The notes under the pieces are model-generated. The model was not told the origin of the DNA and made no database searches. It was given only the letters and a program-made list of their open reading frames with translations. The position numbers and the translations under genes were made by a program. Below, one piece after another: positions 1 to 64,000 of a stretch of 64,000 nucleotides of DNA. Within the stretch, counting starts at the first letter, position 1. Every line of letters begins with the position of its first letter. This stretch comes from Geoalkalibacter ferrihydriticus DSM 17813 (GTDB lineage: Bacteria; Desulfobacterota; Desulfuromonadia; Desulfuromonadales; Geoalkalibacteraceae): positions 79,276 to 143,275 of the forward strand of contig NZ_JWJD01000006.1 of the NCBI RefSeq assembly GCF_000820505.1, given 5' to 3'.

Positions 1-162
1 CCTGGATCCGTGAGATCCGAACGGGCAAGAGCGCAAGTCATTGACCTGCCTAAGCATTCAAAAAATCGCCGATGAACCTATGGGTGCACCTCAGATTTTT
101 TGAAACACTTATTCAAGCCAAGCACTGGCACTCTTTTCCCGCCCAGATCTCACGGATCCAGG
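1..162. repeat. Hairpin (MITE-like) intergenic element
   Basis: The first 17 bases (cctggatccgtgagatc) are repeated perfectly and inverted at 146-162. The similarity continues inward, imperfectly, for about 37 bases. A second perfect inverted pair, ttcaaaaaatc / gattttttgaa (about 58-68 and 95-105), lies in the centre, so the whole stretch can fold into one long imperfect hairpin. It carries no gene and ends about 20 bases before gluQ. The left edge coincides with the window edge, so the element could extend further upstream. The same 17-mer recurs beside rnpB at 23799-23815. A non-autonomous mobile or REP-like element is the best guess. Confidence 0.7.
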
Positions 163-182
163 TTGAAGTGATTTGAGCGAAG

Positions 183-1112
183 ATGACATTTTCTGAAAAG
201 ACACTTGTCGTCGGCCGCTTTGCCCCGAGTCCGACCGGCCCTCTGCATATTGGCTCCCTGGTGGCGGCGGTGGGCAGTTACTGCTTGGCGCGGCGCGATG
301 GTGGGCGCTGGCTGGTGCGCATGGAGGATCTCGATGCGCCGCGGGTCGTGCCCGGGGCCGCGGAAGATATCCTGCGGACCTTGGAAGCTTTCGGTCTGTG
401 CTGGGATGGTGCGGTTCTCTGGCAGAGCCGCCGCACGGCGGTCTATGAGGAGGCTCTTGAGGCCCTGAAAGCCAAGGGGCTGGTGTTTGACTGTGCTTGC
501 TCGCGCCGGGAGATTTTGGCCAGCGCGCCCCATGTCGGGGAGGAGGGGGGTATCTATCCCGGCACTTGCCGCGAGGGCTTGCCGCGGGGAAGGAGGCCGC
601 GGGCTTTGCGTCTGCGCGTGCCGGCAACCACTCTGTGTTTTAACGACGGGGTGAGCGGCCTCCAGGAGCAGCACCTTTCCACGGCAGTGGGCGATTTCAT
701 TCTGCGACGCGCCGATGGGCTGTTCGCCTATCAGTTGGCGGTTGTGGTGGACGATCATGCCTGTGGCGTCAATCAGGTGGTGCGGGGTGCCGATCTTCTC
801 GGTTCGACTCCGCGCCAGATATATCTGCATGAATGTCTCGGACATGCGCCCCCGCTCTATTACCACTTGCCCCTGGCGCTGGGCGAAGATGGCGAGAAAA
901 TCAGCAAGCGTCATGGCCCGGTTTCCATTGGCTGCGGCGAGAAGCCCGCGCCGTTGTTGTGCCGGGTTCTGGAGTTCCTCGGACAACAGGTGCCGCCGGA
1001 TCTTGCGCAAGAAAGTCCCGGGGTGGTTCTGGAATGGGCGGTGCGCCACTTCGATCCGGCCCTTATTCCTGTCGCGCCTGGTTTTTTTGCGCCGGAACGT
1101 AGGGATGGATAG
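183..1112 (+). CDS. gluQ: Glutamyl-Q tRNA(Asp) synthetase
   Basis: A truncated glutamyl-tRNA-synthetase paralogue that activates glutamate and transfers it to the queuosine base at the wobble position of tRNA-Asp. The 309-residue protein is only the catalytic Rossmann domain, as usual for this family (about 300 residues). The class I signature PSPTGPLHIGS is near residue 12 and the KISKRHG signature near residue 240. A C-x-C ... Y-x3-C zinc site lies around residues 98-120 (FDCACSRRE, YPGTCRE). No anticodon-binding domain follows. The ATG at 183 lies just downstream of the 1-162 hairpin element, so any promoter must be within or before that repeat. Full-length GltX is excluded by length. Confidence 0.9.
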   Translation: MTFSEKTLVVGRFAPSPTGPLHIGSLVAAVGSYCLARRDGGRWLVRMEDLDAPRVVPGAAEDILRTLEAFGLCWDGAVLWQSRRTAVYEEALEALKAKGLVFDCACSRREILASAPHVGEEGGIYPGTCREGLPRGRRPRALRLRVPATTLCFNDGVSGLQEQHLSTAVGDFILRRADGLFAYQLAVVVDDHACGVNQVVRGADLLGSTPRQIYLHECLGHAPPLYYHLPLALGEDGEKISKRHGPVSIGCGEKPAPLLCRVLEFLGQQVPPDLAQESPGVVLEWAVRHFDPALIPVAPGFFAPERRDG

Positions 1113-1187
1113 TGATTTTTCTCGCTCGCAGTCGCGATAGCGGGTATGATTTGTCGACAGATCGTTTAGCAAGGGAGGAGCAGGGAC

Positions 1188-1982
1188 ATGCGTCGCTTGG
1201 TTGTGAGTTTGTTGGTTCTGGTACTCTTTTTGGCGGGGTGCCAAAGCGGCACCTACAAAATTCCCCGTGAAGAATTCACCCAGCAGGTGCGCACTCTCGG
1301 CGTGCTGCCGATTTTGATTGACGAAGACTCAAGTATTCAGCATCCCCAGGGCGAAGAAGTGCTGGCTCTGTTGCGGCGCCACAGCGCGGCGCGCGAAGAG
1401 CGCTTGATTCAGATTCTGCGTGACGGCGGTGGTTTTTTTGACGTGCGCCATGTCAATCAGGATCCGCGCCGTCTTTCTCAGCGGCTGCTGGTTGCGCGGG
1501 AAGCCGACGACGGCGGGCTGCCCTACGATTTCTCCGCGTCGACGGCACGCCAGATAGCCGATGAACTGGTAGTGGATGCATTGCTGGTGGTGACCCTGCA
1601 CGGCCGTGAGGTCGTGGAGCGGCGCTGGGACCGCACCCGCCTCAATTTTCTGGAAGCCCCATACAACAATGTCTTGGCCGCCGCCGTGGTCATCGATCGC
1701 GACGGACAGATTCTATGGCGCCTTGACGAGGGTGCCGGCGCGAAATTTCTGGCCCTGCAATATCCGGATTTCGACGAGGCTTTTTACAATAAGGCCGATG
1801 CGGTTCGGCTGAAGTTTCTGACCCCGCAGGGTGTCGAAAGAACGCTGGAGGAACCTGGGGGTGGGCTGTTGGCGCGCAGCACTTATCCCAAACTCTACGC
1901 AGAGGTTTTTGAGCGCATTGGCCGTAGTCTGAAGCCGGGAGTTATCCGCTCCTGGCGCCCGGCCGCCCGGCCTCAGGAATAG
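1188..1982 (+). CDS. Predicted outer-membrane or periplasmic lipoprotein
   Basis: Unknown protein of 264 residues. The N-terminus is a lipoprotein signal peptide (MRRLVVSLLVLVLFLAGC) whose lipobox LAGC puts the lipidated cysteine at residue 18. The mature part is a mixed alpha/beta domain with DALLVVTLHGREV and AAAVVIDRDGQILWRLDEG. This resembles periplasmic lipoproteins that assemble around a short beta-sheet, but I cannot name a family with certainty. A good Shine-Dalgarno (gggaggag) precedes the ATG. It follows gluQ by 75 bp on the same strand and is separated from rho by 539 bp, so it is probably the last gene of the gluQ unit. Confidence 0.7.
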   Translation: MRRLVVSLLVLVLFLAGCQSGTYKIPREEFTQQVRTLGVLPILIDEDSSIQHPQGEEVLALLRRHSAAREERLIQILRDGGGFFDVRHVNQDPRRLSQRLLVAREADDGGLPYDFSASTARQIADELVVDALLVVTLHGREVVERRWDRTRLNFLEAPYNNVLAAAVVIDRDGQILWRLDEGAGAKFLALQYPDFDEAFYNKADAVRLKFLTPQGVERTLEEPGGGLLARSTYPKLYAEVFERIGRSLKPGVIRSWRPAARPQE

Positions 1983-2089
1983 GCAATATCTTCTCCATGG
2001 ACGTTTTGCCGCGGTTTCGCCTGCCGGCTGGAAAGCCGACAGGCGAAGTGCTTAGGGACGCAAAACCGGGAGCTTGCGGAAATTATTGG

Positions 2090-2118
2090 TTGACATTCAG
2101 TTTGAAAGCGATTATGTA
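2090..2118 (+). promoter_or_regulatory. Candidate sigma70 promoter for rho
   Basis: TTGACA at 2090-2095 is a perfect -35 box, followed by a 17-base spacer and TATGTA at 2113-2118 as a weak -10. The surrounding sequence is more AT-rich than the flanking genes. It would start transcription about 400 bases before the rho ATG. Confidence 0.5.
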
Positions 2119-2264
2119 TTTGGGCGTGTTGTTGCAGACGACACCCACTCATTCAAAGTGCAATCTGCTAGAATTACATTCCTTTCCAATCGACTCGATA
2201 AATAAAATCCGAAAATCTTGGTTGCCGAATATCGATAAATAGAGCTCTTTATTAAAACGACTCG

Positions 2265-2286
2265 ACGAGACAGGCATCTCGTTTTT
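2265..2286 (+). terminator. Intrinsic terminator or attenuator in the rho leader
   Basis: Stem acgaga / tctcgt (2265-2270, 2277-2282) with a 6-base loop, followed by five T residues (2282-2286). It lies between the candidate promoter and rho, so it would abort leader transcripts unless antiterminated. Confidence 0.55.
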
Positions 2287-2521
2287 ACCGAAGAGTCTTT
2301 TGCGCAGCGCTGTTCGCTAGCTCCCGGATTATGGAGTCGCGCAGCCGTGCATGAGGAAGACCCGCCAACATATCCCTGTTTTTCACAGATATTAATTTGT
2401 ATTGTCGACTCTCCAGTAACCGCATCTGCTGCGGTGCGCGGCCCATGTTCGCGCGTGGAGTTGTCCGGAGCGCCGGCATGGACCGGTGGAGAAGCTTTGA
2501 AGAGGAGCGTTTAGGAGGCCC

Positions 2522-3769
2522 ATGAACCTGAAAGAGCTGAAAGAGAAAAAAATCCAGGAACTGACTGCAATCGGCAAGGATCTCGGTGTGGAGGGCGCCG
2601 CGGGGATGCGCAAGCAGGACCTGATTTTCTCCATCCTCAACGCCGCCTCGGAAAAAAACGGCGCGATTTTCGGCGAAGGCGTCCTGGAAATCCTGCCGGA
2701 CGGGTTCGGTTTTCTGCGTGCCCCCGACGCCAACTATCTGCCCGGTCCCGACGATATCTATGTGTCGCCTTCGCAGATCCGCCGCTTCAATCTGCGCACC
2801 GGCGATACGGTTGCCGGGCAGATCCGTCCGCCCAAGGAGGGTGAGCGTTATTTTGCTCTGCTCAAAGTGGCCGAGGTCAATTTCGAGAATCCCTCGGTGG
2901 CCAGGGAAAAAGTTCTGTTCGACAACCTTACCCCGCTCTATCCCGAGGAGCGTCTGGTCCTGGAAACGGCGCCGGACAATCTGCCGATGCGCGTTATCGA
3001 TCTGGCGACTCCGGTGGGCAAGGGGCAGCGCGCCCTCATCGTCGCCCCACCGCGTACCGGCAAGACCATGCTGCTGCAAAATATCGCCAATTCCATCACC
3101 GCAAACCACCCCGAAGCCTACCTGATCGTGCTGCTCATCGACGAACGTCCCGAAGAGGTCACCGACATGCAGCGCAACGTCAACGGCGAGGTCATTTCTT
3201 CGACCTTTGACGAGCCCGCCACGCGTCACGTGCAGGTGGCGGAAATGGTCATTGAAAAAGCCAAGCGGCTGGTTGAGCACAAGCGCGATGTGGTGATTTT
3301 GCTTGATTCCATCACCCGCCTGGCGCGTGCTTACAATACGGTGGTGCCACCTTCGGGGAAAATTCTCTCCGGCGGTGTCGATTCCAACGCGCTGCACAAG
3401 CCCAAACGGTTTTTCGGCGCGGCGCGCAACATCGAGGAGGGTGGCAGTCTGACTATCATCGCCACCGCTCTGGTCGATACGGGCAGCAAGATGGATGAGG
3501 TCATCTTTGAGGAATTCAAGGGCACCGGCAACATGGAACTGCTCCTCGACCGGCGTCTGGTGGACAAGCGCACCTTCCCGGCCGTCGATATCAACAAGTC
3601 GGGTACCCGGCGCGAGGAATTGCTGGTCGACAAGACCTCCTTGCAGCGCATCTGGTTGCTGCGTAAGGTTCTCTCCACCATGAATGTGGTGGACAGTCTG
3701 GAGTTTCTTCTGGAAAAGCTCGGAGAAACCAAGAGTAACCGGGAATTTCTGGAATCCATGAATCAGTAA
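2522..3769 (+). CDS. rho: Transcription termination factor Rho
   Basis: Hexameric RNA-dependent ATPase helicase that ends untranslated transcripts. The 415-residue length is typical. Order: N-terminal SAP-like helical Rho_N region ([10 protein letters not shown], residues 1-45), an OB-fold RNA-binding domain (about 50-120, with GFGFLRAPD), then the RecA-like ATPase. Visible are Walker [10 protein letters not shown] near residue 180, Walker [17 protein letters not shown] around residue 262 and the Q-loop/R-loop region [10 protein letters not shown] strong ribosome site (ggaggcc) precedes the ATG. Downstream rpmE begins 131 bp later with its own ribosome site. The long leader with an internal terminator suggests attenuation control. 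Confidence 0.97.
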
Positions 3770-3900
3770 TCCCCGCCCGGTCTGCCGATGCAGGCGATGC
3801 GGGCCTTGCTTTTTTGTGGGAAAAGTGATAAAAGGCACCTCTTGTGCTTTGTGGCACGAACAATACAGCCTGTACCCGCCAGGCCCCAAGGAGAAACACA

Positions 3901-4113
3901 ATGAAAAAAGATATCCATCCCGCGTATCAGGACGTTCAGATCAAGTGTGGTTGCGGCAATGTTGTCGAAACCCGCTCGACTCTCAAAAGCGATTTCATGA
4001 CGGAAATCTGCTCTGCCTGTCATCCCTTTTATACCGGCAAGCAAAAACTGATCGATACCGCCGGGCGCGTAGAGCGCTTCCGTCGCAAATATGGTCAGGG
4101 TGAGAAGAAGTAG
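3901..4113 (+). CDS. rpmE: 50S ribosomal protein L31, zinc-binding type
   Basis: Small ribosomal protein of the large subunit, 70 residues, starting [10 protein letters not shown]. All four zinc-ligand cysteines of the C+ form are present: C16-x-C18 and C37-x2-C40. It should therefore bind zinc, unlike the zinc-free paralogue made under zinc limitation. The ATG at 3901 is preferred over an upstream in-frame start at 3844 because an AAGGAGAAA ribosome site sits directly before it and the product then has normal L31 length. The rho-rpmE-prfA-prmC order is common in bacteria. A strong terminator follows. Confidence 0.97.
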
Positions 4114-4154
4114 CCTGCTCGTTTTCGAAATGTTCTTGCCTTTCTGAAGCCCTG

Positions 4155-4192
4155 CGCCTGTCTCCCTGCGGGAGACAGGCGTGCAGTTTTTT
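4155..4192 (+). terminator. Intrinsic terminator after rpmE
   Basis: An 11-12-bp GC-rich stem (cgcctgtctcc / gggagacaggcg) with a short loop, followed after gtgcag by six T residues. It separates rho-rpmE from thyX. Confidence 0.8.
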
Positions 4193-4245
4193 CAGGGCTA
4201 TTCTTTCCTCCCCGGGTTCGGCCCGGATTTCGCCCGTGGTTTTCC

Positions 4246-4935
4246 ATGCGCGTTTCATTGCTCACCCATACTCCCGATCCGGAACGGACGGTGGCCGCCG
4301 CGGCACGACTGTGCTATTCGGATTCTTCCATCGGCGAACTGATGGACAGGTCGGGGTCCGACCGTGCTGCGTTTCTGCGCAAGATCCTGTCGTTGGGCCA
4401 TTTTTCCGTGCTCGAACACGCCAGTTTTACCTTCGGCATCGAAGGCATCAGCCGTGCCTGCTCCCACCAGTTGGTGCGCCACCGCATCGCTTCCTACTCT
4501 CAACAGAGTCAGCGTTATGTCTCGCATCGCGAGCGCTTTGATGCCGTGACGCCGCCGAGCATTGCTGCTCAGCCCGAACTGCTGCAACGCTACGAAACGC
4601 TGCTGCATCAGATACACGAGACCTACCGTGATTTTCTCAATGCGGGAATTGCTGCCGAGGACGCGCGTTTCGTGCTGCCCAATGCCGCTGCCACCAAGCT
4701 CGTGATGACCATGAATGCGCGCGAGCTGCGTCACTTCTTTGAGTTGCGCTGCTGTCGTCGGGCACAATGGGAAATTCGTGCCATGGCGGTGGACATGCTG
4801 CGTTTGTGCCGCAAGGCAGCCTCTCTGCTGTTTGCCGATGCCGGGCCGGGGTGTCTGGCGGGGCGTTGTCCCGAAGGGGCCATGACCTGCGGTGAAATGG
4901 CGCAGGTGCGTGAAGAATTTTCGCAATTAGGATAA
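4246..4935 (+). CDS. thyX: FAD-dependent thymidylate synthase ThyX
   Basis: Flavin-dependent synthase that methylates dUMP to dTMP using methylene-tetrahydrofolate and NADPH, without making dihydrofolate. The 229-residue protein carries the ThyX signature RHRx7S as RHRIASYSQQS (around residues 81-91), plus the substrate region NARELRHFFELRCCRRAQWEIR (about 158-180). No thyA is present in this window. It lies between rpmE and prfA and ends 3 bp before prfA, so it is probably cotranscribed with prfA-prmC. The start ATG at 4246 gives the standard N-terminus (MRVSLLTHTPDPE). Confidence 0.95.
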   Translation: MRVSLLTHTPDPERTVAAAARLCYSDSSIGELMDRSGSDRAAFLRKILSLGHFSVLEHASFTFGIEGISRACSHQLVRHRIASYSQQSQRYVSHRERFDAVTPPSIAAQPELLQRYETLLHQIHETYRDFLNAGIAAEDARFVLPNAAATKLVMTMNARELRHFFELRCCRRAQWEIRAMAVDMLRLCRKAASLLFADAGPGCLAGRCPEGAMTCGEMAQVREEFSQLG

Positions 4936-4938
4936 TGC

Positions 4939-6006
4939 ATGTTCAACAAGCTTGAAGAAGTGGTCGATCGTTTTCGCGAGGTGGAGGGCCTGCTGTCGGA
5001 TCCGACGGTGGTCTCCAACCAGGAGAAATACCGCGCGTTGACCAAAGAACATTCCTCTCTCTCGGAGGTCGTCGAGGTCTTTCAGCGTTATAAGAAAGTC
5101 TGCGAGGCCATCGCCGGTAACCGCGAACTGCTACGCGATCCGGATCCCGAGGTCAAAGAGATGGCGCGGGCCGAATTGCCCGAACTCGAAGGGGCCAAGG
5201 AGCAGCTCGAAAAGGATCTGCATTTCCTGCTTCTGCCCCGCGATCCCAACGACGACAAGAACATTCTTCTCGAAGTCCGCGCCGGCACCGGCGGCGAGGA
5301 AGCCGCCCTGTTCGCCGCCGACCTTTTCCGCATGTACTCGCGTTACGCCGACGCCAAGGGCTGGAAAGTTGAGATCATGAGCCTTTCCGAAGCCGACGCC
5401 GGAGGGATCAAGGAGGTCATCGCCCTGATCCGCGGCAACCGCGTTTATTCGCGCCTCAAGTTTGAAAGCGGTACCCATCGCGTGCAGCGGGTTCCGGCCA
5501 CGGAAGCCCAGGGGCGCATCCATACCTCGGCCTGCACCGTGGCGGTGCTTCCCGAGGCTGACGAGGTGGACCTCGACATCGATCCCGGCGATTTGCGCAT
5601 CGATGTGTATCGCTCTTCCGGGGCCGGCGGCCAGCACGTCAACAAGACCGACTCGGCGGTGCGCATCACCCATATCCCCACCGGCGTTGCGGTAGCCTGC
5701 CAGGACGAGAAGTCCCAGCACAAGAATAAAGCCAAGGCCATGAAGATCCTCAGCTCACGCATTCTTGAAAGTCTGCGCGCCGAACAGGATGCGAAAATGG
5801 CCGCTGATCGCAAGAGTCAGGTGGGCAGCGGCGACCGCAGCGAGCGTATCCGCACCTACAATTTTCCCCAGGGGCGCTGCACCGACCATCGCATCGGCCT
5901 GACCTTGTATCGGCTCGAAGCCATTATGCAGGGCGACCTCGATGAGATCGTCGATGCGCTCACCACCCACTCCCAGAGTGATGCTCTCAGCGGGCAGGAG
6001 GCTTAG
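4939..6006 (+). CDS. prfA: Peptide chain release factor 1
   Basis: Class I release factor that reads UAA/UAG and triggers peptidyl-tRNA hydrolysis. The 355-residue length is typical. Domain order: N-terminal coiled coil (1-100), then the RF core with the catalytic GGQ loop in [17 protein letters not shown] (around residue 230) and the tail [19 protein letters not shown]. The GGQ glutamine is the target of PrmC, whose gene follows directly. The prfA stop codon TAG and the prmC GTG start overlap by one base, indicating translational coupling. RF2 is unlikely given the RF1-type context and lack of a programmed frameshift. Confidence 0.96.
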
Positions 6007-6866
6007 TGTCCGCTGCGCCGGTGAATGAAAGTTGGACGGTTCTCAAGGTTCTGGAGTGGACCGCCGGTTATTTTCGCGAACGTGGTATCGAATCGGCGCG
6101 GCTTGACGCCGATCTGCTGCTGGCCGCAACCCTTGAAGTCGATCGGGTCGGCTTGTATTTGCGCTATGACCAACCTTTGCAGGCGCAGGAGCTGAGTCGC
6201 TTTCGCGCTCTGGTGGCGCGGCGCGCGCGCCGTGAACCCCTGGCTTACATTCTTGGCGAGGCGGAGTTCTGGTCTTTGTCCTTTAAGGTTTCATCGGGGG
6301 TGTTGATCCCTCGCCCCGACACCGAGGTGCTGGTAGAAGAGGCTCTGGCTTGCGGTCCCGCTGAAGCCCGGGTTCTCGATGTCGGGACTGGGAGCGGTGC
6401 TCTCGCCGTGGCCCTGGTCGTGGAACGGCCCGCCTGGCAGATGACGGCCCTCGATGTGTCGAATCTCGCTCTGGAGGTGGCCACAGGCAATGCCGCTCGG
6501 CACGGGGTGCGGGAGCGCATACGTTTTCTGCTCGGCGACCTGGCGCACCTGCCGGAAGAGGAATTCGATCTGATCATTGCCAACCCACCCTATATCCCCA
6601 GCGACGATCTGTCCGGCCTCATGGCCGATGTGCGGGACTTCGAGCCGCACCTGGCCCTGGACGGCGGCGCCGACGGGCTGGCTGCCTACCGCGCTTTGGC
6701 TTCCCAGGCGCCGACGCGTCTGAGCCCCGGCGGTTGGCTGCTCGTCGAAATCGGTCAGGGGCAAGAGGTGGCGGTGACAGAGCTTTTTCAACAGGCGGGA
6801 CTTGGGGAGATTCATACCCGTGCCGACTACGCCGGGATCATCCGCGTGGTGGGCGGACGCATCTAA
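6006..6866 (+). CDS. prmC: Release factor glutamine methyltransferase PrmC
   Basis: S-adenosylmethionine-dependent methyltransferase that N5-methylates the glutamine of the GGQ motif in release factors. The protein has 286 residues: an N-terminal helical RF-recognition domain (to about residue 90), then a Rossmann methyltransferase domain with VLDVGTGSGALAVAL (motif I) and the family signature NPPYIPS (motif IV, around residue 195). Start is GTG at 6006, overlapping the prfA stop. The stop is followed by a 93-bp spacer with heptameric repeats before murA, so prmC is probably the end of the thyX-prfA-prmC unit, although read-through is possible. Confidence 0.95.
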   Translation: MSAAPVNESWTVLKVLEWTAGYFRERGIESARLDADLLLAATLEVDRVGLYLRYDQPLQAQELSRFRALVARRARREPLAYILGEAEFWSLSFKVSSGVLIPRPDTEVLVEEALACGPAEARVLDVGTGSGALAVALVVERPAWQMTALDVSNLALEVATGNAARHGVRERIRFLLGDLAHLPEEEFDLIIANPPYIPSDDLSGLMADVRDFEPHLALDGGADGLAAYRALASQAPTRLSPGGWLLVEIGQGQEVAVTELFQQAGLGEIHTRADYAGIIRVVGGRI

Positions 6867-6885
6867 GGCTTGTTGCTGGTTTTTT

Positions 6886-6953
6886 GTCCCTCACGGTTTC
6901 TTTTGATTTTAACCAGGGACGAATCACCAGGGACAAAGGACCAATGACGGAGT
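6886..6953 (+). repeat. Heptameric tandem repeat with hairpin, prmC-murA spacer
   Basis: From 6912 the spacer reads as consecutive 7-base units: accaggg, acgaatc, accaggg, acaaagg, accaatg, acggagt. An upstream gtccct (6886-6891) can pair with agggac (6915-6920). The same unit type recurs in the murA-hisG spacer at 8263-8297. This is like the short tandem heptamer repeats known between genes in other bacteria such as cyanobacteria. The murA start region lies directly after it. Confidence 0.7.
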
Positions 6954-6959
6954 CTTTTT

Positions 6960-8213
6960 TTGGATAAAATCATCATTCATGGCGGCAGGCGGCTCAAGGG
7001 TGAGGTTCAGGTCAGCGGTGCCAAGAATTCGGCCTTGCCCCTGCTCTTTGCCACGCTGTTGGCGCCCGGCGTGCATCGTGTCAGCAACGTGCCGCATTTG
7101 CGCGACATCGATACCGCCGAAAAATTGCTGAGTATTCTGGGCGCCCGGGTGGAGCGCGAAAACGGCACCTTTGCCGTAGACGCCACGTCTATCGAGAGCG
7201 TCGAGGCGCCCTATGATCTGGTGCGCACCATGCGCGCCTCGGTCCTGGTGCTGGGGCCCCTGCTGGCGCGCTGCGGCCATGCGCGGGTGAGCCTGCCGGG
7301 CGGTTGCGCCATCGGCGCGCGGCCCATCAACCTGCACCTCAAGGGCTTTGAGGCGCTGGGTGCGAAAATAACTCTCGATCATGGCTATGTCGAGGCGCGC
7401 GCCCGCAGTTTGCAGGGTGGGCGGGTGCGTTTTGATATTCCCACCGTGGGCGGCACGGAAAACCTGATGATGGCGGCCACTCTGGCCAAGGGCACGACAG
7501 TCATCGAAAACGCCGCCTGTGAACCCGAGATCGTCGATCTGGCGGAAGCCCTGGTGAAAATGGGTGCGCGCATCAAGGGGGCCGGCAGTGACACCCTGAC
7601 CATTGAAGGCGTACGTGAACTTCAGCCCTTTGAACACACGGTCATGCCCGATCGCATCGAAGCCGGCACCTTTCTTGTCGCCGGCGCCATGACGCGCGGC
7701 GACGTGCGGGTTCGGGGACTGCGTTCCGCCCATCAGGAGGCACTGATCGTCAAGTTGCGCGAGGCGGGGGTTGAGATCAGCGGCGCTGGAGACGAGCTGC
7801 GGGTCAAGGGACCGCGGCGCATTACCCCCGTCGATATTCGCACCTCTCCCTATCCGGGTTTTCCGACGGACATGCAGGCTCAATTCATGGCGCTCATGGC
7901 CCTGTCCGACGGTGCCAGCGTCATCAATGAAAACGTCTTCGAAAATCGCTTTATGCATGTATGCGAGTTGCAGCGCATGGGCGCCGACATCGCTATCGAC
8001 GGGCACACCGCCGTGGTGCGCGGGGTCAAAAAGCTGCTCGGCGCCCCGGTCATGGCCACCGATCTGCGCGCCAGCGCCTCGTTGATTCTGGCAGGCCTGG
8101 CCGCCGAAAACACCACCGAAGTTTCGCGCATCTATCACCTCGACCGCGGCTACGAGCGCATCGAAGAAAAGCTCAAAGGATTGGGCGCGGATATCGAGCG
8201 AGTCAAGGAATAA
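6960..8213 (+). CDS. murA: UDP-N-acetylglucosamine 1-carboxyvinyltransferase
   Basis: First committed step of peptidoglycan synthesis: transfers enolpyruvate from PEP to UDP-GlcNAc in the cytoplasm. The 417-residue length is normal. The start is TTG at 6960, giving the conserved N-terminus [16 protein letters not shown]. The catalytic cysteine is present in [13 protein letters not shown] (around residue 117), so the enzyme is predicted fosfomycin-sensitive. Other conserved parts are GAKNSALPL near residue 21 and [14 protein letters not shown] near the end. The ribosome site is weak. Gene and spacer repeats upstream and downstream match, and the his genes follow on the same strand. Confidence 0.96.
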
Positions 8214-8231
8214 ACCTGTCATGGGCGGCAT

Positions 8232-8297
8232 GTCCCTGGTCATTGGTTTTTTCAGGTTTTTTGCCAGGGACAAATGACAAAGGACAAAGGACAGCCT
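8232..8297 (+). repeat. Heptameric tandem repeat with hairpin, murA-hisG spacer
   Basis: A perfect inverted pair gtccctgg (8232-8239) / ccagggac (8264-8271) is followed by 7-base units gccaggg, acaaatg, acaaagg, acaaagg, acagcct (8263-8297). It is the same repeat type and arrangement as at 6886-6953, flanking murA on both sides. The hisG ATG follows directly, so the last unit occupies the position of its ribosome-binding region. Confidence 0.7.
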
Positions 8298-8299
8298 TT

Positions 8300-8962
8300 A
8301 TGAGCGACACCATCACTTTCGCCCTGCCCAAGGGGCGCATCATGAAAGATTCCATGGAGCTGTTCGCGCGCATCGGGATCACTTGTCCTGAAATGAGCGA
8401 CGACAGCCGCAAGCTGGTGTTCGAAAACCGCGAAGATCGCCTGCGCTTCATGGCGGTGCGCGCTACCGACGTGCCGACTTATGTGGAGTACGGTTGCGCG
8501 GACATCGGCGTGGTGGGCAAAGATACCCTGCTCGAACAGGGCAAGGATCTCTATGAGCCGCTGGACCTCAAGTTCGGTTATTGTCGTCTGGTGGTGGCCG
8601 AACCCAAAGAGTTGCAGCGCATGGACGATCCCGCCAACTGGTCGAACATTCGCGTCGCCACCAAATACCCCAATATCACCGAGCGTTATTTCGCTGCCCG
8701 CGGGGTGCAGGTGGAGTTGATCAAGCTCTACGGCTCCATTGAGCTGGCGCCCCTGGTGGGGCTTGCCGAGCGCATCGTCGATCTGGTCTCCACCGGCGCC
8801 ACGCTGCGCGAAAACGGCATGGTCGAAGTGGATACCATCGCCGACATCACAACGCGTCTCATTGTCAATCGCGCCAGCCTCAAGACCAAGCATCAGCGCA
8901 TCCGCAAAATCATCGAGGGGCTGGAGCAGGTGGTGGGTGAGACGGTACGTATTTCAGGTTGA
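8300..8962 (+). CDS. hisG: ATP phosphoribosyltransferase, short form
   Basis: First enzyme of histidine biosynthesis: ATP + PRPP to phosphoribosyl-ATP. At 220 residues this is the short HisG lacking the C-terminal ACT-like regulatory domain. Short forms are known to need the HisZ regulatory partner, which is not in this window. Recognisable are FALPKGRIMKDS at the N-terminus, RATDVPTYVEYGCADIGVVGKD, and the PRPP loop region DLVSTGATLRENG around residue 165. The ATG at 8300 is chosen because it gives the canonical N-terminus. Much longer in-frame starts reach back into murA. The stop is followed 8 bp later by hisD. Confidence 0.95.
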   Translation: MSDTITFALPKGRIMKDSMELFARIGITCPEMSDDSRKLVFENREDRLRFMAVRATDVPTYVEYGCADIGVVGKDTLLEQGKDLYEPLDLKFGYCRLVVAEPKELQRMDDPANWSNIRVATKYPNITERYFAARGVQVELIKLYGSIELAPLVGLAERIVDLVSTGATLRENGMVEVDTIADITTRLIVNRASLKTKHQRIRKIIEGLEQVVGETVRISG

Positions 8963-8970
8963 GGAAAAAT

Positions 8971-10260
8971 ATGCGGATTCTGCGTTTCAATGATGATGCC
9001 TTTGAACCAACCCTGCAAAAAATCGTCAACCGCGGCGCCGCTGCACAGGGTGATGTCTGCTTTACGGTGCAGGAAATCATCGACGACGTGCGTCGCCGTG
9101 GCGATTCGGCTCTTTTCGAGCACACCGAGAAGTACGACCGCCTGCGCCTGACCGCGGAGACTCTGGAGGTCAGTGCCGAGGAGATCGATCAGGCGCTGGC
9201 CGGGGTGAGCGAGGAATCTCTGGCAGCCCTGCGCCTGGCGGCGGAACGCATCGCCGCCTTTCACGCCAAGCAGAAGGAGCAGACCTGGCTCTCGACCGAG
9301 GAGGAGGACGTGCTCCTCGGCCAGATGGTGCGCCCCCTGGATCGCGTGGGGATCTATGTGCCCGGCGGCAAGGCTGCCTATCCTTCCTCGGTGTTGATGA
9401 ACGCGGTGCCGGCCAAGGTCGCGGGTGTGCCCGAGGTCATTATGGTGGTGCCCATGCCCGGTGGTGAAGTCAATCCCCACGTACTCGCGGCGGCGCACCT
9501 GGCCGGGGTGGATCGCATCTTCAAGGTGGGTGGCGCCCAGGCCGTGGCGGCGCTGGCCTTCGGCACACAGAGTGTGCCGCGTGTCGACAAGATCACCGGG
9601 CCGGGCAACATCTACGTTGCGACCGCCAAGCAGCAGGTGTTCGGCCAGGTCGATATCGACATGATCGCCGGACCCAGCGAAATACTCATCATCAACGACG
9701 GCAGCGGTGACCCGGCGCATCTGGCCGCCGATTTGCTCGGCCAGGCCGAGCATGATGAGCTGGCCTCGTCGATTTTGATCACCACCGACGATAAAATCGC
9801 GAAAAAGGTGGCCAAAGAGGTGGAGAAGCAGCTCAAGGAACTCTCTCGCGAAACCATTGCGCGCAAGGCCATCGAGGCGTTCGGCGCGATTTTCATCGCG
9901 CGCGATCTCGATGAGGCCATCGCCTTTTCCAACCGCATCGCGCCTGAGCATCTCGAACTGGCGGTGGACAACCCCTTCGAGATTCTGCCGCGCATTCGTC
10001 ATGCCGGGGCGATTTTCCTGGGGCATTACACTCCCGAAGCGGCAGGGGATTATCTGGCCGGACCCAACCATACTCTGCCCACGGGCGGCACGGCGCGCTT
10101 TTTTTCGCCCCTGTCGACCAATGATTTCGTCAAGAAGTCGAGTATTGTGTCCTTCTCGCGCAACGGACTGGAGCGCCTGGGCAAAGAAATTGTCCACATC
10201 GCCGAGCTGGAAGGCCTTGAGGCCCATGGGCGTTCGGTGTCGATCCGGCTGGAAAAATAA
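8971..10260 (+). CDS. hisD: Histidinol dehydrogenase
   Basis: Zinc-dependent NAD enzyme that performs the last two oxidations, L-histidinol to L-histidine. The protein has 429 residues from the ATG at 8971, which has gagg seven bases before it. A TTG at 8959 in frame would add four residues. Conserved parts are YVPGGKAAYPSSVLMNAVPA (about 130-150), the nucleotide region GPGNIYVA, MIAGPSEILI with catalytic-site neighbours, and APEHLEL with the conserved Glu-His pair (around 325). The C-terminal GPNHTLPTGGTARFFSPLS is intact. The next gene expected in related clusters, hisC, is absent. A double palindrome fills the spacer. Confidence 0.96.
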   Translation: MRILRFNDDAFEPTLQKIVNRGAAAQGDVCFTVQEIIDDVRRRGDSALFEHTEKYDRLRLTAETLEVSAEEIDQALAGVSEESLAALRLAAERIAAFHAKQKEQTWLSTEEEDVLLGQMVRPLDRVGIYVPGGKAAYPSSVLMNAVPAKVAGVPEVIMVVPMPGGEVNPHVLAAAHLAGVDRIFKVGGAQAVAALAFGTQSVPRVDKITGPGNIYVATAKQQVFGQVDIDMIAGPSEILIINDGSGDPAHLAADLLGQAEHDELASSILITTDDKIAKKVAKEVEKQLKELSRETIARKAIEAFGAIFIARDLDEAIAFSNRIAPEHLELAVDNPFEILPRIRHAGAIFLGHYTPEAAGDYLAGPNHTLPTGGTARFFSPLSTNDFVKKSSIVSFSRNGLERLGKEIVHIAELEGLEAHGRSVSIRLEK

Positions 10261-10270
10261 ACGACATGTA

Positions 10271-10312
10271 GGGGCGACGCATGCGTCGCCCTGGGCAAGG
10301 CATGCCTTGCCC
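10271..10312 (+). repeat. Double-palindrome repeat, hisD-hisB spacer
   Basis: Two perfect 20-base palindromes in tandem: gggcgacgcatgcgtcgccc (10272-10291) and gggcaaggcatgccttgccc (10293-10312), one base apart. The outside reads gta...tac. Related double hairpins lie in the hisH-hisA and hisF-hisIE spacers. The element sits where hisC would be expected. Confidence 0.75.
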
Positions 10313-10334
10313 TACCCGTCCATTGGAGACAGTC

Positions 10335-10925
10335 ATGGCACGCAAGGCAACCATCGAACGTAAAACCAGGGAAACCGACATCCGCGTCAGCCTCGAACTC
10401 GACGGCCGCGGCGCAAGCGAGATCCAGAGCCCGGTGCCCTTTTTCGATCACATGCTCACCCAGATCGCCCGCCACGGATTTTTCGACCTGGAGGTGGCCG
10501 CGCAGGGCGACATCGAGATCGATGCACATCACACCGTGGAAGACATCGGCATCTGCCTGGGCGAAGCCTTCAAGAAGGCCCTCGGCGACAAAGCCGGAAT
10601 CCGGCGCTACGGGCGTGGTACCGCGCCCATGCACGAGGCTCTGGTCTCCGTGATCCTTGATTTTTCCGGACGCCCCTTTCTCGTGTTCAACGTCGATCTG
10701 CCCAAGGCTCAGGTGGGTAACTTCGACGTGGAGCTGGTGGAGGAATTTTTCACCGCTTTCTGCAATCACAGCGGCGCCAACATTCACGTCAATCTGGCCT
10801 ACGGCGACAATTTGCACCACATCATCGAGGCTGTGTTCAAGGCCTTCGCGCGGGCGCTGGATGAAGCAACCCAAATTGATCCGCGCATCGAGGGCGTACT
10901 GTCGAGCAAGGGAAAACTGGAGTGA
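10335..10925 (+). CDS. hisB: Imidazoleglycerol-phosphate dehydratase
   Basis: Manganese enzyme that dehydrates imidazole-glycerol phosphate to imidazole-acetol phosphate. The 196-residue protein is the monofunctional form without the N-terminal histidinol-phosphatase domain. The metal-binding motifs are intact: [13 protein letters not shown] (about 36-48), [10 protein letters not shown] (about 65-74) and CNHSGANIH plus NLHHIIEA (about 145-175). The ATG at 10335, preceded by ttggag, is chosen over an in-frame upstream start at 10281 inside the repeat. It overlaps hisH by four bases. Histidinol phosphatase must be encoded elsewhere. Confidence 0.95.
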
Positions 10926-11548
10926 GTCGCATTACCATCATTGATTACGGCATGGGCAATCTGCGCTCGGTGCACAACGCCTTCGAGAGTTTGGGCTTCA
11001 GTGCCCGGGTGACGGACGATCCGCGGGTGGCGGCGCAGGCCGACCATCTGGTGCTGCCCGGGGTCGGCGCCTTCAAGGATTGCATGGAGCATCTGCGCGA
11101 GGGCGGCTTTATTGAACCCATCAAGGCCCATGTGGAGGCCGCTCGTCCCTTTCTCGGCATCTGTCTGGGACTGCAGGTGCTGTTCAGTGAAAGTGAGGAG
11201 TTCGGCCGTCATCAGGGCCTCGACATCATTCCCGGGCGGGTGGTGCGCTTCCCCGCGGATATGCAGGGGGGGGGCGAGGATCTCAAGGTGCCGCATATGG
11301 GCTGGAACCGCATCACCCTGGCGCGGCGGGCACCGATCTGCCGCGAGGTCGAAGACGGTGCTTTTGTCTACTTCGTTCACTCCTATTACGTGGTGCCCGA
11401 GGATCCCGGCGTGGTGGCGACCACCACCGACTACGGCATCAATTTCTGCTCCAGTATCTGGCGCGACAATGTTATGGCCACCCAGTTTCATCCCGAGAAG
11501 AGCCAACAGGTGGGCCTGCGGATTCTGCAAAACTTCGCAAACATGTAA
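10922..11548 (+). CDS. hisH: Imidazole glycerol phosphate synthase, glutaminase subunit
   Basis: Glutaminase subunit that releases ammonia for HisF in the cyclisation to IGP and AICAR. The protein has 208 residues and begins with GTG at 10922, overlapping the hisB stop. Triad of a class I glutamine amidotransferase: nucleophile Cys in [12 protein letters not shown] (around residue 83), and His-Glu in QFHPEKS near residue 189. The N-terminus [14 protein letters not shown] is diagnostic of HisH. The partner hisF lies two genes downstream with hisA between, the usual order. Confidence 0.95.
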
Positions 11549-11607
11549 ATGCGTATGGCATGCGCCCTGGACGGACACCGTCCGCCCCTACGGAAGGATT
11601 TTATTTT
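11549..11607 (+). repeat. Double-hairpin repeat, hisH-hisA spacer
   Basis: Degenerate copy of the his spacer repeat. A first, imperfect arm is around gcgtatggcatgcgc, then a perfect ggacgg-aca-ccgtcc hairpin, then cccctacggaaggat, which supplies the ribosome site of hisA. It resembles the copy at 13176-13222. Confidence 0.6.
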
Positions 11608-12342
11608 ATGCTCGTTATCCCCGCGATTGATCTGAAGGAAGGCCGTTGCGTCCGTTTGGAGCAGGGGCTCATGGACAAGGACACGGTTTATAACGACGAC
11701 CCTGGCGCCCAGGCGCGCATCTGGCAGGAGCAGGGCGCCGAACTGTTGCACATCGTCGACCTTGACGGGGCCTTTGCCGGCGTGCCGAAAAACCGCGCGG
11801 CGATTCAGGCCATCGTTGCCGCTCTTGAGATCCCTGCGCAGATTGGCGGCGGCATCCGCGATCTGCAGACCATCGAGGGCTATCTGCAATTGGGCATCAA
11901 GCGGGTGATTCTCGGTACCGTGGCCAAAGAGAATCCGGCTCTGGTCAAGGAGGCTTGCCGGCTGTTCCCCGGCGCCATCGTGGTCGGCATCGACGCGCGC
12001 GACGGCTTCGTCGCCGTGCGCGGCTGGGCCGAGGTGACGAAGAAAAAAGCCAGTGAGTTGGCCAGGGAGCTCGAAGGCTACGGGGTCGAGGCGATCATCT
12101 ACACGGATATCGCCCGTGACGGTATGATGCAGGGGCCCAATCTGCAGACTACCGGCGATCTGGCCCGCGCCATCAGTATCCCGGTCATTGCCTCGGGCGG
12201 CGTGTCGAGCGTGCAGGACATTCGTAACTTGCTGGCCCTTGAATCCCTGGGCGTGGCGGGTGTTATTACCGGCAAGGCCATCTACACGGGTGCCCTGGAT
12301 CTGCGTGATGCGATTGCGGTGGCGCGTGGTGAGGTGCGCTGA
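11608..12342 (+). CDS. hisA: Phosphoribosylformimino-AICAR-phosphate isomerase
   Basis: TIM-barrel isomerase converting ProFAR to PRFAR. The protein has 244 residues from the ATG at 11608. The N-terminal strand carries the catalytic Asp in [15 protein letters not shown], and the second half has the matching Asp in [14 protein letters not shown] (around residue 130). Phosphate-binding glycines are in QIGGGIRD and [10 protein letters not shown]. The half-barrel duplication is visible. The upstream in-frame start at 11560 falls in the spacer repeat and is rejected. It is followed after 60 bp by hisF, its paralogue. Confidence 0.95.
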
Positions 12343-12402
12343 AAAAAAGAATTTTCAGCGCCCCTTGCACATCGGCTGGGGCGTGACTAACTTGAGGCGA
12401 TC

Positions 12403-13170
12403 ATGTTGACGAAACGCATTATTCCCTGTCTTGACGTCAAGGACGGCCGAGTGGTTAAGGGCGTGCAGTTTCTTGAACTGCGCGATGCCGGCGATCCGGT
12501 GGAAGCGGCGCAGGCCTACGACGCCCAGGGTGCCGACGAATTGACTTTTCTCGACATTACCGCGTCGAGCGATAAGCGCTCCATCATTCTTGACGTGGTG
12601 GCGCGCACCGCCGAGTGCGTGTTCATGCCCCTCACTGTCGGCGGCGGGGTGCGCGAGATCGCCGACATCCGCAATCTGCTCAATGCCGGTGCCGACAAGG
12701 TTTCCATCAACACGGCCGCGGTGCATCGGCCGGAATTTGTTAAGGAGGCCGCTGAGCGCTTCGGCTCCCAGTGCATCGTGGTGGCTATCGATGCGCGCCG
12801 CGTGCCGGGCAGCGACCCTTTGGCCTGGGAAGTCTATACCCACGGCGGCCGCAATCCCACCGGCATCGACGTGCTGGAGTGGGCCGCTCGCATGGAAGGC
12901 TACGGCGCGGGAGAGATTCTGCTCACCTCCATGGACAAGGACGGCACCAAGGACGGTTATGATATCGCCCTGACCCGCGCGGTCAGCGACCGGGTACGCA
13001 TTCCGGTGATCGCTTCGGGCGGCGTCGGCAATCTGGAGCATATCCGCGAGGGGCTCGTGGAAGGTGGGGCAAGCGCGGCTCTGGCGGCCAGCATCTTTCA
13101 TTTTCGCGAGTACAGCATCGACGAATGCAAACAATATCTGCACGAGCATGGGGTGCCGGTGCGTTTGTAA
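12403..13170 (+). CDS. hisF: Imidazole glycerol phosphate synthase, cyclase subunit
   Basis: TIM-barrel cyclase that uses ammonia channelled from HisH to make IGP and AICAR from PRFAR. Length 255 residues. The catalytic Asp pair is visible in [16 protein letters not shown] (Asp near residue 11) and [15 protein letters not shown] (Asp near residue 174). [10 protein letters not shown] and [11 protein letters not shown] bind phosphate. The ATG at 12403 gives the canonical [11 protein letters not shown] start. The 60-bp spacer to hisA holds a small cgcccc / ggggcg hairpin only. The spacer to hisIE carries a double-hairpin repeat. Confidence 0.95.
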
Positions 13171-13175
13171 TTTGC

Positions 13176-13222
13176 AGGGGCGCACCGATGTGCGCCCTGG
13201 GCGGATGCAATCCGCCCCCACG
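13176..13222 (+). repeat. Double-hairpin repeat, hisF-hisIE spacer
   Basis: Two tandem hairpins: gggcgcac-cgat-gtgcgccc and gggcgga-tgcaa-tccgccc, joined by one t, then cccacggagat, which is the ribosome site of hisIE. The order and outer bases match the copies at 10271 and 11549, so this is one repeat family spread through the his spacers. Confidence 0.75.
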
Positions 13223-13231
13223 GAGATTTTC

Positions 13232-13924
13232 ATGTCCCTGATCGATCAACTCAAATTCGACGCCAACGGCCTGATTCCCGCCATTACCCGCGATGTGGAA
13301 AACGGCGAGGTGCTGATGCTGGCCTTCATGAATGCCGAGGCTGTGGAAAAAACCCTGAAAATCGGCAAGGTCCACTACTATTCCCGCTCGCGGCGCAAAC
13401 TATGGATGAAGGGCGAAACCTCGGGCCATGTTCAATTGGTGCGTGAAATCCGCTTCGACTGCGACGCCGACTGTCTGCTGATCAGCGTGGAGCAGCAAGG
13501 CGCGGCCTGTCACACCGGTCACCATTCATGTTTCTACCGAAGCTGGGAAGAATCCGGTGCGCAGGTGCGGGGGGAGAAGACCAGCGATCCTCTGGCCGCC
13601 TATGCACGTCACGACATTCTGAATGCTCTCTACGATGTGATTCAGGAACGCCGCCGGAATCCGTCGGAAAAATCCTATGTCGCCTCCTTGTTCGGCAAGG
13701 GCCTGGACAAGATACTCGGCAAAATCGGCGAAGAGGCCACAGAAACGGCCGTGGCGGGCAAGGGTGGCGATCCCGAGCAGGTGGTGTATGAGGTGGCGGA
13801 CCTGCTTTTCCATACCCTGGTGCTGCTGGGTTATTACGACCTGCCGCCGGAGCGTGTCTATGATGAACTGCGGCGGCGTTTCGGCCTTTCCGGAATCGAG
13901 GAAAAGGCGAGCCGCTCAGCGTAG
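13232..13924 (+). CDS. hisIE: Bifunctional PR-AMP cyclohydrolase / PR-ATP pyrophosphatase
   Basis: Fusion enzyme catalysing the second and third steps of histidine synthesis. The protein has 230 residues. HisI domain (about 1-120): zinc and magnesium sites in DCDADCLL and [11 protein letters not shown], and the signature [11 protein letters not shown]. HisE domain (about 125-230): all-helical MazG-like fold with [21 protein letters not shown] and [13 protein letters not shown] acidic residues for magnesium. Start is the ATG at 13232 with ggag just upstream. An in-frame extension to 13064 runs back through hisF and is not credible. It is the last his gene here. A hairpin with T-runs follows before yqeY. 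Confidence 0.95.
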
Positions 13925-14032
13925 ACCCACAAACAGATTCTTGCTATTTCGGTGGCCATCACTAGAATAGATAGGTTTATCGTGAGCGATGCGCCCAGTG
14001 TGGTGCATGCTGAACAATTAGGGTTTTTCCGT

Positions 14033-14070
14033 GGGGCGCCGCCGATGTGGCCGCCCCCTTTTCCGTTTTT
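14033..14070 (+). terminator. Terminator-like hairpin between hisIE and yqeY
   Basis: ggggcg (14033-14038) can pair with cgcccc (14052-14057), followed by cttttccgtttttt. It fits the end of the his operon. The inner loop is long, so strength is uncertain. Confidence 0.45.
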
Positions 14071-14091
14071 TCCGTTTCGAGGATATGCGCC

Positions 14092-14538
14092 ATGAGCCTT
14101 AGCGAAAACCTGAACACTGCCATGAAAGAGGCGATGAAGGCCAAGGACAGTTTGCGCCTGAGTGCTATCCGCCTGATTCGTTCCGCCATCAAGAACCGCG
14201 AGATCGAGGAGCGCCGCGAACTGGACGATCAGGCGACGATTGCCGTTCTTTCCACTCTCGCCAAACAGCGGCGCGATTCCATCGAGGCTTACCGCCAGAG
14301 CGGGCGCGAGGATCTTGCCGAAAAAGAGGAAAAAGAGATGGCGGTGATTCAGGAGTTTCTTCCTCGACAGCTGAGCGAAGAGGAAATTCGCCTGATCATC
14401 GACAAGGCCGTGAACGAAAGCGGCGCTGCAAGTCCCCGAGACATGGGCAAGGTGATGAAGCTGGTCACCATCGAGACTACGGGGCGCGCCGATGGGCGCC
14501 TGGTCAGCGAGCTGGTCAAGGCGCGGCTCGGCGCCTGA
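14092..14538 (+). CDS. yqeY: GatB/YqeY domain protein
   Basis: Protein of 148 residues consisting of the helical YqeY domain that is also found at the C-terminus of GatB, the tRNA-dependent amidotransferase subunit. It is thought to bind tRNA, but its own role is not established. Recognisable are LRLSAIRLIRSAIKNREIE, the QRRDSIEAYRQSGREDLAEKEEKE stretch and the C-terminal EVGRADGRLVSELVK-like end. The ATG at 14092 with gaggat before it is preferred to an in-frame start at 14047. It stands before cvpA-mutS2-dnaG-rpoD, a macromolecular-synthesis context usual for yqeY-dnaG-rpoD. Confidence 0.9.
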   Translation: MSLSENLNTAMKEAMKAKDSLRLSAIRLIRSAIKNREIEERRELDDQATIAVLSTLAKQRRDSIEAYRQSGREDLAEKEEKEMAVIQEFLPRQLSEEEIRLIIDKAVNESGAASPRDMGKVMKLVTIETTGRADGRLVSELVKARLGA

Positions 14539-14580
14539 GCAAGCTGGAATTTGGTTGGAGTGAAGGTGTAGCGGGCGTTT

Positions 14581-15069
14581 ATGAATTATCTCGATATTGC
14601 CATTCTGGTGATTCTTGCCGGTTTCACCCTCAAGGGGCTGCTGCGGGGGCTGCTCAAGGAAATCTGTTCATTGGCCGGCCTTCTGGTGGGAGCGCTGGTG
14701 GCTTTTCGTTTTCATGCGCCCTTTGCCCAGTGGCTTCTCGACAGCGCCGGCCTGCCTTCCCAGTTGGCGGTTGCGGCGGCCTTTCTGGCTCTGTTTCTGC
14801 TGTCGGTTATTTTTTTTGCGGCCCTGGGGTATTTGCTGTCGAAATTTGTGCACCTGATATTTCTTGGCGGGTTCAACCGTTTGCTGGGCGCCGTTTTCGG
14901 TTTCGGCCAGGCGGTGGTGTTGCTGGCCGTGGTGCTGTTCGCCCTGAGTCTCGGCTCTCTGCCGGAATTTCTCGAAAACGGGATGTCCGGCTCGCAACTT
15001 GCTCCGCCTTTCGTCGAGTTGGGTGAGGGCCTCTTTCACGGCGGACGTGATTTTCTTGCCGACCGCTGA
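14581..15069 (+). CDS. cvpA: CvpA family membrane protein
   Basis: Inner-membrane protein of 162 residues with four predicted hydrophobic helices. It starts MNYLDIAILVILAGFTLKGLLRG, and the glycine-rich first helix followed by LLKEICSLAGLLVGALVAF is typical of the CvpA (colicin V production) family. Proteins of this family are linked to cell-envelope homeostasis, and the exact role is unknown. The start has a ggagtgaaggtg region upstream. It lies 26 bp before mutS2 on the same strand. cvpA next to mutS2 is a common pairing. Confidence 0.85.
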   Translation: MNYLDIAILVILAGFTLKGLLRGLLKEICSLAGLLVGALVAFRFHAPFAQWLLDSAGLPSQLAVAAAFLALFLLSVIFFAALGYLLSKFVHLIFLGGFNRLLGAVFGFGQAVVLLAVVLFALSLGSLPEFLENGMSGSQLAPPFVELGEGLFHGGRDFLADR

Positions 15070-15095
15070 GGCGGCTCGGCGCAGGTGGCGATACG

Positions 15096-17465
15096 ATGGA
15101 TGAAGCAACTCTGCGGATCCTTGAATTCGAGAAGATCCGTAGCCTCATCGCCGGATTTACCCAGACGCTTCCTGGAAGCGCCCTGGCTCGGGCCCTGGCC
15201 CCTCTGGGCCAGACCGAAGAGGTGGCGCGCAGCCTGGCCGAAGCCGCGGAAATGCAGGTTCTGCATGAGCAGCGCGGGCGCCCGCCCCTGGGGGGCACCC
15301 GCGAACTGGGCACTTACCTGAAGCGCCTTTCTCTGGAGGGCGTTTTTCTCCCGCCGGAAGCATTGTTGGATGTGTTGTCGAGCATTGACGCGGCGGCTGA
15401 TTGCCGGCGTTATCTAGCGGCTGCTGAACTTGCTCCACGGCTCTTTGAAAAATCGCGCCGCCTTGAGGTGCCCGAAACCCTGCGCCGGTTACTGCGCGAA
15501 AGCATCGGGCCGCGCGGCGAAATTCTCGATGGCGCCTCTTTCTCTCTGGCGGATGTGCGTCGCAACGTGCGCCTGACGCGCGAGCGCATCCGTCGCGCTC
15601 TTGAAGCCCTGCTCAATGACGAGCGGCTGTCGAGTGCTTTTCAGGAGCGACTCATCACCGAGCGCAACGGTCGCTACGTGGTGCCGGTGCGGGCCGATCA
15701 TCGCGGCCAGATCAAGGGATTTGTCCACGACGAATCGGCCAGCGGTCAGACACTCTATGTCGAGCCGGCGCAGACCCTCGCTGACAACAATGCGTTGCAG
15801 GCCTTGCTGCGTGAGGAAAAGCGCGAAGAAGAGCGCATTCTGCGCCGTCTGTCCGAAGAAGTGCGGATTCTGGCCGAGGTTCTGGGCGCCAATCAGCGCC
15901 TGCTGGCCCAGTTCGATCTGTGCGCCGCTGCGGCGCGTTTTGCCATCGCCACGGCGGCGGTGGCACCGCGCCTTGAGCCCAATCCGGTCATCGCTCTGCG
16001 CGCGGCGCGGCATCCCCTGTTGCTGCTCGGTGCAGACGGACGTCCGCGGGAGATGGAGACGGTGCCGGTTGATCTTCTGTTCGGCGGCGATGGCGATACG
16101 CTGATCATCAGCGGACCCAACACCGGGGGTAAAACGGTGGCGCTCAAAACCCTGGGTCTGCTGACCCTGATGGTGCGCTGCGGTTTGCCGATTCCCTGCC
16201 ATCCCGACAGCAGTCTGCACCTGTTCGGCAAAATTTTTGCCGATATCGGCGACGAACAGAGCATTGAGGCGAGCCTTTCAACCTTTTCCGGCCATTTGCT
16301 GCGCATTCGTGCGGTGCTTGAACAGGCTGACGGAGACTCGCTGGTGCTGCTCGACGAACTGGGCACCGGCACCGACCCGGCCGAGGGGGGCGCGCTGGCC
16401 ATGGCGGTACTCGATTCTCTGCGTAGGCGCGGCGCCAGAACGGTCGTCACCACTCATCTCAATCTGGTGAAAGGCTATGCCCTGCTCAACCCCGGAGTGG
16501 AAAATGCCGCCGTGACTTTCGACCACGCGACCCTGCGCCCCACTTATCGCTTGTATTACGGGGCGCCGGGAGCAAGCAACGCCTTTACAATTGCCCGCAC
16601 TCTGGGCCTTGACGAGGCGGTTTTGCAGCGTGCGCAAGAGTATCTGGGGAGCGAAGAGCGCGAGGGGTCGGCGGTTCTGGAGGAACTTAATCGTCGTTCG
16701 CACAGCCTGGAAGCCGATCTCGGCGAGGCGCGGCGCTTGCGTGAAGCGGCGCAACTTGAGCGTGACAAGCGCAGGCGCCTGTTGGAAGAGATCGAGGCGC
16801 GCAAGCGGGAGATTCTGGAGAAAGCCCTGCGGCGTGGCGACGAGGTGGTGCGGCAAGCCGAAACCCGCGTCAAGCGTTTGCTGAAAGAAGCACAGGCCTT
16901 ATCCGGCAGCACCGCCGAAGCCGCGCGCTTAACGCGCGAGGTGCGTCAGGTACGTGAAGATCTGGGCCGCGCCGCGGAAGCCAGGCCGCGTCCCGAACGG
17001 GTGCCGCGCCAGGTGCGCGCAGGCGAGCTGTTGCGCATTCCGGCCCTGGGCGCCGAGGCCGAGGTGGTGCGGGTGGTGGCCGAGGGGGTGGAACTGTCAT
17101 TGCAGGGAAAAAAACTGCGGCTGCCCTTGAGCGATGTCGAGCAGCATCAGCCGCCGCGCTACGCCAAGCGCAAGACCGGGGTCGGCAGTGTTCGCAGCCG
17201 GGTGGAACGCACCTCCTTTCAACCGCGGCTCAAGTTGGTGGGCGAGCGGGTCGACGAGGCTCTGGCGCGCTTGCAGCGCTTTCTCGATGATGCACTGCTG
17301 CAGGGCATGCGCGAGGTCGAGGTGGTGCACGGCGCCGGCAGCGGCGCGCTGCGCCGGGCGGTGCGCGAGTTTCTCGCGGCCCAGGCTGAGGTTGAGTCTT
17401 TTCACGCCGCGGAACTTGCGCGCGGCGGTGACAACGTTACCATTGTGCTGTTGCGGGGGGCATGA
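15096..17465 (+). CDS. mutS2: Endonuclease MutS2
   Basis: MutS paralogue without the mismatch-recognition domain. It is reported to act in suppression of homologous recombination and, in some bacteria, in ribosome rescue. The protein has 789 residues. Order: helical core/clamp (1-300), ABC-type ATPase with Walker A GPNTGGKTVALKTLG (around residue 345), Walker B LVLLDELGTGTDP (around 418), a long charged coiled coil (520-640), a KOW-like region, and the C-terminal Smr nuclease domain (about 710-789) with LDLHG-equivalent KLVGERVDEAL and HGAGSGALRRAVREFL. The last four bases overlap dnaG (ATGA). Confidence 0.94.
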   Translation: MDEATLRILEFEKIRSLIAGFTQTLPGSALARALAPLGQTEEVARSLAEAAEMQVLHEQRGRPPLGGTRELGTYLKRLSLEGVFLPPEALLDVLSSIDAAADCRRYLAAAELAPRLFEKSRRLEVPETLRRLLRESIGPRGEILDGASFSLADVRRNVRLTRERIRRALEALLNDERLSSAFQERLITERNGRYVVPVRADHRGQIKGFVHDESASGQTLYVEPAQTLADNNALQALLREEKREEERILRRLSEEVRILAEVLGANQRLLAQFDLCAAAARFAIATAAVAPRLEPNPVIALRAARHPLLLLGADGRPREMETVPVDLLFGGDGDTLIISGPNTGGKTVALKTLGLLTLMVRCGLPIPCHPDSSLHLFGKIFADIGDEQSIEASLSTFSGHLLRIRAVLEQADGDSLVLLDELGTGTDPAEGGALAMAVLDSLRRRGARTVVTTHLNLVKGYALLNPGVENAAVTFDHATLRPTYRLYYGAPGASNAFTIARTLGLDEAVLQRAQEYLGSEEREGSAVLEELNRRSHSLEADLGEARRLREAAQLERDKRRRLLEEIEARKREILEKALRRGDEVVRQAETRVKRLLKEAQALSGSTAEAARLTREVRQVREDLGRAAEARPRPERVPRQVRAGELLRIPALGAEAEVVRVVAEGVELSLQGKKLRLPLSDVEQHQPPRYAKRKTGVGSVRSRVERTSFQPRLKLVGERVDEALARLQRFLDDALLQGMREVEVVHGAGSGALRRAVREFLAAQAEVESFHAAELARGGDNVTIVLLRGA

Positions 17466-19324
17466 GCGGTCGGATTTCGGACGACAAAATTCGCGAGGTT
17501 CAAGAGCGCGCCGAGATTCTCGATGTGGTCTCCTCCTATGTAGCGCTCAAGCGTTCGGGAGCCAACCATGTCGGGCTGTGTCCGTTTCATGCCGAAAAGA
17601 CTCCGTCTTTTAACGTCAACCCGCCCCGGCAGATCTACCATTGCTTCGGCTGTGGCGTAGGCGGCGATGCCATCTCCTTCGTGCAGCGCATAGAGGGCCT
17701 GAGTTTTCCCGAGGCCGTGCGGCGCCTGGCCGAACGTTACGGCATCGAAATTGCTGAAGAGCAGCGTACCCCCGAGCAGGAGTTGGCGCGTCAACGCCGC
17801 GCCCAGTTGCTGCGCATCAACGAAGTGGCCGCCGATTTTTATCATGAGATCCTGCTGGATGCCGAGGATCACCGCGGTCGCGCCGCGCGCGCCTATCTCA
17901 AGGAGCGCGGCTACGGGCGCGAGAGTGCCGAGCGTTTCCGTCTGGGCTATGCCCCGGATGGCTGGGAAGCCCTGGCGTCACACCTGGCAAAGAAAGGTTT
18001 CGACACCGAACTGGTGCGCGAGGTCGGCCTGACCCGGCCGGGCAAGGAAGGCCGCGGTGATTACGACTTGTTTCGCGCGCGGCTGATTTTCCCCATTTTT
18101 TCAGCCCGCGGCGAAATTGCTGCCTTTGGCGGCCGGGTTCTCGATCAGGCGCTGCCCAAATACATCAACTCGCCTGAGTCGCCGGTGTACCACAAGAGTG
18201 CGACCCTCTACGGCCTTTATCCGGCGCGTGAAAGCATGCGTCGCAGTGGCGAGGCGATCCTTGTTGAGGGATATTTCGACGTGCTGGCTTTGCATCGGGC
18301 CGGCTTTTCCCAGGCGGTGGCAACCTGCGGTACCGCTCTGACCACCGAGCATGCCCGCCTGCTCAAGCGTTATGCTGAGCGCGTGGTGCTGCTTTTCGAC
18401 CAGGACAAGGCCGGTCGTCAAGCCACTTTTCGCGCCATGGAGGCGCTGCTGCCCGAAGGGTTGCCGGTGGCCGCCACGACCCTGGAGGCCGGGGAAGATC
18501 CGGATTCTTTTGTAGCGCGGCGTGGTGCTGCGGCCCTGCGTGAGCGGTTGGAGGCCGCGCGTCCGGTGTTTGAACTGTTTCTGGAGGAAACACTGGCGGC
18601 TCACGGCGATACGGTGGAGGGGCGGGCCCGTGGGGCGGAAGCCGTGGTCGCCAAGCTCAGTCTGATCCCGGGGGAGATCGAACGGACCCTGTATCGCCAA
18701 GCGTTGGCGCAACAAACCGGGCTTGACCCGGCCATGCTCAAACGGCGCGCCGACCAGACCCGGCCGCCGTCTCGCTCATCGGGCCAGGATGAACAGCGCG
18801 TTCCGCCGCCGGAGCCGCCGCCACAGGCCGGGTCCAGATTTATTGTCGCGCCCGCGCGGCGTTCGCGTGAACGCGCGCCCCAAGGCGGCCAGGCCGCGCC
18901 GGCGCCGCAGGCGCTGATCCGCTATCTACTTGATCGCGCCGATGCGCGCGCGCGGGCCCGCGCCGAGGGCCTGGATGCTTTGCTGGTCGAGCCGCTGCTG
19001 CGGCAGCTGGCGGAAAAGATTCTCAGCGTGTCCGCAGACCAGGGGCCGGTGTCGCGCGCCGCGTTGACCGAGGTTCTCGGCCCTGATGAGGCGGATCTGC
19101 TGGCGTCCATCCGCCTGCCGGCCGCGGAGCTCTTCGGTGACGATCTCGATGGCTTGTTTGCCGAGTGTCGCGCCGATGTGGCGAGTCGCGATGTTCGCCG
19201 CCGCCGGCGAGAACTTATGCAGCGCATTCACGCAGCCCAGGCCGCCGGCGAGAGCGAGGACGTCGCGCGCTTTACCCGCGAGCTGCAGGACCTGCGTCGC
19301 CTGCAAGACGCAAAAACGGAATAA
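17462..19324 (+). CDS. dnaG: DNA primase
   Basis: Makes RNA primers at the replication fork with DnaB. The 620-residue length is typical. N-terminal CHC2 zinc finger: CPFHAEKTPSF ... CFGCG (C-x2-H-x17-C-x2-C, residues 41-64). Then the TOPRIM core with AFGGRVL, ILVEGYFDVLALH (catalytic Glu, around residue 265) and LLFDQDKAGRQA (Asp motif, around residue 312). The C-terminal third is a proline-rich linker and the helicase-binding domain. It overlaps mutS2 by four bases and precedes rpoD by 74 bp, forming the primase-sigma part of a macromolecular-synthesis operon. Confidence 0.96.
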   Translation: MSGRISDDKIREVQERAEILDVVSSYVALKRSGANHVGLCPFHAEKTPSFNVNPPRQIYHCFGCGVGGDAISFVQRIEGLSFPEAVRRLAERYGIEIAEEQRTPEQELARQRRAQLLRINEVAADFYHEILLDAEDHRGRAARAYLKERGYGRESAERFRLGYAPDGWEALASHLAKKGFDTELVREVGLTRPGKEGRGDYDLFRARLIFPIFSARGEIAAFGGRVLDQALPKYINSPESPVYHKSATLYGLYPARESMRRSGEAILVEGYFDVLALHRAGFSQAVATCGTALTTEHARLLKRYAERVVLLFDQDKAGRQATFRAMEALLPEGLPVAATTLEAGEDPDSFVARRGAAALRERLEAARPVFELFLEETLAAHGDTVEGRARGAEAVVAKLSLIPGEIERTLYRQALAQQTGLDPAMLKRRADQTRPPSRSSGQDEQRVPPPEPPPQAGSRFIVAPARRSRERAPQGGQAAPAPQALIRYLLDRADARARARAEGLDALLVEPLLRQLAEKILSVSADQGPVSRAALTEVLGPDEADLLASIRLPAAELFGDDLDGLFAECRADVASRDVRRRRRELMQRIHAAQAAGESEDVARFTRELQDLRRLQDAKTE

Positions 19325-19398
19325 GAAGAAAACATCTGGCAGCCTGTTAGAATTAAACATAGAAGCAATCCACGGACGTAAGGGGAGACAGTCAGCAA

Positions 19399-21153
<1,755 letters not shown>

Positions 21154-21167
21154 TGTGGAGAAATGCC

Positions 21168-21216
21168 TTGACAGCCTGAGGTCTTAGCCTTTAGCCTAAA
21201 GGCTTGAGTCTTTCAC
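21168..21216 (+). promoter_or_regulatory. Candidate promoter and hairpin before the CAT tRNA
   Basis: TTGACA at 21168-21173 is a perfect -35 box, but the -10 (near 21191) is poor. An agccttta / taaaggct hairpin lies at about 21196-21214, directly before the tRNA. It may be the promoter of the tRNA or the end of rpoD transcripts. Confidence 0.35.
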
Positions 21217-21292
21217 GGGCCTATAGCTCAGCGGTTAGAGCCACCGGCTCATAACCGGTTAGTCCCAGGTTCGAATCCTGGTGGGCCCACCA
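21217..21292 (+). tRNA. tRNA with CAT anticodon (Met or Ile2)
   Basis: A 76-base cloverleaf with encoded CCA. Acceptor GGGCCTA pairs with TGGGCCC (one G-T). The D-arm is GCTC-AGCGGTTA-GAGC, the anticodon stem ACCGG/CCGGT with loop CTCATAA (anticodon CAT at 21250-21252), and the T-arm CCAGG-TTCGAAT-CCTGG. CAT can be elongator methionine or the AUA-reading isoleucine tRNA whose C34 becomes lysidine. The GGGCCTATAGCTCAG opening resembles isoleucine tRNAs, which favours Ile2 slightly, but the sequence alone does not decide. It is not the initiator, because the first acceptor pair is matched. Confidence 0.93.
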
Positions 21293-21349
21293 CCGGAAAA
21301 ACATGAGTACATATCTCATCCAAACATAGGGCAAGCCTGAGCTTGCGAA

Positions 21350-21388
21350 GAGTGCAACACGCGAGGCGGTGGTGCACTCTTTTTTTTT
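21350..21388 (+). terminator. Intrinsic terminator after the tRNA
   Basis: Stem gagtgca...tgcactc around a loop acacgcgaggcgg-type sequence, followed by a run of eleven T residues (21378-21388). Strong and directly upstream of the Nif3 gene. Confidence 0.8.
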
Positions 21389-21404
21389 CATGGCCATTGA
21401 GCGG

Positions 21405-22535
21405 ATGCAAAAAAAGAAATTTCCACGCGTTCAAGACATTGTTGGTCTCATTCATGCCCTGGCCCCTCCGTCACTGGCGGAAGAATGGGACAACGTCGGC
21501 TTGCAGGTGGGTGACCCCGCCGCCGAGGTCCGCCGCGTTCTGGTTGCTCTCGATCCGTCCCATGCGGTCATGCAGGAGGCCGCGGCCGCCGACGCGCAAC
21601 TGCTCATCAGTCATCATCCCCTGATTTTCCGACCCCTTAAAAATCTTACCCCGACGGATGATGTGGGACGTGCCCTGCTGCTTGCGGCCCGCACCGAGAT
21701 TGCTGTTCTTTGTGCCCATACCAATCTCGATCGCGCCCGTGCGGGGCTTAACGACTGGTTGGCTGAAGCCCTCGGTCTTTCGCAGACGACGGCGCTTCAG
21801 GGCTCCGCCGGCGAGTTGTTCAAACTTGTGGTGTTTGTGCCCCGCGGTTACGAGGAAGCAGTGGCCGCGGCTTTGTTCGAGGGCGGGGCCGGGCATATCG
21901 GCGACTACGACCAGTGTTCGTTCCGCACCCTCGGCCGCGGTACCTTTCGGCCCGGTGCGCAGAGTGACCCGTTTATCGGCAGTGCTGGGGGTGCGCGCGA
22001 AACCGTGCGTGAAATGCGCCTGGAAACGGTGGTGCCCCGTGAATATCTGCAACGCGCCATCCAGCGCATGATTAAAGCCCATCCCTATGAAGAGGTCGCC
22101 TACGATCTGATCGCCCTGCACAATCGTCGTATCGACATCGGGCTGGGCCGTCTGGGTCGTCTGGATCAGCCGCTTGCACTGGATGCGTTTGCCGAGCAGG
22201 TTCGCGTGGCGCTTAGCTGTCAAGCCTTGCGGGTGGTGGGCGACGGTGCGCGCCAGGTAAGCAAGGTGGCCGTTTGTTCTGGCAGCGGGGCTTCTCTCAT
22301 CGGCGAGGCGGCGCGCCAGGGGGTGGACGTACTGGTCACCGGGGACGTCAAATATCACGAGGCGCAAAGTGCCCTGACTCAGGGGCTCGCGCTGATTGAT
22401 GCAGGGCATTTTCCCACTGAGCGGATTGTGGTGCCGCGTCTCGCCGATTGTTTGCGGGAGCGACTCGATGAACGCGGGTGGACAACTGAGGTAATGCAGG
22501 CAAAGGGGGAAATCGATCCGTTTCGGATGCTGTGA
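21405..22535 (+). CDS. Nif3-like dinuclear metal centre protein
   Basis: NIF3/YqfO family protein (often annotated GTP cyclohydrolase I type 2 homologue), about 377 residues. The two halves of the family fold flank an insertion domain (about 140-250, PII/CutA-like KLVVFVPRGYEEAVAAALFEGGAGHIGDYDQC). Metal ligands are visible in LISHHPLIF (residues ~65-73) and in the C-terminal GDVKYHEA and DAGHFPTE motifs. Its cellular role is unproven. The ATG at 21405 is preferred to 21390 because the latter begins in the terminator T-run without a ribosome site. It is followed by a C4 zinc-ribbon protein gene, a pairing often seen in proteobacteria. Confidence 0.88.
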   Translation: MQKKKFPRVQDIVGLIHALAPPSLAEEWDNVGLQVGDPAAEVRRVLVALDPSHAVMQEAAAADAQLLISHHPLIFRPLKNLTPTDDVGRALLLAARTEIAVLCAHTNLDRARAGLNDWLAEALGLSQTTALQGSAGELFKLVVFVPRGYEEAVAAALFEGGAGHIGDYDQCSFRTLGRGTFRPGAQSDPFIGSAGGARETVREMRLETVVPREYLQRAIQRMIKAHPYEEVAYDLIALHNRRIDIGLGRLGRLDQPLALDAFAEQVRVALSCQALRVVGDGARQVSKVAVCSGSGASLIGEAARQGVDVLVTGDVKYHEAQSALTQGLALIDAGHFPTERIVVPRLADCLRERLDERGWTTEVMQAKGEIDPFRML

Positions 22536-22631
22536 TTTCCCCCTTTGCTTTCTGCCAAATTTATCGGTGATGTCGCGGATCATCTGGAGCACCGCGGTAT
22601 CGCTCAACCCAAGACCACGGGAAGGACAGGA

Positions 22632-23354
22632 ATGGAAGCTACGGACGTTCAGGAACAGATGCGGTTGCTCAAGCAGCTTCAGGACATTGATTCAGTGGTT
22701 GCAAGTATCAGCCATGATCGGCAGCAGATGCAGCAGGAGCTTGGCACTCTTGACGCGGAGGTTGAGCGGATTGGCGCCATGGTTTCCGGTTTGCAGGAGA
22801 ATCTGGAAGGTCTGCGGGCCGAACGTCGGGAACTGGAGCAGGCTCTGAGTCAGGAGCGCGATAACGTCGTGCGGGCGGAAAGTCGCCTGCCCTCCATTAA
22901 AACCCAGAAAGAATATGTCGCGGTTCTCAAAGAGGTCGATACGGCCAAGAAAATGAATCGGGACATCGAAGAGCGCATCAAGGGCAAGGATGAGGAAATC
23001 GGCGCTCTTGACCAGGAGAAACAGGAAAAAGATCGAGACCTCGCCGGACAGGAAGAACAAGTGGCTGCGCGGCGCCGTGAAATCGAGACGAGCCTGGCCG
23101 AGATGGACAATACTCTGGCGACCAGCGAGAAAGAGCGCAGCGAGTTTCTCGCGCAAATCCCCTTGACGACGCGCAAGCGCTATCAGCTCCTGATGAAGCG
23201 GCGCGGCGGCACGGCCGTGGTCGAGGCGCGCCAGGGAGCCTGCCAGGGTTGCAACATGCAACTGCCGCCCCAGGTGTACAACAGCTTGTTTCGTCAGGAA
23301 GAAGTCATGACCTGCCCGCATTGCAATCGCCTGATATTTCTCGCCGGCGAATAA
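22632..23354 (+). CDS. Coiled-coil protein with C4 zinc ribbon
   Basis: Protein of 240 residues: a long antiparallel coiled coil (about 5-180, rich in E/Q/R heptads) followed by a C4 zinc-ribbon (CQGCNMQLPP ... CPHC, about 200-235). This is the CT398/YbgI-neighbour type of small zinc-ribbon protein found next to Nif3 genes. Its function is not known. The C-terminal half (LTTRKRYQLLMKRRGGTAVVEARQGACQGCN) is the conserved part. The start is the ATG at 22632, which has aaggacagg upstream. The in-frame start at 22545 would overlap nothing useful. RNase P RNA follows. Confidence 0.85.
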   Translation: MEATDVQEQMRLLKQLQDIDSVVASISHDRQQMQQELGTLDAEVERIGAMVSGLQENLEGLRAERRELEQALSQERDNVVRAESRLPSIKTQKEYVAVLKEVDTAKKMNRDIEERIKGKDEEIGALDQEKQEKDRDLAGQEEQVAARRREIETSLAEMDNTLATSEKERSEFLAQIPLTTRKRYQLLMKRRGGTAVVEARQGACQGCNMQLPPQVYNSLFRQEEVMTCPHCNRLIFLAGE

Positions 23355-23387
23355 GCACGCGCCGCTGCGGCAGGAAAAGTTTTTTTG

Positions 23388-23790
23388 AGGATGGTCGGAG
23401 AAGGACAGGTGGTCGCCGGCTCGTCATCAGGACGAGCGGGAGGAAAGTCCGGGCTCCGCAGGACAGGATGGTTCCTAACGGGAACCGGGGGCAACCCCAG
23501 GGAAAGTGCCACAGAGAGTAGACCGCCCGCCGAAGTCTTTGACGAAGGCGGGTAAGGGTGAAAGGGTGAGGTAAGAGCTCACCAGTGCCGATGGCGACAT
23601 CGGCAGCTCGGTAAACCCCATCCGGAGCAAGGCCGAATAGAGGAGCGTTTGAGGGCGGTCCGTCCGAGGCTCCCGGGTCAGGCTGCTTGAGACCGTCGGC
23701 AACGGCGGTCCTAGAGGAATGATCATCACCCCGCGGGGGGTAACCGCCGCGAGGAACAGAACCCGGCTTATGGCCTTCTTCGGCCATCCT
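23388..23790 (+). ncRNA. rnpB: RNase P RNA (bacterial class A)
   Basis: RNA subunit of RNase P that matures tRNA 5' ends. The core conserved block GAGGAAAGTCCGGGCTCC is at about 23440-23457. The 3' core (ACAGAACCCGGCTTA) is at 23757-23771. The P1 stem is recognisable: aggatggtcggagaagg at 23388-23404 pairs with ccttcttcggccatcct at 23774-23790, fixing both ends. Internal elements include CAGGGAAAGTGCCACAGAGA and GGGTAAACCCCATC-like tetraloops. Length about 403 bases. A short T-run directly follows P1. A separate 21-base palindromic repeat lies just after. Confidence 0.95.
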
Positions 23791-23794
23791 TTTA

Positions 23795-23815
23795 CCTGGA
23801 TCTCACGGATCCAGG
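23795..23815. repeat. Half-copy of the 1-162 hairpin element
   Basis: cctggat (23795-23801) and atccagg (23809-23815) form a 7-bp stem. The 17-mer at 23799-23815 is identical to 146-162 and, inverted, to 1-17. Only one arm is present here, between rnpB and the LOG gene. Confidence 0.6.
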
Positions 23816-23866
23816 TTTTAATGACAGATGTGGCGCGGATGCGTAGAGCTTCTTGGAGAATTGATC

Positions 23867-24895
23867 ATGGAATTGCGATTCAACCGCAGCAACGGCCCCA
23901 TTGACGATCTGATCGATGAACTCATGGCCAGGGTTGACGTCCATCACCCCCCGCTGGTGCGCGAGATGATTCTGAGTGCGCTCAAAGCCGGCCAGGACAT
24001 CGATTACCCCGCGGATCTCAAGCTCATGCGCACCACCATGAAGGAGATGCGCTACACGACCAAGATTTTCGCACCCTATCGCCAGCGGCGCAAAGTGACC
24101 ATTTTCGGCTCGGCGCGCACTGAGGCGTCCGACCCCATCTACCAGAAGTGCGTGACTTTCTCTCGAATGCTGGCCGAGCGCGGCTACATGGCCATCACCG
24201 GCGGCGGCGGCGGTATCATGCAGGCCGGCAACGAAGGCGCCGGTGCGAATAATTCTTTCGCGGTCAATATCCGTCTGCCCTTCGAGCAGGAAACCAACCC
24301 TGTCATGTCCCAGGACGACAAAGTCCTGACCTACAAATATTTCTTCAATCGCAAGGTGGCCTTTCTCAAAGAGGCCCATGCCGTTGCCCTGTTTCCCGGC
24401 GGTTTCGGCACCCTCGATGAGGCCATGGAGACGCTGACGCTGATCCAGACCGGCAAAAATCCGCCCATCCCCCTGGTGCTCATCGATGACGACGAAGGGG
24501 GTTACTGGGAGATCTGGTTTGATTTCATGAAGAAGACCCTCCTCAAAAAAGGGCTCATCAGTGGGGAGGATTTTGGTCTGTTTACCATCACCCGCGATCC
24601 CCAGGAGGCGGTGGCGTTGATCGATGAGTTTTATCAGGTCTACCATTCGAGCCGCTTCGTCGGGGAAACTCTGGTCATCCGCCTGAACAGGCCGATTTTG
24701 CCCGAGCAGGTTGAAATTCTCGAGAACGAGTTTCGCCAAATCCTGGTTGAAGGTACGCACATCACACAGGACGGCGCCTTTCCCGTGGAGCGCGACCAGC
24801 CCGATCTGCTGGATCTTCCGCGCCTGATTCTGAAATTCAACCGGCGCAATTTCGGCCTGCTCATGGCCTTCATCCGTCGCATCAACAGTTTCTGA
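23867..24895 (+). CDS. LOG family nucleoside-monophosphate phosphoribohydrolase-like protein
   Basis: Rossmann-fold protein of 342 residues in the LOG family (lysine decarboxylase-like fold, really nucleotide 5'-monophosphate nucleosidases). The signature is intact: GGGGGIMQAGNEGA (around residues 116-130) and PGGFGTLDEAMETLTL (around 184-200), with Arg/Glu forming the phosphoribohydrolase site. The N-terminal extension (1-85) and C-terminal tail (260-342) are longer than in small cytokinin-activating LOG proteins, closer to PpnN-like forms. The exact substrate is unknown. The ATG at 23867 has ttggag upstream. A strong terminator follows. Confidence 0.87.
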   Translation: MELRFNRSNGPIDDLIDELMARVDVHHPPLVREMILSALKAGQDIDYPADLKLMRTTMKEMRYTTKIFAPYRQRRKVTIFGSARTEASDPIYQKCVTFSRMLAERGYMAITGGGGGIMQAGNEGAGANNSFAVNIRLPFEQETNPVMSQDDKVLTYKYFFNRKVAFLKEAHAVALFPGGFGTLDEAMETLTLIQTGKNPPIPLVLIDDDEGGYWEIWFDFMKKTLLKKGLISGEDFGLFTITRDPQEAVALIDEFYQVYHSSRFVGETLVIRLNRPILPEQVEILENEFRQILVEGTHITQDGAFPVERDQPDLLDLPRLILKFNRRNFGLLMAFIRRINSF

Positions 24896-24902
24896 TTCAC
24901 CC

Positions 24903-24940
24903 GGCCGCCCCGTGCTTGGGGCGGCCCCCCCCCTTTTTTT
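24903..24940 (+). terminator. Intrinsic terminator after the LOG gene
   Basis: Stem gccgcccc / ggggcggc (24904-24911, 24918-24925) then cccccccc and seven T residues (24934-24940). Confidence 0.85.
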
Positions 24941-24964
24941 GCTTTCTCCCTTTTGCCCGCTCGC

Positions 24965-24992
24965 TTGACAGTCCTTACTCTTTTGCTAACTT
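24965..24992 (+). promoter_or_regulatory. Candidate sigma70 promoter for the TAXI-TRAP operon
   Basis: TTGACA at 24965-24970, 16-base spacer, TAACTT at 24987-24992. It lies about 110 bases before the TAXI ATG and right after a terminator. Confidence 0.5.
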
Positions 24993-25103
24993 TACCCAAT
25001 CGGTCGCGTATACGGTGTCTTTGCCGTTCCCGCTCGGAAAACCTGTGTTTTTGGGCCGGTGTCGGTGGGAACTCAGGGTGGACTCTCAAGGAGGATGGAG
25101 ACG

Positions 25104-26102
25104 ATGAAAAAAGTTCTGATTGCGCTGCTTTGCCTGTCGCTGCTGGTCGGCTGCGAGAAGAAGCAGGATGGGGATGAAACCGCGGAAACCACAAGGCCGG
25201 GCGCCATGCGCTTTGTCACGATTGGCACCGGCGGCGTGACCGGCGTCTACTATCCCGTAGGCGGGGCCATCAGCCGGCTGATCAACGAGCGGCGTGCCGA
25301 GTTCAATCTGCGCACCACGGTGGAGTCCACGGGTGGCTCGGTGTTCAATGTCAACGCCCTGATGAACGGTGATATCGAACTGGGCGTGGTGCAGTCCGAC
25401 CTCCAGCACCAGGCCTATCGCGGCCAGGGTGAGTGGGAAGGGCGGCCCCAGGAAAAACTGCGCTCCATGTTCGCTCTGCATCCCGAGGCAGTCACCATTC
25501 TCTCTGCCGAGGCGTCCAACATCCACCGCGTCGCCGATCTGGCCGGCAAAACTGTCAACATCGGTGCGCCCGGCACCGGTCAGCGGGTCAACGCCCTGGA
25601 TCTGTTCGCCGCCGCCGGCCTGGACCCCTCACGCGATCTGCGCGCCGAGGGCATTCGCCCCGCCGAATCGGCGAGCATGCTGCAGGATGGGCGCATCGAT
25701 GCATTTTTCTATACCGTCGGTCACCCCAACGGTTCGGTGCAGGAGGCGGTGGCCGGTGCGCGCAAGGTACGCTTCGTGCCCGTCGACGCCGAGCTGATCG
25801 AAAAGCTGGTTGCCGAGCAGCCCTACTATGCTCCGGCGCAAATCCCCATCGCGCCCTATCCCGGCGTCGTGAACACCGAACCCGTCCCAACTTTTGGCGT
25901 CAAGGCAACCATCTGCACCTCGGCCGATGTGCCCGAGGATGTCATCTACACCATCACCCGCGTGGTGTTTGAGAACCTTGATGCCCTTAAGGATCTGCAT
26001 CCCGCCCTGGCGGTTCTGACGCCGCAGAATATGCTCGAGGGTCTGTCCGCGCCCCTGCATCCGGGTGCCGAGCGTTACTTTAAGGAAAAAGGTCTGCTCT
26101 AA
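25104..26102 (+). CDS. TAXI family TRAP transporter solute-binding lipoprotein
   Basis: Periplasmic substrate-binding subunit of a TRAP transporter, TAXI subfamily, 332 residues. The N-terminus is a lipoprotein signal peptide (MKKVLIALLCLSLLVGC), lipidated at Cys17. Family hallmarks: FVTIGTGGVTGVYYPVGGAISRLINE at the N-terminus and TVNIGAPGTGQRVNALDLFAAAGLDP in the middle, with the ligand-contact region GRIDAFFYTVGHPNGSVQEA. The ligand is not deducible. It begins at 25104 (ATG with ggag) and is followed 81 bp later by the fused permease. A gggggcg / cgccccc hairpin in between may lower permease expression relative to this subunit. Confidence 0.93.
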   Translation: MKKVLIALLCLSLLVGCEKKQDGDETAETTRPGAMRFVTIGTGGVTGVYYPVGGAISRLINERRAEFNLRTTVESTGGSVFNVNALMNGDIELGVVQSDLQHQAYRGQGEWEGRPQEKLRSMFALHPEAVTILSAEASNIHRVADLAGKTVNIGAPGTGQRVNALDLFAAAGLDPSRDLRAEGIRPAESASMLQDGRIDAFFYTVGHPNGSVQEAVAGARKVRFVPVDAELIEKLVAEQPYYAPAQIPIAPYPGVVNTEPVPTFGVKATICTSADVPEDVIYTITRVVFENLDALKDLHPALAVLTPQNMLEGLSAPLHPGAERYFKEKGLL

Positions 26103-26118
26103 GCTTTGAGCCCGAATC

Positions 26119-26147
26119 GGGGGCGTCGCTTGGCGCCCCCGGCTTTT
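26119..26147 (+). terminator. Intra-operon hairpin between TAXI and permease
   Basis: gggggcg (26119-26125) / cgccccc (26134-26140) followed by ggctttt. A weak attenuating terminator is plausible, as binding proteins are usually made in excess. Confidence 0.45.
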
Positions 26148-26183
26148 CATCGGTTGCGGGCTGCTGTTTGCGGAGGGTCATTG

Positions 26184-28250
26184 ATGGCCAAGGATGCTGG
26201 GACACCGAGCGGCGAAGGCGCCAAAGCCGCGCAGCGGATCAAGGAAGAGGAGGAACTCGGTCTGCGACGTCCCCAGGGCTGGCAGCTCTATCTGGTGCCG
26301 CTCATCGCCCTGTGTTGGTCTTTGTTTCAGCTCTCCATCGCCAGCTGGCTGCTCCTCGATACCACCTACATTCGCGCCATTCACCTGGCCTTTGCCCTGG
26401 TCATCGTTTTTCTCTCCTATCCCACCCTCAAGGGCAATGTGCGTCTGCCCGGCCTGAGCTGGCTCGGGGAAAAGCACAAAATCCCCATTCCCGACATGAT
26501 TCTGGCGCTACTTGCCGCCTTGGCCGCTTTGTATATCGTGCTGGATTACGAAGGTATCGCCGGTCGCGTGGGGCGCCCCAGCACCCTGGACATGACGGTG
26601 GGGATCTTTCTGGTGGTGGTGCTGCTTGACGCCGCGCGCCGGGTGATCGGCCCGGCGTTGCCCTTCATTGCCGGAGTTTTTACCATCTACGCCTTCTTCG
26701 GCCCGTATATGCCGGATTTCGTGGCGTTCAAGGGGGTGAGCCTGGCACGCTATGTCAGTCAGATATCTCTGACGACGGAGGGCATTTTCGGCATTCCCCT
26801 GGGGGTGTCGGCGCGTATCGTATTTCTCTTCGTGCTCTTCGGCGCGCTGCTCGACAAGGCGGGCGCCGGCAAATTCTTCATCGATCTGGCCATGAGCCTG
26901 CTCGGGCGCTACAAGGGCGGTCCGGCCAAGGCGGCGGTTCTGGCCAGCGGCATGACGGGCATGGTGTCGGGTTCCTCCATCGCCAACGTGGTGACCACGG
27001 GCACCTTCACCATTCCGCTGATGAAAAAAGTCGGCTATCCGGCGAAGAAGGCAGCCGCCATCGAGGTGGCGGTGTCCACCAACGGCCAGCTCATGCCGCC
27101 CATCATGGGCGCGGCGGCCTTCATCATCGCCGAGTACGTCAACATCACTTATCTCGAAGTGGTCAAGGCGGCGGCCATTCCCGCCTTCGCCAGCTACTTC
27201 GCCCTGTTTTTCCTCACCCATCTGGAAGCGTCGAAATTGGGTATGCGCGGCCTGACCAAGGCCGAAATGCCGGTGTTCTTCAATATTTTACGCAGCGGCT
27301 TTTATTTTCTGGTGCCGATTCTGGTGCTGCTTTATGAGCTGATCATTCCCCGGCATTCCCCCGACCTGGCCGCCTTTCGGGCCATTCTGGTGTTGGCGGT
27401 GATCATGCTGTTTCAGCATGCGGTCAAAGCGGCCATCTGGGGCGGCAGTCCGCTGCATGGCATCAAGCAGGGGGCCTTCGATATTCTTAACGGGCTTATA
27501 TCCGGGGGGCGCAACATGGTGGCGGTGGCAGTGGCCACGGCGGCTGCGGGCATTATTGTCGGGGTGGTGACCCTGGGGCTGGGCGGGCTGATCACCGACG
27601 TCATCAACGCCCTGAGTCGCGGCAACCTCTATCTCATGCTGCTTATCACCGCCATGGCCAGCCTGATTCTGGGCATGGGGCTGCCCACCACCGCCAATTA
27701 CATCGTCATGGCGACGCTCACCGCGCCCGCGCTGGTGACCATCGCCGGCTGGCAGGGCTTTGAGGTGCCGCTCATCGCCGCCCACCTGTTCGTGTTCTAT
27801 TTCGGCATACTGGCCGACGACACGCCGCCGGTGGGTCTGGCGGCCTATGCGGCCAGCGCCATCGCTCGCTCCGAGCCTATTGCCACGGGCTTTCAGGCCT
27901 TTTCCTACGACATCCGCACGGCGGTGCTGCCCTTTATGTTCATTTTCAATACGGATATGCTGCTGATCGGGGTGGAGGGCTATTTTCTGCCCTTTTACAT
28001 CTTCTTCATGACCTGCGTGGGCACCTTCGCCTTTGTCTCGGCGACGCAAAGATGGTTTGTCGTGCGCACGCGCTGGTATGAGATCATTCTGCTGCTGGGA
28101 GTCGCACTCATCATGTTTCGTCCCGGCTTTTTCGCGGGCTTTGTCGGTGTCGAAAATCACTACCTCAGCTACCTGGTCGGCCTGGCGCTGTATGCGGGCA
28201 TCTTCGCCCTGCAGACATGGCGTGCCCGTAGGCAACCGGCTGCGGCCTGA
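26184..28250 (+). CDS. TRAP transporter permease, fused DctQ-DctM type
   Basis: Membrane subunit of 688 residues that uses an ion gradient to take up the substrate delivered by the TAXI protein. The fused 4TM/12TM form is usual for TAXI systems. About 16-18 hydrophobic segments are visible. Key DctM motifs are MTGMVSGSSIANVVTTGTFTIPLMKKVGY (around residues 255-285), the NGQLMPPIMGAAAFIIAEY stretch and ADDTPPVGLAAYAASAIA (around 540-565). The start ATG at 26184 with ggagggtc is chosen over an upstream in-frame start at 26106. The usp gene follows 17 bp later in the same operon. Confidence 0.93.
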   Translation: MAKDAGTPSGEGAKAAQRIKEEEELGLRRPQGWQLYLVPLIALCWSLFQLSIASWLLLDTTYIRAIHLAFALVIVFLSYPTLKGNVRLPGLSWLGEKHKIPIPDMILALLAALAALYIVLDYEGIAGRVGRPSTLDMTVGIFLVVVLLDAARRVIGPALPFIAGVFTIYAFFGPYMPDFVAFKGVSLARYVSQISLTTEGIFGIPLGVSARIVFLFVLFGALLDKAGAGKFFIDLAMSLLGRYKGGPAKAAVLASGMTGMVSGSSIANVVTTGTFTIPLMKKVGYPAKKAAAIEVAVSTNGQLMPPIMGAAAFIIAEYVNITYLEVVKAAAIPAFASYFALFFLTHLEASKLGMRGLTKAEMPVFFNILRSGFYFLVPILVLLYELIIPRHSPDLAAFRAILVLAVIMLFQHAVKAAIWGGSPLHGIKQGAFDILNGLISGGRNMVAVAVATAAAGIIVGVVTLGLGGLITDVINALSRGNLYLMLLITAMASLILGMGLPTTANYIVMATLTAPALVTIAGWQGFEVPLIAAHLFVFYFGILADDTPPVGLAAYAASAIARSEPIATGFQAFSYDIRTAVLPFMFIFNTDMLLIGVEGYFLPFYIFFMTCVGTFAFVSATQRWFVVRTRWYEIILLLGVALIMFRPGFFAGFVGVENHYLSYLVGLALYAGIFALQTWRARRQPAAA

Positions 28251-28267
28251 GATGGAGGAAATCCGTC

Positions 28268-28753
28268 ATGCTGCCTGGTTATCGCACCATCCTCTATGCC
28301 AGCGATCTCTCGCCCAACGCCGCTCATGCGTTTCGTCACGCGGCGGCGCTGGCGCGCAGCTTTGACGCGCGGATCTGCATCCTGCATGTGTTGCCCGAGG
28401 TTGAGTCGGCGGTGCTCAATTACGTGGCGACGGTCATGGGTGAGGATCGCCTGGCCGATCTGGAGTTAGGTCACAAAGACGATGTGCGCACCGAGATTGA
28501 GGCGCGCATCGAGGCCTTCGCCCGCGAGGAGCTTGGCGATCATCCTGAGGACAAGGCGCGTATCGACGAGATCCGCGTGCGTCACGGCAATCCCGTAGCG
28601 CGCATTCTTACCGAAGCCGATGAGATCAACGCCGACCTCATCGTGCTCGGCAGCCACGGCAAGGGGCGCCTGCACTACACCTTCCTCGGTAGCGTCGCGG
28701 AAAAAGTTCTGCATCGCGCCAAGCGCCCGGTGCTGGTGGTGCCGCTGGATTAA
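28268..28753 (+). CDS. Universal stress protein (UspA family)
   Basis: Protein of 161 residues with the UspA fold: N-terminal strand YRTILYASDLSPNAAHAFRHA, a central helix with ELGDHPEDKARIDEIRVRHGNP and the ATP-binding G-x2-G-x9-G-S/T motif GSHGKGRLHYTFLGSVAEKVLHRAKRPVLVV (about 125-155). It probably binds ATP. Being 17 bp behind the TRAP permease suggests cotranscription. Usp genes attached to TRAP operons are known, and in Halomonas a Usp regulates a TRAP transporter. It ends 19 bases from the convergent MCP gene, leaving almost no spacer. Confidence 0.92.
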   Translation: MLPGYRTILYASDLSPNAAHAFRHAAALARSFDARICILHVLPEVESAVLNYVATVMGEDRLADLELGHKDDVRTEIEARIEAFAREELGDHPEDKARIDEIRVRHGNPVARILTEADEINADLIVLGSHGKGRLHYTFLGSVAEKVLHRAKRPVLVVPLD

Positions 28754-28772
28754 CCCTCTTTTTTTGTCTTTG

Positions 28773-30491
28773 CTAAGGCAAAAATCTGCCTGAATCGCTT
28801 TTGGCACCCAGTTTGAATCGCGCCATGAGTTCGCGCAGTCTGTGCGATTGACCGGCCAACTGCTCGGCGGCCGCCGCGCTCTGTTCGGCATTGGCGGTGT
28901 TCTGTTGCGTCACCTGATCGACCTGACCCAGCCCGAGGTTGACCTGGGCGATGCCCTCGGCCTGTTCGCGCGTGCCTGAAGCGATTTCGCTGACCATGCT
29001 GGTGATATTTTTGATGCCGCCGACAATGGCGGAGAAGGATTCCTCGGTGCTGCGCGCGATTTCGGCACCCGCCTCGGCCTTAGCGACGGCGTCGGCGATG
29101 AGATTGGATGTTTCCTGCGCTGCTTTGGAGCAGCGCCCGGCAAGGGTGCGAACTTCTTCGGCCACCACGGCGAAGCCGCGTCCGTGCTGACCGGCGCGCG
29201 CTGCCTCCACCGCCGCATTGAGCGCCAGGAGATTGGTCTGGAAGGCGATCTCGTCGATGGTTTTGATGATTCTTTCGATATTGTGACCCGCCTGATTGAT
29301 ATTGACCATAGCCTGGCTCATTTCCCCCATGCGCCTCTGCCCTTGACCTGCGGATTCCTGAATTCCGCGAATCAGGTCATTGGCCCCGGAAGCATGTTCA
29401 GCCCCCTGGCGCGTCTGTCCGGCGATTTCGTTCATGGATGCCGAAATTTCCTCCAGCGATGCCGCCTGATCCGTCGCCCCCTTGGAGAGATGTTGGCTGG
29501 AAGCGGCCACCTGCCCGGCCCCCGACGCGATCTGGTCGGCGGATTGATGAATCTGTGAGATCGTGCCGCGCAGATCCTCGGAAAGTTTCTGTAAAGCGCC
29601 GCGCACGATATCGTCCTGGTCCCGTGGCTGTACGCTGCGCGTCAGGTCGCCTTCGGCAAGGCGCGCGAGAGTATCTACGACCTCATTGCGCAAACTGTCC
29701 GCCAATGCGTCCATGGCGCGGGCGGTGTCGCCGATCTCGTCCTGGCGCTTCATGTTGAGCCGCTGCACCAGGCGGCCTTCGGCCAGTGCCTGCATCATTT
29801 CGCGCAGGCGCAAGACCGGGATTTTCACCAACCGGCCCAGCAGCACATAAATGCAAACCAGTGCCGTAAGCAGTCCCCCTATGCCCGTGGCCAGCCCCGT
29901 GCGAATGCTGCCGGTGGCCGCCTGATCGGCAGTCGCGGCCATCAGTGCGGCGGCTTTATGAATGTCCTGCATACTGTAGCGCAGGTACAGCACTCCGGAT
30001 AAATCATTGAGTTTTGCATCAAAGTGACAACGCAGGCAGTCGGCGCTGAGATAGTGACTGCGGGCGAGAAAAAGCGAGTCCCCCTGTTCTTTCTGCAGCA
30101 ATTCGTATCCGGAAGCGACGGCTTCGGCAAAGTCTTCGGGACTTAAGGATCTCTGCAGGTTTTCAGGGCGGTTGGTGTAAACAATGAGGCCCTGGGGGTC
30201 GGTCAAGCCGATCTCCTCGACGCCGCTAATCGCGCCGAGATCCTGAATCAGCTCGCGAAAAATATCCATTTCGCCGCGTTCGATGGATCCGGCCGCTCCG
30301 GTCTCAAAGCTGTCGAAGACGTTGCGGGCCCGGTCCCGGCCTGCTTTGTTCAGGGCGCCAAGGGCCTGATCCGAGATGGTTTGCTGCAGGTTTCGCATTT
30401 GCGCGCCGCCAACGAATGTGCTTGCGCCGAAAGCGATCACCAGCACCAGGGCCAGAAGTCCGCCCACCCTCCACTGAATGTTTATGCGCAT
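28773..30491 (-). CDS. Methyl-accepting chemotaxis protein with periplasmic haem-c motif
   Basis: Transmembrane chemoreceptor of 572 residues. Order: TM1 (about 7-29), periplasmic sensor (30-196) containing C152-x2-C155-H156 (ADCLRCHFD), TM2 (about 198-221), HAMP (to ~275) and the cytoplasmic signalling coiled coil with the conserved hairpin [21 protein letters not shown]. The CxxCH is in the periplasm, so a covalently attached c-type haem is predicted. This is like the haem-containing sensor domains of Geobacter chemoreceptors (GSU0582 and GSU0935). The start codon (30491) lies 28 bp behind the hydrogenase small subunit stop, on the same strand, so it is very likely cotranscribed. Signal: redox, NO/O2, or electrons from the hydrogenase (inference). 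Confidence 0.93.
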
Positions 30492-30519
30492 GGTTCAATC
30501 TCCCGAAAGCAGTCCGGCG

Positions 30520-31431
30520 TCAAAAAAGATTGTCCTCGTTGAGACGGAAAAAGGGGAATTGGGGGTCGAGGGCGAATTCCGGGCGCGCGCACCCGATGCA
30601 GTTGCTGCGTCCGCGAATGCACCAGTTCACCCCGCCGTTCCAGCCGCGCAGCGAGCAGTCCGCCTGGGTGATGACACCCTGACAGCCCATTTTGAAAAGA
30701 CAGCCGTCCTCGCCCAGGTTTTCGGCGAAATGCTTTTTCTGGTACAGGGCGAAGAGCGGACATTGCTCATGCAGAAGATGGCCGTAAAAATGCGTAGGTC
30801 GCTGCAGGGCGTCCAATTCCGGCAGGCCGACCTTGAGCACCTGCATCAGCGTACCGACGATCCAGGCAGGATGTGCGGGGCAGCCCGGCAGGTTGATCAG
30901 GGGGCGGCTCAAGCCGGCTTTGTTCAGCGCGATACTTACCCCGGTGGCGCCGGTGAGATTGGGCGGAGCGGCGGGCACGCCACCGTAGGCCGAGCAGGTG
31001 CCGGTGCAGACGATGGCTTGAGCAGAACGCGCCGCGCGCACCAATTGGTCGGCGAAATTTTCGTCAGCGAATTTGCAGGCCTCTTTGATGCCGAGAGGAA
31101 CCGCGCCTTCGACCACGAGAATATAGCCGCCCTTGGCGATGGCTTTTTCCACCGCAGCCACCGCCGAAGGTCCGGTGGCTGCCGAAAGAGTCTGGTGAAA
31201 ATACAAGGAAAGGTAGCGCGTGAGGAGATCCGCCGGGCCCGGACTTTCCGAATTCAGCAGGCTCACCGAACATCCGGAACACGACAGGCCCTGCAACCAG
31301 AGAATGGGCGCGCGCCCGTAGGCCATCTCCTCCAGAGCATCGGCCATTTTGGGCAACAAGGTGGGTTCCAGACCCATGGCGGCCACCAACAGACCGGCGT
31401 CCTTGAGAAAGGTTCTGCGCGTGATCTTCAT
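30520..31431 (-). CDS. [NiFe] hydrogenase small subunit
   Basis: Electron-transfer subunit of a periplasmic [NiFe] hydrogenase, 303 residues. It begins with a Tat signal (RRTFLK, residues 5-10; hydrophobic DAGLLVAAMGLEP) at the ATG 31431. Cysteines for three Fe-S clusters are visible: proximal CSGC (51-54), CTGTC and GCPAH, then the medial and distal region HLLHEQCPLF ... CLFKMGCQG ... NWCIRGRSNCIGCARP. There is no C-terminal transmembrane anchor, unlike membrane-bound HybO/HoxK types. The gene follows the large subunit (reverse of the usual small-large order) with a 19-bp gap and precedes the MCP by 28 bp. Confidence 0.94.
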   Translation of the reverse strand: MKITRRTFLKDAGLLVAAMGLEPTLLPKMADALEEMAYGRAPILWLQGLSCSGCSVSLLNSESPGPADLLTRYLSLYFHQTLSAATGPSAVAAVEKAIAKGGYILVVEGAVPLGIKEACKFADENFADQLVRAARSAQAIVCTGTCSAYGGVPAAPPNLTGATGVSIALNKAGLSRPLINLPGCPAHPAWIVGTLMQVLKVGLPELDALQRPTHFYGHLLHEQCPLFALYQKKHFAENLGEDGCLFKMGCQGVITQADCSLRGWNGGVNWCIRGRSNCIGCARPEFALDPQFPFFRLNEDNLF

Positions 31432-31450
31432 GACAAGAGTCCTTCCGGGT

Positions 31451-32953
31451 TTAATGCACCGCGCAGGCGATGCAGGGATCAAACGCGCGCACCACCCGCG
31501 CCACCTCCAGGCCTTGGTACGCCTCGTTCACCGGGGTGCCGACCAGGGCGCTCTCCACCGGCCCCGGATTCTGCTCGGCGTCGCGGGGTGAAAAATTCCA
31601 GGTGCTGGGGACTACGCACTGGTAACTGCCGATGCGCCCTGCTTTCAGGGTGATCCAATGGCCCAGGGCGCCGCGCGGTGCCTCGACCAGTCCGACGCCC
31701 GAGCCCGCGTCGCGGTTTTTGTACGGCACGATGGCCGGGGCGCCTGGTTGCATCGCGTCCAGCCACTGCTCCATGCGCGCGGCGAGGAGCTGGGCTTCCA
31801 GGGCCCTGGCCGCGTGACGTCCCAGGGTGCTGGGCAACTGCTCTTCGCGCAGCCCCGTCTCGCGAAGGAGTGCGGAGAGGCTTTGGCTGATGGAGCGCTC
31901 GCCGGCAGCGGCGGCAACCACCAGGCGCGCCAGGGGGCCGACTTCGTAACTCAGGCCGTTGTAGCGCGGCGCTTTGAGCCAGGAATAGGCGCGGGGTTTG
32001 TCGGGTTGGGGAATAGGGGCGGCGGCGTCCTTGGGATGGCTTTTATGATTGCCGCGATAAAAACCGCTGGTGGTGTCTTCGTGAATAAGCGCGAGGTTCA
32101 GTGGCTCGTGCCCCTTGCCGTTGACCGTTCCGGCGGGCATCCAGGTGCTGGCGCCTTCATCGAAGACGCCGTAGGAGAGAAAGCGTGCCGGCCCCCGCCC
32201 GATGTCGGCGTAGCTTGGGTAAAGACGCGCAGCCTGTAGAACGTCGGGGATGTAGCAGCGTTCAATAAAACGTCGCACACGGCGCAGGCGCGCGCGGAAA
32301 TCCTCCAGCACGGCCGCGTCCGCAACGCAGGTGACGCCTCCCGGCACCAGAGTTGCGGCGTGCGGCATTTTCCCGCCGAGCAGCGCGGCCATGCGGTGGG
32401 CTTCCTGGCGAATCTCCAGCGCTTCGACATAGTTGGCCAGAGCACCGAGGTTCCACTGCGGGTCTGCGGCGTAGTCGCCGGGAAGTTTCGGCAGAAACGG
32501 GGCTACCGGCAGAACTCGGTTGGTCCTGATTTCGCTTTCCGCCCAGTTTTTCAGATCCACAAGCACCGGATCGCGTCCCGTGTAGCCGAGCAGAGCCTCC
32601 ACCTTGACGAAATCCAGGGCGCTGAGGTGGTAAAAGTGCAGAATGTGGCTTTGCAGGTAATTGGCGCCGAGAATCAGGTTGCGCAGGTAAAGGCCGTTGG
32701 CAGGTACCCTCAGACCGCAGGCAGACTCGATGGCTTTGCAGGAGGAAATGGCATGGCTGATGGGGCACACCCCGCAAATGCGCTGGGTTATGACCGGCGC
32801 ATCCAAGGGGTCGCGGCCTTGCAGGAGCGCTTCAAAGCCGCGAAACATTTCGCCCTTACTCCAGGCCTCGGCCACCTGACCGCCGGCAATACGTGTTTCG
32901 ATACGCAGATGTCCTTCAATGCGGGTGAGGGGATCGAGAACGATTTTGGCCAA
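31451..32953 (-). CDS. [NiFe] hydrogenase large subunit without C-terminal processing peptide
   Basis: Catalytic subunit, 500 residues, carrying the Ni-Fe site. N-terminal L1 motif RICGVC (C60, C63) and C-terminal L2 motif DPCIACAVH (C494, C497), with the stop directly after the last histidine. Normal group-1 hydrogenases carry 15 or so extra residues cleaved by a maturation protease. This one lacks them, like regulatory/H2-sensing hydrogenases. Start is TTG at 32953, preceded by aggaggg; other in-frame starts lie far upstream without a ribosome site. The protein starts LAKIVLDPLTRIEGHLRIE (L read as fMet). No hyp maturation genes or protease are in the window. Confidence 0.93.
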   Translation of the reverse strand: MAKIVLDPLTRIEGHLRIETRIAGGQVAEAWSKGEMFRGFEALLQGRDPLDAPVITQRICGVCPISHAISSCKAIESACGLRVPANGLYLRNLILGANYLQSHILHFYHLSALDFVKVEALLGYTGRDPVLVDLKNWAESEIRTNRVLPVAPFLPKLPGDYAADPQWNLGALANYVEALEIRQEAHRMAALLGGKMPHAATLVPGGVTCVADAAVLEDFRARLRRVRRFIERCYIPDVLQAARLYPSYADIGRGPARFLSYGVFDEGASTWMPAGTVNGKGHEPLNLALIHEDTTSGFYRGNHKSHPKDAAAPIPQPDKPRAYSWLKAPRYNGLSYEVGPLARLVVAAAAGERSISQSLSALLRETGLREEQLPSTLGRHAARALEAQLLAARMEQWLDAMQPGAPAIVPYKNRDAGSGVGLVEAPRGALGHWITLKAGRIGSYQCVVPSTWNFSPRDAEQNPGPVESALVGTPVNEAYQGLEVARVVRAFDPCIACAVH

Positions 32954-33102
32954 TGGACCCTCCTGTTTACAGGGTATGAATGATGGGTTGGCAGCTGAGT
33001 GATGGAATCTTGACGCGGAGCGGCGAATAAAAAAGTTTACAGATATCCGTTCGCATCCCCTCTGATTCTGCCGGTTTGCGCCGACACGATTCCGTATACA
33101 AA

Positions 33103-33117
33103 GCAAGGGTGGCGCCA
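33103..33117 (-). promoter_or_regulatory. Candidate sigma-54 promoter for the hydrogenase operon
   Basis: On the minus strand this reads TGGCGCCACCCTTGC, with the invariant GG and GC separated by exactly 10 bases, as in the sigma-54 consensus TGGCAC-N5-TTGCA (the final base of the TTGCA box falls just outside the given span and is T). It lies about 150 bp before the large-subunit TTG start. The match is good but one short motif can arise by chance. Confidence 0.45.
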
Positions 33118-33321
33118 ATGGTTTGAAATCTTTAAAATAAGTTTTTTTGTATTTTTAAAATTGGTTGATATTTAAGCCGAAACGGGTGGAATTTTTTTTA
33201 TGCAGTTCGCAGCACCTTGCCGGTGTTTTTTCGAATTTTGTCAAAACACTGTTGCTTCTCTGTCAAATAACCGTATTCCGGTTATTGCCGGCCGAGGAGG
33301 GGTGGCGACGCTGTTCCTTTC

Positions 33322-33351
33322 TTGACTTTGTTTCGTCGCCTCCCCTAACAT
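33322..33351 (+). promoter_or_regulatory. Candidate sigma70 promoter for gspA-gspB
   Basis: TTGACT (33322-33327), 18-base spacer, TAACAT (33346-33351), about 40 bases before the gspA start. Confidence 0.5.
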
Positions 33352-33396
33352 GTTCGTCTAAGCTTTCAAGTCGCCATCGCTTTTTCAGTGAGACCC

Positions 33397-35034
33397 ATGT
33401 ACAACGATTATTTCGGACTGCACGAACCTCCCTTCTCCATCGCGCCCGATCCCCGCTATCTGTTCATGAGTGAACATCACCGCGAAGCGCTGGCGCATCT
33501 GCTCTACGGCTTGCGCGGCGAGGGTGGTTTCGTGCTGCTCACCGGTGAGGTCGGCACGGGCAAGACCACGGTGTGTCGCTGTTTGCTCGAACAACTGCCC
33601 GACGACTGCGAGGTGGCCTTTGTGCTCAATCCCAAGGTCACCAGCCGCGAACTGCTGGCGACCATCTGTGATGAACTGGGCATCGGTTATCCTGAGGGCA
33701 ATCAGAGCGTCAAGGTCTTTGTCGACCGCATCAACGCCTATCTTTTGGAGGCCCATGCCGCCGGCCGGCGTACGGTGGTGATCATTGATGAGGCGCAGAA
33801 TCTGGGCGCCTCGGTTTTGGAGCAACTGCGCTTGCTCACCAATCTGGAAACCAATCGGGAAAAACTGCTGCAGATCATCCTCCTCGGCCAGCCCGAATTT
33901 CGCGATATGCTGGCGCGCCCGGAACTGCGCCAATTTTCGCAGCGCATTACCGCGCGCTATCATCTGCGCCCCCTGGCGCGCGACGAGATGAATTCCTATG
34001 TCTACCATCGGCTTCAGGTCGCCGGTCTGTCCCGCGCCGCCGGTGAGGATCTGTTTCCGCGCGCCGTGCTGCGGCGCCTGTACCGACTGAGCGGCGGGGT
34101 GCCGCGTCTGGTCAATCTGTTGTGCGATCGTGCCCTGCTCGGCGTCTTTGCAGGGGAGCAGCGGCGCGTTTCACCCGCCATCCTGCGCCAAGCCGCCCAG
34201 GAGGTTTTCGGCGAGGCCCCGGTTGCGCGCCCTGGCCTGCGTTGGGCTGGGGTCGCGGCGACCTTGGCACTGGTGGTCCTCATGGGTATCGCGGCGGGTT
34301 ATTTCTTTCGTGACCCCGCCAGTGAGAGCGTGCGTGCTCTTGCTTCGCAGATTTCTTCCACAGCGGTCGTGGATGAGCCTGCGCACGGCACCGAGAGCAA
34401 TCTTGAGGCCGCCGACGATCTGTCCTGGCCGGCGGCAGTGTCTCGCGAAGAAGGCGAGGGGCTGGCGCTGCAAGGATTGTTGGAATTATGGGATTTCACT
34501 CAGCCTTTGCCCGCCGGAGTCGATATCTGCGATTTCGTTAACGGCCTGGGGTTGCAATGCCTGCGGGATCGCGGCAGCTTGCGCACTCTTGAGATGCTCG
34601 ACCGTCCGGCACTGCTGACCTTGCACGATGGCGAGGGACCCTATTCCGTCGCGTTGGTCGCTCTGGAGGGTAGCACTGCGGCAATTTTGGTGGGCGGCGA
34701 GATGCGCCAGGTTCGAAGCAGCGAGATCGAGGCGCGCTGGCTTGGCGAATTTACTCTGTTGTTCCGCGAACCGCCGGGGTATTCTGGCAATTTGCGCCCG
34801 GGAGCGCGCGACCCCTTCGTTCTGTGGCTTTCTCAGCGTCTCGCCGAGGTCGACGGGCGACCCGGGGAGCCGCGCACCAGAGCTGATTACGATGCGCAAC
34901 TGGTGCAGGAGGTGCGCCGCTTCCAGCTTTCGCGGGGGTTGCAACCCGACGGCATTGTCGGCAGCAAGACCCTGATTCAGCTCGGTAATGCCCTGGGCAG
35001 TGCCGAACCGCGCCTGCGCGCGGCCGGGAGTTGA
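33397..35034 (+). CDS. gspA: ExeA/GspA-type AAA ATPase
   Basis: Inner-membrane ATPase of the GspA/ExeA type that, with GspB, helps the type II secretion secretin pass the peptidoglycan. About 545 residues. N-terminal AAA domain: YFGLHEPPFSIAPDPRYLF, Walker A GEVGTGKTT (around residue 50), Walker B RTVVIIDEAQN (around 130). One transmembrane helix is near residue 290 (WAGVAATLALVVLMGIAAGYFF). The periplasmic part has a peptidase-C39-like stretch and a C-terminal peptidoglycan-binding domain (QEVRRFQLSRGLQPDGIVGSKT). ATG 33397 is chosen; an in-frame GTG at 33388 is possible. gspB follows 6 bp later. No other gsp gene is here. Confidence 0.9.
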   Translation: MYNDYFGLHEPPFSIAPDPRYLFMSEHHREALAHLLYGLRGEGGFVLLTGEVGTGKTTVCRCLLEQLPDDCEVAFVLNPKVTSRELLATICDELGIGYPEGNQSVKVFVDRINAYLLEAHAAGRRTVVIIDEAQNLGASVLEQLRLLTNLETNREKLLQIILLGQPEFRDMLARPELRQFSQRITARYHLRPLARDEMNSYVYHRLQVAGLSRAAGEDLFPRAVLRRLYRLSGGVPRLVNLLCDRALLGVFAGEQRRVSPAILRQAAQEVFGEAPVARPGLRWAGVAATLALVVLMGIAAGYFFRDPASESVRALASQISSTAVVDEPAHGTESNLEAADDLSWPAAVSREEGEGLALQGLLELWDFTQPLPAGVDICDFVNGLGLQCLRDRGSLRTLEMLDRPALLTLHDGEGPYSVALVALEGSTAAILVGGEMRQVRSSEIEARWLGEFTLLFREPPGYSGNLRPGARDPFVLWLSQRLAEVDGRPGEPRTRADYDAQLVQEVRRFQLSRGLQPDGIVGSKTLIQLGNALGSAEPRLRAAGS

Positions 35035-35040
35035 CAGCTC

Positions 35041-35718
35041 ATGTCTTTCATTCTTGACGCCTTGCGCAAATCCGACAAGAACCGCCCCGCGGGGATGGCT
35101 CCCGATTTGCGGACCGAACACTTTGCGCCGTCCGTGCGCTCGCGGCGCAAGGCCTCACCGTTATTGCTGGTATTGAGCGTCGCTTTGCTGCTCAATGCCG
35201 CCTTGCTGATCTGGTGGCTGCGGCCCTGGCAACCTGTCGTTGAGGATCTGCAAGTCGCCGTGCCGGCCACCGAAACCGCTGCGCCTGCCGAGATCTCGGG
35301 GACTTTGGCCGAGGTGCCGCCAAGCCTTGTGCCGCCGCAGATCGCTGTCGTACCCTCACCTCAGGCCGTGCCGGAGTCGCCGCCTGTCGCGACCCCGGCG
35401 CCGTCCGCCGAGCTCGTGGCAGTTGCACCCATGCCGGTTGATTCGCTGCCCGAACTCACGCCGCGGCAATCGCCGGTGTCGCCGGACCGCGCGCCCAAGC
35501 TTGAAGATCTGTCCGCCTCTCTGCGGTCCGGCTTGCCGGATTTCACTTTTTCCCTGCACTATTACACCGCAGATCCAGCGCAGCGCCTGGTGCGCCTCAA
35601 CGGTCTCATCCTGCGCGAGGGACAAGCCCTAAGCGAGGGGCTAGTGCTGGAAGAGATCACATCGGACGGTGCGGTTTTTGGCTACCAGGGTCTGCTTTTC
35701 ACCGTCAAGCGTTACTGA
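35041..35718 (+). CDS. gspB: GspB-type secretion accessory protein
   Basis: Protein of 225 residues. N-terminal cytoplasmic signature MSFILDALRKSDKNR of GspB/ExeB, a transmembrane helix at about 38-60 (SPLLLVLSVALLLNAALLIWWL), a proline-rich periplasmic linker (about 65-155) and the C-terminal GspB domain (about 165-225, FTFSLHYYTADPAQRLVRLNGLILREGQ). It partners GspA in crossing peptidoglycan. Linked type II secretion genes must be elsewhere. It is translationally close to gspA (6 bp) and followed after 45 bp by vanZ. Confidence 0.88.
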   Translation: MSFILDALRKSDKNRPAGMAPDLRTEHFAPSVRSRRKASPLLLVLSVALLLNAALLIWWLRPWQPVVEDLQVAVPATETAAPAEISGTLAEVPPSLVPPQIAVVPSPQAVPESPPVATPAPSAELVAVAPMPVDSLPELTPRQSPVSPDRAPKLEDLSASLRSGLPDFTFSLHYYTADPAQRLVRLNGLILREGQALSEGLVLEEITSDGAVFGYQGLLFTVKRY

Positions 35719-35763
35719 TCTCCCCCGGCCAAACCAAGTGGCCATTTCCCAGGAATTTTTCCC

Positions 35764-36180
35764 ATGCCTCAGGTCCGTCACCGCTTTTCTCCCGCACAGC
35801 GCCGCATTGCCGTGGCTTTACCGCTGTTGTTGATGCTGGCAATTTTCGGTCTTTCTTCCATATCCTTTGACCTCGCCGCGCCGGAAAAGAGCGCCTTGGG
35901 CTGGATGCCACCGACCTTGCAGAACTTTCTGCATATCCCCCTGTACGGCTTATTGGCCTTTCTGTGGTTCGGCGCCCTGGCGGCACTGGGAGTGGCCGGA
36001 CGCAAGCGGCTCATGCTGGCGGCGTTCATCGCATTCACCTACGGTATTCTCGACGAATGGCATCAAACCACCGTACCCGGCAGGTTTGGTTCGTGGACCG
36101 ATGTTGCCCTCAATTCCGTGGGGATTTTTCTGGCCCTGCTGTTCTGTGTCTGGTTCCAGCGCCGTTTCTGGCGAACATGA
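35764..36180 (+). CDS. VanZ-like membrane protein
   Basis: Integral membrane protein of 138 residues with four predicted transmembrane helices and a VanZ-like arrangement (PLLLMLAIFGLSSISF, LQNFLHIPLYGLLAFLWFGALAAL, GILDEWHQTTVPGRFGSWTDVALNSVGIFLALLF). The conserved DEWHQ-x2-PGR-x3-x2D motif between helices 3 and 4 supports the VanZ family. The actual role outside glycopeptide resistance is unknown. A short non-coding gap separates it from gspB, and the GNAT gene follows 24 bp after its stop. Confidence 0.82.
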   Translation: MPQVRHRFSPAQRRIAVALPLLLMLAIFGLSSISFDLAAPEKSALGWMPPTLQNFLHIPLYGLLAFLWFGALAALGVAGRKRLMLAAFIAFTYGILDEWHQTTVPGRFGSWTDVALNSVGIFLALLFCVWFQRRFWRT

Positions 36181-36204
36181 AATTTTTCCGGAGGTAATGC
36201 CGCC

Positions 36205-36681
36205 ATGATTTTTATTTTTGCCCACCCCCCGCAGCTCCCTTCCATCAAGGGGCTGTTGACTGAATGCGATCTGTATGCCGAAGATCTCGATGCCGCCAAA
36301 GTCAATCATCTGCTGCTTTGCCGCACCGAGGGACAGTTGGCGGGTGTCGTCGGCATGGAAGTGTTCGGCGAAACCGGGTTGCTGCGATCCCTGGCGGTGG
36401 CGCCCGCATTTCGCGAACGCGGCATTGGCTCTTTGTTGCTGGTGCGCATCGAGCGGTTTGCCGCTCTGCAGGGGGCACGCAGTTTTTATTTGGCCACGGA
36501 AAAAGCCGCGGATTTTTTTGCGGCGCGGGGTTATACGCATCTGCCCACGGCCGAGGTGCCCGAGAGCGTGCGCGCAGCTCCCTTGTTCACCGAGCTTGCA
36601 GCGCGTGGCGCAAGCGCCATGGTTAAGCCGCTTGCCGCGCGCAAGGTCCCCGCGGCGCGGCGCGCAGCCGGCCCGATGTGA
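36205..36681 (+). CDS. GNAT acetyltransferase (ArsN2-like)
   Basis: Acetyl-CoA-dependent N-acetyltransferase of 158 residues. Motif A of GNAT is visible as LLRSLAVAPAFRERGIGSLLL (around residues 56-76), with the family pattern GVVGMEVFGETGLLRSL and FYLATEKAADFFAARGY. The arrangement matches ArsN2-type proteins found in arsenic regions, but no ars gene is nearby and the typical C-terminal LCP-containing motif reads as FTELAARGASA here. Substrate unknown. It is 24 bp after vanZ with the same orientation. Confidence 0.78.
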   Translation: MIFIFAHPPQLPSIKGLLTECDLYAEDLDAAKVNHLLLCRTEGQLAGVVGMEVFGETGLLRSLAVAPAFRERGIGSLLLVRIERFAALQGARSFYLATEKAADFFAARGYTHLPTAEVPESVRAAPLFTELAARGASAMVKPLAARKVPAARRAAGPM

Positions 36682-36788
36682 GCCTTTGCGGCGCTGCGTC
36701 GGCGCAAACTGGTTGTCAGGTGGTAAACTAATACCAAAAGAGTTTCGGAGTTTTTTACCGAAATCTTCCTGAGACAGGAGTCGCATCC

Positions 36789-37259
36789 ATGAAAAGAATG
36801 CTCGTGATCCTTTTGACGGCGGTTCTCGCTGTGTCCGGCTGCGCCACCGGTTCGGGTCCCAAGGAAACCGGCGGCACGCTTATCGGCGCCGCCGGTGGCG
36901 GCCTGCTCGGCGCGCAAGTCGGTAAAGGGCGCGGACAGTTGGTCGCCGTCGCCGTCGGTACCCTCGCCGGTGCTCTGATCGGCCAGGAAGTCGGCCGCAC
37001 CCTCGATCGGGCGGATCGCATGTGGATGGAGCGTAGCGCCCAACAGGCTCTGGAATACAACCGCAGTCACCAGGCCAGCACCTGGCACAACCCCGACAGC
37101 GGAAACTCCGGTTCCTTTACACCCGTGCGTACCTACCAGGCTGCCCAGGGGCAGCATTGCCGGGAATACGCCCAGACAGTCACCATCGGTGGCCAGCCCC
37201 AGCAGGCTTATGGCACCGCCTGCCGGCAACCTGACGGCAGCTGGATGATCGTGCGCTGA
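36789..37259 (+). CDS. Glycine-zipper lipoprotein (17-kDa surface antigen type)
   Basis: Outer-membrane lipoprotein of 156 residues. Signal peptide ends in the lipobox VSGC, lipidated at Cys18. Next is a glycine-zipper two-helix membrane domain (GGTLIGAAGGGLLGAQVGKG ... LAGALIGQEVG, about 27-70), then a C-terminal domain with CREYAQTVTIGGQPQQAYGTACRQPDGSW, in which two cysteines are likely a disulfide. This is the Rickettsia 17-kDa antigen type (glycine zipper 2TM domain). Function in envelope integrity is unproven. The gene has gagacaggag upstream of its ATG and is separated from sucA by a promoter-containing spacer. Confidence 0.85.
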   Translation: MKRMLVILLTAVLAVSGCATGSGPKETGGTLIGAAGGGLLGAQVGKGRGQLVAVAVGTLAGALIGQEVGRTLDRADRMWMERSAQQALEYNRSHQASTWHNPDSGNSGSFTPVRTYQAAQGQHCREYAQTVTIGGQPQQAYGTACRQPDGSWMIVR

Positions 37260-37301
37260 TCCCCGGATCTCCTGTGGCAAACGGGCGGTCGTGGGTGAGC
37301 G

Positions 37302-37330
37302 TTTGCGCCCTGCGGGAGGGGTGCTATACT
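37302..37330 (+). promoter_or_regulatory. Candidate sigma70 promoter for sucA-sucB
   Basis: TTTGCG (37302-37307), 17-base spacer, TATACT (37325-37330; five of six match TATAAT). It lies about 70 bases before the sucA ATG. Confidence 0.6.
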
Positions 37331-37399
37331 TGCCCTTGTGCTTTTTGCATAAATCTCCAATATTGCTTCCTTCTTCCTCTCATAGGCAGCTTTTGAATT

Positions 37400-40114
37400 A
37401 TGTCTTTTCTGCATAATCTCGACCCTCGCTGGATCGAAAATCTCTACCATCGCTGGCGGCACAATGCGCAAGATGTGGGCGCGGACTGGCAGGCTTTCTT
37501 CGCCGGGTTCGACCTCGGCGAGACAGGTGGCGCGGCGGCTTCCACCTGCCTCGATCCGGCCTTCGCCCTCAAGCAGTCGGGGGTGCAGTCCCTCATCTAC
37601 CGCTACCGCGATCTCGGCCATCTGCTGGCCTGCACCGATCCCCTCAATCCCTGCCCGATCAGCCATCCTTTGCTGGATCTCCACAATTTCGGACTGTCCG
37701 ACGACGATCTGGACAAGGTGTTTCACACTCGGCGCTTTATTAAGCCCCAGGCAAGCTTGCGCGAAATTCTGGAGCTCATGCGCGAAACCTATTGCCACTC
37801 TGTCGGCGTCGAGTTCATGCACATCCAGAACCCCGATGAACGCCAGTGGCTCAAGGAGCGCATGGAGAGCACGCGTAATCGACCGGATTTCTCCGCGCAG
37901 GAAAAACGGGAGATTCTCGAAAAGCTCCAGCAGGCCGGACTTTTTGAGGAGTTTCTGCACCGCAAATTTCTTGGCCAGAAGCGTTTTTCCCTGGAAGGGG
38001 GAGAAACCCTGATACCGCTGCTGCACGCCATAGTGACGGCTGCCAATCGCCTGGACATCAAGGACCTGGTGCTGGGGATGACTCATCGCGGTCGCCTCAA
38101 CGTGCTGGCCAACATTTTCTGCAAGCCTCTGGAAACCATCTTTGCCGAGTTCCAGGACAATCTCGAGTACGCCTTCGTGGGCGAGGGCGACGTCAAATAC
38201 CACAAGGGCTTTTCGTGCGACATCGCACCCCTGGGACAAAGCGAGCTGCATCTTTCCCTGGCGTCCAATCCCAGCCACCTGGAAGCCGTTGATCCGGTCG
38301 TTGAAGGCAAGAGCCGCGCCCGCCAGGACTATTACGGGCGCCGCGGTGACGCGGTCCTGCCGGTCCTGATCCACGGCGACGCGGCTTTTGCAGGGCAGGG
38401 GATCGTCGCCGAAACCCTAAACCTCTCGCAACTGCAAGGGTACGCGACGGGCGGCACCCTGCACATTGTGATCAACAATCAGATCGGCTTCACCACTCTG
38501 GCGCCCGAGGCACGCTCGACCTGCTACGCCACGGATGTGGCGAAGATGCTCCAGATTCCGGTATTCCACGTTCACGGCGAGGACCCCGAGGCTGCGGTTT
38601 ATGCCGCCCATCTGGCCTTTGAATACCGCAATCGTTTTGCCAAGGATGTGGTGGTCGAACTCATCTGCTACCGCCGCCAGGGGCATAACGAGGGCGACGA
38701 GCCGTCTTTCACCCAGCCGCTTATGTACGAAAAGATCAAGGAGCGTCCGCCCATACACGAACTCTACGCCCAGCACCTGGTGGATGAAGGCGTTTTCTCC
38801 AGCGACGATGTCGAGGCCCTGGCCGAGGGGATCGTAGAGCGGTTGGAAAAGGCTCTGGAAGGCCGTCAGGCGAAACCGGACGGTGGATTTCACGGTAAAT
38901 GGAAAGACATTCAGCGCGCTTACGAACCTGCGGATGCTGTGGTGACGGCCGTCGACGCCGAGCGACTTCGCCGGTTATCTGAAGAGTTGATCCAGATACC
39001 CAAGGGTTTTGCCCTGCACCCCAAAATTGAAAAATTTATACAGCGCCGTTATGAAGCGGTCATGCAGGGTGAGGACATCGACTGGGCCAATGCCGAAGCC
39101 CTGGCCTTTGCCACCTTGTTGGCCGAGGGGCATACAGTGCGCCTTTCCGGACAGGATTCACGGCGCGGCACCTTCAGTCAGCGTCACGCCGCCGTGTTCA
39201 ACATGGAGAGCGGCGAAGCCTTTATTCCCCTGGAAAAAGTCGCTGCCGAGGGCGCGGTTTTTCAATGCTACAACAGCATGCTCTCCGAAGCGGCGGTACT
39301 GGGTTTCGAGTATGGCTATGCCATCGAATCTCCCTATGGCCTGGTCATCTGGGAAGCCCAGTTCGGCGATTTTGTCAACGGCGCCCAGGTGATCATCGAC
39401 CAGTTCATCGTCTCCAGCGGCAGCAAATGGGATCGCATGTGCGGCCTGGTCATGTTTCTGCCTCACGGCTACGAAGGCCAGGGGTCGGAGCATTCCAGCG
39501 CGCGCATCGAGCGTTTTCTGCAGTTGTGCGCCAACGACAACATCCAGGTTTGTTACCCGTCTACGCCGGCGCAGTTCTTTCACCTGCTGCGTCGCCAGCT
39601 CAAGCAACCCTTCCGCCGCCCCCTGGTGGTTTTCACGCCCAAGAGTCTGTTGCGCCACCCCGCCTGCCGCTCGAATCTGGACGCATTGAGCAGCGGCCGT
39701 TTCTTCGAGGTGCTTGCTGATCAATCCATCGATGCGGCGCAGGCCAAAAAGGTTCTGCTCTGCAGCGGCAAGATCTATTTCGACCTTGAGGAGCGTCGCC
39801 GCGAGCTGGAGCGCGAGGATGTCGCCATCATCAGGCTGGAGCAGCTCTATCCTCTGCGCACCGATCTTCTCGCCGAGGCTCTCGAGCCTCTGTGTGAAGT
39901 GCCCGATATCGCCTGGGTACAGGAAGAGCCGCGCAATAACGGCGCTTGGTCTTACATCAACGGTCCCCTGGCGCGCATTCTTAAACGCCACCCCCGTTAT
40001 GTCGGGCGCGCCGCATCCGCCGCGCCGGCCGTGGGGTCTCATCGGCTGTTCAAAAAACAACAGGAAGAGCTGCTCGACGCGGCTTTCGGTTCAGATTCAA
40101 GCAATCACGAATAG
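37400..40114 (+). CDS. sucA: 2-Oxoglutarate dehydrogenase E1 component
   Basis: Thiamine-pyrophosphate-dependent subunit that decarboxylates 2-oxoglutarate and succinylates the lipoyl group of E2. The 904-residue length is normal. Visible are the N-terminal MSFLHNLDPRWIENLYHRWR, GMTHRGRLNVLANIF, PSHLEAVDPVVEGKSRARQD, the ThDP/Mg region GDAAFAGQGIVAETLNLSQLQGY and IVINNQIGFTT, and the C-terminal pyrimidine domain GQDSRRGTFSQRHAA ... GFEYGYAIESPYGLVIWEAQFGDF. The E1 start ATG is at 37400. Downstream is sucB after 80 bp. No lpd (E3) gene is in the window. Confidence 0.96.
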   Translation: MSFLHNLDPRWIENLYHRWRHNAQDVGADWQAFFAGFDLGETGGAAASTCLDPAFALKQSGVQSLIYRYRDLGHLLACTDPLNPCPISHPLLDLHNFGLSDDDLDKVFHTRRFIKPQASLREILELMRETYCHSVGVEFMHIQNPDERQWLKERMESTRNRPDFSAQEKREILEKLQQAGLFEEFLHRKFLGQKRFSLEGGETLIPLLHAIVTAANRLDIKDLVLGMTHRGRLNVLANIFCKPLETIFAEFQDNLEYAFVGEGDVKYHKGFSCDIAPLGQSELHLSLASNPSHLEAVDPVVEGKSRARQDYYGRRGDAVLPVLIHGDAAFAGQGIVAETLNLSQLQGYATGGTLHIVINNQIGFTTLAPEARSTCYATDVAKMLQIPVFHVHGEDPEAAVYAAHLAFEYRNRFAKDVVVELICYRRQGHNEGDEPSFTQPLMYEKIKERPPIHELYAQHLVDEGVFSSDDVEALAEGIVERLEKALEGRQAKPDGGFHGKWKDIQRAYEPADAVVTAVDAERLRRLSEELIQIPKGFALHPKIEKFIQRRYEAVMQGEDIDWANAEALAFATLLAEGHTVRLSGQDSRRGTFSQRHAAVFNMESGEAFIPLEKVAAEGAVFQCYNSMLSEAAVLGFEYGYAIESPYGLVIWEAQFGDFVNGAQVIIDQFIVSSGSKWDRMCGLVMFLPHGYEGQGSEHSSARIERFLQLCANDNIQVCYPSTPAQFFHLLRRQLKQPFRRPLVVFTPKSLLRHPACRSNLDALSSGRFFEVLADQSIDAAQAKKVLLCSGKIYFDLEERRRELEREDVAIIRLEQLYPLRTDLLAEALEPLCEVPDIAWVQEEPRNNGAWSYINGPLARILKRHPRYVGRAASAAPAVGSHRLFKKQQEELLDAAFGSDSSNHE

Positions 40115-40194
40115 GCCCGACTGAACACAAGCGGGCAATTCTCCAGTGGTTGGCCCCGACTCATGTCATTCGAGGATTCAAAAAAGGAGTTCTT

Positions 40195-41367
40195 ATGGAA
40201 ATTAAAATTCCCGAAGTCGGAGAATCAGTCTACGAGGCTGAAATTTCCCACTGGCACAAAAATGACGGCGAACAGGTGCGCGAGGGAGATCTGCTTTGCG
40301 AACTGGAGACCGACAAGATTTCTTTGGAGATCAATGCCGATGCCGATGGTATTTTGCGCATAACCACCCAAGAAGGTGAGACGGTGAAGGTCGGCGCGGT
40401 CATCGGCACCATTGAAGAAGGCGAGGAAAAGTCGGCGGAGGAGCAGCAAGAGCAGCAAGAGCAGCAAGAGCAGCAAGAGCAGCAAGAGAAGCAAGAGAAG
40501 CAAGAAAAGCAAGAAAAGCAAGAAAAGGAAGAAAAGGAAGAAAAGGAAGAAAAGGAAGAAAAGGAAGAAAAGGAAGAAAAGGAAGAAAAAAAGCCTGCGG
40601 AGAAAGAGAAAAAGGCTGCGCCTAAGTCTGGCGCTGCCGAGAAAACACCAGCGCCCCCCGAAGACGAGGAGCGCAGCACGCGCAAGCCCATGACCTCCAT
40701 CCGCAAGCGCATCGCCGAGCGCTTGCTGGCCGCGCGCCAGCAGACCGCCATGCTCACCACCTTCAACGAGGCGGATATGAGCCGCGTGCTGGCCTTGCGA
40801 AAAAAAAATCAGGAAAGTTTCGAGAAGCGTCATGGCGTCAAGCTCGGCCTCATGTCCTTCTTTGTCAAAGCGAGCGTTGAAGCCCTCAAAGAGTTCGCCG
40901 AAGTGAACGCCGCCATCGACGGCGATGATCTCATCTATCATCACTACTATGACATCGGCATTGCCGTTGGCGGTGAGAAAGGCCTGGTGGTGCCGGTGCT
41001 GCGCGACTGTGATCACCTCAGCTTTGCCGAGATCGAGCAGGGTCTGGCCGCTTTTGTCGACAAAATTAAAAACAACAAGCTTGAAATGGCCGATCTTCAG
41101 GGGGGTACCTTCACGATTACCAACGGCGGGGTGTACGGATCCGTTAATTCCACTCCTATTCTCAATCCGCCGCAGAGCGCGGTGCTCGGCATGCATGCCA
41201 TTCAGGAGCGTCCCGTGGTGCGCGAGGGCCAAATCGTCATCCGTCCCATGATGAATCTGGCCCTATCGTATGACCATCGCATCATCGATGGCCGCCAGGC
41301 GGTGAGCTTTCTCAAGCGCGTCAAGGATCTGGTGGAGGAACCCGAAGAGATGTTGCTGGAAATGTGA
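40195..41367 (+). CDS. sucB: 2-Oxoglutarate dehydrogenase E2 (succinyltransferase) with E-K-Q repeat linker
   Basis: Lipoyl-bearing core of the 2-oxoglutarate dehydrogenase complex, 390 residues. The lipoyl domain (about 1-78) contains the modified Lys in ELETDKISLE (residue ~43). Residues 83-133 are 17 tripeptide repeats (EQQ x5, EKQ x4, EKE x7, EKK). The catalytic domain (about 160-390) starts RKPMTSIRKRIAERLLAARQ and ends with the active-site motif YDHRIIDGRQAVSF. No peripheral-subunit-binding domain for E3 (normally between linker and core) is recognisable, only KPAEKEKKAAPKSGAAEK-type linker. The start ATG 40195 has aaaaaggag upstream. Lipoylation would be by LipB/LipA from 48-50 kb. Confidence 0.94.
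   Translation: MEIKIPEVGESVYEAEISHWHKNDGEQVREGDLLCELETDKISLEINADADGILRITTQEGETVKVGAVIGTIEEGEEKSAEEQQEQQEQQEQQEQQEKQEKQEKQEKQEKEEKEEKEEKEEKEEKEEKEEKKPAEKEKKAAPKSGAAEKTPAPPEDEERSTRKPMTSIRKRIAERLLAARQQTAMLTTFNEADMSRVLALRKKNQESFEKRHGVKLGLMSFFVKASVEALKEFAEVNAAIDGDDLIYHHYYDIGIAVGGEKGLVVPVLRDCDHLSFAEIEQGLAAFVDKIKNNKLEMADLQGGTFTITNGGVYGSVNSTPILNPPQSAVLGMHAIQERPVVREGQIVIRPMMNLALSYDHRIIDGRQAVSFLKRVKDLVEEPEEMLLEM
40441..40593 (+). repeat. In-gene 9-bp tandem repeat of sucB
   Basis: Seventeen 9-bp units in frame, drifting from gagcagcaa (5) via gagaagcaa/gaaaagcaa (4) to gaaaaggaa (7) and gaaaaaaag (1). It encodes EQQ, EKQ and EKE tripeptides. The repeat is probably length-variable. Confidence 0.95.
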
Positions 41368-41368
41368 C

Positions 41369-41761
41369 ATGGACAGCCACAGCAAGGTCATCGGCTATGT
41401 ATTATGGATTTTCGGCTTCATGGGCGCCCATCGCTTCTATTACGGGCGTCCCATCAGCGGCACTCTGTATTTTTTTACCCTTGGTCTGTTCTTCATCGGC
41501 TGGATTGTCGACCTGTTCCTGATCCCGTCCATGGATCGCGCCGCCGATCTGCGCTTCATCCCTGGGCCTACGGACTATAACGTCGCCTGGGTTCTTTTGA
41601 CGTTTCTCGGCGTTTTCGGCATTCATCGCTTCTATCTCGGGAAATGGCTAACCGGTCTGATTTATCTTCTCACCGGCGGGCTGTTTCTGTTGGGCATTAT
41701 TTACGACTATTGGACTCTCAACACCCAGATCAGTGAGGTGAACAGCCGCCTGGGGCGCTAA
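41369..41761 (+). CDS. Double TM2-domain membrane protein
   Basis: Membrane protein of 130 residues with two TM2 domains, each a pair of helices with the signature GxHRFYxGk: AHRFYYGRPISGTLYFFTLGLFFIGWIVDLF (about 20-50) and IHRFYLGKWLTGLIYLLTGGLFLLGIIYDYW (about 85-115). The function of TM2 proteins is not known. It follows sucB by a single base (stop tga ... atg) and so is likely translated from the same message, but I have no evidence of a metabolic link. Confidence 0.85.
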   Translation: MDSHSKVIGYVLWIFGFMGAHRFYYGRPISGTLYFFTLGLFFIGWIVDLFLIPSMDRAADLRFIPGPTDYNVAWVLLTFLGVFGIHRFYLGKWLTGLIYLLTGGLFLLGIIYDYWTLNTQISEVNSRLGR

Positions 41762-41788
41762 CCCGAATATTGTAAAAAGGGAGGATTC

Positions 41789-42367
41789 ATGAAAGTCATC
41801 GCATTTAACGGCAGCGCCCGCCGCGACGGTAATACCGCCGCCCTGGTGCGCCATGTTTTCAGCGAATTGGAAAAAGAAGGAATCGAGACGGAACTGGTGC
41901 AGATGGCCGGCGAGCGCATGCGCGGCTGCATCGCCTGCTACAAGTGCTGGCAGCGTAAGGACGGGCGCTGCGCGGTGACGGACGACAGTGTCAACGAGTG
42001 GATCGGCAAGATGGCGGCCGCCGACGGCATCATTCTCGCTTCACCCACCTACTTTGCCGATATCACCAGTGAGATGAAGGCGCTGGTTGACCGCTCCGGT
42101 ATGACGGCGCGCGCCAACGGCGAGATGTTCCGGCGCAAAGTCGGCGCCGCGGTCATCGCCGTGCGCCGCGGCGGCGCAATTCACGCTTTCGACAGCCTCA
42201 ACCACTTCTTTCTCATCAGCCAGATGATCGTTCCCGGATCCGATTACTGGAATTTTGGCGTCGGCCGTGACATCGGTGAGGTTGAAAAGGATGAAGAAGG
42301 CGTTGCAACCATGCGGACGCTGGGGGAAAATATGGCTTGGCTGCTGAAAAAGCTCACATCTTTGTAA
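41789..42367 (+). CDS. NADPH-dependent FMN reductase / flavodoxin-fold protein
   Basis: Flavodoxin-like fold protein of 192 residues. The N-terminus MKVIAFNGSARRDGNTAALV is the FMN phosphate loop. CIACYKCWQRKDGRC (about 48-62) contains three cysteines in a C-x2-C pattern typical of iron-sulfur flavoproteins (Isf-like) or of reductases with a redox cysteine, so a Fe-S cluster is possible. ASPTYFADITSEMKALVDR is the flavin-ring loop. Substrate unknown. It is separated from the TM2 gene by 27 bp. A terminator follows. Confidence 0.88.
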   Translation: MKVIAFNGSARRDGNTAALVRHVFSELEKEGIETELVQMAGERMRGCIACYKCWQRKDGRCAVTDDSVNEWIGKMAAADGIILASPTYFADITSEMKALVDRSGMTARANGEMFRRKVGAAVIAVRRGGAIHAFDSLNHFFLISQMIVPGSDYWNFGVGRDIGEVEKDEEGVATMRTLGENMAWLLKKLTSL

Positions 42368-42391
42368 CGTCTTCAACTGCAATGCCCAATT

Positions 42392-42410
42392 GCGCCGCAG
42401 GGCGCTTTTT
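42392..42410 (+). terminator. Intrinsic terminator after the FMN reductase gene
   Basis: gcgcc (42392-42396), 4-base loop, ggcgc (42401-42405), five T residues (42406-42410). Confidence 0.6.
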
Positions 42411-42680
42411 GACATCAGAGTTCAACCATGTTAGTGGTATGGCAGGTCACCGTGTTGAAGATTAGGTCAAGGAGAATAATTCTTTCTGAAAGTGAGACAT
42501 GCGTTTTTCTGAAGTTGTGAAAATTCCGTCGACAATTTTTGTTCCGCTGAAGTTCCGCTTAGACTCCGCAAGTTTTCTGCGTTTCTCTTCCCTGCGCAAA
42601 ATTTCCCGATTTCTTCGTACCTCCGTTCCCTGACCCCAGATAGGGACTGAGGCGCGAATCGTCCGCATCGCCTCCCCAAT

Positions 42681-42729
42681 CCAAAACCCTTGCCGTTTCG
42701 TTTTTACGGGACGGTTTTGGTCTCTTTTT
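42681..42729 (+). terminator. Hairpin with T-run in the rpsU leader
   Basis: ccaaaacc and ggttttgg close a 40-base hairpin (42681-42720), with an inner ccgt / acgg pairing, followed by tctcttttt. It sits 57 bases before the rpsU ATG. An attenuator of rpsU or a terminator from an unseen upstream transcript. Confidence 0.5.
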
Positions 42730-42785
42730 GCCTGAGCCGCACCGGCGGCTATCCCTTCTTAAACCCCAGGAAAGGAGCATTTCTC

Positions 42786-42986
42786 ATGGAAATCAAGGTC
42801 CATAACGACGATCTGACTAAAGCCATGAAAGTCATGAAGCGCAAACTGCAGCAGGACGGTTTTTTCCGTGATTTGAAAAAGCGCCGTTTTTATGAGAAAC
42901 CAAGCGAGCGGCGTAAACGCAAGGAAACCGAAGCGGCCCGCCGTCTGCGCAAGAAAGCGCGCAAGATGGCCAGATCCAGTCACTGA
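42786..42986 (+). CDS. rpsU: 30S ribosomal protein S21
   Basis: Small basic ribosomal protein, 66 residues, beginning MEIKVHNDDLTKAMKVMKRKL and ending in a run of Lys/Arg. The first half is the S21 helical core and the tail is the basic anchor in the 30S subunit. The ATG at 42786 has a strong AGGAAAGGAG ribosome site 6 bases before it. In-frame upstream starts at 42690 run through the leader hairpin and are rejected. The gene stands alone, unlike the rpsU-dnaG-rpoD arrangement of enterics. dnaG and rpoD are at 17-21 kb. Confidence 0.93.
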   Translation: MEIKVHNDDLTKAMKVMKRKLQQDGFFRDLKKRRFYEKPSERRKRKETEAARRLRKKARKMARSSH

Positions 42987-43043
42987 CCGCGGCTGTGGAC
43001 CGCTGCGAAGGGCGTGTTATGCTTACGGGCAAGAGGTGCTGAA

Positions 43044-43535
43044 TCAGTTTCCAGCAAAGATTCTCACCAGCAGAAACAGCCCGATCATGGCAAAGGCGAA
43101 GGCGGTTTTGGCGGCCAATCCCAGCACCAGGCCGATGAGAGCGCCGAAGCCGGCGCGTCCGGCAGCGCGCAAGTCGTTGCGCGCCGTCAGTTCACCGGCC
43201 ACGGCCCCAAGAAAGGGGCCGAGCAGGATGCCGAGGAAACCGAAAAACAGGCCGATCACGGCACCCAGGGCAGCGCCGATCACGGCTCTGTGGGTGGCGC
43301 CGAAATGTCTGGCGCCGAAAGCGCCGGCGACGAAGTCGGCGAGCACGGCGAGAAAAGCCAATCCTCCCAGCGCGCTCAGCGTGCGCCAGCCGACATAGAC
43401 AAAATCTTCCGCCCAAGCGGCGAGCAGCAATCCGACGAAAATCAGCGGTGCGGCGGGCAGAGCCGGAAGGATCAATCCGGCCAGTCCGAGCAGAACCAGA
43501 ACGATGGCGAGAATCAAGAGCAGCAGGGTCGTCAT
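43044..43535 (-). CDS. DUF456 family membrane protein
   Basis: Integral membrane protein of 163 residues with about six helices, rich in Gly/Ala/Leu. It starts MTTLLLLILAIVLVLLGLAGLILPALPAAPLIFVG, which is the recurrent N-terminal pattern of the DUF456 family. The central AHRAVIGAALGAVIGLFFGFLGILLGPFLGAV loop is typical of glycine-rich membrane hairpins. Function unknown. On the minus strand, 9 bp before it is the diguanylate cyclase stop, suggesting the gene is at the end of that transcript. Confidence 0.82.
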   Translation of the reverse strand: MTTLLLLILAIVLVLLGLAGLILPALPAAPLIFVGLLLAAWAEDFVYVGWRTLSALGGLAFLAVLADFVAGAFGARHFGATHRAVIGAALGAVIGLFFGFLGILLGPFLGAVAGELTARNDLRAAGRAGFGALIGLVLGLAAKTAFAFAMIGLFLLVRIFAGN

Positions 43536-43544
43536 TGTTGTCTC

Positions 43545-45392
43545 TTATTCATTGCCTTCTGACGCATCGTCACCATAGACGCATCGATCTCTGCCCCCCT
43601 CCTTGGCGCGATAAAGCCTGCGGTCGGCTGTGTCGATGAGGGTCTCAGCGTTGAGGGCTTGTTCGCCAAACTCTGTGCAATCGGCAACGCCGCAGCTCAG
43701 GGTCAGGTGTAAGCGTTTTCCATCAAACTCGAAGTAGCGCGTCCGGGCTTTTTCGAGTATGCGCTCGGCAATGGTGCTTACCACCGTTCCACCGGCGCCG
43801 TTGGCCAGCACCAGGAATTCCTCCCCCCCGTAGCGGCAGGCTATGTCAAAGGGCCGGATGTTTTCCTTGAGCAGTTGCGCAAACTGCTGGAGGATGAAAT
43901 CGCCGGCGAGATGGCCATAAGTATCATTGAATTTTTTAAAATGGTCGATGTCGAAGAAGGCCACGGCAACGGGTTTTTTGGTGCGCTTATATTCTTCGAG
44001 AAGTGGCGGCAGGTGGGTGTGCAGATAGCGGCGGTTGAAGAGGCCGGTCAACTGGTCGGTGACGGCACTCTCGATGAGTTCCTGCTCCAGTTTATGCTTG
44101 AGCAGGGCATTGGAAACCGTATTGGCCGCCACCTTGAAAAAGAAAACCTGATCGTCCTCCCAAACCCGCTTGGCGCGCACCGAATCGAAGCCGAAAATGC
44201 CGATGACCTTGTTTTCACGGGAAATGGGAACACAGAGAATGGTCTGGATGCCCTGTCGCTGAAATTCTTCCTTCTCCGCCGCGGCCTCGGGAGGCAGCCG
44301 GCTGACATCGGGAATATAGACATTCTTGTTTTCCCTGACCTGGTTCGCCCACCAGGGAAAGGAATCGAGGGGCAGATTCTGCATGTAGCCGATCTCGGGA
44401 TCAATCCCCGCGCTGACCCACTCGTGGGTGTTGTTCATGTATTTTCCGTCCGCGGAAAACTGAAACAGGTAGGCTCTGTCGACCTGAAAAAACGCGCCTG
44501 TGGATTGCAGCATTTTGTCGATTCTGGCATCGAGGTCATCGTGGTCGGCGTTGATGAAATCCGAAGAGATTTCGGCGATCATTTTCTGAAAGCGATGCTG
44601 GTAGTCGAGGGCCCGCTCTGCGCATTTGCGCGCGGAGATATCCTGAATGATACCAAATACGATACGCCTGGCTCTGTCATATTCGGCGATGGAATGCACA
44701 TCGAGAATTTGGCCATCGATCCTGCGGGTGATGCGAAATTCGATATCATAGGGTTCATCGCCTTCGACCAGTTGTCGCAAGGCGTGATAAACGCGCGAAC
44801 GCTCTTCGGGTAGTACCACGTCGAGCGTCGAATCAAGCGTCAGGGGCTGATTCTCCATGCCGAAGATTTTGTAAACCCCGGGTGAGCCGTAAATGGTGCC
44901 TTCGTCCGGATGCCATTCCCAATGCCCCGCCTTCGCCACCGTTTCGGCCCTGAGCGAGCGTGCTTCACTCAGTGACAACTCTGCTTCGATGCGCCTTTTA
45001 TCCGCGAGAGCGGCCACCATGCGGTTAAAGGAATCGGACACCCTGCCCAAAAAATCAATGCGTAGATTGTAGTTGCCGTCGGCGACCTGCTGAATTTGCC
45101 ACACCAGGCTTTGCAGTGAGGCATGCAATTCTTTGTAGGGGGCAATCAGGTGATTTTTGCGCGGTGGCTCGACGTTGATATTGCCTTTGGCCAGCGCGCC
45201 GATGAAGTCCGTGGCCTCAGCATATCCTTGGATTAGAAGTTGGGTGGTTTCCAGCAGTGCACGGGTGTCCGGTGAAACATTCTCATCCGTGGATAGATCG
45301 AGAATGCTGATGTTAACCGATGCGCAAAGCAGAGCCTGCAAGCTTTCGTTGCAGGCTCTGATAATCTGGCGCTCGTTCGCCGGACGCGTCAT
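43545..45392 (-). CDS. Diguanylate cyclase with PAS and GAF sensor domains
   Basis: Signalling enzyme of 615 residues that should make cyclic di-GMP from two GTP. N-terminal helical/HAMP-like part (1-150, no clear TM), a PAS domain (about 160-260, YGSPGVYKIFGMENQPLTLD), a GAF domain (about 270-430, with FQVDRAYLFQFSADGKYMNN) and a GGDEF domain (about 440-610). The active site is GGEEF in CRYGGEEFLVL, so it is catalytically competent, and the RxxD I-site RPFD lies five residues before, so product inhibition is expected. It follows the V4R gene by 17 bp on the minus strand. Confidence 0.92.
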   Translation of the reverse strand: MTRPANERQIIRACNESLQALLCASVNISILDLSTDENVSPDTRALLETTQLLIQGYAEATDFIGALAKGNINVEPPRKNHLIAPYKELHASLQSLVWQIQQVADGNYNLRIDFLGRVSDSFNRMVAALADKRRIEAELSLSEARSLRAETVAKAGHWEWHPDEGTIYGSPGVYKIFGMENQPLTLDSTLDVVLPEERSRVYHALRQLVEGDEPYDIEFRITRRIDGQILDVHSIAEYDRARRIVFGIIQDISARKCAERALDYQHRFQKMIAEISSDFINADHDDLDARIDKMLQSTGAFFQVDRAYLFQFSADGKYMNNTHEWVSAGIDPEIGYMQNLPLDSFPWWANQVRENKNVYIPDVSRLPPEAAAEKEEFQRQGIQTILCVPISRENKVIGIFGFDSVRAKRVWEDDQVFFFKVAANTVSNALLKHKLEQELIESAVTDQLTGLFNRRYLHTHLPPLLEEYKRTKKPVAVAFFDIDHFKKFNDTYGHLAGDFILQQFAQLLKENIRPFDIACRYGGEEFLVLANGAGGTVVSTIAERILEKARTRYFEFDGKRLHLTLSCGVADCTEFGEQALNAETLIDTADRRLYRAKEGGRDRCVYGDDASEGNE

Positions 45393-45409
45393 GCAGGCTC
45401 CAGGGATTT

Positions 45410-45931
45410 TTATGGCTGGGGGTTGATCCGAAAGCGGCAGGTTCTATCACCGGTGGACCAGCAGTCGATTTCTTTCACGGAGAATTCTTTGTTCAGATAT
45501 ACACCCAAAACGCCGGCAAGGAAACCCTCATCGTAATCGCACACCGTGGCGCCGGTTACCGGTAGACCGGAGCATTCCAGATCTTCGGAAACCGTCACCA
45601 CCAGATGCATGCTGTTTGGATCGCTTTTCTCCACTCTCAGAATCCCGACTTTAAGCTTCAGTAGTGTCTCGTAAAGCTCGGCGATGAAATCACTCAGAGA
45701 CGCATTGACATTGAGCAGGTTGCGGCAGAATTCCTGTCCTGCCAACTTGCCCGATTGGAACAAAAGTTGGTTGGTTTTTTCAACGCCGAAGTTTTCAATG
45801 AGGACTTCGCGCGTAGAAAAATGCATGAGACGATAAACCGCCACATTGGTCATGTTGCCAAGGTTGGGTCGGCCTTTTTCAATGTCGCCGAGATCCGCCC
45901 ATTTGAAGCGATATGCCTTGTCCTGAAACAT
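45410..45931 (-). CDS. V4R-domain (4-vinyl reductase) protein
   Basis: Small sensor-type protein of 173 residues with the V4R hydrocarbon-binding fold (about 60-170). Visible are FQSGKLAGQEFCRNLL, SMHLVVTVSEDLECSGLPVTGATVCDYDEGFLAGVLGVYL and the terminal KEIDCWSTGDRTCRFRI with a Cys pair near the end. V4R domains bind small hydrophobic or haem ligands and often sit beside signalling proteins. Here it is upstream of, and probably cotranscribed with, a diguanylate cyclase (17-bp gap). It precedes pfk by 12 bp in the opposite reading order. The ligand is unknown. Confidence 0.82.
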   Translation of the reverse strand: MFQDKAYRFKWADLGDIEKGRPNLGNMTNVAVYRLMHFSTREVLIENFGVEKTNQLLFQSGKLAGQEFCRNLLNVNASLSDFIAELYETLLKLKVGILRVEKSDPNSMHLVVTVSEDLECSGLPVTGATVCDYDEGFLAGVLGVYLNKEFSVKEIDCWSTGDRTCRFRINPQP

Positions 45932-45943
45932 GCCTGAATCCTC

Positions 45944-47140
45944 TCACCGATCACTGGTCATGATAAACAGAGGCTGACGCTGAAAGGATTCGTAGTTCGG
46001 GCGCAATCGCTCGACGTTGTAATATCTGTCGACATTGACCACCTTTTTCTCGCCCGTCACGATGGTGATGGGCACCGTGTCGTAGCTGCCGTTATGGATG
46101 CTCACCAGTTGTCCCGAAGTGCCGGACAGCACCAGGTCAAGAGCGATATTGCCGAAGGCCATGGGCACGATGGAATCCAGGGCATCGGGCTCGCCGCTGC
46201 GCACCAGATAGCCGAGGCGCTGGTTAAGTACGTTGATGCGGCGGCCGTTGTTGTAGCGCGGCGAAAGCTCTTTGAGCAGGGCCGAAACTTTATCGCCGAT
46301 GCCGCCGAGCTTACGGTGGCCGAATTGATCAGCTTCCTGGCCTTCAAAAAACATCTCTTCCTGATGTTTGAGCTTGGCGCCTTCGGAGACCAGGATCACG
46401 GAATATTTGCTGGGGTGGCGATTGCGATCCTCCGTGGCCAGCCGCGCAAGTTGCTCGATATCGAAGGGATGCTCAGGGATGATGCAGCGGTCGGCGGCGC
46501 CGGCCATGGTCGGCAACAGCGCGGTGAAGCCGGCGTAGCGACCAAACACTTCGATGATCAAATAGCGCTCATGGCTGCCGGCCGAGGTGCGCAAGCGGTG
46601 GGTCAGCTCGATGGTGCGAGTGACGCAAGTGGAAAATCCGATGCAGTAGTCGGTGCCCGGCACGTCGTTGTCCATGGTTTTGGGAATGGCGACCACCTTG
46701 ACACCCTCTTCGTGCAGGCGCTGGGCATAGCTCAGGGTGTCGTCCCCGCCGATGGGGATGAGAAAATCGAGGCCGAGAAACTCGATGTTGCGCAGCACTT
46801 CGGGCGTGACGTCGTTGATGTCGTCGGTGTATTTATCCCGCAGATGCTCGGGCAGGTTGGCTTTGGGCAGATGGCTTGGGCGCGTGCGCGAGGTGTGCAG
46901 AAAGGTGCCGCCGGTGCGTCCGGCGCGGTTGACGACATCCTTGGTCAGAACTTGCACGTTGGCGCTGTTGTCGGCCTCGGCATCGGGGACCAGTTCAACC
47001 AGGCCCGCCCAGCCGCGGCGGATGCCGAGAACCTTATAGCCTTCGCGCAGGGCGCGGATGGTAATGGCGCGGATGGCGGGATTGAGTCCCGGCACATCGC
47101 CGCCTCCGGTAAGAATTCCAATGGTTCCCTTGCTGGACAT
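45944..47140 (-). CDS. pfkA: 6-Phosphofructokinase, PPi-type signature
   Basis: Phosphofructokinase of 398 residues with the family folds intact: GILTGGGDVPGLNPAIRA (N-terminus), and fructose-6-phosphate contacts MDND and GRYAGF. The donor site reads GGDDT (131-135) and PKTMDND (153-159). In this superfamily an Asp after GGD together with a Lys in the PKT motif marks pyrophosphate-dependent enzymes, whereas ATP enzymes have GGDGS and usually PGT. So a PPi-dependent, reversible enzyme is predicted. The ATG at 47140 lacks an upstream alternative with a ribosome site. Its promoter region overlaps a 134-bp palindromic repeat. Confidence 0.88.
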   Translation of the reverse strand: MSSKGTIGILTGGGDVPGLNPAIRAITIRALREGYKVLGIRRGWAGLVELVPDAEADNSANVQVLTKDVVNRAGRTGGTFLHTSRTRPSHLPKANLPEHLRDKYTDDINDVTPEVLRNIEFLGLDFLIPIGGDDTLSYAQRLHEEGVKVVAIPKTMDNDVPGTDYCIGFSTCVTRTIELTHRLRTSAGSHERYLIIEVFGRYAGFTALLPTMAGAADRCIIPEHPFDIEQLARLATEDRNRHPSKYSVILVSEGAKLKHQEEMFFEGQEADQFGHRKLGGIGDKVSALLKELSPRYNNGRRINVLNQRLGYLVRSGEPDALDSIVPMAFGNIALDLVLSGTSGQLVSIHNGSYDTVPITIVTGEKKVVNVDRYYNVERLRPNYESFQRQPLFIMTSDR

Positions 47141-47167
47141 ATCAAGTCTCCTCAAAGTTGAAAACGT

Positions 47168-47301
47168 GTAACTGTTCAGCATGCACCGCAGGGTACGGCG
47201 GCATCGCGTGCGGCAAAAGCTCACCTGCGGCTCAAACATTTGCCGCAGCACTCAACCGCCGCACCCTGCGGTACTGTCGGACGTTGCCGCTGAATAGTTA
47301 C
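47168..47301. repeat. 134-bp palindromic element, copy 1
   Basis: Begins gtaactgttcagc (47168-47180) and ends gctgaatagttac (47289-47301), an inverted pair with one mismatch in 13. Inside are further paired arms: accgcagggt with accctgcggt, and gcggcaaa with tttgccgc. The whole element can fold as one extended hairpin. A second copy of exactly the same length is at 54115-54248. It lies between trxB and pfkA. Confidence 0.88.
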
Positions 47302-47329
47302 AAAGTTTGTTATCCGTCGCTTTGCTCCA

Positions 47330-48274
47330 TCACTCTCCCAGGTTGTCCAGGTAGCGCTCCGCCAGCATCGCAGCCATGCAGCCCGAACCCGCAGCGGTGA
47401 TCGCCTGGCGGAAATTTGGATCCTGCACGTCGCCGGCGGCGAACACGCCGGGAATATTGGTTTCACATGCGTTTTTCGTCAGAATGTAGCCATCCTGGTC
47501 CATGTGCAGCTGGCCTTTGAACAGATCGGTGTTGGGGGTGTGCCCGATGGCGATAAAAACCCCGTGGCAGGCGAAATCCTCTTCCTCGCCATTGGTGTTG
47601 TCGCGTAGCCGCAGGCCGTGAACGCCCTGCTGTTTGTCGCCGTGGATGGCAACGACTTCGGTGTTCCAGCGGAAAGAGATCTTTTTGTTGTCCATTGTGC
47701 GCTTTTGCAGCGGCGGGGAGGCCCGCAGCTCGTCGCGGCGATGCACCACCGTCACCTTGCGCGCAAAGCGGGCAAGAAAGCTCGCTTCTTCCATGGCCGT
47801 ATCGCCGCCGCCGACCACCACTACGTCCTTTTCTTTGTAGAAGAATCCGTCACAGGTGGCGCATACCGAGACGCCGCGACCGTAGAGTTCCCACTCATTG
47901 TCCAGCCCCAGCATCTTGGGTGAGGCCCCGCTGGTGATGATCAGGGTTTTGCTCTGATAGCATTCCTCTCCCAGCCAGATACGAAAAGGTGTCTTGGTCA
48001 ATTCGACGCGGGTTACTTCGCCTTCGACAAACTGCGTACCAAAGCGTTTCGCCTGCTCCTGCATCCGCTGCATGAGCTCATTGCCGTCGATCCCTTCGAC
48101 AAAGCCGGGATAGTTTTCAATGACGGTGGTGGTGGTTAACTGGCCGCCGGGTTGCCGACCATGGATGACCAGCGGGCAGCAGCGGCTGCGGGCGGCATAG
48201 ATGGCGGCGGTGAGCCCGGCCGGGCCGGACCCGAGAATCAGGGTTTCAAGCGGGTTTTGGCAGTTTGCAGGCAT
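47330..48274 (-). CDS. trxB: Thioredoxin reductase
   Basis: NADPH-dependent FAD enzyme that reduces thioredoxin, 314 residues. The FAD-binding GxGxxG is ILGSGPAGLTAAIYAAR (around 13-30), the redox site CATC is in VSVCATCDGFFYKEK (around 140), and the NADPH motif is VVVVGGGDTAMEEA (around 160). The C-terminal GVFAAGDVQDPNFRQAITAAGSGC is intact. Start ATG 48274 is preceded by a perfect gaggagg but lies inside the end of lipA (29-bp overlap). Translational coupling to lipA is likely. Confidence 0.94.
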   Translation of the reverse strand: MPANCQNPLETLILGSGPAGLTAAIYAARSRCCPLVIHGRQPGGQLTTTTVIENYPGFVEGIDGNELMQRMQEQAKRFGTQFVEGEVTRVELTKTPFRIWLGEECYQSKTLIITSGASPKMLGLDNEWELYGRGVSVCATCDGFFYKEKDVVVVGGGDTAMEEASFLARFARKVTVVHRRDELRASPPLQKRTMDNKKISFRWNTEVVAIHGDKQQGVHGLRLRDNTNGEEEDFACHGVFIAIGHTPNTDLFKGQLHMDQDGYILTKNACETNIPGVFAAGDVQDPNFRQAITAAGSGCMAAMLAERYLDNLGE

Positions 48275-49139
48275 CCGCGGCCTCCTCGAACTGTTGTTCG
48301 GCATGATAGGAAGAACGCACCAGTGGACCGGCCTCGACATGGACAAAGCCCAAGGCCAGGGCATCTTGGCGCAACTGCTGAAATTCGTCGGGTCTCAGAT
48401 AGCGGATGACGGGATGATGATGTCGGGTCGGTGCCAGATACTGACCGAGGGTCAGCAGAGAACATCCGACTCGGCGCAGATCCGCCAACACCGCGAAAAT
48501 TTCCTCAAAGGATTCACCCACCCCCAGCATCAACCCGGATTTGGTGAGTACCTGCGGCGCGCGCCGGTGGGCGGCTGCCAGCAGGTCAAGGGAGCGCTGA
48601 TAATCGGCACCCTGACGGGTCTGCGGGTAGAGGCGCGGCACGGTTTCGACATTGTGTCCGAGAACATCGGGTGCGGCGGCGAGGATGACATCCAGGGCAT
48701 GCAGGTTGCCGGCCAGATCGGGAATCAGCAGTTCGAGGCGGCAGCCCGGCGCGCGTGCGCGGACTTCATGCACCAGGCGCGCAAATTGGGCGGCGCCGCC
48801 GTCAGGCAGATCGTCGCGGGTGACCGAAGTGACCACGGCGTGGCGCAATCCAAGCTCATGGATGGCTTGGGCGACGCGTGCAGGCTCGGTGTGGTCGAGA
48901 ACCACAGGCCGGCCCTCCTGCACATTGCAAAAGGTGCAGGTCCGGGTACACAGGTTGCCAAGGATCATGAAGGTGGCCGTACCGCGACTCCAGCATTCAC
49001 CTTGATTGGGACAGGCCGCGCTGCGGCACACCGTGTGCAGCCCCTGTTCGCGGTGATAACGATCGATGCGCGCCCATCCCGGTCCCTGGGGCAAGCGCAC
49101 CTTAAGCCAATCGGGCTTCTGTCTCTGGGGGAAACTCAT
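48246..49139 (-). CDS. lipA: Lipoyl synthase
   Basis: Radical-SAM enzyme that inserts two sulfurs into the octanoyl group made by LipB. About 297 residues from the ATG at 49139; the ATG at 49151 would add four residues. Radical-SAM cluster cysteines CTRTCTFC (around 63-70), and the auxiliary-cluster cysteines near the N-terminus (CPNQGECWSRGTATFMILG). Both sets are intact. A conserved YLRPDEFQQLRQDALALGFVHVEAGPLVRSSYHAEQ motif is near the end. lipA overlaps the end of lipB by about 38-50 bp and the start of trxB by 29 bp, so lipB-lipA-trxB are compactly coupled. Confidence 0.95.
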   Translation of the reverse strand: MSFPQRQKPDWLKVRLPQGPGWARIDRYHREQGLHTVCRSAACPNQGECWSRGTATFMILGNLCTRTCTFCNVQEGRPVVLDHTEPARVAQAIHELGLRHAVVTSVTRDDLPDGGAAQFARLVHEVRARAPGCRLELLIPDLAGNLHALDVILAAAPDVLGHNVETVPRLYPQTRQGADYQRSLDLLAAAHRRAPQVLTKSGLMLGVGESFEEIFAVLADLRRVGCSLLTLGQYLAPTRHHHPVIRYLRPDEFQQLRQDALALGFVHVEAGPLVRSSYHAEQQFEEAADACKLPKPA

Positions 49140-49800
49140 AGTCACCGGCATAGCTCAGAGAAAAGGTTGCAGCAAAGGCATGAATAAGGGCGTCCTCCAC
49201 CTCGGCCAAGGAGACGGGGAGCGCGCGCAGCGCGTTCAGGGACGTCATGGCAACCCCGCTTAACCCGCAGGGCACGATGGCGGAAAACCCTCTCAGATCG
49301 GGATCGACGTTGAGCGCCAGGCCGTGCCAGGCCACCCAACGTCGGACGCCGACGCCGATAGAGGCGATCTTGCGTTCTCCCACCCACACGCCGGTTTTCC
49401 CGTTCAAGCGCTCGCCGTGAATGCCGAATGCGGCCAAAGCGAGGATAAGAGTCTCTTCCAGCAGGCGCAAATACCGATGAAGATCGCGACCGAAGGAATC
49501 GAGGTGCACAATGGGATATGCGACCAGTTGTCCGGGGCCGTGCCAGGTGACATCGCCACCGCGCCCGACCCGGTGGCAGGCAATCCCGCGTTGCGCCAGA
49601 TCTTCGCGGTTGAGCAAGACATGGGCGTCGCGGGCGCCGCGGCCCAAGGTGATGACCGGATCGTGTTCGAGCAGGACGAGAATCTCCGGCCCGCCCTGCA
49701 GTCGGCGTTCCACCAGGCATTCCTGCAAGGCAAGGCCGGCCTCGTAGTCGAGGCGGCCCGCCCGCAGGGTCTGGAAGCGCAAAGCCGTATTCATGGGCAT
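49102..49800 (-). CDS. lipB: Octanoyltransferase LipB
   Basis: Transfers octanoyl from acyl carrier protein to the lipoyl domain lysine, the first step of lipoylation. The protein has 232 residues. The family motif RGGDVTWHGPGQLVAYPIV (about 78-97) and GLSGVAMTSL (about 178) are visible, with the catalytic Cys in IVPCGLSG and the conserved Lys in NGKTGVWVGERKIASIGVGVRRW. Start ATG 49800; a second ATG lies two codons on. The upstream neighbour is the ferredoxin 11 bp before. The substrates here would include SucB of the same window. Confidence 0.94.
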   Translation of the reverse strand: MPMNTALRFQTLRAGRLDYEAGLALQECLVERRLQGGPEILVLLEHDPVITLGRGARDAHVLLNREDLAQRGIACHRVGRGGDVTWHGPGQLVAYPIVHLDSFGRDLHRYLRLLEETLILALAAFGIHGERLNGKTGVWVGERKIASIGVGVRRWVAWHGLALNVDPDLRGFSAIVPCGLSGVAMTSLNALRALPVSLAEVEDALIHAFAATFSLSYAGDYEFPPETEARLA

Positions 49801-49811
49801 CGGATCAGGTA

Positions 49812-50003
49812 TTAGTCCTCCCAGGCGATGCAGTTAACCGGGCAATTGTCGATGGCGTCCTGAATTTTCTCCTCGGGCGCGCCGGTTGGGTCGTACGTTT
49901 CGGCGAGACCATCGGAATTCAGGCGGAAAACCTCGGGAACCAGGTCAACGCACAGGTTGCAACTAATGCACGCCTCCTGGTCGACAATGGGGACTCTGGC
50001 CAT
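49812..50003 (-). CDS. Small [4Fe-4S] ferredoxin
   Basis: Ferredoxin of 63 residues. Three cysteines in C-x2-C-x2-C form CISCNLC (11-17) and the fourth in NCPVNC (around 53-58) bind one [4Fe-4S] cluster, with extra Cys nearby. Acidic overall, as typical for monocluster ferredoxins. It may supply electrons to LipA (a known ferredoxin-dependent step in some bacteria), but that is only inferred from the 11-bp gap to lipB. The next gene upstream is rubredoxin 32 bp away. Confidence 0.9.
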   Translation of the reverse strand: MARVPIVDQEACISCNLCVDLVPEVFRLNSDGLAETYDPTGAPEEKIQDAIDNCPVNCIAWED

Positions 50004-50035
50004 GCCGCCGCTCCTTTACTAGACCTGGATTCAGG

Positions 50036-50194
50036 TCAGACTTTTTCGAAGTTGCTTTTGTCCGCACCGCACAGGGGGCAAACCCAATCGTCGGGCAGAT
50101 CGGCAAAGGCTGTGCCGGGATCGATTCCACTGCCGGGATCGCCTTCGGCGGGGTCGTAAATGTAATCACAGATGATGCAGCGGTACTTTTCCAT
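50036..50194 (-). CDS. Rubredoxin
   Basis: Electron carrier of 52 residues with one iron bound by four cysteines. The CxxC pairs are [12 protein letters not shown] (C6, C9) and [12 protein letters not shown] (C39, C42). This is the normal rubredoxin length and pattern. The start ATG 50194 has aaggaggac upstream. Rubredoxin genes in anaerobes usually serve oxygen or superoxide detoxification. No partner oxidoreductase is in the window. It is just before the ferredoxin in transcription order. Confidence 0.93.
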
Positions 50195-50303
50195 GGTTCG
50201 ATGTCCTCCTTGTTCGGGGCCTGGGTCGGGTGAATTGAAATACAGCTTATCCATTCTAGACGATTTGTTCCGTCTGGCAAGCCATGCCCTCTGACGCAAA
50301 CAC

Positions 50304-50333
50304 AAAAGGCGAATCCTCCGGGATTCGCCTTTT
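50304..50333. terminator. Bidirectional terminator between elbB and rubredoxin
   Basis: aaaaggcgaatcc / ggattcgcctttt forms a 13-bp perfect stem around tccg. The A and T runs on both ends allow it to work in both directions. It lies after the elbB stop on the minus strand. Confidence 0.75.
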
Positions 50334-50354
50334 GCAGCACGGCAATGCGATTGT

Positions 50355-51020
50355 CTAAGCCATTTCCAGTAGTACGCGCACGGTTTTCTCGATACCTTCG
50401 GCCGCTTCACTGATGCGTCCGGCAAGCATGTAGGCCGGACTTGAGATGATTTTGTTTTTTTCGTCGATGATAAATTCGTTGACCGGGCAAGTCACATGCT
50501 CGGCGCCCATGGTCTCAAGAGCTTGGGCCGTTCCCTGATCGGTGCCGATGGTGAGCTTGTGAGCCAGTTTTTCATCGCCGAGCACTCTGGCGATCAGGGC
50601 CGGTGCGATACAGACCGCCGCCAGGGGCTTTTGAGCTTTCACCACCTCGCGCACCAGGCGCGCGACTTCGGGATTGACGTCGCACTCGGGTCCCTTGACG
50701 GCAAAATTGCACAGGTTCTTGGCTGCGCCAAATCCACCGGGTAGAAACAGTGCGTCGAGATCGCTTGCTTTGACTGTCGCCATGTCCTTGATTTGACCCC
50801 GGGCGATGCGCGCAGCCTCGACCAGTACGTTGCGTTTTTCGCCCTCGGCGACTTCGCCGGTGAGGTGGTTAACGACATGCAACTGGTCCATGTTGGGGGC
50901 CATGCAGACAGCCTCCGCGCCCGCGCGGTCGATGGCCAGCAGGGTGATGACCGCCTCATGAATTTCAGAGCCGTCATAAACGCCGCAGCCTGCGAGGACA
51001 ACGCCTATCTTTTTCGCCAT
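50355..51020 (-). CDS. elbB: ElbB-like DJ-1/PfpI family protein (glyoxalase-III-like)
   Basis: DJ-1/PfpI-superfamily protein of 221 residues. It begins [25 protein letters not shown], where CGVYDGSE is the ElbB signature. [17 protein letters not shown] motif and the nucleophile Cys in [14 protein letters not shown] (around residue 140) are visible. In E. coli the orthologue is linked to isoprenoid synthesis and glyoxalase activity, but its role is unsettled. Start ATG 51020 with aaggaggtaagg upstream. It stands alone, 124 bp from the divergent/upstream XRE-cupin gene. Confidence 0.9.
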
Positions 51021-51144
51021 GATCCTTACCTCCTTGAGTCGCAAAGGTTCAGAAATTCAAAGTGTCCCAGGAATTTAAAAATATAGACGACGAAGGCGAC
51101 CAGGTCAACCGACCGACCCGAGTAATTCTCAATCCCATCGCTTA

Positions 51145-51738
51145 TCAATCTTTTGAATACAGGACCGCCACCGCCTGGGTCGGCAGGGACGAACGCGCGA
51201 TGTAGCCGTGGGGTTCGGAAGAATCATAGTAAACCGAGTCGCCGGGTTTCAGGACCATGACCTGCTCGCCGAAATGCAATTCAAGTTCGCCCGAGAGCAG
51301 AAAGAGAAACTCTTCGCCGTCATGACGCACCATCAGCTCATCGTGCCATTGTCCTTGCTGGAACTCGACGAGAAAGGGTTCCATGTGCTTGTGTTTGCGG
51401 CCGTAGGCCAGGGAGTGATAGGTATAGGCGGCCACGGGATGGTCGGGCAGGTGCCGGCGTTGCAGTGGGCGACGCTGATCGGCGCGCACCAGGATGCATT
51501 TGTCGCTGTCGCCCTCTTCTTCAAAGAAGCTGTGAATGCCGACCTTGAGGGCTTTGGAGATGCGCAGCAGGGTCGCCAGGGGCGGGATGACCTGATCGTT
51601 TTCGATCTGCGAGAGCAGCGGCTTGGACAGGCCCGTGGCGTCGGAGAGCGCCTGCAGAGTCAGGCGCTTCTCCTGGCGCAGGCGCCGCACTTTGATGCCG
51701 ATCTGGAGTTCCTTGACTTCCTCGCGGATGTTGTCCAT
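51145..51738 (-). CDS. XRE-cupin transcriptional regulator
   Basis: DNA-binding regulator of 197 residues. N-terminal Cro/XRE helix-turn-helix (about 12-66): KVRRLRQEKRLTLQALSDATGLSKPLLSQIENDQVIPPLATLLRIS. C-terminal cupin domain (about 120-190) with GEEFLFLLSGELELHFGEQVMVLKPGDSVYYDSSEPHGY. It is like regulators of amine or carbon metabolism that sense a small ligand, but the target is not identified. The ORF stop and elbB start are 124 bp apart on the same strand. A HAD gene lies on the other strand 193 bp away. Confidence 0.9.
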   Translation of the reverse strand: MDNIREEVKELQIGIKVRRLRQEKRLTLQALSDATGLSKPLLSQIENDQVIPPLATLLRISKALKVGIHSFFEEEGDSDKCILVRADQRRPLQRRHLPDHPVAAYTYHSLAYGRKHKHMEPFLVEFQQGQWHDELMVRHDGEEFLFLLSGELELHFGEQVMVLKPGDSVYYDSSEPHGYIARSSLPTQAVAVLYSKD

Positions 51739-51930
51739 GTTTTCTTGCCCTCGCCGCTTAAAGCTCGAATTTTTTTACTGTGAGCAGGCAAATCAGTCAA
51801 GAAAATAGTCTTCATGAGTTATCGCGGCGCCAACTTTTGTCTTTTCTCCATTCCCCCACCGGGCATCCTCTGATAAGATCGGATCTGGTAGGAATAAAGA
51901 CTGCGCCTTTGTGAAAATCGGATTTTTCCC

Positions 51931-52665
51931 ATGACATCAGATACTCTGCTTGCTCAACGCCCGCCGCGCGCGGTGCTGTTCGATCTTGACGGCACCCTGC
52001 TTCAGGTGGAAATGAACGCTTTTATCCCCGCCTATGTCGGCGGACTGGCCGGTCACTTCGGTGACCTCGCGCCCCGCTCTCGGTTTATCGATACAGTGGT
52101 CAGCGCCACCTTTGCCTTGCTGCAGGACGATAGCGACCAAAGCACCAATCAGGAACTTTTTCTCGGCGCCCTCACGCAGCATCTGGGGATCGCGCCTGAA
52201 GATTTCAGGCGGCGCTTCTCCGACTACGTCGCGGATGGTTTGCATGGTCTTGAGCCGCTGATCAAACCGCTGGGGCTGGCACGCGACATCCTCGATCTGT
52301 GTTTTGCCCGGGGATGGACGGTCGTCATCGCCACCAATCCTGTTTTTCCCCGCGAGGTGGTGGAGGCGCGCCTGCGCTGGGGCGGGTTGGAGGATTTCTC
52401 CTACCACCTGGTTACCAGCTATGAAAACACGCGCTTCTGCAAGCCGCATCCGCGCTATTTCCACGACATTCTCGATGCTTTCGATCTGGCGCCGGAGGAA
52501 TGTCTTATGGTCGGCAACGACACCGAACATGATCTGGCCGCCGGCCAGGTCGGGATCCCCACCTGGCTGGTCGATACCTGGATGATCGACCGCTTGGACG
52601 GTGCCTTCCACAGCGACTTTCGCGGTGATCATCAGGGACTGCTGAGGTTTCTGCGGGAAATTTAG
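51931..52665 (+). CDS. HAD superfamily hydrolase
   Basis: Phosphatase-like protein of 244 residues. HAD motif I is AVLFDLDGTLLQ (nucleophile Asp16 region), motif II is VIATNPVF (Thr/Asn), motif III Lys is in FCKPHP and motif IV is VGNDTEHDLAAG. The cap domain (about 22-110) is helical. The pattern resembles phosphoglycolate phosphatase-like enzymes but the substrate cannot be named. Start ATG 51931. The promoter region upstream is shared with the divergent XRE gene. The stop is 60 bp from the strong promoter of the following gene. Confidence 0.87.
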   Translation: MTSDTLLAQRPPRAVLFDLDGTLLQVEMNAFIPAYVGGLAGHFGDLAPRSRFIDTVVSATFALLQDDSDQSTNQELFLGALTQHLGIAPEDFRRRFSDYVADGLHGLEPLIKPLGLARDILDLCFARGWTVVIATNPVFPREVVEARLRWGGLEDFSYHLVTSYENTRFCKPHPRYFHDILDAFDLAPEECLMVGNDTEHDLAAGQVGIPTWLVDTWMIDRLDGAFHSDFRGDHQGLLRFLREI

Positions 52666-52725
52666 GGACCACTCGGCCCCAAGCGTCCCTTGACGATCAT
52701 CGAGGCCGAAGCTTTACATGATTAA

Positions 52726-52754
52726 TTGACACAAATGAATTTATTCGTTAAGAT
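52726..52754 (+). promoter_or_regulatory. Strong sigma70 promoter upstream of the small gene and rluD
   Basis: TTGACA (52726-52731), exactly 17 bases, TAAGAT (52749-52754). A near-consensus promoter in an AT-rich spacer, 66 bases before the ATG at 52820. Confidence 0.75.
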
Positions 52755-52819
52755 TCGGGAAGATCATCCACTAACCGCCGCGCGGCGACGCAAGTTGCTC
52801 AGTGGCCCAGGGAGGAAAT

Positions 52820-53089
52820 ATGCCCAGGCTGGTTGAGAATCCCGATCTGGCTTTTCGTCTGGCTCGCGCCATCGTTTCGGACATCGCCCTTTACAATCAG
52901 GACAAGGTTGCCTCGGGCATCAAGAACGACAACCTCTTCGATGTGCTTGCCGAGCAACTCGAAGAAGGGCGTGAGCATTTTCAGGCGCGGGTCTCGCCTG
53001 ATCTGGCGGGCCGTGACCATCTCTATGAACGCGCCATTGTCGATGTCATGATCAAGCAGGCGGGAAAAATTGAAAGTGCAATCTGGTAG
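52820..53089 (+). CDS. Small unknown protein upstream of rluD
   Basis: 89 residues, acidic/amphipathic, mostly predicted helical (MPRLVENPDLAFRLARAIVSDIALYNQDKVASG). No family recognised. It has a strong ggaggaaat ribosome site 7 bases before the ATG at 52820 (an in-frame GTG at 52802 is weaker), its own near-consensus promoter, and its stop codon TAG is directly followed by the rluD ATG. Such tight spacing suggests coupling. No cysteines, signal peptide or transmembrane segment seen. Confidence 0.8.
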   Translation: MPRLVENPDLAFRLARAIVSDIALYNQDKVASGIKNDNLFDVLAEQLEEGREHFQARVSPDLAGRDHLYERAIVDVMIKQAGKIESAIW

Positions 53090-54070
53090 ATGGCGACCAC
53101 CCATACTTTTGTCTTCCCCGAGCCGGCCGCAGGCCGGCGACTCGACCATTTTCTCGCCGATCAATTTCCGGAATTTTCGCGTTCCCAGATCAAAAAACTG
53201 ATCGATGAACAGCGGGTTCTCGTCGGTGGTCGTGCCGTCAAGGCCGGCGAGCGGCTCAAAGGCGGCGAGAGCCTGAGTGTCGAGATCCCGTCACCGGTTC
53301 CGGTCGAGCCGCAGGCGCAGGACATTGCCCTCAGCGTGCTTTACGAGGATTCGCACCTCATTGTCATCGACAAGCCTGCCGGTCTTGTCGTGCACCCGGC
53401 CGCCGGTCACTCCTCGGGCACTCTGGTCAATGCCCTGTTGCATCACTGCGGAGATCTCGCCGGGATCGGTGGAGAATTGCGCCCCGGCATCGTCCATCGG
53501 CTGGACAAGGATACCTCGGGGGTCATGGTCGCGGCCAAAAACGATCTGGCTCACCAGCACCTGGCCGCTCAGTTCAAGGCGCACTCCATCCGGCGGCACT
53601 ATCTGGCCCTGGTTCACGGCCTGGTGACAGCCGATTGCGGTGAAATCGACCGTCCCATCGGGCGCCATGCCGTGGAACGCAAAAAAATGAGCAGCCGCGG
53701 CTCGCGGGGGCGCCGTGCCGTGACGCACTGGCGGGTGGTGAAGCGCTACGACCGCGATCGTTTGACCCTGCTCGATCTGACCCTTGAAACCGGACGCACG
53801 CACCAGATCCGGGTGCATTTCGCGGATCTCAACCTGCCCCTGGTGGGTGATGCGGTCTACGGCAGCAGCTCCCGCACCCATTCTCTTGTCGACACCGAGT
53901 TGCGGCGGCTGGTGCAAAAACTCGGGCGCCAGGCACTGCACGCCCGCCTGCTCGGTTTTGTTCATCCGGCCACGGGCGCAGCGGTTGAATTTCAATCGCT
54001 ACCGCCTTCTGATTTGCAGGATATCCTCGCCTATCTCGATGGAAAATACCTTAGGGAAGGCCAGGGTTGA
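53090..54070 (+). CDS. rluD: Ribosomal large subunit pseudouridine synthase D-like
   Basis: RluA-family pseudouridine synthase of 326 residues. S4 RNA-binding domain (about 15-75: RRLDHFLADQFPEFSRSQIKKLIDEQRVLVGGRAVK) followed by the catalytic domain with the motif RLDKDTSGVMVAAK (Asp near residue 140) and LVHGLVTADCGEIDRPIGRH. The probable targets are uridines in helix 69 of 23S rRNA (RluD type), based on length and S4 domain. The preceding small gene ends 0 bp before the ATG. After the stop, a palindromic repeat occupies the spacer. Confidence 0.92.
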   Translation: MATTHTFVFPEPAAGRRLDHFLADQFPEFSRSQIKKLIDEQRVLVGGRAVKAGERLKGGESLSVEIPSPVPVEPQAQDIALSVLYEDSHLIVIDKPAGLVVHPAAGHSSGTLVNALLHHCGDLAGIGGELRPGIVHRLDKDTSGVMVAAKNDLAHQHLAAQFKAHSIRRHYLALVHGLVTADCGEIDRPIGRHAVERKKMSSRGSRGRRAVTHWRVVKRYDRDRLTLLDLTLETGRTHQIRVHFADLNLPLVGDAVYGSSSRTHSLVDTELRRLVQKLGRQALHARLLGFVHPATGAAVEFQSLPPSDLQDILAYLDGKYLREGQG

Positions 54071-54114
54071 CCTTCCCTGCAACAAGCATTAATCTTGCGC
54101 TATCGCAAATAATC

Positions 54115-54248
54115 GTAACTGTTCAGCATGCACCGCAGGCCGCGACGGCATCGCTTGCGGTGAAAACTCGCCTGCGGCTCAAACATTCACCGCCGCACTC
54201 ACGCGCCACGGCCTGCGGCGTGATAGAACATTGCAGCTGAAGAATTAC
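54115..54248. repeat. 134-bp palindromic element, copy 2
   Basis: Begins gtaactgttcagc (54115-54127) and ends gctgaagaattac (54236-54248). The length equals copy 1 at 47168. Differences are compensatory: the stem gggt / accc of copy 1 is ggccg / cggcc here, and gcggcaaa / tttgccgc is gcggtgaa / ttcaccgc. Conserved loops include cctgcggctcaaacatt. It lies between rluD and the pgeF-like gene. Confidence 0.88.
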
Positions 54249-54274
54249 AAAAAACCTCTGGAGTATTCCCTGTT

Positions 54275-55072
54275 ATGAAGCAGGTTCGTCAAGGCAAGAT
54301 CAGTTATCTGCAGCCCGCGTGGGCCCGCGAGGACCAGGTGGTGGCAGGTTTTACCACCCGCAACGGCGGCGTCAGCCGCGCGCCCTTCAATTCCCTCAAC
54401 CTAGGGTTCAATACCGATGACGCGCGCCACAACGTCGAAGCCAACCGCTCCACCCTGGCACGTTCTTTCGAGGTACAGCCCCATTTGCTGCTGAACGCGC
54501 GTCAGGTTCACGGCACCGATCTGTTGGTCATCGATGAGCCCAACCCCGATCTGTCTCATTTTCTGCAGGTGGAGTGCGACGGCATTCTCACCAATCAGCC
54601 CGGTATTCTCATCGGGGTTCTGGTCGCCGACTGTTATCCGGTGCTTCTCCATGATCCCTTCTGTGGCGCCGCTGCGGTGGTCCATGTCGGCTGGCGTGGC
54701 GCGGCCGCTCAGATCCTGCCCAAAGCGGTGCGCTCTTTGTCCACCCTGCTCGGCAGCCGGCCCGAAAATCTGCGGGCCGCCATCGGCCCCGGGATCGGTG
54801 CCCACAAATATGAAGTCGACCGCCCGGTGCGCGATGCCTTCCGCGCTGCCGGTATGGAATGGGAAGCTATCGCCGTCGAAACGGGCCTCGGAAAATGGCA
54901 ACTCGATCTGCGTACCTGCTGCCGTCTGCAATTGAGACAAGCGGGCTTGGATGCGGCGCACATCGAAGAGGCCGACGAGTGTACCTGCTGCCACCGGGAG
55001 CTGTTTTTTTCCCATCGTCGTGACCAGGGCCAGACCGGGCGACAGATGGGTTTTATCATGTTGCCTGCTTGA
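54275..55072 (+). CDS. pgeF: PgeF/YfiH-like polyphenol oxidase family protein
   Basis: Laccase-domain/YfiH family protein of 265 residues, reported as a peptidoglycan-editing factor or purine nucleoside phosphorylase. Metal-binding pattern: GTDLLVIDEP, VADCYPVLLHDPFCGAAAVVHVGWRGAA (around 110-140; conserved Cys and His) and HIEEADECTCCHRELFFSHRRDQGQTGRQ (near the C-terminus). The start ATG 54275 follows the repeat by 26 bp; a cctctggag ribosome site is present. It precedes a response regulator gene by 42 bp. rluD-pgeF adjacency is common in bacteria. Confidence 0.89.
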   Translation: MKQVRQGKISYLQPAWAREDQVVAGFTTRNGGVSRAPFNSLNLGFNTDDARHNVEANRSTLARSFEVQPHLLLNARQVHGTDLLVIDEPNPDLSHFLQVECDGILTNQPGILIGVLVADCYPVLLHDPFCGAAAVVHVGWRGAAAQILPKAVRSLSTLLGSRPENLRAAIGPGIGAHKYEVDRPVRDAFRAAGMEWEAIAVETGLGKWQLDLRTCCRLQLRQAGLDAAHIEEADECTCCHRELFFSHRRDQGQTGRQMGFIMLPA

Positions 55073-55114
55073 CGCAGGGGTGATTTCGAACCAGAGAAGG
55101 CGCGGGAGGCAGGA

Positions 55115-55768
55115 TTGAAAATCAAAGTGCTTTTTGCCGACGATCACGCCGTTTTCCATGAGTGCGTCAAGGCGCTGTTCAGTCCCGAAGAGAACATCCA
55201 GGTGATTGCCACCGCAAGCGATGGGCGCACGGCGGTGCGTTTGGCGCGGGAACTCAAGCCCGATGTCATCGTTATGGATCTGTCGATGCCGGTGCTCAAC
55301 GGCATCGACGCGACCCGCCAGATAATCGCGGAAAATTCAGCCGCCAAGGTGTTAGCCCTGTCCAGCCACAAAGACCGCAAAACCATCTTGTCGGCTCTCA
55401 AAGCCGGTGCGCGCGGCTACGTGGTCAAGGATGCCGCCATCGCCGAGTTGCTCCAGGCCATCGAGGCGGTGGGCTCGGGGCGCATGTATCTCAGCTCGCA
55501 CATCATCGATCAGGTCATCGACAGCCTTCTTGTCGGCGACGAAGATCCGGCTCGCGAAGCCTCGCCTCTCGATCGTCTGTCGGCGCGCGAGCGCGAAATC
55601 CTGCAACTCCTCGCCGAAGGCCGGAACGCGCGCGAAGTCGCCAAAATGCTCAGCGTCAGCCCGAAAACCATTGAAAGCCATCGTCATAACATCATGCAAA
55701 AGCTCGGTGTCGAATCTTCCTCCGACCTCATTCGGCTCGCCATCCGCGAAGGCCTGACGACCCTCTGA
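55115..55768 (+). CDS. NarL/FixJ-type response regulator
   Basis: Response regulator of 217 residues, start TTG at 55115 (with gggaggcagg upstream). Receiver domain (1-118): phospho-acceptor Asp in DVIVMDLSMPV (around residue 53) and conserved Lys in GYVVKD. C-terminal LuxR helix-turn-helix (about 148-210): LSAREREILQLLAEGRNAREVAKMLSVSPKTIESHRHNIMQKLG. No sensor kinase gene is next to it, so it is orphan. It is the first gene before the candidate small RNA and the repeat ccccattttcag at 55820-55853. Confidence 0.92.
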   Translation: MKIKVLFADDHAVFHECVKALFSPEENIQVIATASDGRTAVRLARELKPDVIVMDLSMPVLNGIDATRQIIAENSAAKVLALSSHKDRKTILSALKAGARGYVVKDAAIAELLQAIEAVGSGRMYLSSHIIDQVIDSLLVGDEDPAREASPLDRLSAREREILQLLAEGRNAREVAKMLSVSPKTIESHRHNIMQKLGVESSSDLIRLAIREGLTTL

Positions 55769-55819
55769 GGTCGTCGGGCCTTCGCGGCGCGCCCTGAAGC
55801 TCTTTCCTCCATTTCCTTA

Positions 55820-55853
55820 CCCCATTTTCAGAAAAAACCACCCCCATTTTCAG
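55820..55853 (+). promoter_or_regulatory. 12-bp direct repeat, possible regulator sites
   Basis: ccccattttcag occurs perfectly at 55820-55831 and 55842-55853, 22 bases apart (two helical turns), just before a weak -35-like TTGCCT (55857-55862). A regulator dimer-binding arrangement for the RNA that follows is possible. Confidence 0.45.
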
Positions 55854-55879
55854 GTTTTGCCTGATAGGCAGAAAAAGCA

Positions 55880-56030
55880 AAATACGCTATGGTCTTCTCA
55901 ACTTTTTCAGCGCGGGGGGACGTTTAATTTATTGATAAGTGAAGGAGGGGTCCGGGGTTAGCGGACCGGAAAAATTTGCCGTGATTGATTTGGGCCTGGA
56001 CGAAGATATTCGTCCAGGCCGTTTTTTTTA
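55880..56030 (+). ncRNA. Candidate small RNA with strong intrinsic terminator
   Basis: No open frame explains this stretch. After the repeats and a weak promoter there are five GGA motifs (55918, 55944, 55963, 55968, 55998), a ggtccg / cggacc stem (about 55949-55967) and a perfect 12-bp terminator stem at 55993-56020 with eight T residues. GGA in loops is the CsrA/RsmA binding signature, so it could be a CsrA-titrating RNA. Alternatively it is the 3' end of the regulator mRNA. Function is inferred only. Confidence 0.4.
55993..56029 (+). terminator. Strong intrinsic terminator
   Basis: ggcctggacgaa (55993-56004) / ttcgtccaggcc (56009-56020), GATA loop, then g and eight T residues. The minus-strand hydrolase gene also ends here (stop 56028-56030). 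Confidence 0.9.
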
Positions 56031-56906
56031 AGGGGAGAGAGATTGATGCGAGGCGGTTGTGGGTGCAAGGGAATCGAAAAAGTCCTGCCAGGCAGCCCAG
56101 TACACCTGAGGGTTGGCGTCGAGGGTATCGTTGTGCCCGGCGTGGGGGAGCCAGATCAGTTCCTTCGGCTGCGGCGCCTGGGCGTAGAGCTCTTCGGCCA
56201 TGCGCGGCGGCACGATGGTGTCGCGTTTACCGTGAATGATCATCAGCGGGCTCTGGATGCCGGGGATTTTTGCGCGGTTGTCGAATTGCGCATCAATGGT
56301 CCAGCCGAGCAGGGCGTAGAGAAAGCGGTAATGATGGCGGCCCATATCCGAAATGGAGGTGAACGGGCTTTCCAGAATCAGCCCGGCGGGCGGTTTTTCC
56401 ACGGCCAGTTGCAGGGCCACGGCCGCCCCGACGGAGCGGCCGAAATAGATCTGGCGCTCGGCGGGGTAGCTACGTTGCGCGAGCCAGTCGTGCGCGGCGC
56501 GCGCGTCCCGATAGAGACCCTGTTCCGAGGCGCGCCCCTGGCTCTGGCCGTAGCCGCGATAACTTACAATCAGCACCGGCATCCCGAGGCGACGATGCAG
56601 AAGTTCGAGGTTGTGAACGCGGTGAGAAATGTTTCCGGCATTGCCGTGGAAGAAAATCAATGCCGGCAGATCGACCTCATCGCGGCCGGGAAGGAACCAG
56701 GCATGGATGCGCACACCGTCCTCGGTGTCGAGCCACACATCATCGTAGGTCAGGTCGCGCTGGTCGGGTGTCCAGACGATCTGCGACGTCGGAAAGAAGA
56801 TAAAGGTATGCTCCAGGGCAGCCTCCACTCTTGTGGCCAAGGTCATGACGAGCAGTGCGGCAAACCATAAAATCAGACGCAGTGAGCTGAGGATTCGTTG
56901 GGCCAT
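56028..56906 (-). CDS. Alpha/beta hydrolase with N-terminal membrane or signal segment
   Basis: Alpha/beta-hydrolase fold protein of 292 residues. The N-terminus has a hydrophobic segment (RLILWFAALLVMTLATRVEAAL), so it is exported or membrane-anchored. Nucleophile elbow: YFGRSVGAAVALQ (G-x-S-x-G, around residue 155), oxyanion loop FFHGNAGNISHR, and the C-terminal Asp/His in MIIHGKRDTIVPPRM and PHAGHND. It resembles the BEM46/YtmA type of serine hydrolase. Substrate unknown. The ATG 56906 is preferred over longer frames that run into trkH. It is 46 bp after the trkH stop on the same strand, so may be cotranscribed. Confidence 0.87.
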   Translation of the reverse strand: MAQRILSSLRLILWFAALLVMTLATRVEAALEHTFIFFPTSQIVWTPDQRDLTYDDVWLDTEDGVRIHAWFLPGRDEVDLPALIFFHGNAGNISHRVHNLELLHRRLGMPVLIVSYRGYGQSQGRASEQGLYRDARAAHDWLAQRSYPAERQIYFGRSVGAAVALQLAVEKPPAGLILESPFTSISDMGRHHYRFLYALLGWTIDAQFDNRAKIPGIQSPLMIIHGKRDTIVPPRMAEELYAQAPQPKELIWLPHAGHNDTLDANPQVYWAAWQDFFDSLAPTTASHQSLSP

Positions 56907-56952
56907 GGGTTGTATTATAACGCGCTTGAGCCGGTGATGCAGCAACCAGCGG

Positions 56953-58395
56953 TTATTTGCGCCAGAAGGTGGGGAAAAACAGCACCAGAACCGTGAACAG
57001 TTCCAGCCGCCCGAGCAGCATGCACACCACCAGAACGCTCTTGCCGAAGGGCAGAATATGGGCGTAGTTTTCCATCGGCCCGACGCTGCCGAACCCCGGG
57101 CCGATGACGGCCAGGGTGGCGACCACCGAACCCGCTGCCGAAACCATGTCGAGGCCGGTGGACGCCATGAGAATGGTCGCCACCATGAAAATCGCCATCC
57201 ACAGAGCGAAAAACCCAAGAATGGACTGCATGATCTCGCGATCCACGGGAACATCGCCCAATTTGACCAGGCGCACCGCGCGCGGGTGAATGAGGCGATA
57301 GATCTGTACCTGAGCGTGTTTGATCAGCAACAGCAGGCGCGCCACCTTCATGCCCCCGGCCGTCGAGGCGGCGCACCCGCCCACCAGCATGGCGAGGAAG
57401 AGCAGATACTGGGACATGGCCGGCCACATGCCGTAATCGGCGGTGGCGTAACCGGTAGTGGAAAAAATGGACACCACCTGAAAGGTGCTGTAGCGCAAAT
57501 TGTCGGACAGCGAGGTGTACACCGCGCCCTGGTTGGCCCACATCACCAGCACGATGATGACCAGGGTCAGGCCGAGAAACACGCGGAACTCCTCGTTGCG
57601 CCACATCTCGCGTCCGCGCCCGCGCAGCACCTGATAGTGCAGGGCGAAGTTGACCGCCGCCAGAAACATGAAGAGGATGATCACCCAATCGACGTAGGCG
57701 CTGTCATAGGCGCCCACCGAGGCGTTTTTCGGCGAGAAGCCGCCCGAGGCCAGGGTGGTGAAGGCGTGGCAGAGGGCATCGAAAAAGCTCAGGCCGCCCA
57801 GCATCAGCAACAGGGTCTGGGCGCTGGTCAGCAGCACGTACACCCCCCACAGCAGCTTGGCCGTGTCCTGAATGCGCGGCTTGAGGCGATCAGCGGTGGG
57901 ACCGGGCATTTCGGCCTTAAACATCTGCATGCCGCCGACGCCGAGCATGGGCAGGATGGCGAGAGAGAGTACGATGAAGCCCATGCCGCCCAGCCACTGG
58001 GTCAGCGCGCGCCAGAACAGGATGCTTGGGGCAAGAGCTTCGATGTCGGGGAGAATGGTGGCGCCGGTGGTGGTGAAGCCGCTCATGGTTTCAAAAAGAG
58101 CGTCGAGCACCGAAGGGATGGAGCCGCTCAGCAAATAAGGCAGGGCGCCGAAGAGGGCAAAGGCCGTCCAGCCGAAGGTGACCACGGCAAAGCCGTCGCG
58201 CACCGCCATCTCCCTTGGGCTGCGGCATTTGAGGATCAGCACGCCGCCCAGAGCCGCGCAGATCAGCGAAGAGAGCAGAAAGCTCGGCCAGGCGCCGTCG
58301 GCGAAATACAGCGAAAACGGGATGGGCGCCAGCAGCACCGCCGCCAGAAAGGCCAGCAATATCCCAAGGATGCGCAGGACCAGCACGCGGTTCAT
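56953..58395 (-). CDS. trkH: Potassium uptake protein TrkH
   Basis: Membrane subunit of the Trk/Ktr K+ uptake system, 480 residues with four M1-P-M2 repeats. The selectivity filter regions are visible as TMSGFTTTGAT, TTLASGGFS, VSIFSTTGYATADYG and VATLAVIGPGFGSVGP. The start is the ATG at 58395 (MNRVLVLRILG); longer in-frame starts reach into trkA. The trkA stop is 1 bp before it, so both are coupled. The family usually needs TrkA as NAD(H)-regulated ring. Confidence 0.94.
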   Translation of the reverse strand: MNRVLVLRILGILLAFLAAVLLAPIPFSLYFADGAWPSFLLSSLICAALGGVLILKCRSPREMAVRDGFAVVTFGWTAFALFGALPYLLSGSIPSVLDALFETMSGFTTTGATILPDIEALAPSILFWRALTQWLGGMGFIVLSLAILPMLGVGGMQMFKAEMPGPTADRLKPRIQDTAKLLWGVYVLLTSAQTLLLMLGGLSFFDALCHAFTTLASGGFSPKNASVGAYDSAYVDWVIILFMFLAAVNFALHYQVLRGRGREMWRNEEFRVFLGLTLVIIVLVMWANQGAVYTSLSDNLRYSTFQVVSIFSTTGYATADYGMWPAMSQYLLFLAMLVGGCAASTAGGMKVARLLLLIKHAQVQIYRLIHPRAVRLVKLGDVPVDREIMQSILGFFALWMAIFMVATILMASTGLDMVSAAGSVVATLAVIGPGFGSVGPMENYAHILPFGKSVLVVCMLLGRLELFTVLVLFFPTFWRK

Positions 58396-58396
58396 G

Positions 58397-59749
58397 TTAC
58401 TCGAAAAACCTCTCCACTTTGTGCAGTGCCTCGGGCAGGGCAAAGACCACCACCCGGTCCGAAGGGCGCAGCATCGTCTCGCCCGTGGGAATCAGGTACT
58501 CGCGGCCGCGCACAATGGCGCCGATGATGGCGCCGCGCGGAAAATGCAGATCCTTCAGGGACTGATCGAGAATGCGGCTGTCCTCGCCGATCTGCAACTC
58601 TAGAACCTCGGCATTGCTGCCTTCCACGGTGGCCAGGGACAGCACCTTGCCGCGCCGCACGTGCTTAAGGATGACCGCCCCGGCAGCCAGGCGCGGTGAT
58701 ACGCAGGCATCAATGCCCAGCGACGGCGCCAGGTTGAGATATTCGGGTTTGTTGACCAGCACCAGGGCGCGTTTCGCCCCGTGCTTTTTCGCCAGCAGCG
58801 AGCACAGGATGTTGTCCTCGTCATTGCCGGTGACGGCCATGAACACATCGGCACCCTCGATACCCTCGTCGCTCAGAGTGCGAATGTCGGTGCCGTCGGT
58901 GTGAATGATCATGGATTTGCGCAGCTTGGAGGCGAGAAATTCGCAACGCTGCTCGTTGCGGTCGATGATGCGCACGTTGAAATGTAGTTGCTCCAGGCGC
59001 TGGGCGATTTGCAGCCCGATACCGCCGCCGCCCAGGATGAAGGCGCGGCGCAGACGGCAGGCTTTCTCCGGTTCGGGTTGCAGCAGATACTGGATGGCCG
59101 GCAGATCGTTGTGATGGGCAAAGATGAAAATGCTGTCGCCGACGCGGATGGTGTCGTCGCCGCGCGGAATGATGGTTTTTTCCCCGCGCGTGATGGCGGT
59201 GACGACGAAACGGTACATACCGCGGATCTCGCCCAGTTCCTTGAGGGTCAGGTCGCACAGGGGGCTTTTTTCGCCGATACGGTAGCCGATGAACTGGATC
59301 TGGCCCTCGACGAATTCGGCCACATCGAAAGCGCCCTGGCGCGAGGCGATCTTGATCATCTCCTCGGCGACGGCATCCTTGGGATTGATGAGCAGATCGA
59401 TGCCGAGCTTTTCCTTGGACAGCACCGCGCCCTGGCCCGAGAATTCGATGCTGCGCACCCGGGCGATGCGCCGCTTGACGCCGTATTCGCGCGCCAGAAG
59501 ACAGGCCAGGATGTTGACCTCGTCCATGTCGGTGACGGCTATGAAGATTTCGGCGGACTTGATGCCGCCCTGTTCGAGGATTTCGGCGCTGGCCCCGTTG
59601 CCGAGGATGCCCAGGACGTTGAGGCGCTCCTGAGCGCGGTTGAGGTGCTCCGGGTCGTTGTCGATGAGGGTGACCTCGTGGCCTTCCTCGGACAAGCGTT
59701 CGCAGAGGAAATAGCCGACCTGACCGGTGCCGACGATGAGGATTCTCAT
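58397..59749 (-). CDS. trkA: Trk system potassium uptake protein TrkA
   Basis: Cytoplasmic regulatory subunit of the K+ uptake system, 450 residues: two tandem halves, each an RCK_N domain (NAD-binding) plus an RCK_C domain. Motifs: MRILIVGTGQVGYFLCERLSEEGHEVTLIDND (first nucleotide fold) and AFILGGGGIGLQIAQRLEQLHFNVRIIDRNE (second, around residue 232). RCK_C domains are FVVTAITRGEKTIIPRGDDTIRVGD and AIIGAIVRGREYLIPTGETMLRPSD. Start ATG 59749; the stop is 1 bp from trkH. Confidence 0.95.
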   Translation of the reverse strand: MRILIVGTGQVGYFLCERLSEEGHEVTLIDNDPEHLNRAQERLNVLGILGNGASAEILEQGGIKSAEIFIAVTDMDEVNILACLLAREYGVKRRIARVRSIEFSGQGAVLSKEKLGIDLLINPKDAVAEEMIKIASRQGAFDVAEFVEGQIQFIGYRIGEKSPLCDLTLKELGEIRGMYRFVVTAITRGEKTIIPRGDDTIRVGDSIFIFAHHNDLPAIQYLLQPEPEKACRLRRAFILGGGGIGLQIAQRLEQLHFNVRIIDRNEQRCEFLASKLRKSMIIHTDGTDIRTLSDEGIEGADVFMAVTGNDEDNILCSLLAKKHGAKRALVLVNKPEYLNLAPSLGIDACVSPRLAAGAVILKHVRRGKVLSLATVEGSNAEVLELQIGEDSRILDQSLKDLHFPRGAIIGAIVRGREYLIPTGETMLRPSDRVVVFALPEALHKVERFFE

Positions 59750-59849
59750 GGTAGCTGCATTCAGTTTTTAGGAAAGTAGGTGTCCGAGCAAGGACGCGGC
59801 GCTATTCATGGCATATTTGCGCGAATCGTGCAAGAGGTAGACGCCGGAC

Positions 59850-59879
59850 TTGCCCCCTTGTCGACGGCGGCGCTACAAT
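59850..59879 (+). promoter_or_regulatory. Candidate sigma70 promoter for the HNH gene
   Basis: TTGCCC (59850-59855), 18-base spacer, TACAAT (59874-59879; five of six), 26 bases before the ATG at 59905. Confidence 0.55.
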
Positions 59880-59904
59880 GCTCCGGCGAAAAGGAGCGTC
59901 ATTC

Positions 59905-60210
59905 ATGGACTTATTTATCGAAGTTTCGGACGAAGACATCCGCCGCGAACGGGCCAAGGCCCGTGAGCTGCGCAAGAGCAACTGGTGGAAAAACCGCATC
60001 GCGCAAGGGCTTTGCCATTATTGCGGCGCGCGGGTCAGGCCCGCCGAGCTCAGCCTGGATCACCTCTTGCCCCTGGCGCGCGGGGGCAAATCAACGCGCG
60101 GCAACTGTGTGCCGGCCTGCAAGGAGTGCAACAACCGCAAAAAAGACCTTCTGCCCATGGAGTGGGACGAGTACCTGGCTCGGCTGCGAGACACGGACGT
60201 TGCGGAATAA
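59905..60210 (+). CDS. HNH endonuclease
   Basis: Small HNH nuclease of 101 residues. Two zinc CxxC pairs (CHYCG around residue 38, and CKECNN around 73) flank the HNH core SLDHLLPLARGGKSTRGNCVPACKECNNRKKD. The start ATG at 59905 with aaaggagcg upstream is preferred to 59878. Solitary HNH proteins of this size are often of phage or restriction origin, but here there is no phage gene nearby. It lies between divergent trkA and a broken lipoprotein gene. Confidence 0.88.
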   Translation: MDLFIEVSDEDIRRERAKARELRKSNWWKNRIAQGLCHYCGARVRPAELSLDHLLPLARGGKSTRGNCVPACKECNNRKKDLLPMEWDEYLARLRDTDVAE

Positions 60211-60251
60211 ACCGGCGACTTTCCTCATTTCCTCCCAATTTGCGCAGTGCC

Positions 60252-60589
60252 ATGGGAAAAGCTGGACGTGGATGGTTGTTGGGATGCCTGGGGCTGATTT
60301 TTCTGGTTGTGACGGGCTGCGCTGATGATGGCGAATCTTACGTTTCCGGCACGGGGCTGGTCGGCATCGTGGATCATCCGGCGCAGGTCGCAACGGTGCC
60401 ACGGGCGGGCCGGTTCTGCCCCTGGACGCAGGAAATTTTGCCTCCGCACCCTTGGCCGCAACGACCTTTGAACTGCTGGATTTTGACGCGGGAAAGTCTG
60501 TGTTGGTCGATGTTTCAGGCCTGATGCAGAAAGCTCAGGCGCGGGGTCTGGCGGATTTTCAGGTGCGCTTCGCTCTGGTCTATGAATAG
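60252..60589 (+). pseudogene. Broken lipoprotein gene
   Basis: Starts with ATG 60252, signal peptide MGKAGRGWLLGCLGLIFLVVTGC (Cys23), then ADDGESYVSGTGLVGIVDHPAQVATV in one frame. A second reading frame from about 60401 encodes a coherent end, TGGPVLPLDAGNFASAPLAATTFELLDFDAGKS ... ADFQVRFALVYE, stopping at 60589. The frames differ by one base register, so the gene has a frameshift or lost its middle. An intact relative would be 150-250 residues. The function is unknown. A sequencing error cannot be excluded. Confidence 0.55.
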
Positions 60590-60596
60590 ATAGGTC

Positions 60597-60630
60597 GGGA
60601 GCGAGCGTTGCCTCGGCAACACTCGCTCCC
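60597..60630. terminator. Long hairpin between the pseudogene and glgA
   Basis: gggagcgag (60597-60605) with ctcgctccc (60622-60630), plus inner gttgcc / ggcaac, about 15 pairs. No T-run, so it may be a bidirectional mRNA end rather than a classical terminator. Confidence 0.45.
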
Positions 60631-60636
60631 GCAGTT

Positions 60637-62097
60637 TCATGGCTGCTGGCGCGGGCTTTCCATGGATTTGCGATACAGCTCCACGTATTTTTCCGCGGCG
60701 CCGGTCCAACTGAAATCCTGGGTCATGCCGCGCTTGACCAGTTTGAGCCACTGGCGGCGATTTTCATAGGCGTTCAGGGCGCGGTCGAGAGCGGCCAGCA
60801 TGGCTTCCGGGGTCGGCTGGTCGAAAACAAATCCGTTGCCCTGCCGTGGGCGCTCGTCGATGTCGATAATGGTGTCGTTGAGCCCGCCGGTGCGATGCAC
60901 CACCGGCACACTGCCGTAGCGCAGGGCAACGATCTGCTCACGTCCGCAGGGCTCATGCCTGCTGGGCATGAGGAAAATGTCGCTGCCGGCGAAAATGCGC
61001 CTCGCCAGGCCCTGTTCGTCGGTGAGAAAGACCCGGATCCGTTCGGGGCGGCGCTCGCCCAGGACACGCAGTTTCTCCTCCAGAGCCTCATCCCCTTGTC
61101 CGGCAACAATCACTTGCATGCCACGTTCCAGAAGCCGGTCGGCGGCCGCGACGAGGATGTCGCAGCCCTTCTCCCGGGTTAGAGGCGAAACCAGGCCCAC
61201 CAGAGGCACCAGCGGTTCCAGGGCCAGGCCGGTCTCTTTTTGGAGCGCCCGTTTGTTGGCTTTCTTGCCGTTGAGGTTTTCCACGTTGAAGGGCCGATTG
61301 ATGTGCATGTCCAGGGACGGATCCCAGCAACGGGTGTCAATGCCGTTCAGGACGCCGTGGAAACTGGCGCTGCGGCGGCGCAGCAGGGGCGCGAACTCTC
61401 CTGCGAATGCGGTGCTGTGGAGTTCGTCGCGATAGGTTTCCGAGAGGGTGTTGATCTGGTCGGCAAAGAGCAGGCCACCTCTGAGAAAGCAGATGCCGCC
61501 GTTGAGGGCAAGGCCGCTGTAATCCGGTTCAGCGGGGTCGAGGCCCAGCCCGTCAAGGTCGGCGATGGGGAATTGGCCGGTTTTGTCGAGATCGTGCAGG
61601 GTGAACAGGGTGCTCATCTGAGCATAGAAAGGATCACCCTTGAGATTGGTGCGCAGCAGCACCGGGATCAATCCCGTCTGCCAGCCGTGCAGATGCAGGA
61701 CGTCGGGACGAAAATCCATGCGCCGCAGAAGTTGCAGCACGGCGTGACAGAAGAAACCAAACCGCTGGGCGTTGTCGGCATACTCGCCCTTGCCGTTGCC
61801 GTAGAGGCCATCGCGGTGAAAGTAGTCGCGATTCTCTATGAAGTAGACCGGGACCCCTTCCAGCAGCGTCTGGCGCAAAAGACCTTTTTGCGGGGTCCCG
61901 TCGATGTGGACCTCAATGCTTTTGCGCCCTTTGCGCAGACTAAAGCCATTGTCGTCGACATTTTTGTAGCAGGGCATGATGAGGCGTGCGTCATGGCCGA
62001 GCTTGCGCAAGGAGCGCGCCAGCATGCCGGCAACATCGGCCAGCCCGGTGGTCTTGGCGTAGGGGGAAACTTCGGGGGAGACAATCAGAATTTTCAT
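60637..62097 (-). CDS. glgA: Glycogen synthase
   Basis: ADP-glucose-dependent glycogen synthase of GT5 type, 486 residues from the ATG at 62097. The N-terminus is MKILIVSPEVSPYAKTTGLADVAG; the family motif is KTGG, here KTTG, with the key Lys kept. C-terminal motif: EPCGREQIVALRYGSVPVVHRTGGLNDTIID (around residue 375). It is probably active, but the replaced glycine in the N-terminal motif is unusual. The neighbour 64 bp upstream is an alpha-amylase-family gene, so both may handle glycogen. Confidence 0.93.
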   Translation of the reverse strand: MKILIVSPEVSPYAKTTGLADVAGMLARSLRKLGHDARLIMPCYKNVDDNGFSLRKGRKSIEVHIDGTPQKGLLRQTLLEGVPVYFIENRDYFHRDGLYGNGKGEYADNAQRFGFFCHAVLQLLRRMDFRPDVLHLHGWQTGLIPVLLRTNLKGDPFYAQMSTLFTLHDLDKTGQFPIADLDGLGLDPAEPDYSGLALNGGICFLRGGLLFADQINTLSETYRDELHSTAFAGEFAPLLRRRSASFHGVLNGIDTRCWDPSLDMHINRPFNVENLNGKKANKRALQKETGLALEPLVPLVGLVSPLTREKGCDILVAAADRLLERGMQVIVAGQGDEALEEKLRVLGERRPERIRVFLTDEQGLARRIFAGSDIFLMPSRHEPCGREQIVALRYGSVPVVHRTGGLNDTIIDIDERPRQGNGFVFDQPTPEAMLAALDRALNAYENRRQWLKLVKRGMTQDFSWTGAAEKYVELYRKSMESPRQQP

Positions 62098-62161
62098 GGG
62101 CAATTTTTCCCTCTATCCTACCCGGGCCGGCGCAAACGCTGCCGGTATGTGAACCGAGCGA

Positions 62162-64000
62162 TTAGCCGGCGCGGGTTTCCTGGGTTGTTTCCGCCAAGTG
62201 ACGGGTCAGCGCCTCCACCTGGTAGCCTTGGGCGTGTGCCTGGGCAAGTAGATAGCGTGCCTCGTCAACCAGAGCGGTTACTGTACTGAGCAGTTTCTGA
62301 TCGGTGTCCTCCCCGGACGCTTGGTGCAGGGCTCCCAGCAGACAGAGCCAATAAACAAGATTTTCATAACGTTCACGGTTGAACCATTCGATGCCTTCAT
62401 AAAGATTGACACCGAGATATTCACGTGCCGCAGGGTTCTGCAAAAAGTTGGCCATCGCTTGGCGAAGCGCCTTCGGCGATACCGTCGCGGGCTGATCAAG
62501 CAGTAGCACCAGCAGCCGGGTTTCCACCCGCGCCTGATCAAGGCTCAGATTAAATGGCGGGGTGTCGGAGCCGTGCATGCTGGCGCACAGCACTTCATCG
62601 AGCAGGCAGCGCTCAATGAGCTTTCCGGCAGGTGGAAGTGCCTGCCCTTGCTGCTTTTCGTCCGACAGTCGGTGCCATAAAACCCAGGGCAGCAGGATGC
62701 GGTATTCTTGGCCCGCGGTGGCTCTCAAGAGGGCGCCCGTGCCCTGTCCTTGCGCTTTTGGTGTGTGGGTTTCCCCCGGCAGGCCGGCGTGCAGGCAGGC
62801 CAGTGCGGCGCGTTCCTTGGGCCTGCGGCTGGTCAGGCGGCGCAACCGGCGCAGGGCCGCAAGGTCCTCATCCCGTGCCGCGACCAACTGGGCTTCCGTT
62901 GTGTCTAATGAGCACTTGTGAATGATCTCCTGGCAAAAGTAAGACAGGCGGCGCGAAAAGTCAATTGAATATTTATCCTTTTTAATTTTGGTTCTTTCAG
63001 AAATGGCGAGATTTCCCCAGTGTTGGAGAATTTCGGGATCCAGAAGTTCGCCAGTTGCCGTAATCAGGTCCGCGTAATGGCGACGACCCCAGGCACGGTC
63101 GAGGTCACGGCAGGGTCGGCCGTTGAGTTCGGTGTAGACTTGCTGCCAGATACCCTCCGCATCGCGCAGTTCTTGAAAACCGAGGAATACCTGACACTGA
63201 TAGGCTTCCAGACGTACATGCAGCCCCTGCTCGATCAGTTCACGCCCGCTGCGCAGATATTCCTGGCCGGACGGATGTTCGCGGAAACGGTAAAAAACAC
63301 CCTCTTCCGTTTTGAGGTCGAGGGCTTGGCCGAGAGTGGTCTGCTCCAGCCAGGCGGGCTCCTCAGAGGGAGCGCTTGCCCACGCGGCCGAAGAGCGAAT
63401 CCAGCCTGAGGTTTCGGCATAGCAGTTGTGGAAGACCACCAGCGCACGCTCTTCGCCGCAGCGGTTGGAATAGGCAAAAACATTTTCGTCGACGCCCTGC
63501 TCGGCCCAGAAGTCATAGAGGCGGAAATTTTCCGAGCCGCTGAACAGGTACCGCTTGCGCAGCAGGGGAAAGATGCGTCGCTCGTGCTCGCGTACCATGC
63601 CTTCGTCGATGTTTTCATCCCAGTAGGCCTTGCTGTACTCCATGCCGTATTTTTCGCTCAGACCCTCTATTTGCCCATGGCCGAACATAGGTAGCCCCGG
63701 CATGGTGGCGAGCATGGTCGCTACGCCGTAGTATTTTTCGCCCTTGCCGAACTGTTCGACGGCGGTCGCTTCGTCGGGGTTGTTCATAAAATTGGTGAAG
63801 CGCTTGAGAATTTCAGGGTTGAACTCAAGGGTGTTCTTGATGGTCTGGCGATATTTGGCGTTTTCCTCGTTCTTGAGCATGTTCATGAACGCGCTGTTGT
63901 AGACGCGGTGCATACCCAGGGTGCGCACGAAATACCCTTCCATCAACCAGAAGGCTTCGGCGATGAGCAGGGTGTCGGGCACCTCGGCAGCCACCCGGTC
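62162..64000 (-). CDS. GH13 alpha-amylase-family protein, 5' part missing
   Basis: Only the C-terminal 612 residues are in the window; the gene continues beyond the right edge. The preserved part carries the GH13 proton-donor motif LLIAEAFWLMEGYFVRTLGMHRVYNSAF near its left end, and PMFGHGQIEGLSEKYGMEY. Afterwards comes a long extension (about 200-610) with no catalytic motif, likely a helical C-terminal domain of unknown role. The total protein is probably over 1000 residues. It lies 64 bp upstream of glgA on the same strand. Confidence 0.82.
   Translation of the reverse strand, partial: DRVAAEVPDTLLIAEAFWLMEGYFVRTLGMHRVYNSAFMNMLKNEENAKYRQTIKNTLEFNPEILKRFTNFMNNPDEATAVEQFGKGEKYYGVATMLATMPGLPMFGHGQIEGLSEKYGMEYSKAYWDENIDEGMVREHERRIFPLLRKRYLFSGSENFRLYDFWAEQGVDENVFAYSNRCGEERALVVFHNCYAETSGWIRSSAAWASAPSEEPAWLEQTTLGQALDLKTEEGVFYRFREHPSGQEYLRSGRELIEQGLHVRLEAYQCQVFLGFQELRDAEGIWQQVYTELNGRPCRDLDRAWGRRHYADLITATGELLDPEILQHWGNLAISERTKIKKDKYSIDFSRRLSYFCQEIIHKCSLDTTEAQLVAARDEDLAALRRLRRLTSRRPKERAALACLHAGLPGETHTPKAQGQGTGALLRATAGQEYRILLPWVLWHRLSDEKQQGQALPPAGKLIERCLLDEVLCASMHGSDTPPFNLSLDQARVETRLLVLLLDQPATVSPKALRQAMANFLQNPAAREYLGVNLYEGIEWFNRERYENLVYWLCLLGALHQASGEDTDQKLLSTVTALVDEARYLLAQAHAQGYQVEALTRHLAETTQETRAG

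Follow-up and report, generated by a model that had tools for sequence, protein, structure and literature searches.

Three adjacent genes in a 64,000-nucleotide stretch of the Geoalkalibacter ferrihydriticus DSM 17813 genome (the window, from whose first letter positions are counted) probably encode a periplasmic [NiFe] enzyme that senses hydrogen by reducing a transmembrane receptor's haem, chemotaxis being the output in this organism; we put the probability of this reading at roughly 0.7. An original prediction, made from the sequence alone, had proposed that the hydrogenase donates electrons to the receptor haem and that H2 itself is the signal. This interpretation is supported because the gene adjacency is conserved among genomes, the C-terminal extension of the large subunit is missing, and the methyl-accepting chemotaxis protein (MCP) is replaced in some relatives by a kinase with a haem sensor; we infer the electron transfer and the taxis. 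As predicted, hydL, hydS and the MCP gene are codirectional, with intergenic gaps of 19 and 28 bp. The features discussed below are as follows:

31451–32953, minus strand: hydL, [NiFe] hydrogenase large subunit, 500 amino acids (Pfam NiFeSe_Hases, PF00374, 472 bits)
31454–31480, minus strand: C-terminal motif DPCIACAVH of HydL, with the stop codon immediately after and no maturation peptide
30520–31431, minus strand: hydS, small subunit, 303 amino acids, with a Tat signal
31402–31425, minus strand: twin-arginine motif ITRRTFLK of HydS (TIGR01409 above cut-off)
28773–30491, minus strand: MCP gene, 572 amino acids, with a periplasmic c-haem sensor (PF00015 and PF00672)
29922–30404 (approximate), minus strand: periplasmic single-Cache (PAS-like) sensor domain, from an AlphaFold2 model and Foldseek
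30267–30269, minus strand: M75, candidate distal haem ligand, invariant in 13/13 aligned receptors
30024–30038, minus strand: haem c site C152-L-R-C155-H156, invariant in 13/13 aligned receptors
29688–29819, minus strand: HAMP domain (Pfam)
28908–29366, minus strand: MCP signalling domain (Pfam)
33102–33117, minus strand: suggestive sigma-54-like promoter match (TGGCGC-N5-TTGCT), some 161 nt upstream of hydL

Both flanking genes, named from their open reading frames, lie on the plus strand (a UspA-like gene ending at 28753 and an AAA/ExeA-like gene beginning at 33388), and the trio is therefore isolated.

The large subunit apparently starts at a TTG codon with AGGAGG (32959–32964) in front. 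It is group-1-like, and all four active-site cysteines are invariant among 17 aligned sequences. A selenocysteine enzyme was ruled out, as the second metal-binding motif has a Cys codon and the frame is open; the [NiFeSe] profile NF033181 scores 581 bits, below its cut-off of 600. HydL has no C-terminal extension, a feature on which the original prediction had not remarked. A HoxC control likewise ends in DPCMVCTVH-stop, and the Hyb paralogue in the same genome retains the extension. No protease gene is present in the three-gene unit, and the genome's only two HycI-type matches are on a different contig, C12. According to the relevant passage of PMC7294309, extension-free large subunits typify the H2-sensing groups 2b and 2d, among others. 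Groups 4c, 4e and 4g are extension-free too and are not named as sensors in that passage, which speaks against reading the missing extension as the mark of an H2 sensor. Among 145 plasmid records there was no close relative, every one falling below 60% identity.

The small subunit carries the Pfam domains Oxidored_q6 and NiFe_hyd_SSU_C. Its predicted Tat signal was borne out by TIGR01409 (20.5 bits against a cut-off of 16.7), as was the predicted lack of a membrane anchor: HydS ends in ...FPFFRLNEDNLF, without the longer hydrophobic tail of two aligned Hyb small subunits. Its ligand residues, which we take to belong to individual clusters as is general in the family (C51 C54 C146 C184; H221 C224 C244 C250; C259 C271 C278 C281), would fit three [4Fe-4S] clusters.

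The receptor, with Pfam HAMP and MCPsignal domains, contains a single CxxCH motif, formed by C152, C155 and H156 exactly as originally read. A methionine recurs about 77 residues N-terminal of CxxCH in the receptors, and the equivalent of M75 is also invariant in seven compared MCP- and kinase-type sensors. In the account of PMC8396549 drawn on here, the haem ligand of Geobacter GSU0935 is Met60. The AlphaFold2 model of the MCP sensor (pLDDT 82.5) found WalK, CitA and DctB as its top Foldseek matches, with GSU0935 further down (3b42, rank 12, E 2.9e-4) and 3b47 in 40th place; the match to 3b42 is weak (TM-score 0.34/0.50, rmsd 13.3). For the kinase sensor model, 3b47 and 3b42 stand at ranks 8 and 17. 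Both models resemble GSU0935 and GSU0582, among other Cache folds, with fold-search rmsd values of 12–17 to 3b42 and 3b47. The link to GSU0935 comes from fold search and is weak: GSU0935 was absent among the 50 entries listed in a VIA-align repeat, the sensor profile matched no PDB sequence, and a search with the paralogue's sensor missed GSU0935 and returned a single chance match (E 1.1). The invariant CxxCH and the single Cache fold expected of a haem-Cache protein are both present, the motif in all 13 aligned receptors and the fold in the modelled sensor. The gathering score of the Pfam haem-Cache family PF11845 (Tll0287-like) was not reached; seven of the 13 receptors matched it at E ≤ 1 (best 0.0053), and no match was found for the receptor in the window.

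The trio is conserved as a unit while its outer genes differ between genomes, the adjacency on which the original prediction depended being retained at 54–83%, and as low as 44%, large-subunit identity to the window. We surveyed 102 loci, a non-exhaustive set picked by large-subunit similarity or length irrespective of neighbours, and counted the 104 large subunits in which the second metal motif is present (38 without and 66 with the extension, two of the latter reading as group-3-like), excluding seven motif-less fragments. Behind 35 of the 38 extension-free subunits (34 genomes) follow hydS and a single-haem transducer; of the other three, two lie at contig ends and one has a receptor remnant. 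Among assessable extension-free loci, hydS and then a Met...CxxCH transducer follow in 35/36. Within the 2.5 kb downstream of the large subunit that were searched, none of the 66 subunits with an extension has such a transducer, although five (L007, L058, L059, L063, L185) are followed by an open reading frame with one CxxCH and neither the methionine motif nor a signalling domain. Beyond 2.5 kb, some Hyb loci have an MCP gene some 4 kb downstream, haem-less in L057, L058, L059 and L063 and haem-bearing in L067; the haem-bearing arrangement occurs in genome G004. At five further loci for which short flanks were available (G350, G197, G355, G154, G332) the extension is present throughout.

Large-subunit and sensor distances are closely correlated in a Mantel comparison that still includes species relatedness (r 0.93, 0/2000 permutations, n=31); this covered 31 of the 32 triples, L123 being left out for its overlong ORF start. 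As few as two switches between extension and no extension are needed on a tree of 68 rows (without L178–L180). The surveyed loci are related by descent and so small a number of switches suffices, so that few independent events underlie the counts. In the tree HoxC, on a long branch, is set apart from the clade of the window, its placement being unsure.

The output of the unit varies while the haem sensor stays constant. Of the 35 units, 28 have an MCP signalling domain, three are cut by a contig end before it, and four (L141–L144, from four genomes) carry, in place of the MCP, a transmembrane histidine kinase whose haem sensor is homologous; two of these kinases (L141, L143) were flagged by script and two (L142, L144) called on Pfam. 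The homology between the two sensor types is evident from hhalign (probability 98.5, E 1.6e-15). The genome of the window has flagellin and CheA-like genes.

On the reading that we prefer, hydL, hydS and the MCP gene would encode a single signalling unit. The NiFe site of HydLS would be assembled without a protease step, and Tat would export the enzyme as a soluble periplasmic dimer. HydLS would then split H2, and the iron-sulfur clusters of HydS would relay the electrons to the one covalently bound haem in the Cache domain of the receptor. The reduced haem iron would take Met75 as a ligand, much as Met60 serves in Geobacter GSU0935; this binding would alter the sensor dimer and, through HAMP, the activity of CheA, making H2 the chemotactic signal. 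A histidine kinase would receive the same input in relatives. The steps that we infer are contact between the proteins, passage of electrons, the role of H2 as signal and the sign of the response. The potential of H2 is about -414 mV at pH 7. For haem sensors of the same fold, PMC8396549 gives midpoint potentials of -156 and -251 mV, and electron flow from H2 to haem would therefore be downhill. The repeated pairing of an exported hydrogenase with a haem receptor, in iron reducers and their relatives, suggests that these cells sense H2 and steer by it.

HydLS could instead be a respiratory uptake enzyme whose electrons enter a pool of soluble cytochrome c in the periplasm; the receptor would then gauge how reduced or oxidized this pool is (energy taxis) and be co-expressed because the pathway counts for growth on H2. 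The group-1-like enzyme, its Tat signal and its intact active-site and cluster ligands all agree with this, as do two incomplete genomes, G062 (79% complete) and G097 (88%), which have the unit and no other match to HydL, so that HydLS may be the uptake enzyme there. Yet the unit contains no electron-accepting cytochrome or quinone subunit, an absence already evident to the original prediction, and lacks the extension and protease gene that Hyb of the same genome possesses. An uptake role also sits poorly with the haem transducer linked in 35/36 assessable loci and would need identical logic for the kinase variant; we consider it unlikely.

A still less probable explanation is that NO, O2 or overall redox potential is what the haem detects and that the hydrogenase is merely co-regulated, for example so that cells avoid O2 that damages the enzyme. 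Counting against the H2 reading, a 2026 preprint describes, in the part relevant here, a signalling-linked haem-Cache protein that binds NO and acts as an NO sensor (PMC12889525); NO is also bound by GSU0582 and GSU0935 in the corresponding section of PMC8396549, and the distant haem MCP of G004 can be taken the same way. Such sensing leaves unexplained why the receptor neighbours the extension-free type and none of the 66 others within 2.5 kb, and the conserved methionine fits a redox switch. That three unrelated genes are neighbours by chance or have passively hitchhiked together, a view with the small number of independent lineages as its sole support, is highly improbable and was rejected on the cross-genome conservation, which persists at low large-subunit identity amid varied outer genes.

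Compared with known systems, the proposed H2 sensor shares with the group 2b enzymes HoxBC/HupUV with HoxJ a large subunit without extension (HydL, HoxC) and a tie to a signal transducer; the HydS ligand set would also fit the three [4Fe-4S] clusters ascribed to the regulatory enzyme in the passage cited (PMC5665086). In contrast, HoxBC is described in the sections consulted as intracellular with the kinase HoxJ as partner (PMC6978683, PMC8163306), whereas HydS bears a Tat signal and its partner is a haem c transmembrane MCP, or in L141–L144 a kinase, and not HoxJ-like, the output being mostly MCP. GSU0935 and GSU0582 share the periplasmic Cache/PAS-like fold, one CxxCH, and HAMP and MCP output, and GSU0935 its Met ligand 80 residues ahead of CxxCH, but the word 'hydrogenase' is absent from the review PMC8396549 and the comparative study PMC2577667. 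The Hyb respiratory hydrogenase (C12) has a large subunit 47% identical to HydL and a Tat-type small subunit; it differs in its extension, its protease gene and further genes apparently for iron-sulfur and membrane partners. Its operon is likewise large first, so the predicted large-before-small order in the window is real but nothing special. Group 1 uptake [NiFe] enzymes resemble the unit in the Tat-signal small subunit and the group-1-like large subunit, and differ in having a cleaved extension and a cognate protease. We judge it fairly probable, with slightly less confidence than for the unit itself, that the [NiFe] H2 sensors include another, distinct class that extends across the phylum of the window, exported and extension-free, with the covalent haem of a transmembrane receptor as physiological electron acceptor and with interchangeable outputs (chemotaxis or histidine kinase). 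H2 would be sensed in such a class through electron delivery to the receptor instead of ligand binding.

H2 is a central currency in anaerobic life. The unit supplies a concrete candidate for an H2-taxis receptor, a possible mechanism in which the enzyme is wired to the receptor haem, and specific residues for mutation. If true, the proposal would matter for syntrophy, for the corrosion of metals and for storing hydrogen underground, account for some exported [NiFe] hydrogenases that lack both a maturation peptide and a respiratory partner, and offer a natural blueprint for H2 biosensors. The literature searched, from which subscription journals were mostly absent, describes no [NiFe] hydrogenase paired with a haem MCP, and treats H2 taxis as behaviour or suspicion without a receptor; one sulfate-reducer paper speaks, in the passage found, of 'potential hydrogen chemotaxis' (PMC12004927). 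The nearest published idea is the [FeFe] group C2, 'chemotactic (putative)' in HydDB (PMC5037454), which shares the notion of H2 sensing via an MCP; that enzyme class is unrelated to the [NiFe] enzyme of the window, and the C2 passage mentions neither haem nor periplasm. In a study of gene neighbourhoods, a table of the neighbours of [NiFe] large subunits includes an MCP cluster (cluster 29, with 87 genes), the only point at which 'chemotaxis' occurs in its main text (PMC12727194); bulk linkage of MCP and [NiFe] genes has therefore already been observed.

Regarding transcription, neither the 19-bp nor the 28-bp gap showed promoter- or terminator-like sites. A separate promoter between hydS and the MCP gene, named beforehand as counter-evidence, was rejected: the promoter scan left the gap empty, and a weak promoter-like site at 30030–30003 is intragenic, within the MCP gene. 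Across the stretch scanned, three promoter-like sites were observed against 1.2 expected. The sigma-54-like site before hydL may be a promoter or could be due to chance, such sites being no more frequent in the window than chance allows (4 against 2.87 expected). A site of this kind precedes hydL in L046 and L047 as well as in the window, and comparable sites also precede Hyb genes, for example in L059 and L067.

The [NiFe] hydrogenase and c-haem chemoreceptor genes of the window lie in one direction:

32953-31451, minus strand: hydL, large subunit, first gene of the unit
31431-30520, minus strand: hydS, small subunit, second gene of the unit
30491-28773, minus strand: chemoreceptor gene (MCP), third gene of the unit

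These coordinates reproduce the shared direction and the gaps of 19 and 28 bases claimed in the original prediction, and the Tat signal claimed for HydS is scored as a Tat signal domain. Family domains and conserved metal ligands are present in HydL and HydS, and HydS lacks the longer hydrophobic tail seen in two aligned small subunits of the respiratory hydrogenase Hyb. No promoter- or terminator-like sites were found in the hydL-hydS or hydS-MCP gap of the window. The nearest gene to either side lies on the opposite strand, which makes these three a closed unit. A sigma-54-like site is located at 33102-33117, ~161 nt upstream of hydL; similar sites are present before hydL in loci L046 and L047, and also before some Hyb genes. 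The convergent genes at 25059-28753, putatively for a universal stress protein and a TRAP transporter of the TAXI type, are kept beside the unit in genomes G001 and G002 and partly in G003.

As a rule, [NiFe] hydrogenases are made with a C-terminal peptide, which a protease removes. HydL ends exactly in DPCIACAVH with no extension beyond; the Hyb large subunit of the same genome has 17 residues at that place, and a protease gene adjoins it. The large subunit of the H2-sensing hydrogenase of Cupriavidus necator, HoxC, terminates in DPCMVCTVH, whereas the membrane enzyme HoxG does not. A published account describes the extension as absent from H2-sensing hydrogenases, and counts groups 4c, 4e and 4g among the extension-free enzymes too (PMC7294309).

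Within the order (136 genomes), a profile search recovered 14 loci from 12 genomes at 843-925 bits, well above Hyb (≤619 bits), and further members were found in a sample of the phylum (395 genomes). Among the orthologs, the gaps are 12-37 bases for hydL-hydS (13 loci) and -8 to 28 for hydS-MCP (12 loci), and the outer genes vary between loci. Conservation of the adjacency, which the original prediction had put forward as its check, held: the final table contains 38 extension-free large subunits from 34 genomes, and in 35 of the 38 hydS comes next and after it a transducer with a single CxxCH (three of the 35 being truncated behind the sensor where the contig stops). L053 and L119 reach a contig edge before any transducer, and L114 has just an 81-residue ORF resembling a receptor start. 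No such transducer lies within 2.5 kb downstream of any of the 66 large subunits with an extension, Hyb included; the 38 and 66 are counts of related sequences, and the tree (68 rows, without the later additions L178-L180) needs as few as two extension/no-extension changes.

In G035, G048, G043 and G068 the third gene encodes, instead of the MCP, a histidine kinase whose periplasmic sensor has the haem motif CSRCH; G068 has both output types (L052 and L144). The MCP- and kinase-type sensors are homologous (profile comparison, 98.5% probability, E 1.6e-15; the second profile comprised the sensors of four kinases and of L178-L180). Each is modelled as a single Cache domain, and structure matches of both models include, among other Cache folds and not as top matches, the Geobacter c-haem chemoreceptors GSU0935 and GSU0582. 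The output is thus swapped while homologous sensors are kept, so that hydrogenase and haem sensor are the constant pair and signal output the variable part. This is the strongest argument for a hydrogenase that talks to the haem domain.

In transducers of the MCP type and of the kinase type alike, a Gly-x-Met-x-x-Phe-type motif is found ~77 residues N-terminal of the haem motif, and a looser expression of the Met motif matched all transducers of the final table (35/35). A review gives the distal haem ligand of GSU0935 as Met60, 80 residues ahead of Cys140, and reports for the two Geobacter sensors midpoints of -251 and -156 mV, with Met bound to the reduced haem and detached only upon oxidation, the oxidised form being most likely the active one (PMC8396549). 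Three [4Fe-4S] clusters have also been described in a regulatory hydrogenase (PMC5665086). H2 could reduce a Geobacter-like sensor haem via the clusters predicted from the HydS ligand set; the receptor haem would be the electron acceptor, its reduction would move the sensor, and the signal output would be chemotaxis. The H2 potential is about -414 mV at pH 7. The window's genome contains two flagellin and six CheA-like matches.

Some evidence pulls the other way. No other HydL match was found in G062 or G097, both incomplete genomes, so HydLS might be the uptake hydrogenase there. One haem-Cache protein with signalling modules was assigned NO sensing in a preprint (PMC12889525). The sole other sensor-profile match in the window's genome is placed beside another MCP and downstream of the Hyb operon, on the evidence of a contig overlap of 97 bases. 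MCP genes follow the Hyb operon in this genome (L007:2-1708 with L154:1138-3075) and in G004 (L067:1770-3605 and 1-1596), in both cases one that lacks a haem motif and another that has the unit's haem sensor. This arrangement supports a link of H2 enzymes and taxis, and it also means that the sensor occurs outside the extension-free type as well.

The window's unit appears to be a kind of H2-sensing hydrogenase, operating in the manner of the regulatory enzyme, but it differs from group 2b in location and partner. HydDB entries list [NiFe] group 2b as H2 sensing linked to a histidine kinase, and [FeFe] group C2 as 'chemotactic (putative)' (PMC5037454). No published description of a [NiFe] hydrogenase-haem MCP unit was found in the literature searched. 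The word hydrogenase is absent from a comparative study of Geobacter chemotaxis genes (PMC2577667). In a study of gene neighbourhoods from 2025, the tabulated neighbours of [NiFe] large subunits include MCP genes (PMC12727194).

Several variants of the unit were observed. In the first CxxC motif, Asp or Glu takes the place of the second Cys in the small subunits of L178:7466-8434 (G290), L179:5050-5985 (G400) and L180 (within 7295-8326; G380), and these enzymes are extension-free and haem-MCP-linked. G126 has retained an intact hydrogenase pair, but its receptor has seemingly shrunk to the 81-residue N-terminus-like ORF (L114:6352-6597), followed by repeat proteins. The unit of G097 (L050:6367-12284) adjoins putative hyp maturation genes, hypA among them. 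G019, 73% complete, holds three diverged extension-free hydrogenase copies (L053, L055 and L056), and in G030 (L048:942-7018) hydS is followed by three tandem MCP genes, of which two have one haem motif each.
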